DNA from: Lachnospiraceae bacterium | GTDB lineage: Bacteria > Bacillota_A > Clostridia > Lachnospirales > Lachnospiraceae | Length of the DNA stretch: 23,972 nt | Direction of reading: 5' to 3' | Assembly: GCA_017435025.1 (NCBI GenBank) | Contig: JAFSFU010000252.1 | Location: 1-23,972 of the forward strand | Shown here: positions 1 to 23,972 of the stretch, one piece after another | Numbering within the stretch: the stretch's first letter is position 1 | Layout of the letters: every line of letters starts with the position of its first letter | Made by a program: the position numbers and the translations under genes | Notes under the pieces: generated by a model | What the model saw: only the letters and a program-made list of their open reading frames with translations | Databases searched by the model: none | What the model was told of the DNA's origin: nothing

Positions 1-45
1 CATCATGATCTGTTCTCTCTTTTTATCCGCATCTTTCGTTAACAT
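1..45 (-). CDS. N-terminus of a probable IS1182-family transposase (partial)
   Basis: Only the first 15 codons lie in the window, read leftward from an ATG at 45-43, giving MLTKDADKKREQIMM. From memory this resembles the start of Clostridia IS1182-family transposases, whose N-terminus carries a KKREQI-like motif before a conserved LVP.DHLLR segment; that segment would lie outside the window. A GGAAGGCGG ribosome binding site and an extended -10 box precede it. The hairpins at 107-170 would fit the outer end of an insertion sequence. Too short to prove; it could be any small basic-N-terminus protein. Confidence 0.4.
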   Translation of the reverse strand, partial: MLTKDADKKREQIMM

Positions 46-71
46 AAAAACACCGCCTTCCTGATATAACC

Positions 72-80
72 ATTATACCA
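72..80 (-). promoter_or_regulatory. Extended -10 promoter of the leftward gene at 1-45
   Basis: On the minus strand TGG-TATAAT forms a perfect extended -10 hexamer 26 bases upstream of the start codon. No good -35 box is seen, which the extended -10 could offset. Confidence 0.5.
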
Positions 81-106
81 TGAATGCGGTGATAAATGTA
101 GAAAAG

Positions 107-124
107 CCCGAGCGGATGCTCGGG
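107..124 (-). terminator. Hairpin with a T-rich tail on the minus strand, upstream of the transposase-like gene
   Basis: CCCGAGC and GCTCGGG form a perfect 7-bp stem around a 4-base loop. On the minus strand it is followed by CTTTTCT, a short terminator-like tail. It lies upstream of the leftward gene, so it could stop outside transcripts from entering the element, as is known for several insertion sequences. Confidence 0.45.
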
Positions 125-143
125 ACTTTGTCTACAGTCTGAG

Positions 144-170
144 CTCTCGTAGAGATACGAGAGTTTTTTT
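144..170 (+). terminator. Rho-independent terminator
   Basis: CTCTCGTA and TACGAGAG form a perfect 8-bp stem with a GAGA loop, followed directly by seven T. No rightward gene is seen before it in the window, so it would end a transcript coming from the left, either from outside or through the putative insertion sequence. Confidence 0.8.
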
Positions 171-262
171 GCTGTGTCTTTGTTTGGTAAAAAATGGAGT
201 ATTAAAACTTTATAAAATCGTTCATATGCGTACTGGGCACACTAGAATCTGTCTTGTGGCCA

Positions 263-271
263 TGTTATAAT
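263..271 (+). promoter_or_regulatory. Extended -10 promoter of the rpn-like gene
   Basis: TG-T-TATAAT at 263-271 is a perfect extended -10 box about 38 bases before the ATG at 310. The -35 position (TAGAAT near 243-248) is weak. A GGAGG ribosome binding site lies at 299-303. Confidence 0.6.
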
Positions 272-309
272 ACCCGTACAGAATTCCTCTGCATGAGTGG
301 AGGAACGTA

Positions 310-1206
310 ATGACCGTAAGAAAGACATTTAAAGAACTGACAATCAAAGATAACTTTATGTTTGGTGCAGTTATGTGTAAGGAAGATAACTGCAGGCGTT
401 TACTGGAACTGATATTAGATGTGCCGATTGCCAGAGTGGAAGTGAGCAAAGAGAAATCTATCATTTATCACCCGGAGTATAAGGGAGTCCGCCTGGATGT
501 ATATGCTAAAGATGAAAAAAATACACATTTCAATGTGGAAATGCAGGCGGTACCCAAGGAAGCGCTCGGGAAACGTGCCAGATATTACCACAGTCAGATT
601 GATATGGAGATGCTGGTGTCCGGAGCAGAGTATCCGGAACTAGCCAATTCGTATGTGATATTTATTTGTGATTTTGACCCTTTTGGTTGGGGGAAGTACC
701 GTTATACATTTCGTAATCTATGTCTGGAAGAAGATATGGCAGAGATAGATGATGGATGTGAGACGATCTTTCTGAATACAAAAGGAATGAATGACAGGGA
801 TGTACCGCTGGCCCTGAAACGGTTTTTAGAGTATGTGGGTGCAGATCTGCCATCCAGTACAGCGGATTTCGGGGATGAATTTGTAGCACAGCTTCAGAAG
901 ACAGTAAAGAATGTAAAGGAAAGCCGGAGAATGGAGGGACGTTATATGTTGACAGAGTTGTTGATGCAGGATGAGCGCAGGGCCGGCCGTATCGAGGGTC
1001 ACGAAGCCGGCCGTATCGAGGGTCACGAATCTGGTAAACTTGAAGCGCGTAAGGATTCCATATTGGAACAGTTATCTGAGATAGGGAATGTACCAGGTGC
1101 ACTGATTGAGCGTATCAAGGGTGAAACGGATATGGACAGACTCAGATTTTGGACGAGACTGGTAATAAGAGTGGATTCGGTCGAGCAGTTTATGAAAGAA
1201 TTATAA
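310..1206 (+). CDS. Rpn family recombination-promoting nuclease / PD-(D/E)XK transposase-like protein
   Basis: 298 aa. It has the hallmarks of the Rpn/PD-(D/E)XK nuclease family transposase group (PF12784-like): an N-terminal DNFMFGAVM segment, and a nuclease core with Asp63 in RLDVYA and Glu77-x-Gln79 in NVEMQ. Characterised Rpn proteins are DNA endonucleases that stimulate RecA-independent recombination, and some act in phage defence. The C-terminal third is charged and carries an AGRIEGHE octapeptide twice (residues 225-240), a low-complexity tail common in the family. It stands alone with its own promoter, beside a putative insertion sequence. The GGAGG site 6 bases before the ATG supports this start. 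Family assignment is firm; substrate and cellular role are not known. Confidence 0.85.
   Translation: MTVRKTFKELTIKDNFMFGAVMCKEDNCRRLLELILDVPIARVEVSKEKSIIYHPEYKGVRLDVYAKDEKNTHFNVEMQAVPKEALGKRARYYHSQIDMEMLVSGAEYPELANSYVIFICDFDPFGWGKYRYTFRNLCLEEDMAEIDDGCETIFLNTKGMNDRDVPLALKRFLEYVGADLPSSTADFGDEFVAQLQKTVKNVKESRRMEGRYMLTELLMQDERRAGRIEGHEAGRIEGHESGKLEARKDSILEQLSEIGNVPGALIERIKGETDMDRLRFWTRLVIRVDSVEQFMKEL
982..1029 (+). repeat. Two perfect tandem copies of a 24-bp unit inside the rpn-like gene
   Basis: The unit beginning GCCGGCCGTATCGAGG occurs at 982-1005 and again at 1006-1029 with no mismatch, then decays into a related SGKLEARK stretch. The period is 8 codons, so copy-number change would lengthen or shorten the protein without a frameshift. 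Confidence 0.95.
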
Positions 1207-1210
1207 GGAG

Positions 1211-1289
1211 TTCGGCAGAGATGCCGAAAAGCAAATCTATTTGATCAAGTAACAAATCTGCGGCAGATGTTTTCGTTTGGCATTTGCCG
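1211..1289 (+). other. Two hairpins downstream of the rpn-like gene
   Basis: TTCGGCA-GAGA-TGCCGAA (1211-1228) and an imperfect 9-bp stem CGGCAGATG/CATTTGCCG (1261-1269 with 1281-1289) lie just after the stop codon. Neither has a T-tract, so they are not clear terminators. They may protect the 3' end of the mRNA. Nothing else is recognised between 1207 and 1375. Confidence 0.4.
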
Positions 1290-1375
1290 TCAAAATATCA
1301 TGCCGATTCAGGCAAAGCAGCAAAGAAGATGCAGAGGAATTCTGGTTTTTTGGTTATTACAATACAGTATATATA

Positions 1376-1417
1376 AGACGGTATCGGTATATGTAATCGA
1401 TACTGTCTATTTTTTTG
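1376..1417 (+). terminator. Rho-independent terminator
   Basis: An 11-bp stem with one G-U pair (AGACGGTATCG at 1376-1386 with CGATACTGTCT at 1398-1408) is followed by TATTTTTTT. It separates the rpn-like gene from the secreted-protein cluster. Confidence 0.8.
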
Positions 1418-1419
1418 AG

Positions 1420-1447
1420 GAAAAAAATTTTTTTGCATTTTTATAAT
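1420..1447 (+). promoter_or_regulatory. Candidate promoter of the small secreted protein gene
   Basis: TATAAT at 1442-1447 is a perfect -10 box 35 bases before the chosen ATG. A run of A then a run of T at about 1421-1434 would give bent, UP-element-like DNA. No convincing -35 hexamer is at the right distance. Confidence 0.45.
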
Positions 1448-1482
1448 GTAGTCATAATTAAAAAATGAGAGGAGAAATGAGT

Positions 1483-1893
1483 ATGAGTAAGAAGAGAAAG
1501 GTTGTTTTGGGTTTGACAATATTGGTTGGTCTTTTTTGTATGGCCATAGGAATTACCGCTGCCGCGAAAGAAAATGAGCCGCAGCTTCTTCACACGGAGG
1601 TTACCGATGATCTTACTGCGTATTATGTGAAAGAGAAAGGGGAGTATTATTTATATACGGTTGTAGAAGAGAAGAAATCGGAAGAAGAAATTCAGGCATA
1701 TAGGGGGGCGTGTACGGATCCGGTTGAAACAAAATTGATGGAAGAAGACTGGAGGAAACTGGTTGCCGCCGGACATAGTGAGGGGTGCGAGGCTTATCTG
1801 CTAGAGGATGCAGAGTGCTATCGCACCTGTTTCGTTATGAAATTGGAGAAGGATTGGATTAATAAAGAGATGCTGGAGGAGTGGGAAAAATAA
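1483..1893 (+). CDS. Small secreted or membrane-anchored protein of unknown function
   Basis: 136 aa. Not recognised. It starts with a basic stretch (MSKKRK), then a hydrophobic segment at residues 7-25 and an AAA site before KENEP, which together look like a signal peptide or membrane anchor. The mature part is acidic, rich in Glu and Lys, and contains four Cys, at GACTD, GCEAY, AECYR and RTCFV; these could form disulfides outside the cell. The ATG at 1483 is preferred because AGGAG at 1470-1474 is 8 bases upstream. An earlier in-frame ATG at 1465 lies before that ribosome binding site. The next gene is a secreted M23 peptidase 61 bases downstream, so the two may be co-transcribed, but no functional link can be shown. 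Confidence 0.75.
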   Translation: MSKKRKVVLGLTILVGLFCMAIGITAAAKENEPQLLHTEVTDDLTAYYVKEKGEYYLYTVVEEKKSEEEIQAYRGACTDPVETKLMEEDWRKLVAAGHSEGCEAYLLEDAECYRTCFVMKLEKDWINKEMLEEWEK

Positions 1894-1954
1894 TTTTTTC
1901 ACTTTGTATACTGTTGTTGTAAATATAAATCACGAAGGAAAAGGAGAAAGAGAT

Positions 1955-3019
1955 ATGAGTAGAAATTATTTAAATGGAAAGGTAGAAAAAATGATGAAAG
2001 GATTAAAGAGAAGAATTCGTAAAAGTGCAGCGAGTTCGATGGCAGTGCTGATGACTCTGTTAACACTGGCCGGTACATTCCAGAATGGAATGATCACTGC
2101 TGAAGCTGCCACACCGAGCGTCGTTTATCAGGCGCACAGTTCCGGATTGGGCTGGTTAGGAGATGTGTCCAACGGTGCAACGGCCGGTACGGAAGGTCAG
2201 AGCCGTGCGGTTGAGTGTGTGACCATCGAAGTAAAAGGTATGAGCGGCGGTATCCGGTACCGCGTACACATGGCAGAGAAGGGATGGTCTGATTGGGTGT
2301 ATGACGACAGACCGTGCGGTACAACCGGAGAAGGCCGCAGAACCGAAGCCATTGAGATTCAGCTGACCGGCGAGATTGCGAAGCATTACGATGTGGAATA
2401 TCGTACACATTGCCAAAATGTTGGATGGACATCCTGGCAGAGAAGCGGTGTGGCAGGTACAACCGGCCAGAGTCTCCGAATGGAAGCATTCCAGGTTCGT
2501 CTTGTAAAGAAGGCATCTGCGAATAACAACACAACTACTACAACGACCGGCAGCACAACCATGAGCAGTGCTCTTTACGGTACATCCGGTGGCAAGATCA
2601 CCTGTGGCTTCGATGGCTACACAAGTATCAATGGACGTCATGAAGGCGTCGACCTTAAGAAAGGTCAGGATGCAAAAGTGTACAGCCTGACAGACGGTGT
2701 TATCACAAGGGTATCAGAAGGTGCAGAAGGTTCCGAAGGTCTTTCTACGATCGCAATCTACAATCAGGCTGCCAATAAGACCGTTGTTTATCTGCACTCT
2801 AATCCGGTCAATTCCTTAAAAGCCGGTCAGACTGTAAAACGCGGTCAGCAGATCGCAACCGAGTCCTGGAGAGGCTGTGCCAAGGCAAAGGATGCACATA
2901 CACATGTGGAGGTGAGAAATGGCAAGCAGACCGGTGCTGCGAAAAGCGTTGGTGACAGCAAACTGGATAACCCTAATCCGAGCAGTTTCTGGAAGAGTCA
3001 GGGTTACACAGTAAAGTAA
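1955..3019 (+). CDS. Secreted ChW-repeat M23 family (LytM-type) peptidoglycan endopeptidase
   Basis: 354 aa, probably exported. A basic N-region and hydrophobic core (residues 18-47) end in an AEAA signal-peptide site near residue 52. Three ChW (clostridial hydrophobic, Gly-Trp) repeats follow at about 57-93, 100-137 and 147-183, each with a GW pair and a GT.G..R.EA..I-type core. A Thr-rich linker (193-202) leads to an M23 domain at about 212-320, with zinc ligands His229 and Asp233 in HEGVD and His317 in HTHVEV, plus His281 and His315. M23 enzymes cut peptide cross-bridges in peptidoglycan. ChW repeats are thought to attach proteins to the surface or bind ligands. The ATG at 1955 is chosen over an earlier in-frame start because AGGAG at 1942-1946 is 8 bases upstream. 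A strong terminator follows. Confidence 0.88.
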   Translation: MSRNYLNGKVEKMMKGLKRRIRKSAASSMAVLMTLLTLAGTFQNGMITAEAATPSVVYQAHSSGLGWLGDVSNGATAGTEGQSRAVECVTIEVKGMSGGIRYRVHMAEKGWSDWVYDDRPCGTTGEGRRTEAIEIQLTGEIAKHYDVEYRTHCQNVGWTSWQRSGVAGTTGQSLRMEAFQVRLVKKASANNNTTTTTTGSTTMSSALYGTSGGKITCGFDGYTSINGRHEGVDLKKGQDAKVYSLTDGVITRVSEGAEGSEGLSTIAIYNQAANKTVVYLHSNPVNSLKAGQTVKRGQQIATESWRGCAKAKDAHTHVEVRNGKQTGAAKSVGDSKLDNPNPSSFWKSQGYTVK

Positions 3020-3057
3020 AGGCGGAAGAGAGACCTTGATAGAATGTAACATACTCT

Positions 3058-3102
3058 AAAAAGCCGGAGGCGGTACCGAATGGTACTGTCTCCGGCTTTT
3101 TT
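3058..3102 (+). terminator. Strong rho-independent terminator, possibly bidirectional
   Basis: A 17-bp stem with two G-U pairs (3061-3077 with 3082-3098) and a GAAT loop is flanked by A on the left and T on the right. It ends the M23 gene transcript. Confidence 0.9.
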
Positions 3103-3141
3103 GCGTTTATGGAGAGGAAAAACATACGAAGTGAATTGTTG

Positions 3142-3170
3142 TTGTCAGAATCTGTGAAGTTCGATATAAT
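3142..3170 (+). promoter_or_regulatory. Sigma-A type promoter of the sortase gene
   Basis: TTGTCA (3142-3147), a 17-base spacer and TATAAT (3165-3170) give a near-consensus promoter 32 bases before the start codon. Confidence 0.8.
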
Positions 3171-3202
3171 AAGGCTACGAAATAGTTACCGAGGTGAGTG
3201 GA

Positions 3203-4090
3203 ATGCAGAAAAAGAAATGGTTATATATTATTTTGCTGCTTGTGTTTGTGGCCAGTGCGGTAATGCTGGTACAAAATACGATTGAGACACGTAAGGCCGA
3301 AGAGGCAAGACGTTTGGCAGAAGAAATGGCTAAGATGACAACGGAAGCGGTGGAGACAACGGAAGCTCCGACTACCGAAGCACCGACCGAGCCGGAGCCG
3401 ACGGAAGAACCGGAAGAAACAGATCCGTACTATGCGGATGAATATACGGCTGAGCTGAAAAAGATGAATCTGAAAACACTGCAGGATCAAAATCCAGATA
3501 TTTTGGGTTGGATCATGATCCCGGATTCGAAACTTTCTTACCCGTATTTGCAGGGTGAGGATAATGATTATTATTTGAATCACACATGGGAGCATGTAGA
3601 GACGATTGCAGGTTCCATCTATCTGGAACATTTGGTGAACGGAGATTTATCGGATTACAATACAATCATTTATGGACACCGTATGCGCGATAAGTCCATG
3701 TTTGGTAATCTGACTTATTTTACAGATCCGGAGTATCTGGAGGAACATCCGCACGTGTATCTGGTCAATGATGAAGGCTGTTATACATATCGTATTTTCT
3801 CGGCTCATGAAGCCGGTGTGACGGAGCAGACTTACCGCATCGGTGAAGTGGACGAAGAAGGACGCCAGATGTATATCGACTGGGCGATGGATCATTCTGT
3901 GATCGATACAGGCGTGGAACCGACCACAGACCAGCGTATTTTGACGATGGTAACCTGTACCGGAAAGGGATACGATGCCCGTTGGGTAGTTCAGGGATAT
4001 CTGGTTGGTGTGGATCCAAAGACCGATGAAGATCGAGCGGCATTGGAAACGGCAGAAGATGAAACCGAAGAGGTCGAAGAAACTGAATAA
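3203..4090 (+). CDS. srtB: Class B sortase
   Basis: 295 aa. One N-terminal membrane segment (residues 6-23) is followed by a charged stretch, a Thr/Glu/Pro-rich stalk (46-75), and a sortase B catalytic domain from about 95 to 270. The catalytic triad is visible: His159 in IIYGHRM, Cys252 in TMVTCTG and Arg260 in DARWVVQGY. Sortases cut a sorting signal in secreted proteins and join them to the cell wall or to each other as pili. SrtB often has one or few dedicated substrates, but no protein in the window ends in an LPXTG-like or NPQTN-like signal. The acidic C-terminal tail (about 25 residues) is extra to the fold. The ATG at 3203 is preferred over an in-frame GTG at 3194, because the GTG is part of the GAGGTGA ribosome binding site. 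Confidence 0.93.
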   Translation: MQKKKWLYIILLLVFVASAVMLVQNTIETRKAEEARRLAEEMAKMTTEAVETTEAPTTEAPTEPEPTEEPEETDPYYADEYTAELKKMNLKTLQDQNPDILGWIMIPDSKLSYPYLQGEDNDYYLNHTWEHVETIAGSIYLEHLVNGDLSDYNTIIYGHRMRDKSMFGNLTYFTDPEYLEEHPHVYLVNDEGCYTYRIFSAHEAGVTEQTYRIGEVDEEGRQMYIDWAMDHSVIDTGVEPTTDQRILTMVTCTGKGYDARWVVQGYLVGVDPKTDEDRAALETAEDETEEVEETE

Positions 4091-4099
4091 AGAAATAGC

Positions 4100-4136
4100 A
4101 ATCCCTCTCGCGAGTAGAATCGTGAGAGGGATTTTT
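4100..4136 (+). terminator. Rho-independent terminator between convergent genes
   Basis: A 14-bp stem with one G-U pair (4100-4113 with 4120-4133), a GTAGAA loop and a T-run follow the sortase stop codon by 10 bases. It could also help end the convergent amidohydrolase transcript. Confidence 0.85.
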
Positions 4137-4155
4137 ATGTCTGAAGGAAATCATG

Positions 4156-5331
4156 TTACATCTGACCGGTTACTTTCAGATAAGTAGCCAGTTCGTTTTC
4201 TAAAGCAATACGGAGTCCGCGTTCGTCCAGCTGGAAGTGACAGTTGTGGTGCGGTGTGGATGTGATCGGGCGTTCCGGATCAGCCATACCCACATGGAAG
4301 AATGCACCCGGTTTTTCCATCACATAGTATGCGAAGTCTTCTCCGCCGAGGGAAGTCTCTTTTTCAATCACGTTGTAGCCCATTTCGCCGGATGCGGCAG
4401 CGATCACATCGGCATAGGACGGTGTGTTGACGGTTGCCGGATAACCGACGGTTGTAGTCACGTCACAAGTAAGACCATATGCATTACAGATACCGTTGGA
4501 TACGGCTTTGATGGTATCGAAGATATTGAGGATCAGCTGGTTATCCAGGGTACGAACGTTACCGCCGAGTGTTACTGTGTCGGTGATGATATTCGGGTAC
4601 TGACCGCCATTGATGTAGGATACGGTGAATACGCCGCATGCGGTCGGATCTTTCTTTTCTGCCAGGATCTGGTTCAGGGAGGATGCGACCATACATGCTA
4701 CAGGGACCGGATTCAGTGCCTCGTGCGGAGAACTGCCGTGACCGCCTTTGCCGTGGATGGTGATCTCATAAACGCCGATGGCAGCAGAGCTGACACCATG
4801 ACATACTTCAACGGTATTTAACGGAAGACCGGAGGAGCAGTGCATACCGAAGATCACGTCAATGTCTTTCATCACACCGTCTGCGCAGAGCTGCTTTGCG
4901 CCGCCCGGAAGTTTCTCTTCTGCGGACTGGAATACAAATTTTACAGTACCCTTCACCAGTTCTTTATGGGAGGAAAGGATTTCTGCCAGAGTCAGAAGAC
5001 ATGCCACGTGGGTGTCATGTCCGCAGGCATGCATAACACCAGGAGTCTGGGATTTGTACGGAAGATCGTTCTCTTCGTCCACCGGAAGGGCATCGATATC
5101 GGCGCGGAATGCGATACACGGACCATCCAGTTCACCTTTTAAGATACCGACGGTGCTGGTGCCGGAGATTCCCTCCTGCAGTTCTACGCCCATGCGTTTC
5201 AGATTTTCACGGATGTACTCCGCTGTTTTATATTCTTCAAAAGACAGCTCAGGATTTGCATGGAGATGATGACGGGTTTCCATTAACTGATTCTCGTAAG
5301 AATCCACAAGAGCTTTGACCATTTCTTTCAT
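4156..5331 (-). CDS. M20D family amidohydrolase / N-acyl-amino acid hydrolase
   Basis: 391 aa, cytoplasmic. M20D enzymes (the hippurate hydrolase and IAA-amino acid hydrolase group) remove acyl groups from amino acids using a metal pair. Motifs seen: DIDALPVDEEN near 78-88, MHACGHDTH with Cys103 and His105, SAEE with Glu138 and Glu139, His164 in GMHCSS, the GGHGSSPHEA dimerisation-domain segment, GGEDFAYY, and the late HHNCHFQLDE with its metal-binding His. Length is normal for the family. The ATG at 5331 is chosen because AAGGA lies 9 bases upstream; an in-frame ATG at 5364 would extend through the promoter. It is a single-gene unit divergent from the MATE cluster. Exact substrate cannot be read from sequence. 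Confidence 0.9.
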   Translation of the reverse strand: MKEMVKALVDSYENQLMETRHHLHANPELSFEEYKTAEYIRENLKRMGVELQEGISGTSTVGILKGELDGPCIAFRADIDALPVDEENDLPYKSQTPGVMHACGHDTHVACLLTLAEILSSHKELVKGTVKFVFQSAEEKLPGGAKQLCADGVMKDIDVIFGMHCSSGLPLNTVEVCHGVSSAAIGVYEITIHGKGGHGSSPHEALNPVPVACMVASSLNQILAEKKDPTACGVFTVSYINGGQYPNIITDTVTLGGNVRTLDNQLILNIFDTIKAVSNGICNAYGLTCDVTTTVGYPATVNTPSYADVIAAASGEMGYNVIEKETSLGGEDFAYYVMEKPGAFFHVGMADPERPITSTPHHNCHFQLDERGLRIALENELATYLKVTGQM

Positions 5332-5355
5332 AATTCGAGTTCCTTTCTTAGTGAG

Positions 5356-5383
5356 ATAATACATACTAATATCTTATAATCAA
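5356..5383 (-). promoter_or_regulatory. Promoter of the M20D amidohydrolase gene
   Basis: On the minus strand TTGATT (5383-5378), a 16-base spacer and TATTAT (5361-5356) lie about 25 bases before the start codon. Confidence 0.65.
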
Positions 5384-5416
5384 ATGGGAAATTTTCAAAG
5401 TCTTTTTTGCATGAAA

Positions 5417-5447
5417 TTGGTGAAAATCCATAGGGATGTGGTAGAAT
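5417..5447 (+). promoter_or_regulatory. Candidate promoter of the 5475-8259 gene run
   Basis: TAGAAT at 5442-5447 is a good -10 box 28 bases before the ATG. The best -35 match, TTGGTG at 5417-5422, has a long 19-base spacer. Confidence 0.45.
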
Positions 5448-5474
5448 AGAAGAGATGACGAACGGAGGGAAATT

Positions 5475-5744
5475 ATGATTGATCTGGATGGAATGATTTC
5501 GATTCCTTTTTTAAAAAAGAGTGTGTTTACAGGCAGCCACAGGGGCATGAATTTTATGCTGAAAAAGATTAGCGATGATGCGGGTGATCGCATCTGCACG
5601 ATCGCATGGCCGGGTCCGTTCAACTTCGCGGTGACGGACGACGAGAAAAAGGTTTCCCATGAAACAGACTTCAGTAAGGATGGAATCTTAGATGCAGTAA
5701 AGTGGCTCAACGAGCATTATGAAGCTGAATTTTTGAAGAGGTAG
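5475..5744 (+). CDS. Conserved small protein of unknown function
   Basis: 89 aa, soluble, with no signal peptide or membrane segment. From memory, similar short proteins with a GMxFML segment, a WPGPF motif and a C-terminal AVKWLNEHY are found in Lachnospiraceae, sometimes labelled as acetyltransferase-like without proof. Here the parts are GSHRGMNFML (residues 20-29), TIAWPGPFNF (42-51) and DAVKWLNEHY (73-82). A good GGAGGG ribosome binding site precedes the ATG. It is first in a rightward run with the MATE transporter, 14 bases upstream of it, so the two are likely co-transcribed. I assign no function. Confidence 0.8.
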   Translation: MIDLDGMISIPFLKKSVFTGSHRGMNFMLKKISDDAGDRICTIAWPGPFNFAVTDDEKKVSHETDFSKDGILDAVKWLNEHYEAEFLKR

Positions 5745-5758
5745 CCGGGAGGTTTAAG

Positions 5759-7111
5759 ATGGCGGCAAAAAAGAAATATAACATGATCACGGATCATCCG
5801 GGAAAAGCGCTTTTGATGTTTGTGATCCCGATGATCCTGGGAAATCTGTTTCAGCAGTTTTACAATATTACAGACTCGGTGATCGTGGGACGATTTGTGG
5901 GTGAGCAGGCGCTGGCGGCAGTTGGTGCATCCTATGCGATCACTAACGTCTTTATCGCAATCGCGATCGGCGGTGGAAACGGCAGTGCGGTGGTCATCGC
6001 GCAGTTTCTGGGAGCCGGAAAACTGGGGAAAATGAAGACGGCGGTCTATACGACACTGATCAATTTCCTGGCAATTTCTGTATGTCTCGGTTTGTTTGGT
6101 GTGATCTTGAATGATCAGATCCTCCATTGGGTCAACACTCCGGCAGACGTTTTTTCGGATGCAGCGATCTATCTGGCGATTTATTTTATGGGTCTGCCGT
6201 TTTTGTTTATGTACAACGTGCAGGCATCAATCTTCAACTCACTTGGTGATTCCAAGAAACCGCTGTATCTGCTGGTGTTCTCCTCTCTGTTGAACATCGT
6301 ACTGGATCTGGTTTTTGTTGTCTATTTTGCTCAGGGAGTGCGCGGTGTAGCGATTGCAACATTGATCGCTCAGGGAACATCGGCGGTAATCTCGTTCCTG
6401 CTTCTGATGAAGAAGTTAAAAACATACGAGACCGATGCGTTTTACGGGTATTATGATAAGACGATGGTGCGGTCCATGGTTCGAATCGCGGTACCGTCCA
6501 CACTGCAGCAGTCCATTGTTCACATCGGAATCTTGCTGGTGCAGTCCGTGGTCAATGGATTTGGCTCAGCGGCAATGGCCGGTTACTCGGCAGGAACACG
6601 CATTGAATCCCTCAGCATTGTGCCGATGATCGCAATCGGCAATGCCATGTCCACATTTACGGCCCAGAATATTGGTGCCGGCAAACTGGAGCGCGTCAAA
6701 GAGGGATATAAGATGTGTTATGTGCTGATCTTTGGCGCAGGAATATTCCTCTGCGTACTGTACCAGCTGTTCGGCGGATTCTTCGTATCCATGTTCTTAG
6801 AAGACACCAGCGGTGAAGCGTACGCAGTCGGCATTGCATTTGTGAAGTTCCTGGCATTTTTCTATTCCTTTATCGGACTTAAGCAGGCGACGGACGGATT
6901 GCTCCGCGGAGCAGGCGATGTGGTGGCGTTTACCACAGCCAACCTGGTGAACTTATCCATTCGTGTGATCGTGACCAACGTGTTTGCACCAATTTATGGA
7001 ATTCATGTGGCATGGATGGCGGTGCCGATGGGATGGGCGGCCAACTATATCATTTCCTTCAGCTGGTATCTGACCGGCAAGTGGAAGCGGATCAAAGTAA
7101 TTAAAAAGTAG
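5759..7111 (+). CDS. MATE family multidrug/toxin efflux transporter
   Basis: 450 aa, integral membrane protein with about 12 hydrophobic segments in two similar halves, each a MatE domain. The N-terminus has the usual NMITDHPGKALLMFVIPMI entry into helix 1, followed by LGNLFQQFYNITDSVIVGRF, typical of the family. MATE proteins export cationic drugs or metabolites using a Na+ or H+ gradient. The length matches the family. A GGGAGG ribosome binding site lies shortly before the ATG. It is followed after 23 bases by an M20 peptidase, so the neighbours suggest export linked with peptide or amino-acid-conjugate metabolism, but this is only inference. Confidence 0.92.
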   Translation: MAAKKKYNMITDHPGKALLMFVIPMILGNLFQQFYNITDSVIVGRFVGEQALAAVGASYAITNVFIAIAIGGGNGSAVVIAQFLGAGKLGKMKTAVYTTLINFLAISVCLGLFGVILNDQILHWVNTPADVFSDAAIYLAIYFMGLPFLFMYNVQASIFNSLGDSKKPLYLLVFSSLLNIVLDLVFVVYFAQGVRGVAIATLIAQGTSAVISFLLLMKKLKTYETDAFYGYYDKTMVRSMVRIAVPSTLQQSIVHIGILLVQSVVNGFGSAAMAGYSAGTRIESLSIVPMIAIGNAMSTFTAQNIGAGKLERVKEGYKMCYVLIFGAGIFLCVLYQLFGGFFVSMFLEDTSGEAYAVGIAFVKFLAFFYSFIGLKQATDGLLRGAGDVVAFTTANLVNLSIRVIVTNVFAPIYGIHVAWMAVPMGWAANYIISFSWYLTGKWKRIKVIKK

Positions 7112-7134
7112 ATTGAGAAAAGCGGGAGGTTATC

Positions 7135-8259
7135 ATGGAACAGAAAATTTTATCTTATTATAAAGAACATGAGGCGCAGATTTTTGAGGATTTAAAGACG
7201 TTGACGATGGCCGAGGCGAGCACTTCGGATCTGGATGCGCTGGTACTTTGCAGAAAAGTGCTGGAGCGCCTGATCAAGGAGCGTACCGGAGAGGAGCCGT
7301 ATGTTTATGAGACAGAGGGCGGACATGATGTGGTGCGCTTTGAGTATGGAAACGGCGAAGAAAAAGTGGTTCTTGTGGGTCACTACGATACGGTGCACCC
7401 GATTGGTTCTTTGGAATACTATGTGGATGGAAATGAGCTGCATGGACCGGGTGTTTATGATATGAAAGGCGGTCTGATCTCGGCCATCTGGGCGGTGAAG
7501 GCGTACCGGGATCTTGGCATCGATCCGGGTAAAAAATTAGTGTTTGTGTTCAACGGTGATGAGGAGACCGGAAGTAAAGATTCCAGCGATATTATCTGTG
7601 AACTGGCAGCGGGGGCGAAGGCGGCTCTGATCTGCGAGCCATGTACCGGTAATGGCGATTTAAAGACCGGAAGAAAAGGAACCATGGGATTTGAAGTGAC
7701 CCTGCACGGCAAGGCGGCTCATGCCGGAAATGCACATAAAGACGGTATCAACGCTCTGGAAGAGATGGCCCATGAAATCCTGTACATCCAGACTCTTACG
7801 GATTACGAGGCTGGAACAACTGTAAACGTTGGCGTTGCTGAAGGCGGAACGAAGACCAATGTGGTTCCGGATACGGCTGTTTTTCGCGTGGATTGTCGTT
7901 TTAAATCTATGGCAGAGAGGCAGCGTGTGATCGATGCAATCTGTAATATGGAGACAACGGTTCCGGGTGCGACCCGTGAAGTGAAACTCAACTACGGCAA
8001 GGTGCCGATGGAGGAGACCGAGGGAAATATGGCTCTGTTTGCGTTGGCGAAGACGTGCGGTGAAAAGCTGGGGCTGAAATTTGATCATCAGTTTGTCGGC
8101 GGCGGCAGTGACGGAAATCAGATTTCTGCCATGGGAATTCCGACTCTGGATGGCGTTGGTGCGGCTGGTGACCATGCACACTCCCCGAAGGAATATATTT
8201 TGATCGATCAGTTTTTACCGAGAATGGCGCTTCTGGCATCGTTGATCCCGATGATCTAA
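7135..8259 (+). CDS. M20 family metallopeptidase (ArgE/DapE/CPG2-like)
   Basis: 374 aa, cytoplasmic. It follows the carboxypeptidase G2/ArgE pattern: His83 in GHYDTVHP, bridging Asp109 in GPGVYDMKGG, catalytic Glu143 and metal ligand Glu144 in DEETGS, a further acidic ligand Glu168 in CEP, and His349 in DHAHSP. The lid domain lies in about residues 180-295 and contains HGKAAHAG. Such enzymes cut peptide or acyl bonds of a C-terminal amino acid. The second M20 enzyme in the window (4156-5331) belongs to a different subfamily, so they are not recent duplicates. A GGGAGG ribosome binding site precedes the start. It is last in the run and is followed by a terminator. Confidence 0.9.
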   Translation: MEQKILSYYKEHEAQIFEDLKTLTMAEASTSDLDALVLCRKVLERLIKERTGEEPYVYETEGGHDVVRFEYGNGEEKVVLVGHYDTVHPIGSLEYYVDGNELHGPGVYDMKGGLISAIWAVKAYRDLGIDPGKKLVFVFNGDEETGSKDSSDIICELAAGAKAALICEPCTGNGDLKTGRKGTMGFEVTLHGKAAHAGNAHKDGINALEEMAHEILYIQTLTDYEAGTTVNVGVAEGGTKTNVVPDTAVFRVDCRFKSMAERQRVIDAICNMETTVPGATREVKLNYGKVPMEETEGNMALFALAKTCGEKLGLKFDHQFVGGGSDGNQISAMGIPTLDGVGAAGDHAHSPKEYILIDQFLPRMALLASLIPMI

Positions 8260-8279
8260 ATAAAATGATTAAAACAAAA

Positions 8280-8328
8280 AAAGCAGGTACCCTGCGAATG
8301 CACGTGCATTCATTTGGGTTCCTGCTTT
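8280..8328. terminator. Bidirectional terminator between convergent genes
   Basis: Outer arms AAAGCAGGTACCC (8280-8292) and GGGTTCCTGCTTT (8316-8328) pair with one mismatch and enclose a 16-base perfect palindrome, GAATGCACGTGCATTC (8296-8311). There is a T-run beyond on the plus strand and a long T-run on the minus strand, so it can end both the M20 gene and the histidine kinase. Confidence 0.85.
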
Positions 8329-8333
8329 AGTTT

Positions 8334-10646
8334 TTAGTTGATGATCGGGAAGATAACTTCTGCTTTGTAGAGATCACCGTCGATGGTGATACGGAGTTCG
8401 CCGCCCTGAAGGGTCGTCAGGCTCTTTGCAATGGAAAGTCCAAGGCCGCTGCCTTCCGTTGTACGGGAAACATCACCGCGGACAAATCGCTCTGTCAGTT
8501 CGTCCGGACTGATGTTGAGCGGGGATGCAGAAATATTCTTGATGGTGAAGACTGCATGGTTATTGATGTCCTCCACACCCACGTAGACACGTGTGTTTTC
8601 CATCGCATATTTGCATGCGTTGTTGTAGAGGTTTTCCAGAACTCTCCAGAGACGTCTGCCGTCTGCTTCAATCAGCAGGACTTCGTTTGGCAGGGTGCTC
8701 ACGAGATTTAAGCGACTCATCATGAATTTTTCTTCAAATTCACCGTTGGTCTGCTGCACCAGTTCGACGATATCGATATGGGCCATTTCCAATTTAATAT
8801 TGCCGGAACTTGCTTTGGATGCTTCCACCAGATCTTCCGTTAATGTTTTCAGTCTCTGGGACTTTTGATCTAAAACCTCTAAATATCGTTCGATAATAGG
8901 ATTATCGATTTTTTCGCGTTTGATCAGATCCACATAGTTGATGATGGAGGTCAGAGGAGTCTTAATATCGTGGGACACGTTGGTGATCAGGTCCGCTTTC
9001 AGACGTTCACTCTTAACCTGTTCGGCCAGTGCGGTTTCAAGGCCGTCACTGATACGGTTCAGTCCCTTGGCCAGATCGGCTTCCAGACTGGAAAATTGTT
9101 CCACATCGACTTTGTAGCTGGTTTCACCGGCTGCCAGTTTGTCCACTGCCTCATGAATCTTATCTGTCTGGTTTGCATTTCGATAGAGAACATAGAAGAC
9201 AGCCAGGTTGCCTGCGATCCAGAGGGTCATCAGGCAGATTAACGGAGCGGAACCAAGAGTGTTCTCCTCGGCGCGCAGGATAAGAACCGAGCCCACAAAG
9301 ATAGCAAATACATTGCAGGCAAGGTACAGCATATAGGATAAGGTCAGTCGGTATTTAAAAGTACCTTCGGACAAGGCATCCATCATTTCGCGAAGCAGAC
9401 TGTTGCTCCAGAGTGTTTCGGCTTTGTAACGGCGGATTAGGCTGAAAAAGGTCAGAAGTCCGCAGAAGTAGATGACACCGAACATAACAACCCGGTTTGC
9501 GCGGTCCCAGTAATTGGAAACGACCACAAGATGCAGTAGTTTTGATATCAGCGGTGCACCGATCACGACGCCAAGGTAGGTCACAAGAATCATGGACAGC
9601 AGCAGGATATCGGTTTTGACCCGGTCGATCGGGTACAGATGTGCCTCTTTCTCACCAAGATAATTATGCCCGGATACCCCAATCAGGAACAGGATCGTAA
9701 GGAGACATCCGCAGAGTCCGGCGATCGTCATATGGATACCATAGGTGAAGGTTACACGGGAGTGATTGTAATTGATATAGTCCTGGTAATAATCATCATT
9801 GGCTTTGTAAGTTGTGTCCAGACCGATCACGACATAGTTTTTAGTGCTGTTGTACGGATTGGCTTTTGTCATCAGTGCCGGAATGCTTGGGAACGTGGAA
9901 TCAAAATTGGTCCGTACAGCCAGATCGTTGGAATCACCGGCATAATAGATATATTTTCCTTTCGCCATCATATCGTCGATGGTCATTTCCGATGCATTGG
10001 TGTGAATCTGGAAGATGGCATCGTTTTTGGAGTAAAAGGCAACTCGATAATAAAGGTTTGTGAAATCGGACATCATACGGGAATAGATGGAGTAGTAGGA
10101 AGAATATCTTCTTAATACTTCATAAGTCAGTTCCGGGAGTGTCGCGTAAGACTGCTCCGGTCCGGTCAATTCTTCCGCAGACTGGTAACAGCGCCATCGT
10201 ACATAGAGACGCTCCGGTTCCACGCCGGCGAGTGCTTCTGCCAGCTGCTCTTCATTTATTTTCAGGGCATAGTTGTCGGATTCATCGAGGTAATAGCCCA
10301 GAGATTTGCCGTACATGATAATATCGTTCAATGTATAGGACTTGTCGCCGCCCGGTCCGGTCGTAACCTCCAGGACGATCTTGTTGTAGTCCACTTCTTT
10401 GTTTGTCTCAAAGTAGGATTGATATTCGATATAGTTAAAAATATTGGCGATATCTGCCTGAACTTTCTTATTAAAATCCGGGGACTGTTCGAACGTCTCA
10501 TTCTCCAGCCAGTCAAGGCCTCGTCCGTAGTTGCTGTTCAGATACATAAAACCGATACCGGTCAAAGTCAGAACAGCAAAAGCAACATGAAGGAGCCCGA
10601 TAAAGCGTTTTAGAAAGATGGCTGATACTTTTTGTTTCATCTGCAT
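8334..10646 (-). CDS. Membrane sensor histidine kinase
   Basis: 770 aa. Membrane segment 1 is at about residues 12-37. A long extracytoplasmic region of about 260 residues follows, then five more membrane segments between about 302 and 488. A HAMP-like linker leads to the HisKA domain with phospho-acceptor His559 in VSHDIKTPLTSI. The HATPase_c domain has an N-box (NLYNNACKYA) and a G-box (EGSGLGLS). It probably senses an extracellular or envelope signal and phosphorylates the response regulator encoded just upstream. The sensor region matches no domain I recognise. Three starts are close: TTG 10649, ATG 10646 and ATG 10640, after AAGGAG; I use 10646. The ribosome binding site overlaps the response regulator stop codon, so translation is probably coupled. 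Confidence 0.92.
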   Translation of the reverse strand: MQMKQKVSAIFLKRFIGLLHVAFAVLTLTGIGFMYLNSNYGRGLDWLENETFEQSPDFNKKVQADIANIFNYIEYQSYFETNKEVDYNKIVLEVTTGPGGDKSYTLNDIIMYGKSLGYYLDESDNYALKINEEQLAEALAGVEPERLYVRWRCYQSAEELTGPEQSYATLPELTYEVLRRYSSYYSIYSRMMSDFTNLYYRVAFYSKNDAIFQIHTNASEMTIDDMMAKGKYIYYAGDSNDLAVRTNFDSTFPSIPALMTKANPYNSTKNYVVIGLDTTYKANDDYYQDYINYNHSRVTFTYGIHMTIAGLCGCLLTILFLIGVSGHNYLGEKEAHLYPIDRVKTDILLLSMILVTYLGVVIGAPLISKLLHLVVVSNYWDRANRVVMFGVIYFCGLLTFFSLIRRYKAETLWSNSLLREMMDALSEGTFKYRLTLSYMLYLACNVFAIFVGSVLILRAEENTLGSAPLICLMTLWIAGNLAVFYVLYRNANQTDKIHEAVDKLAAGETSYKVDVEQFSSLEADLAKGLNRISDGLETALAEQVKSERLKADLITNVSHDIKTPLTSIINYVDLIKREKIDNPIIERYLEVLDQKSQRLKTLTEDLVEASKASSGNIKLEMAHIDIVELVQQTNGEFEEKFMMSRLNLVSTLPNEVLLIEADGRRLWRVLENLYNNACKYAMENTRVYVGVEDINNHAVFTIKNISASPLNISPDELTERFVRGDVSRTTEGSGLGLSIAKSLTTLQGGELRITIDGDLYKAEVIFPIIN

Positions 10647-10654
10647 CAATCTCC

Positions 10655-11350
10655 TTACTGCTTTTCGATTTTATAACCAACGCCCCAGACAACTTTCAGA
10701 TAGCGAGGCTCTTTTGGATTGATCTCAATTTTTTCACGGATATGACGGATATGTACTGCTACAGTATTATCAGCTCCGATCGCATCCTCATTCCAGATTT
10801 TTTCGTAGATCTGGTCGATGGAGAAGACTTTTCCTGCATTCTTTACAAGAAGCAGAAGGATATTGTATTCGATCGGGGTCAGTTTGATGGGGTCGCCGTC
10901 AACCGTCACTTCTTTTGTCTCATCATTGATCAGAAGGCCGCCGCACTTGTAAACATGAGAACTATTCTGCTGATTCATATTTCCGAGCTGCGTATAGCGG
11001 CGGATCTGGGATTTTACGCGGGCTACCAGCTCCAGCGGGTTAAATGGTTTAGTAATATAGTCATCGGCACCGATGTTTAATCCCAGGATCTTATCGGTAT
11101 CTTCCGATTTTGCAGATAAGATAATGATCGGGATACTGCTGGTCTCACGTACTTTTAAAGTGGTGCGGATTCCGTCCAGACCCGGCATCATCACATCAAC
11201 GATCATCAGATTCACTTCATTTTTCTCCAGGAGTTCCAGCGCTTCGTAACCGTCATAAGCCTTGATCACACGGAATCCCTCTCCTGTCAGGTAAATATTT
11301 ATCGCTTCAACGATTTGTTTATCGTCATCACACACAAGAATTGTCTGCAT
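10655..11350 (-). CDS. OmpR/PhoB family response regulator
   Basis: 231 aa, cytoplasmic DNA-binding protein. The receiver domain (1-115) has the acidic pocket Asp8-Asp10, phospho-acceptor Asp52 in VDVMMPG, and Lys101 in ITKPFNP. The winged-helix domain (about 130-231) has the typical LTPIEYNILLLL start and the VWGVGYKIE end. It is the partner of the histidine kinase that follows with nearly no gap. The start at 11350 is set by an AGGAGG ribosome binding site 8 bases upstream; an in-frame start at 11371 would overlap that site. A perfect inverted repeat around its promoter suggests self-regulation. Confidence 0.95.
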   Translation of the reverse strand: MQTILVCDDDKQIVEAINIYLTGEGFRVIKAYDGYEALELLEKNEVNLMIVDVMMPGLDGIRTTLKVRETSSIPIIILSAKSEDTDKILGLNIGADDYITKPFNPLELVARVKSQIRRYTQLGNMNQQNSSHVYKCGGLLINDETKEVTVDGDPIKLTPIEYNILLLLVKNAGKVFSIDQIYEKIWNEDAIGADNTVAVHIRHIREKIEINPKEPRYLKVVWGVGYKIEKQ

Positions 11351-11374
11351 AAGCAAGTCCTCCTTCAGCAAAAA

Positions 11375-11416
11375 ACGTTCATCCTCTTAAGTATAGCACA
11401 AAAGATGGATGAACGT
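11375..11416 (-). promoter_or_regulatory. Promoter of the two-component operon within a perfect inverted repeat
   Basis: On the minus strand TATACT (11395-11390), preceded by TG-C, is an extended -10 box. ACGTTCATCC (11375-11384) and GGATGAACGT (11407-11416) are exact inverted copies, 10 bp each and centred 32 bp apart, or about three helical turns. The downstream copy sits at the expected transcription start and the upstream copy in the -10 to -35 region, as expected of an operator. Confidence 0.6.
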
Positions 11417-11461
11417 ATTAAAAATTCCTGACGATTCACAAAAATTGGAGGACAAAAACCG

Positions 11462-11695
11462 CTAATTTTCGTAAAGCTCATAATGTTTCAGGCTGCGCAG
11501 GAGAAACTGATAGCGCAGCTGTGCCGCGTTCAGTTCATAAATGTAACAGTCGATCAGCGTTGGGTCGATAACATGCTCAAACTGGTTTTGTGCAGAAGAA
11601 ATCGCCAGCCGACTGGCCTCAATCTGGCGTCTCAGTTCGCTTATGTCCCGGTCCTGTTTTGCCTGTTCCGGGGATCTTTTCTTTATAAACAGCAT
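11462..11695 (-). CDS. YaaL-like DUF2508 family protein
   Basis: 77 aa, soluble and mostly helical. The HVIDPTLIDCYIYELNAAQ stretch (about residues 42-60), followed by RYQFLLRSLK, matches the DUF2508/YaaL family of Firmicutes, whose function is not known. In Bacillus, yaaL lies near recR and bofA; neither is present here, so the gene is out of its usual setting. The ATG at 11695 follows AGGAGG by 9 bases and is preferred over an in-frame start at 11743. No terminator is seen between it and the two-component promoter, so some readthrough is possible. Confidence 0.7.
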   Translation of the reverse strand: MLFIKKRSPEQAKQDRDISELRRQIEASRLAISSAQNQFEHVIDPTLIDCYIYELNAAQLRYQFLLRSLKHYELYEN

Positions 11696-11834
11696 GAGGG
11701 AATTCCTCCTTTTTTCTATCAGTATTACCATGACAAACCACAATATTCATTTTTAACAAAAATTGAAAAAGCTGTAAAAAAACATTTTGGTAAATATGTT
11801 GAAAAAAGGGGGTATCGATTTTACACATCGGAAA

Positions 11835-11863
11835 TTGACTTTTATCCTGGTTTCGTAGATAAT
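11835..11863 (+). promoter_or_regulatory. Promoter of the Tad operon
   Basis: TTGACT (11835-11840), a 17-base spacer and GATAAT (11858-11863) form a strong sigma-A type promoter. Transcription would begin near 11870, giving a leader of about 120 bases before the first Tad gene. Confidence 0.7.
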
Positions 11864-11869
11864 AGGAGC

Positions 11870-11988
11870 ACATTCAGAAATGAGTTCTTCATTTCAAAAA
11901 GACATTTAAAACCGGCAAATTCGCCGGGCTCGAATCGAGCAAAATATCCATTGTTTTGAATTATGGACAATATGAGGAGGTACTGTGT
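11870..11988 (+). promoter_or_regulatory. Structured 5' leader of the Tad operon
   Basis: Three perfect hairpins stand in a row: GAAATGA/TCATTTC (11877-11895, 7 bp), CCGGC/GCCGG (11912-11927, 5 bp) and, directly abutting, GCTCG/CGAGC (11928-11940, 5 bp). A strong GAGGAGGT ribosome binding site follows near 11974-11981. There is no T-tract, so it is not a simple terminator. It does not match the c-di-GMP riboswitch consensus as I recall it. A riboswitch or protein-binding leader is possible but unproven. Confidence 0.45.
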
Positions 11989-12396
11989 ATGGCAGGTCTG
12001 TTTTTTGTACTCGCTTGTGCTGCTGTAACGGATTGAAAATACGGGAAGATTCGAAATTGGCAGATTGTTCTGGGGATGTTATGCGGACTGATCGTTTCTT
12101 CAAATGGCTTGACAGGCGGGATTTCGGAATTCGTTCTGTTGGTGATCGGTACATGTTCTGTGTTATATCCATTCTTTTTGTGCAGACTGCTGGGGGCGGG
12201 AGATATTAAACTGCTCGCTGTTTGTATGGGGGTTTTGGGGGCATATGGTGGACTTCGCATGATCTTTTGTGGATTTCTCTTGGCGCTGATCCACGGAGTG
12301 TGGAAATCTTTGCGCACGGGATCCTTTCGGGGGCAATCGGTGCATCTGGCGATCTATCTGTTTGCAGGCTATGCAGTATATCTGATTGGGAGGTGA
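11989..12396 (+). pseudogene. tadV: Prepilin peptidase (A24, TadV/CpaA-like) interrupted by an in-frame TGA
   Basis: 136 codons encode a small multi-membrane-segment A24 peptidase, which would remove the leader of Flp pilin and pseudopilins. The first catalytic Asp is residue 15 (AAVTD) and the second is Asp72 in GAGDIK, the GxGD motif. Codon 16 (12034-12036) is TGA. The following KYGKIRNW fits the family pattern D-x-K-x-x-x-I-x-N, and the second A24 gene in this operon has Trp at this place (MDWKEKE), so a one-base TGG to TGA change is the simplest account. The frame then stays open for 119 codons to a stop that overlaps cpaE signals. The ATG has a strong GAGGAGGT site. Restart at ATG 12076 would lose Asp15. 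Readthrough cannot be excluded. Confidence 0.75.
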
Positions 12397-12401
12397 AGAT
12401 A

Positions 12402-13421
12402 TTGAAAAAAATTATGGCGGTATACGATGAGGATCCATTGTATGCGGAACGATTATCGGATTATGTGAATCGGAAAGAAAAGGGAATCTTTGAAGCACAG
12501 GCGTTTACGTCAAAGAGCCGGTTGGAGGAATTTGCCAGGAAACATGAGATTGATGTGCTGCTGGCAGGGGAATCAGCATTTGGTGAGGATATGGAATGCA
12601 TCGGTTCTGCGCAAACCATTTATCTGACGGAGGATCAGGGACGCCAGTTCGACGGTGAGGTGGCGGAGATTTATAAGTACCAGTCAGGAGATGACATCAT
12701 TCGGGAGATTATGGCGGTGTATTGCGAGGTTCCGGGTGCTGGTGATGTTTTTCCGGGAGTTCCGGGTAAGAAAAAGCGCATTATCGGGGTTTATTCTCCA
12801 ATCGGCAGATGTGGGAAAACTTCGCTGGCTCTGGCAATCGGACAGCTTTTGGCAAAAGAGGAAAAAGTTTTATTTATTACGCTGGATATGTTTGCAGGTT
12901 TTTCAAGTATATTGGACGAACGCTGGAAGAGAGACATGTCTGATTTGATCTATTACTACAAACAGGGGCGTTTTCATGCACTTCGATTGAATTCTGTGGT
13001 GTATTTATTGGGGGATATGGCATGGATTCCGCCAATCCGGTATCCGGATGATTATAATCAGATCACGTCAGAGGAGATGGCAGAATTTTTGATGAAGATA
13101 CTCTATGAAAGCGATTACAGTACGGTTGTTTTGGATATCGGAAAATATGACAGGCAGGTTCTTCCGGTTCTTAATATCTGTCAGGTGATTTACATGCCGA
13201 TAAAGGAAGATCTTTTTTCGCAGGCAAAAATGAAGGAGTTTGAATCTTATGTGGATCGGTTTGGCGAAGCGGGAACGGCGGATAAATTTCAAAAGATCCA
13301 TATTCCCTATGTGACCGGAACAAGGCGGATGGAGCATTTTCCGCAGGAACTGCTTTGGGGCGATATGGGGGATTTTGTTCGGGGACTTTTGAAAGGACAA
13401 CGTGGATTATGGGAGAATTAA
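12402..13421 (+). CDS. cpaE: CpaE/TadZ-like pilus-assembly ATPase
   Basis: 339 aa, cytoplasmic. The N-terminal part (about 1-107) looks like a receiver-like domain without obvious phosphorylation residues. The C-terminal part is a MinD/ParA-type P-loop ATPase with Walker A SPIGRCGKTS at 132-141. TadZ/CpaE proteins position the Tad machine in the cell. The usual signature Lys of the ParA/MinD P-loop is replaced here by Ile134, so its cycle may differ. The start is most likely TTG at 12402, six bases after GGGAGGTGA; a GTG at 12393 overlapping the previous stop is the alternative. It overlaps cpaF by 13 bases. Second gene of the Tad operon. Confidence 0.8.
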   Translation: MKKIMAVYDEDPLYAERLSDYVNRKEKGIFEAQAFTSKSRLEEFARKHEIDVLLAGESAFGEDMECIGSAQTIYLTEDQGRQFDGEVAEIYKYQSGDDIIREIMAVYCEVPGAGDVFPGVPGKKKRIIGVYSPIGRCGKTSLALAIGQLLAKEEKVLFITLDMFAGFSSILDERWKRDMSDLIYYYKQGRFHALRLNSVVYLLGDMAWIPPIRYPDDYNQITSEEMAEFLMKILYESDYSTVVLDIGKYDRQVLPVLNICQVIYMPIKEDLFSQAKMKEFESYVDRFGEAGTADKFQKIHIPYVTGTRRMEHFPQELLWGDMGDFVRGLLKGQRGLWEN

Positions 13422-14581
13422 AGAAAAAATTGAGGGAGGAGATCCGGCAAAGTTTTTCCTATGGAAGCCAGATGAGTGACGAGGACGTAGCTGATATCAT
13501 TGACGAGAAGATTTTGGGGAGACCGATGTCCCTGAAAGATCGGCTGAAGCTGCAGAAGGAGCTGTTTGATTCCTTTCGCCGTCTGGATATTTTGCAGGAA
13601 TTGGTGGATGATCCGAACATTACAGAGATCATGGTCAATGGACCAAACGATATTTTTGTGGAGTCGGGCGGTAGAATTGGGCGGTGGGGCGGCGGAACAT
13701 TTGAATCGAAGGAGCAGCTGACGAATCTGATACAACAGATTGTGGGACAGGTGAATCGTATTGTTAATACATCTTCTCCGATCGTGTCGGCGCGATTGGA
13801 AAATGGTTCTCGTGTGCAGGTTGTGTTGGAACCGGTGGCAATCAATGGACCGATCTTGACAATACGAAAGTTTCCGGAGCGAATCACGATGGAACGTCTG
13901 ATTCGATATGGGAGCATTTCTGTGGAGGCAGCGGATTTTTTTAAGAAAGTAACAGCTGCGCGGTACAACATTTTTGTCAGTGGCGGTACGGGTGCCGGCA
14001 AGACCACATTTCTAAATGCGTTATCGGAGTTTATACCAAGGGATGAGCGGGTGATAACCATCGAAGATTCTGCAGAGCTTCAGCTGCCTCATATTGAAAA
14101 TCTGGTCCGTTTGGAGACGAGGGATGCGAATGCAGAGGGAGAAGGTGCGATTGGAATCGGGGAATTGATCCGAGCATCACTCCGAATGCGGCCGGACCGC
14201 ATTATCATCGGCGAGGTGCGGGGAAAGGAAACTGTGGATTTATTACAGGTTCTGAATACCGGCCATGAGGGGAGTTTTTCCAGCGGGCACAGCAACAGTG
14301 TACGTGATATGCTCTCGCGGCTGGAGACGATGGTGCTGATGGGAATGGATCTTCCGCTTCCTGCAATCCGGGGACAGATTGCATCGGCCATTGATATTAT
14401 GGTCCATGTGGCCAGACAGCGTGATCGCAGCAGAAAAGTTGTGGCGATCGAGGAGGTGGCAGGAATTGAAAATGGTGAGATTGTTCTTCGTCCGTTGTTT
14501 TCGCTTGTGGACGGGCATCTGGAAAGAACAGGGGAACTTAAAAACAGAGAAAAACTCAAACTGGCAGGGTATCAATTATAG
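13409..14581 (+). CDS. cpaF: CpaF/TadA secretion ATPase
   Basis: 390 aa, cytoplasmic hexameric ATPase that drives Flp pilus extension (and retraction in some systems). Motifs: Walker A GGTGAGKTT (192-200), Asp box VITIEDSAELQL (215-226), Walker B RPDRIIIGEVRG (261-272) and His box TGHEGSFSSGHSNS (284-297). The N-terminal domain has EIMVNGPNDIFVE, typical of CpaF. The ATG at 13409 lies inside the end of cpaE, with GAAAGGA about 11 bases upstream. Length is slightly short against the usual CpaF because of a shorter N-terminus. Confidence 0.95.
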   Translation: MGELKKKLREEIRQSFSYGSQMSDEDVADIIDEKILGRPMSLKDRLKLQKELFDSFRRLDILQELVDDPNITEIMVNGPNDIFVESGGRIGRWGGGTFESKEQLTNLIQQIVGQVNRIVNTSSPIVSARLENGSRVQVVLEPVAINGPILTIRKFPERITMERLIRYGSISVEAADFFKKVTAARYNIFVSGGTGAGKTTFLNALSEFIPRDERVITIEDSAELQLPHIENLVRLETRDANAEGEGAIGIGELIRASLRMRPDRIIIGEVRGKETVDLLQVLNTGHEGSFSSGHSNSVRDMLSRLETMVLMGMDLPLPAIRGQIASAIDIMVHVARQRDRSRKVVAIEEVAGIENGEIVLRPLFSLVDGHLERTGELKNREKLKLAGYQL

Positions 14582-14591
14582 GGTATATGAA

Positions 14592-15308
14592 TTGAGTAAA
14601 AAGGAATGGTTGCTATATATCTGTCAGGGGGTAGTGCTGGATGCTGTATTTAGTTTCGTGTTTTATCGCAGCAGAATCGTCTTTTTGATTTTTCTTCCTG
14701 CAGCATTTGGTTATCCGATGTTCAAGAAACGAGAGCTTGCACAAAAGAGAACGGAAATGCTCCGGATGCAGTTTAAAGATGCGATTCTCGCGCTGTCTGC
14801 CTGTCTGAACGCCGGGTATTCTGTTGAAAACAGTTTTTCGGAGGCGCTCAGGGAGACGGATCGCGTATATGGGAAGTCGTCGATGATCTCTGCAGAAATC
14901 CGCTTGCTTCTCCATAAGATTCACTTGAACCGAACGGTGGAGGAAGGACTGAAGGATTTTGCGGAGCGGAGTGGGATTGATGATATAAAGAGCTTTGCAG
15001 ATGTATTTATGGCAGCGCGTGAGAACGGAGGGGAACTGATGAAGATCATTGCGAGAACGTCGGATATCATTGGTGAGAAAGTGCGGATTCGCAATGAGAT
15101 CCTTACGGCAACGGCATCCAGACGTCTGGAGCAAAAGGTAATGAGTACAGTTCCTGTTTTGATTGTCTTTTATATGGAACTGACCTCGCCAGGTTTTTTT
15201 GAGGTGCTTTACAAAACGGTCATGGGGCGCATGTTGATGTCGGGCTGTCTGTTGGTGTATTTGGTTTCGCTGGCCGCTGCCAGAAAGATTTTGGAGATCC
15301 AGGTATGA
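14592..15308 (+). CDS. tadB: TadB, type II/IV secretion F-domain membrane protein
   Basis: 238 aa. Two hydrophobic segments at about 7-24 and 29-44, then a cytoplasmic GspF-like domain (about 55-180: MQFKDAILALSACLNAGYSVENSF and a later FADVFMAARENGGELM), and two more membrane segments near the C-terminus. TadB and TadC form the inner platform on which CpaF works. TadB is usually nearer 300 aa, so this is a short form. No ATG or GTG exists in frame after the cpaF stop; TTG at 14592 is the likely start, with only a weak AGGG before it. It shares an ATGA overlap with the next gene. Confidence 0.85.
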   Translation: MSKKEWLLYICQGVVLDAVFSFVFYRSRIVFLIFLPAAFGYPMFKKRELAQKRTEMLRMQFKDAILALSACLNAGYSVENSFSEALRETDRVYGKSSMISAEIRLLLHKIHLNRTVEEGLKDFAERSGIDDIKSFADVFMAARENGGELMKIIARTSDIIGEKVRIRNEILTATASRRLEQKVMSTVPVLIVFYMELTSPGFFEVLYKTVMGRMLMSGCLLVYLVSLAAARKILEIQV

Positions 15309-16495
15309 AGTGGAAAAAATCGCTGCTTTGCATTGGAATTGGTGTCTTGCTGTTTCTGGCAGCAGAAATGGGGGATTCGCAAAGCACATATGTGGAAAAC
15401 GGAGTTTTATATCGCAACCCATGTGGAAAAGGTGATGCTGTCTATGAGTTTTTCGTAGAAGATGCATCGGGGCGGAAAATGAAAACTTCCCTGACAATTC
15501 CGGAGCAGAAAATGAGCGAAAATGAATTCCGAGCACGACTGACGGAAATAGAGAAAGTGATCGTTACAAAGATTTTGAACGGAAATGTTTCGCTGCAGGA
15601 AGTACGGACAGATCTGAACCTTATAACGGAATTATCAGACTATGGTGTTTCTGTCTCTTGGAAATCGAGTATGCCGGAGATTATCAGCCGCTTTGGAACC
15701 ATTGATCAAGATGAGGTTTCTTCGTTGGGCACAGCAGTGGTTTTAGAGGCGAATATAATATGTGGCGAATACAGGGAAGTCGTTGAAATACCGGTTGTAA
15801 TTTACCCGCGAGAAGTTACTTGGGAAGAACGATTTTATGCGTCCCTGGAACAATTGGCAAGTCATAATACGGAAATCGATGCGGTATATTTGCCGGATCG
15901 GTTTGATGATCTGGAAATTGAGTACCATAGTTCCTCGCATACGGAAAACCTGGTACTGATCTTAGCGGGTATGACAGCGGCAATCTGCTTGCATCTGAAA
16001 GAGAAGAACGATCTGCAGACCGCAAAGAAACGACGGGAGGATAGCCTGCTTATGGATTATCAGAATCTGGTATCTGACTTTATGATTTTGACAGGAGCAG
16101 GTTACTCCCCGAAGATGGCATGGAAGAAAATGACAAGTGATATGGGAATGGATACGGGGCGGAAGTCGAGTGTGCTATTGAAAGAGATGCAGATTACGGT
16201 GAATCAGATGGAAACAGGAATTACCGAGACGAGAGCATATGCAGACTTTGGAAAACGATGCGGAATTCGGTGCTATGTCCGGTTTGCTTCTCTCCTGGAG
16301 AGCAGTGTGCAGACGGGAGGAAAGAATCTTCGAAAACTTTTGGAGGCGGAGATGGAGGAGGCTTTTCGCCAGAGAGCCGATATGGCGAAAAAGCAAGGCG
16401 AAGAGGCGTCCTCCCGGCTGCTTCTTCCGTTGTTTGGGATGTTAGGAATTGTAATGATCATGGTAGCAGCACCGGCATTTTTATCATTGGGATAA
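15305..16495 (+). CDS. tadC: TadC-like platform protein with extracytoplasmic N-terminal region
   Basis: 396 aa. The N-terminal hydrophobic segment (6-20) is followed by about 190 residues predicted outside the membrane, then a membrane segment (about 212-228), a cytoplasmic GspF-type domain (about 245-370: VSDFMILTGAGYSPKMAWKK and later FASLLESSVQTGGKNL) and a C-terminal membrane segment (373-394). The outer region contains VSWKSSMPEIISRFGTI (about 115-135), which recalls the atrophied bacterial Ig-like domains seen in Firmicutes surface proteins; this match is from memory. Ordinary TadC is about 300 aa and lacks such a region. Overlaps the tadB stop as ATGA, implying coupled translation. 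Confidence 0.82.
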   Translation: MKWKKSLLCIGIGVLLFLAAEMGDSQSTYVENGVLYRNPCGKGDAVYEFFVEDASGRKMKTSLTIPEQKMSENEFRARLTEIEKVIVTKILNGNVSLQEVRTDLNLITELSDYGVSVSWKSSMPEIISRFGTIDQDEVSSLGTAVVLEANIICGEYREVVEIPVVIYPREVTWEERFYASLEQLASHNTEIDAVYLPDRFDDLEIEYHSSSHTENLVLILAGMTAAICLHLKEKNDLQTAKKRREDSLLMDYQNLVSDFMILTGAGYSPKMAWKKMTSDMGMDTGRKSSVLLKEMQITVNQMETGITETRAYADFGKRCGIRCYVRFASLLESSVQTGGKNLRKLLEAEMEEAFRQRADMAKKQGEEASSRLLLPLFGMLGIVMIMVAAPAFLSLG

Positions 16496-16530
16496 AAATT
16501 GTACTGAGTATCGAATTAGGAGGAATGAAG

Positions 16531-16698
16531 ATGAGGCTGAAAGAGTTTTTACTGAATGAGGATGGAGTCGGAGTAATTGAGGTAGTGTTGATATTGGTGG
16601 TTTTGATCGGTTTGGTTATTGTATTTAAAGACCAGATCAACAAACTTCTTACGAATGTATTTTCAGAGATCAATAAGCAGGCCAGAGAGGTATATTGA
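16531..16698 (+). CDS. flp: Flp-type pilin
   Basis: 55 aa. A short basic leader MRLKEFLLNEDG precedes VGVIEVVLILVVLIGLVIVF, a single hydrophobic helix, and a polar C-terminal tail ending in Tyr. Cutting after Gly12 would place Glu at +5 of the mature protein, as in Flp pilins (G|xxxxE). Flp subunits build the thin Tad pilus. The ATG at 16531 is 7 bases after AGGAGG; an ATG at 16525 is too close to it. The protein belongs to the Flp1-like group of Firmicutes. Its stop overlaps the next start (TGATG). Confidence 0.85.
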   Translation: MRLKEFLLNEDGVGVIEVVLILVVLIGLVIVFKDQINKLLTNVFSEINKQAREVY

Positions 16699-18392
16699 TG
16701 AAAGGAAAACGGGGAGAGATCACAGTCTTCCTGAGTTTGATCACGGTATTGTGTCTGTCTTTGTTTTTAGCACTTTTGGAATCGGCCAGAACGACCGGAG
16801 CGAGGCTGTATCTGGAGATGGCAGCCAATTCATCTATGAGTTCCGTTATGAGTCAGTATAACCGGAATCTGTGGGATATGTATCATCTCCTGTTTCTGGA
16901 ATGTGAGTCGGAGGCTGCGGTAAAACAGTCGTTTGACGCCTACTTATCCTTTTATACGGAACGTGAGAATCTGTATCCTATGAAACGGATGAACACGGAA
17001 ATTTTGAATGTGGGTTATATGTCTGATTCCGGAGGGAAACTGTTGGAGAAAGAGATTCTGAATTATATGAAATATCAGCTGCCAGATATGGCCGCAGATA
17101 TGGATGTGGTGGAGGAGGCAGCAAAAGAGGCATCAAAAGCCGACGATTTTAAGATATTGTTTGAGGTTTGCAGGGATGTAGGGAGTAAAACAAGAAAACT
17201 GGAAAAAAGTCGAAAGCGGGTAGAACAATGTCTGGAAGACTTGCCGGAGAATAAAGAGACATTTTCGGAACTTCTTCAGGCATACGAACGTGAGGTAAAT
17301 AAGCTGTCGGAATATCGAAAAGAGCTGCAGCAAAGGCGAATCGATTCGCCGGATAATGCGGATGCAGCAGCAAGAATGAATCGGGAAATTGATGCGTTTA
17401 TTCAGGTTGAAGATGCAGCGATTGAGCAATTGAGACAATTTGAAGAGATAGAGCTTCAAATAGAAGAAGGTCTGGATGAGGTGGAGAAAACAGTTATAGA
17501 TCAGGGCAATGACGAAAGTGGTCAAAAATCGACAGCACTTGACCGATTGGAGTTGTTGTTTACAGATGGACTTCTGTCACTGGTATTGTCGGATGAGACT
17601 ATCATGTCCGAGAGATGTGTATCCTTAAGGGGAATACCATCGAAGAAAACGAGTCCGGAGTCTGTAACGCCCGACCCGGTTTATGAAGCTGCATTTTACC
17701 ATTTTATGGTCAATGAGTACTGTCTTATACATTTTGATTCGTTTTTAGAAGAGAAGAACAAGGTGTTGGGCCAGGCGGAGCAGCCATTGCTCTATGAGAT
17801 GGAATATCTGATCGGTGGAAACGATACGGATCGGGAAAATCTGGCTGAAGTGGTAATGAGGCTGCTCTTCATGCGTGCAGCAATGAATCTATGTTACTTG
17901 ACTCAAACACCGGAGTGTAACATGGAGGCAGACAGATTTGCCGCTGCGGTATCCGGAGGGAATATTCCGTTACAGGTGATCACATCATTTTTTATTCAGG
18001 CTTTATGGGCTATGGCCGAAGCGGTTCTCGATGTAAGAAGCATTCTTTCCGGCGGGAATGTTCCCTTTCGGAAAACAGGAGAAACATGGAGATTAAATTT
18101 GGATCAGGTATTCTCGCTGGAATTTTTAAGCTGGAGTATGAGGGTTGATGCGGCGGAAGGGTCGTGGGGTTATGAAGAATATTTGCGAATTCTTTGTTTC
18201 CTTTTGGATCGTGAAGAAAAGAACGGTCGCATTATGGATCTGATTCAGTGGAACGTGGGCGTGAGACAGAAAGACTTTGCGGTTGAAGACTGCGTGGGGA
18301 TGCTAGAGATACAAACAGAGATGAAACACAGACATGTATTTTTCACAAAAGAGGAATATAAGCAAGAAGTTACCGTTGTCGGGGATTATTAA
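16698..18392 (+). CDS. DUF5702 protein of the Tad locus
   Basis: 564 aa. The N-terminal GEITVFLSLITVLCLSLFLALLESAR segment (about 6-32) is a membrane helix of the pseudopilin type. A long polar region follows, with an extended helical and probably coiled-coil stretch at about 150-275, rich in Glu, Lys and Arg. A more globular C-terminal half has repeated hydrophobic helices. The start and overall layout match the DUF5702 family of Firmicutes Tad loci, where it takes the place of TadG in size and position. Its molecular job is not known; a large minor pilin or surface component is plausible. The ATG at 16698 overlaps the flp stop and has AGAGAGG 7 bases upstream. Confidence 0.8.
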   Translation: MKGKRGEITVFLSLITVLCLSLFLALLESARTTGARLYLEMAANSSMSSVMSQYNRNLWDMYHLLFLECESEAAVKQSFDAYLSFYTERENLYPMKRMNTEILNVGYMSDSGGKLLEKEILNYMKYQLPDMAADMDVVEEAAKEASKADDFKILFEVCRDVGSKTRKLEKSRKRVEQCLEDLPENKETFSELLQAYEREVNKLSEYRKELQQRRIDSPDNADAAARMNREIDAFIQVEDAAIEQLRQFEEIELQIEEGLDEVEKTVIDQGNDESGQKSTALDRLELLFTDGLLSLVLSDETIMSERCVSLRGIPSKKTSPESVTPDPVYEAAFYHFMVNEYCLIHFDSFLEEKNKVLGQAEQPLLYEMEYLIGGNDTDRENLAEVVMRLLFMRAAMNLCYLTQTPECNMEADRFAAAVSGGNIPLQVITSFFIQALWAMAEAVLDVRSILSGGNVPFRKTGETWRLNLDQVFSLEFLSWSMRVDAAEGSWGYEEYLRILCFLLDREEKNGRIMDLIQWNVGVRQKDFAVEDCVGMLEIQTEMKHRHVFFTKEEYKQEVTVVGDY

Positions 18393-18408
18393 CGGAGAGG
18401 GGAGGTAA

Positions 18409-19245
18409 ATGGCGGTGCTCTTTTTTTCAGGAGATATACTGAATGATAAAAATTTGAAATATAGAATAGCCAGAAGCCGACGTGGTGCGGCGGTTTTTGA
18501 GGACAAGTCTCTCCAAGTACCACCTCCGGACGTCAAAAGTGACGTCTTTCAAAAACTGAAAAAGAGAGTACTGCCATTTGCCTCCCAAAAGAAAGGAGCC
18601 AGCTTGTCCGTGGAGGCAGCCCTCGTTTTGCCAATGTTTTTGCTTTTTTCGCTTGCACTGCTTTCGCCGATTCGATGGCTGGATGAACAGAGAAAGGCGC
18701 AAATAGAGGCAGAGAGAATCTGTGAGGATCTGAGTTTGCGGGCGTATGAAGGAGAAAATGAGAGGGAGGAACTGATTACTTATGCTTACGTGAATACGGA
18801 GAGGATCCCTTTCTTTTCAGGGATATTTCCTGCTGTTTCTATGGATGTGGCAGCACAGAGGCGAAAATGGATTGGTTTGGACGGGAAATTGAAAAGCACA
18901 GATGCCGGTGAGGATGGAAAAGATGCAAATGAAAGTTACGTTTATGTTGGAAATGGAATGGGTCGCTATCATCGAAAAAGAGATTGTCACTATATCTCAA
19001 ATAGATATGAGGCAATTGCGGTAGAGGAAGCGAAAGAGAGGCGCACTTCCGACCGGCACCGTTTAAATCCATGCGGCAGATGTCGACCGGATTTGGAGGG
19101 CGGGGGAATCGTGTATGTTACAGCTGAAGGAGAACACTATCACAGTACGACTTCCTGCAGAGCCATGCAGGCTTATGTCAGGGAAGTACCGCTTAGCGAG
19201 GTTGTGCATCTTGGTGCATGTTCCTATTGTTCATCCGGGGAATGA
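18409..19245 (+). CDS. TadE-like pseudopilin with two Cys-rich putative metal-binding modules
   Basis: 278 aa. Residues 1-60 are polar, then KKGASLSVEAALVLPMFLLF (61-80) and onward to 88 is a TadE-type pseudopilin helix with Glu69. The C-terminal half carries two related modules: YVGNGMGRYHRKRDC (179-193) ending with PCGRC (Cys222, Cys225), and YVTAEGEHYHSTTSC (236-250) ending with ACSYC (Cys271, Cys274). Each has the order YH, one Cys, a spacer, then CxxC, like short putative zinc-binding modules of bacterial surface proteins. The ATG at 18409 has GGGAGG 5 bases before it, which supports the long N-terminus. The two modules are probably outside the cell. Confidence 0.8.
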   Translation: MAVLFFSGDILNDKNLKYRIARSRRGAAVFEDKSLQVPPPDVKSDVFQKLKKRVLPFASQKKGASLSVEAALVLPMFLLFSLALLSPIRWLDEQRKAQIEAERICEDLSLRAYEGENEREELITYAYVNTERIPFFSGIFPAVSMDVAAQRRKWIGLDGKLKSTDAGEDGKDANESYVYVGNGMGRYHRKRDCHYISNRYEAIAVEEAKERRTSDRHRLNPCGRCRPDLEGGGIVYVTAEGEHYHSTTSCRAMQAYVREVPLSEVVHLGACSYCSSGE

Positions 19246-19263
19246 GAAATCGGGGGAGTCAGG

Positions 19264-19695
19264 ATGGGGAAAATGGTATTTTTGGGTGTTTTATTCGCCG
19301 GCGCTTATATGGACTGGAAAGAAAAGGAACTGAACAGCCTGTATCTGATTATCACAGCGGTTCTTGGCGGTGTGTTTGCAGTAAGAAATCTGGCATTGGG
19401 AGAGTCATGGATGGCACTATGTATATCTTGCAGCGTTGGTATCTGGTTGTTAGGAATCAGTTATATGACCCGAGGGGGAGTTGGGGAGGGAGACGGATGG
19501 TTTTTTGTGATTTCGGGACTGTTTTTGCCTTGGAACGAGAATGTATTTCTGTTATGCAGCGGCTGGTGTTTTTGTTTTTTATACAGTTTGGCGGTAGTGG
19601 GGCGCTCTATTGGAAAAAGACGGCTGAATTTATCACGAAGTGTTCCCTTTCTTCCGTTTCTTGTACCTGCCGGAATATTGCTTGTATTCTTTTGA
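19264..19695 (+). CDS. Prepilin peptidase, A24 family (second, intact)
   Basis: 143 aa, about four to five membrane segments. The two catalytic Asp are in GAYMDWKEKELNS (Asp17) and in GEGDGWFF, the GxGD motif (near residue 77). It would cut the leaders of Flp and the TadE-like proteins and can cover the loss of the interrupted peptidase at the operon start. The two share the D-W/x-K start of the first motif but differ elsewhere, so they look like old paralogues, not a recent copy. The ATG at 19264 has GGGGGAG just upstream. Its stop overlaps the TTG start of the next gene as TTGA. Confidence 0.85.
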   Translation: MGKMVFLGVLFAGAYMDWKEKELNSLYLIITAVLGGVFAVRNLALGESWMALCISCSVGIWLLGISYMTRGGVGEGDGWFFVISGLFLPWNENVFLLCSGWCFCFLYSLAVVGRSIGKRRLNLSRSVPFLPFLVPAGILLVFF

Positions 19696-20114
19696 AAAAG
19701 AGGTGCGAACAATCTTATCGAGCCAGCTTTACCATTGAGGCATCCATAGTTATGGGTGTGGTGCTGATGGTGCTGTTATCAATGATTCGGTATGGATGTA
19801 TCTTGCATGATCAAGTGACCGGAGCCATGATTGCGGAGGAGGCTGTGATTCAAGCAAGATTTCTGACAGAGGATCGAAAGGAGGATTCTCTGCAGCTTTT
19901 AGAGGAGCAGGGAAAGACGATTGGAAACCCGCGAATCTGGTTAGGGGAATTTTTCCTTGAGATTCGAGAGGTCTTCGGAGTGGTATCGGGTGTGGCTGCG
20001 GCGGGAGATTGGAAGCTGGAAATGAGTATTCCGAAGTTTCGGCCGGGGGATTTTTTGCGGGAGCACGAAATAGAAAAAGGACATGCTGAGGAGGTGGAAC
20101 AGGATGGAGGTTGA
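19692..20114 (+). CDS. TadE-like pseudopilin (second)
   Basis: 140 aa. A basic leader (MKKRCEQSYR) leads into ASFTIEASIVMGVVLMVLLS, a TadE-type helix with Glu16 after the expected cleavage region, followed by a polar extracytoplasmic part ending in an acidic tail. TadE-like minor pilins help Flp pilus assembly. The start is inferred: TTG at 19692 overlaps the peptidase stop (TTGA) and no ATG or GTG lies at the right place; there is no strong ribosome binding site, so translation probably depends on coupling. The frame stays open far upstream, but that part is the other frame of the peptidase gene. It overlaps the next gene by 11 bases. Confidence 0.75.
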   Translation: MKKRCEQSYRASFTIEASIVMGVVLMVLLSMIRYGCILHDQVTGAMIAEEAVIQARFLTEDRKEDSLQLLEEQGKTIGNPRIWLGEFFLEIREVFGVVSGVAAAGDWKLEMSIPKFRPGDFLREHEIEKGHAEEVEQDGG

Positions 20115-21393
20115 GTATAAGCGAGAGATGAACCGTAACTATATGATTTTACGTCCGGAGCCCGGCCATGTGGATCGCTATACCATCCGGATGATATCCG
20201 GCAACCAGATTGCCGGTCTTTTGCCGTTTTTAGAAAAGTGGATGGATGGAGAGAATCGGTACTATTTTGATATAACATCCAAACAGCCGTTGGGACGATT
20301 ATTGGAGTATCGTACGATAACAGGTGACGAGATATATTCATTTCTATTTGGATTCCTGCATGCGGTGAGACAGGTGGAGCGCTTTTTATTGGATGAAAAT
20401 CAGATATGTCTGGATCCGGAGTATCTTTATGTGGAACCGGACTCTTTTCAATGTGCACTGCTGATGATTCCGGGGCAATATGCAGATTTTACGTGTGGGT
20501 TTCGGGCTCTTTGCAGCTATTTGCTGGATCATGTGAATCGCAACGATGGAAATGCAGTGCTCTTGGCTTTTTCTGTTTTTAAGGAAAGTCAAAAAGAGAA
20601 TTTTGGAATGGACGATATTGCCGGTTGTCTTGAAAAGATGGGAAAACAAAGCACGCAGCCGGAGAACAATGTGTCTGATCCGCGGGAATGTCGGCCGGCT
20701 CCGGTTATTGACACAGAGGAGGTGCAGGAGGAAAGTGAAAAAACGGAAGAGAAACATTGTCTTCCGAAAATGACAGGAGCGATTCTTGGTGTTTTCATGC
20801 TCATCGTTCCTGTTATGATGCTTCTTATTGTTGGATGGGATTTTGTGGTCCGTTTTAAATGGCATTTGATTGGGATGGAGGGATTACTTGGTCTGGTCAT
20901 TATGCTGTTGGCGAGTGACAGCAGAGAACAAAAGAAAGAACCTGCATGGGAGGAAGATGTGGCGACGTTGCTGGAATCTGTCCCTATAGAAACGAAAGAA
21001 TCGGAGAATTCCGGGGAAATGGTCGAAGTGGCAGACATGAAAAAGGAACATGTGCAGGAGGAATGTTTTCAGACAGTGTTATTGACTGCAAAGCCGGTTG
21101 GAGGGAAATATCGATATTTGGTGCCGGCAGGTGGAGGAGAAGAAATACCGATTCACTATTTTCCGTTTTTGATAGGAAAGAATAAAGGTGTAGTAGATTT
21201 ATATCTTAACGAGAATGGAATCAGCAGACTGCATGCAAAACTGGAGGAGAGCGACGGTCAGTACTATGTGACGGATTTGAACTCGACCAATGGGATTATG
21301 GTAGATGGTGTGTGGCTGGAGGCAAATGAGAGAAAAGCATTGCCGATTGGAAGTGAACTGATATTAGCGGCTTCCAGGTTTTATTTTCGTTAA
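20104..21393 (+). CDS. FHA-domain membrane protein (DUF6382-type N-terminus)
   Basis: 429 aa. The N-terminal region (about 1-180) matches the general look of the DUF6382 domain found before FHA domains in Firmicutes. A polar linker (181-220), two membrane segments (about 223-245 and 255-270), another acidic linker and a C-terminal FHA domain (about 350-427) follow. The FHA domain has SRLHA (374-378) and NSTNG (393-397), the phosphothreonine-binding elements. Both soluble parts should be cytoplasmic. FHA proteins bind phosphorylated Thr, so a Ser/Thr kinase outside the window may control the pilus. AGGAGG lies 8 bases before the ATG. Last gene of the Tad operon. Confidence 0.82.
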   Translation: MEVEYKREMNRNYMILRPEPGHVDRYTIRMISGNQIAGLLPFLEKWMDGENRYYFDITSKQPLGRLLEYRTITGDEIYSFLFGFLHAVRQVERFLLDENQICLDPEYLYVEPDSFQCALLMIPGQYADFTCGFRALCSYLLDHVNRNDGNAVLLAFSVFKESQKENFGMDDIAGCLEKMGKQSTQPENNVSDPRECRPAPVIDTEEVQEESEKTEEKHCLPKMTGAILGVFMLIVPVMMLLIVGWDFVVRFKWHLIGMEGLLGLVIMLLASDSREQKKEPAWEEDVATLLESVPIETKESENSGEMVEVADMKKEHVQEECFQTVLLTAKPVGGKYRYLVPAGGGEEIPIHYFPFLIGKNKGVVDLYLNENGISRLHAKLEESDGQYYVTDLNSTNGIMVDGVWLEANERKALPIGSELILAASRFYFR

Positions 21394-21451
21394 AAAAGAG
21401 AATTGTGAGGTGAATGTCGGTGAAAGGGTGGTCTTTTCCATTGATTTCATG

Positions 21452-21457
21452 TATGAT
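21452..21457 (+). promoter_or_regulatory. Weak candidate -10 box upstream of the LOR/SDH-like gene
   Basis: TATGAT at 21452-21457 is a fair -10 hexamer 41 bases before the ATG. No good -35 is seen, and no terminator is seen after the FHA gene, so the gene may also be read from the Tad operon. Confidence 0.3.
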
Positions 21458-21498
21458 GGTAAGAGAAGCAATTTTGTCATACAGAAGGAGGAATTACG

Positions 21499-22599
21499 AT
21501 GTCATTTCGATTACCTGAGTATCATCACCCGGATTTTACACTTTTGCAGTTCACAAATGCACCGGATGTGAAATGGGAGGAAGTGGAGAAAGATGGTGTT
21601 GCACCGGAGTATTTCCATAGCACATCCATGTTCCCGGAATATTTTAAGATAGATGGCAAGTGGGTGCTGGCAGAGGAGAGCCGTATGGATTCCAGTGTGG
21701 TTCTCTGTTCGGATGGTCACTTGGAAGTAGTGGAAAATCGAAACTTAAATAAGGGCGATAAAGTTATTTTAGGCCGTACAGAACGATGTGAAGAAGGTAT
21801 TTACGTTCATAGTACTGCATTCATGAGTGAAGAAGAGGCAATGGAGGATAAATTCGTCTTCCGTCAGGGAAGAAGCCGTGAAACGTCCTTTGCCCGTGAT
21901 TACGATACATTATTTGAATTACTGAAACATGAGAAAGAGCATGGAAACATTGTCTGGGTTATGGGACCGGCATTTTCATTTGATTATGACGCTCGCAATG
22001 CGATGCAGGCGCTGATTGAAAATGGATACGCCCATGGATTGCTGGCCGGAAATGCGTTAGCGACCCATGATCTGGAAGGTGCACTTCTCAATACTGCATT
22101 GGGCCAGGATATCTATACACAAAAGTGTATGCCGAACGGTCATTACAATCACCTGGACGTGATCAACAAAGTAAGAAGAAGCGGATCCATCCCTCAGTTT
22201 ATCAAAGATTATCAGATTGACAACGGAATCATTTATAGCTGTGTGAAAAATGATGTTCCGATGGTACTGACTGGTTCGATCCGTGACGATGGACCTATGC
22301 CGGAAGTGATCGGAGACGCGTACGAGGGCCAGAAGTCGATGAGAGAAGTTGTAAAGAAGGCAACTTGTGTGATCTGCCTTGCGACAATGCTCCATACCAT
22401 TGCTACAGGAAACATGACCCCATCCTTCCGTGTGCTGGAAGATGGAACCATTCGTCCAATCTACTTGTATACGGTAGATGCAGATGAATTTGTGGTGAAT
22501 AAGCTGCTGGACCGCGGCAGTCTTTCTGCTACTACAATTGTAACGAATGTACAGGACTTTATTACGATCGTTGCAAAAGGATTGGGCGTGATGAAATAG
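21499..22599 (+). CDS. LOR/SDH (TIGR00300)-like protein, possible ornithine cyclodeaminase-type enzyme
   Basis: 366 aa, soluble. The segments AHGLLAGNALATHDLEGALLN (about residues 178-198), VMGPAFSFDYDARNAMQALIENGY and VLTGSIRDDGPMPEVI look like the LOR/SDH conserved region (TIGR00300), known from archaeal ornithine cyclodeaminase and from the C-terminal half of the cyanobacterial arginine dihydrolase AgrE/ArgZ. In those proteins it binds NAD and converts ornithine to proline. Here it is a stand-alone form without the N-terminal arginine dihydrolase domain. An AGGAGG ribosome binding site supports the start. The assignment is from remembered motifs; the reaction is not proven for this protein. 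Confidence 0.6.
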   Translation: MSFRLPEYHHPDFTLLQFTNAPDVKWEEVEKDGVAPEYFHSTSMFPEYFKIDGKWVLAEESRMDSSVVLCSDGHLEVVENRNLNKGDKVILGRTERCEEGIYVHSTAFMSEEEAMEDKFVFRQGRSRETSFARDYDTLFELLKHEKEHGNIVWVMGPAFSFDYDARNAMQALIENGYAHGLLAGNALATHDLEGALLNTALGQDIYTQKCMPNGHYNHLDVINKVRRSGSIPQFIKDYQIDNGIIYSCVKNDVPMVLTGSIRDDGPMPEVIGDAYEGQKSMREVVKKATCVICLATMLHTIATGNMTPSFRVLEDGTIRPIYLYTVDADEFVVNKLLDRGSLSATTIVTNVQDFITIVAKGLGVMK

Positions 22600-22622
22600 G
22601 GGAATGACACACCTGGGTTTCA

Positions 22623-22651
22623 TTGCGGATTTTGGCAAAATATGGTATGAT
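22623..22651 (+). promoter_or_regulatory. Promoter of the rhomboid-HIT unit
   Basis: TTGCGG (22623-22628), a 17-base spacer and TATGAT (22646-22651) with an upstream TG-G extension lie 28 bases before the rhomboid start. Confidence 0.65.
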
Positions 22652-22679
22652 TTGAAAGGTTGTCCGGAGGTACGGAAAA

Positions 22680-23306
22680 ATGGATTATAATTCAGGAAAA
22701 CGAGCATACGTGAACATTGGACTAATGATCCTGAATGTGCTGTATTTTTTGTATCTGGAAATTGCAGGATCTTCGGAAGATGTCTATTTCATGTATGAAA
22801 AAGGGGCGATGTTCGCACCGGCCGTTCTGGAAGACGGAGAGTATTACCGATTACTGACTGCGATGTTTATGCATTTTGGTATCGATCATATCATCAACAA
22901 TATGATCGTCCTGTTTGCATTGGGCGACAATCTGGAACGGGCATTGGGACATATAAAATACTTGCTGCTGTATCTGTTCTGTGGTGTGGGAGCCAACTGG
23001 ATCTCCATGATGATGGACAGTCCGGATTCTATGGTGGTATCAGCAGGTGCATCGGGAGCCGTTTTTGGCGTAGTCGGTGGTCTGTTTTATGCCGTTTTAG
23101 TGAATCGGGGTCAATTGGAAGACCTGAGCACGAGGCAACTGATCGTTATGATCGTCTTATCCCTGTATCTGGGTTTTACCGAATCAGGAGTTGACAATGT
23201 GGCTCATATCGGAGGCCTGATACTGGGAATACTGGCAGGCGTTTTATTGTATCGGAAACCAAAAAAATTTATGAATAGAGGAGAAAATGAGTATGAAGGA
23301 TACTAA
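22680..23306 (+). CDS. Rhomboid family intramembrane serine protease
   Basis: 208 aa, six membrane segments. The catalytic dyad is Ser125 in SAGASGAVFG and His176 in NVAHIGGL. The FMHFGIDHIINNM segment (63-75) supplies the usual His and Asn near the active site, and the cytoplasmic tail is basic. Rhomboids cut membrane-protein helices inside the bilayer; substrates in Firmicutes are mostly unknown. A GGAGG ribosome binding site precedes the ATG. Its 3' end overlaps the HIT gene by 14 bases, which implies coupled translation. The link to HIT is only by position. Confidence 0.92.
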   Translation: MDYNSGKRAYVNIGLMILNVLYFLYLEIAGSSEDVYFMYEKGAMFAPAVLEDGEYYRLLTAMFMHFGIDHIINNMIVLFALGDNLERALGHIKYLLLYLFCGVGANWISMMMDSPDSMVVSAGASGAVFGVVGGLFYAVLVNRGQLEDLSTRQLIVMIVLSLYLGFTESGVDNVAHIGGLILGILAGVLLYRKPKKFMNRGENEYEGY

Positions 23307-23703
23307 TTGCATTTTTTGTAAAATTGCAAACGGAGAGATCCCGTCTTCTACCGTATATGAGGATGACGATTTCCGTGTGATTTTGGATCTCGGTCCGGCA
23401 GCAAAAGGCCATGCGTTGATTCTGCCGAAGGAACATTTTAAGGATGTTTGTGAACTGGATGAAGCAGTGGCGGCAAAGGTGCTTCCGCTGGGTGCAAAGA
23501 TTGGTGCGGCAATGAAGAAATCTCTCGGTTGTGCCGGATTCAATCTTGTGCAGAACAACGGTGAGGCTGCTGGTCAGACTGTTTTCCATTTCCATATGCA
23601 TGTGATCCCGCGTTATGAAGGCGGCCCGGAAATGGTAACATGGGCACCGGGAAAAGATGAGGAAATGGCTGAGACAGCAGCAAAGATCAGAGAAGCTTTA
23701 TAA
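23293..23703 (+). CDS. HIT (histidine triad) family protein
   Basis: 136 aa, cytoplasmic. N-terminal CIFCKIANGEIPS is typical of the Hint/HIT branch, with a likely zinc-binding pair Cys6 and Cys9. The triad is HFHMHV, His99, His101 and His103, where His101 is the expected nucleophile. These proteins hydrolyse nucleoside phosphoramidates or adenylated substrates. The ATG at 23293 is 9 bases after AGAGGAG; an ATG at 23287 is only 3 bases after it. Length is normal. A sigma-factor gene starts 24 bases downstream. Confidence 0.93.
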   Translation: MKDTNCIFCKIANGEIPSSTVYEDDDFRVILDLGPAAKGHALILPKEHFKDVCELDEAVAAKVLPLGAKIGAAMKKSLGCAGFNLVQNNGEAAGQTVFHFHMHVIPRYEGGPEMVTWAPGKDEEMAETAAKIREAL

Positions 23704-23727
23704 TCGCAATTTTATCAGGGAGAGCAT

Positions 23728-23972
23728 ATGCAGCAAAAGGATACCGCGCTGCTGTATGACCTGATACGAAAATATGCGAGGATGTATATGAAACTGGCTT
23801 GTGAGTATGGTGTTCGGTATGATGATGCAGAAGATGTGGTGATGGAATCATTCATGGCGTATTATCAATCGGACAACTATGAAAAGCTGGACGAGGAAAA
23901 TGCCAAGAATGTTCTGGCGAGGATCGTGTTCAATAAGAGCATCGATCATTACCGCAAGAACAGACGGGGCAC
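23728..23972 (+). CDS. Sigma-70 family (ECF-like) RNA polymerase sigma factor, 5' part
   Basis: The first 81 codons are in the window and run off its end. They encode a region 2-like helical domain: MQQKDTALLYDLIRKYARMY, then YDDAEDVVMESFMAYY (the DAEDVVQEvF-type sigma region 2 motif) and IVFNKSIDHYRKNRR, the basic end of region 2. This fits small sigma factors of the ECF or sigma-70-like group. The ATG at 23728 follows AGGGAGAG. It may be co-transcribed with the rhomboid-HIT pair. Which genes it controls cannot be read here. Confidence 0.75.
   Translation, partial: MQQKDTALLYDLIRKYARMYMKLACEYGVRYDDAEDVVMESFMAYYQSDNYEKLDEENAKNVLARIVFNKSIDHYRKNRRG

Follow-up and report, generated by a model that had tools for sequence, protein, structure and literature searches.

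The question raised by this locus is whether a TGA that interrupts an otherwise open prepilin peptidase frame at codon 16 marks a damaged gene or a stop codon that ribosomes are meant to pass. The locus lies in a window (the whole stretch of DNA that was analyzed) of 23,972 nucleotides, which holds a Tad pilus operon with the interrupted peptidase as its first gene. The frame begins at the ATG at 11989, has GAT (Asp) as codon 15 and TGA as codon 16, and then runs through 119 open codons to a terminal TGA at 12394. A strong ribosome-binding site at the start, the stop next to Asp15, and an open frame beyond it that keeps the GxGD motif had been reported in a preliminary description of the sequence, and all were recovered here (Table 1). 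That description had left three explanations side by side, namely a very recent mutation, a sequencing error, and working readthrough.

Table 1. Features discussed in the text, in window coordinates except for the prfB loci of other genomes
Feature	Position	Strand	Basis or occurrence
Promoter-like TTGACT - 17 - GATAAT	11835..11863	+	By eye, alignment of 11 upstream regions
Leader hairpin CCGGC/GCCGG (11912-11927) and second short hairpin (11928-11940)	11912..11940	+	First stem invariant in 8/8 aligned leaders
Ribosome-binding site GAGGAGG	11974..11980	+	Purine-rich sites also 5' of starts in the relatives displayed
Predicted first Tad A24 prepilin peptidase frame, TGA in frame at codon 16	11989..12396	+	Sequence and Pfam
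In-frame TGA, conserved, immediately 3' of the codon for catalytic Asp15	12034..12036	+	11/11 clade genes including the window
Conserved A, UGA-A context	12037..12037	+	A in 11/11 vs 7/42 distinct sense-codon relatives
GAGD motif with second catalytic Asp, codons 69-72	12193..12204	+	Invariant in clade alignment except GSGD in L055
TadZ-like gene, next in operon, start codon TTG (inferred)	12402..13421	+	Pfam TadZ-like_ARD; 3' of the UGA gene in 10/10 relatives
Second A24-like peptidase of the operon, uninterrupted	19264..19695	+	Open in the window and in 5 relatives with loci reaching that far
prfB loci without programmed frameshift	L142, L143, L146, L155-L157, L159-L161		Genomes G001-G007, G071, G269

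With X placed at the TGA, the frame scored 45.0 bits against Pfam Peptidase_A24 (cut-off 26.5), and the part from the next ATG (12076) scored 25.0 bits, which is below that cut-off. Both Asp residues of a Tad-type A24 prepilin peptidase were found, one at codon 15 and one in the GAGD motif, and we take them to be catalytic in this protein. On the domain and the two residues, the gene is predicted to encode an A24 prepilin peptidase of the Tad type, which would cleave prepilins. An AF2 model of the read-through chain had a mean pLDDT of 81.9 and six helices; a fold search of the PDB with this model gave no match at E up to 0.001 (best E 2.0), and a search by peptidase sequence gave nothing at E 0.001. 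No plasmid record matched window positions 11900-12420. Viral contigs gave 38 pattern matches, none of them a relative.

The UGA gene is followed by TadZ and then TadA in 10/10 relatives, and later Tad genes were present in the longer loci. The second peptidase of the window reads MDWKE, with Trp after the Asp, as had been described; it is also open in L002 and L005-L008, where the residue after the Asp is W, L, I, L, and L, respectively. The UGA is present only in the first of the two peptidases. In the genome G001 (a metagenome assembly), two Tad operons were observed, each with its own TGA-bearing first peptidase (L001 and L002). Upstream of the peptidase start, positions 11835-11989 and the corresponding regions of L001-L008, L054, and L055 contain a conserved promoter-like sequence and leader, which could be an undescribed leader element. 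The CCGGC/GCCGG stem gave no covariation, since it was unchanged in the eight aligned leaders; the leaders of L007, L054, and L055 (3/11 upstream regions) differ at this stem. An ORF of 158 codons at 11483-11959 (+) is probably not a gene, with many stops in all three frames in L001 and L002, and its left part resembles, by eye, a small minus-strand gene.

Conservation of the TGA was assessed by scanning 84,980 species genomes with the peptidase, which gave 37 loci. The top eight of these (L001-L008; best-segment identity 38-49%) had TGA at the same codon, and the other 29 all had a sense codon at that position. In a draw of 396 family genomes (completeness filter of 85 requested), a match was found in 243. 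Nine matches in eight genomes had scores of 145-225 bits and a single TGA apiece; the match ranked after them scored 91 bits and was without a stop, and no stop occurred in weaker matches among the matches listed. L054 and L055 came from this draw and also have TGA at that codon. A further two draws, each of 395 genomes and sharing genomes with the first, gave no additional TGA genome. The codon was therefore TGA in 11/11 genes read, comprising that of the window and 10 relatives in 9 genomes (G001 contributing two), of which six are metagenome assemblies and one is an isolate (L008, an Enterocloster hominis strain). An alignment of orthologues had been proposed in the preliminary description as a check; it placed TGA at the same codon, with the frame open on both sides, in all 10 clade relatives, with TAA, TAG, or a sense codon in 0/10, an agreement greater than chance would give, and no stop other than the codon-16 TGA precedes the terminator in any of the 11 genes.

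Full-length relatives were sought at the protein level. A protein search with the frame gave seven matches, all of which begin 3' of the TGA (P0002 being the window's own). A profile search of approximately 5.8 billion proteins, in which only the 7,996 candidates sharing most words were scored, gave 367 proteins at E 1e-10; start placement was judged by the start-to-GxGD distance for the best 120 of the 367, and the 60 longest N-termini were displayed. Among these best 120, 116 begin after the TGA, P0033 was not placed, and three are full length: P0009 (1 sequence), P0010 (106 members), and P0021 (4). Gene callers thus shorten this peptidase family, and the shortened calls recur in big clusters (P0017 with 334 member sequences, P0015 on 168 contigs). 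At the TGA site, all three full-length proteins have Trp, as known from the protein with the codons not seen. A 58-row tree united the 11 TGA genes and the three Trp proteins in one group (100/97), within which the Trp proteins were placed at three points: P0010 paired with L006 (100/78), P0009 grouped with L001-L004 (99/83), and P0021 fell elsewhere with weak support (87/61). Outside the clade, the residues at 48 sense-codon loci (some identical) were L 22, I 7, V 7, F 5, W 4, M 1, T 1, and A 1; Cys was found in 0/48 of these loci and in 0/3 of the full-length clade proteins. A search with residues 1-60 of P0010 matched only itself.

Selection was estimated across the 11 clade genes. The pN/pS ratio was 0.37 over codons 2-15 and 0.39 over codons 17-29, and it reached 0.56 in the remaining part, with pS values of 0.65-0.80, which represent saturated silent sites. 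The parts on either side of the TGA are under purifying selection and behave like a single constrained protein, and the TGA has outlasted the silent sites. A pseudogene was ruled out by ratios below 0.6 in every part and by the lack of a further stop before the terminator. These sequence comparisons show that the TGA at 12034-12036 is a genuine, old, and conserved feature, and not an error or a recent mutation. Because relatives keep the TGA at the same place in a gene with intact sequence before and after it, ribosomes are probably intended to pass this codon.

The nucleotide context of the TGA was also conserved. The base at +4 was A in all 11 genes, in comparison with 7/42 distinct sense-codon relatives with the equivalent A (P=4.2e-7, uncorrected for kinship). 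The codon following the TGA is AAA, AAG, AGA, AGG, or ACA (Lys, Arg, or Thr), so that its first base alone is constant, and the codon preceding it is GAY. Where the following codon encodes Arg, it was AGR in 5/5 clade genes vs 3/16 sense-codon relatives; AGR accounts for 36/94 Arg codons across the 11 clade genes, including those five. Judged from this alignment, the +4 A is constrained, and part of its constancy could reflect inheritance rather than selection. A UGA with A as its next base is reported to be prone to misreading by tRNA-Trp in E. coli (PMC5289835), and the same source cites tRNA-Trp as misreading UGA in B. subtilis.

The decoding machinery was examined for signs of an altered code. 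A prfB gene (encoding RF2) was found above cut-off in 22/23 genomes searched, including 9/9 TGA genomes. In the window, TGA serves as a normal stop, as had been pointed out in the preliminary description: it ends 3/17 of the long ORFs counted and terminates the first peptidase gene itself. The proportion of long ORFs ending in TGA was 25/87 in seven clade loci vs 42/145 in 10 sense-codon loci, with no difference. A genome-wide code with UGA as Trp was ruled out by prfB in all nine TGA genomes together with the 25/87 terminal TGA. A programmed +1 frameshift of the prfB type was also rejected, with the same frame on both sides, GAY before the UGA, A after it, and no CUU UGA C. By sequence pattern, tRNA-Trp was found in 6/9 TGA genomes, with the anticodon CCA in each, and the same pattern found none in G001, G002, and G003. 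The one tRNA-Trp of a TGA genome that was drawn has an anticodon stem of five pairs, the top one G-U, and a tRNA-Trp with a four-pair stem is possible in the remaining TGA genomes. Two UCA-type candidates in TGA genomes (L131 and L132) were not tRNAs, and no tRNA genes were found in the window or in the peptidase loci.

In all nine TGA genomes, prfB runs as a single uninterrupted frame and lacks the site of its autoregulatory frameshift (Table 1), whereas the site CTTTGAC was kept in 11/13 sense-codon genomes with prfB (including G015 and G202). The association is correlational: Fisher P=0.0002 for frameshift loss vs TGA peptidase is uncorrected for kinship, the sense-codon genomes compared were those at hand and no random sample, and two of the 13 (G010 and G018) also lack the frameshift. 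Loss of the prfB frameshift has been linked to high TGA use (PMC12421855), but PMC13245932 reports no such correlation once phylogeny is considered. A causal tie between this loss and the peptidase UGA is speculation, and shared descent would equally explain the pattern. Separately, no prfB was found above cut-off in G237, the fourteenth sense-codon genome (L060 and L080; best 291.8 bits, cut-off 370), perhaps an incomplete genome, in which selA and a selD with in-frame TGA are present.

Taken together, the explanation that we consider likely is that programmed UGA readthrough, probably with Trp, limits the first Tad prepilin peptidase in one clade of Lachnospiraceae. It is supported by the conserved UGA, selection on both sides, the constrained +4 A, Trp in the full-length relatives found, and the presence of RF2 genes. 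From these we infer the readthrough itself, the inserted residue, the low output, and the throttle role. Ribosomes would start at the strong site and reach UGA-A at codon 16, where the majority would probably be released by RF2. A minority would insert an amino acid, most likely Trp via the ordinary tRNA-Trp(CCA), and a small amount of whole enzyme with both catalytic Asp residues would result. The UGA would then act as a translational throttle on the first peptidase, the second peptidase having none. In B. subtilis, readthrough of a UGA reporter was 6% when prfB was normal and rose to 19-54% when it was mutated (cited in PMC7918605), so readthrough of a few percent would require no special machinery. 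More speculatively, loss of RF2 autoregulation may set or modulate the peptidase level.

The main rival to Trp readthrough is a selenoprotein, in which SelB and tRNA-Sec, with the help of an unusual SECIS, would decode the UGA as selenocysteine (Sec), with Sec adjoining the catalytic Asp; we regard it as unlikely. Gene content speaks for it. Above cut-off, selA was present in 66/396 family genomes (including G005, G006, G007, G269, and G071) and, if this draw is the same as the 396-genome draw scanned with the peptidase, in 5/8 TGA genomes vs 61/388 other family genomes (Fisher P=0.004, uncorrected for kinship); it was found in 5/9 of all TGA genomes and in 3/22 of the sense-codon genomes searched. 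Both selB and tRNA-Sec were above cut-off in G005-G007, G001 carries selD with a TGA in frame as well as a SelB-like piece below cut-off at a contig end, and G002 has an FdhA with in-frame TGA. Some bacterial SECIS are also reported to deviate from the consensus model (PMC13188914). However, selA, selB, selD, and tRNA-Sec were all absent above cut-offs from G003 and G004, genomes that may be incomplete, and the lack of Cys at the site in the 48 sense-codon loci and the three full-length clade proteins argues against Sec as well.

The search for a SECIS was performed using a model with the loop 16-37 nt 3' of the UGA and G in its first two positions (PMC13188914), combined with an exact dinucleotide shuffle. 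A hairpin was found in 5/5 selD and fdhA genes used as controls; in four it lay at +17/18 and had a CGGGC loop, and every control hairpin was as good as the best 1-10% of shuffles. Among the 11 peptidases, no fitting hairpin was found in seven, and those of the other four (L002, L003, L007, and L008) were no better than shuffles, of which a fraction of 0.18-0.42 equalled them. The hairpin of L008 (-8.3 kcal/mol at +37) was more stable than 4/5 controls, yet 18% of its shuffles were equal. A narrower hairpin scan with an approximate shuffle gave weak hairpins in L002 and L003 only, equalled by 9-10% of shuffles. Neither scan found a SECIS-type hairpin in the window's own sequence 3' of the TGA, which agrees with the preliminary description. 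The selD genes of G269, G071, and G001 carry a hairpin of the GGAC-CGGGC-GUCC type at +17, and nothing like it was found in the peptidases of the same genomes. Other RNA structure was sought as well: folds of 9/11 regions at the TGA had z-scores of -0.94 to +0.65, RNAalifold with 11 sequences around the TGA predicted three pairs, all 5' of it, with no downstream stimulatory structure found, and an Rfam scan of the window gave nothing above gathering scores.

Slow decay of a tolerated nonsense codon was considered next. The UGA would have been fixed by chance in an ancestor and buffered by the second peptidase, with leakage having no regulatory role. A second peptidase does exist in the operon, and a survey concluded that conserved in-frame stops are in many cases probably transient and without functional recoding (PMC7918605). 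Intact frames in 11/11 genes, pN/pS well below 1, and the constrained +4 base are difficult to reconcile with decay, and the Trp-bearing relatives P0009, P0010, and P0021 lie inside the clade, so a sense codon was reachable; we therefore judge this explanation improbable. Somewhat less probable still is a two-chain arrangement, in which translation stops at the UGA and restarts downstream, and either the short N-terminal product and the shorter protein work together or the shorter protein has another role. Gene callers do pick downstream starts in 116 of the best 120 of the 367 proteins. Against this, the codons just 3' of the TGA, which precede most called starts, are as constrained as the 5' ones (pN/pS 0.39), and the shorter chain would be without the first catalytic Asp and falls below the Pfam cut-off. 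A sequencing error or a very recent mutation confined to the window, suggested by an in-frame stop within an otherwise ordinary frame, has next to no probability given that 10 further genes, from nine genomes and several assemblies, have this codon too and that shortened calls occur in large clusters, and both of these explanations offered in the preliminary description fail on the TGA conserved with an intact frame in other species.

Of the three explanations in that description, working readthrough is thus the one that gained support, from the +4 A, selection on both sides, and Trp in three relatives. Points against Trp readthrough include the enrichment of Sec genes in TGA genomes, the downstream stimulatory structure that was sought around the TGA and not found, and P0009 being a single sequence. 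A stronger version, in which the UGA is a long-lived, selected UGA-to-Trp valve in a cellular gene, the first peptidase is produced solely through readthrough of UGA-A, RF2 autoregulation has been lost, and pilus maturation tracks the balance of RF2 and charged tRNA-Trp, is tentative and on the whole doubtful.

Viruses and animals provide the best-known examples of programmed stop readthrough. The co-occurrence of the peptidase UGA with loss of RF2 autoregulation makes a connection of termination with pilus biogenesis testable in gut bacteria. A further caution is that a conserved UGA in a Sec-decoding genome is not automatically a selenoprotein. Among the open-licence papers listed in literature searches on prepilin peptidases, TadV, and conserved in-frame stops, PMC6311696 and PMC12786226 included, no description of this case was found.

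Several known systems can be compared with this gene. The prfB programmed frameshift (PMC12421855) likewise has an in-frame UGA near the gene start and a bypass that depends on RF2, but the peptidase has no frame change and no CUU UGA C, and the TGA genomes are themselves without the prfB frameshift. Where UGA has been reassigned to Trp (Mycoplasma-type code; four-pair-stem tRNA-Trp, PMC13092985), UGA is read as it probably is here, but the TGA genomes keep RF2 and terminal TGA, the tRNA-Trp found have CCA anticodons, and the one stem drawn has five pairs. Bacterial selenoproteins with bSECIS (PMC13188914) share the conserved in-frame UGA, and Sec genes are present in most TGA genomes; unlike them, the peptidase has no model SECIS, no Cys homologues seen, and Trp in its full-length relatives. 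Leakage at UGA through tRNA-Trp in E. coli and B. subtilis (PMC5289835; PMC7918605) is alike in the UGA, the favourable +4 A, an ordinary tRNA-Trp, and the presence of RF2, but those cases are background leakage or reporters, whereas the peptidase UGA is conserved within a natural gene and has almost all of the enzyme encoded beyond it. The survey of conserved in-frame stops by Belinky et al. 2021 (PMC7918605) is similar in describing a stop shared by orthologues, signs of purifying selection, and a proposed lowering of expression. Most stops in that survey were judged to be short-lived, whereas the peptidase UGA has outlasted silent sites that are now saturated, is followed by a constrained +4 base, and precedes nearly the whole enzyme.
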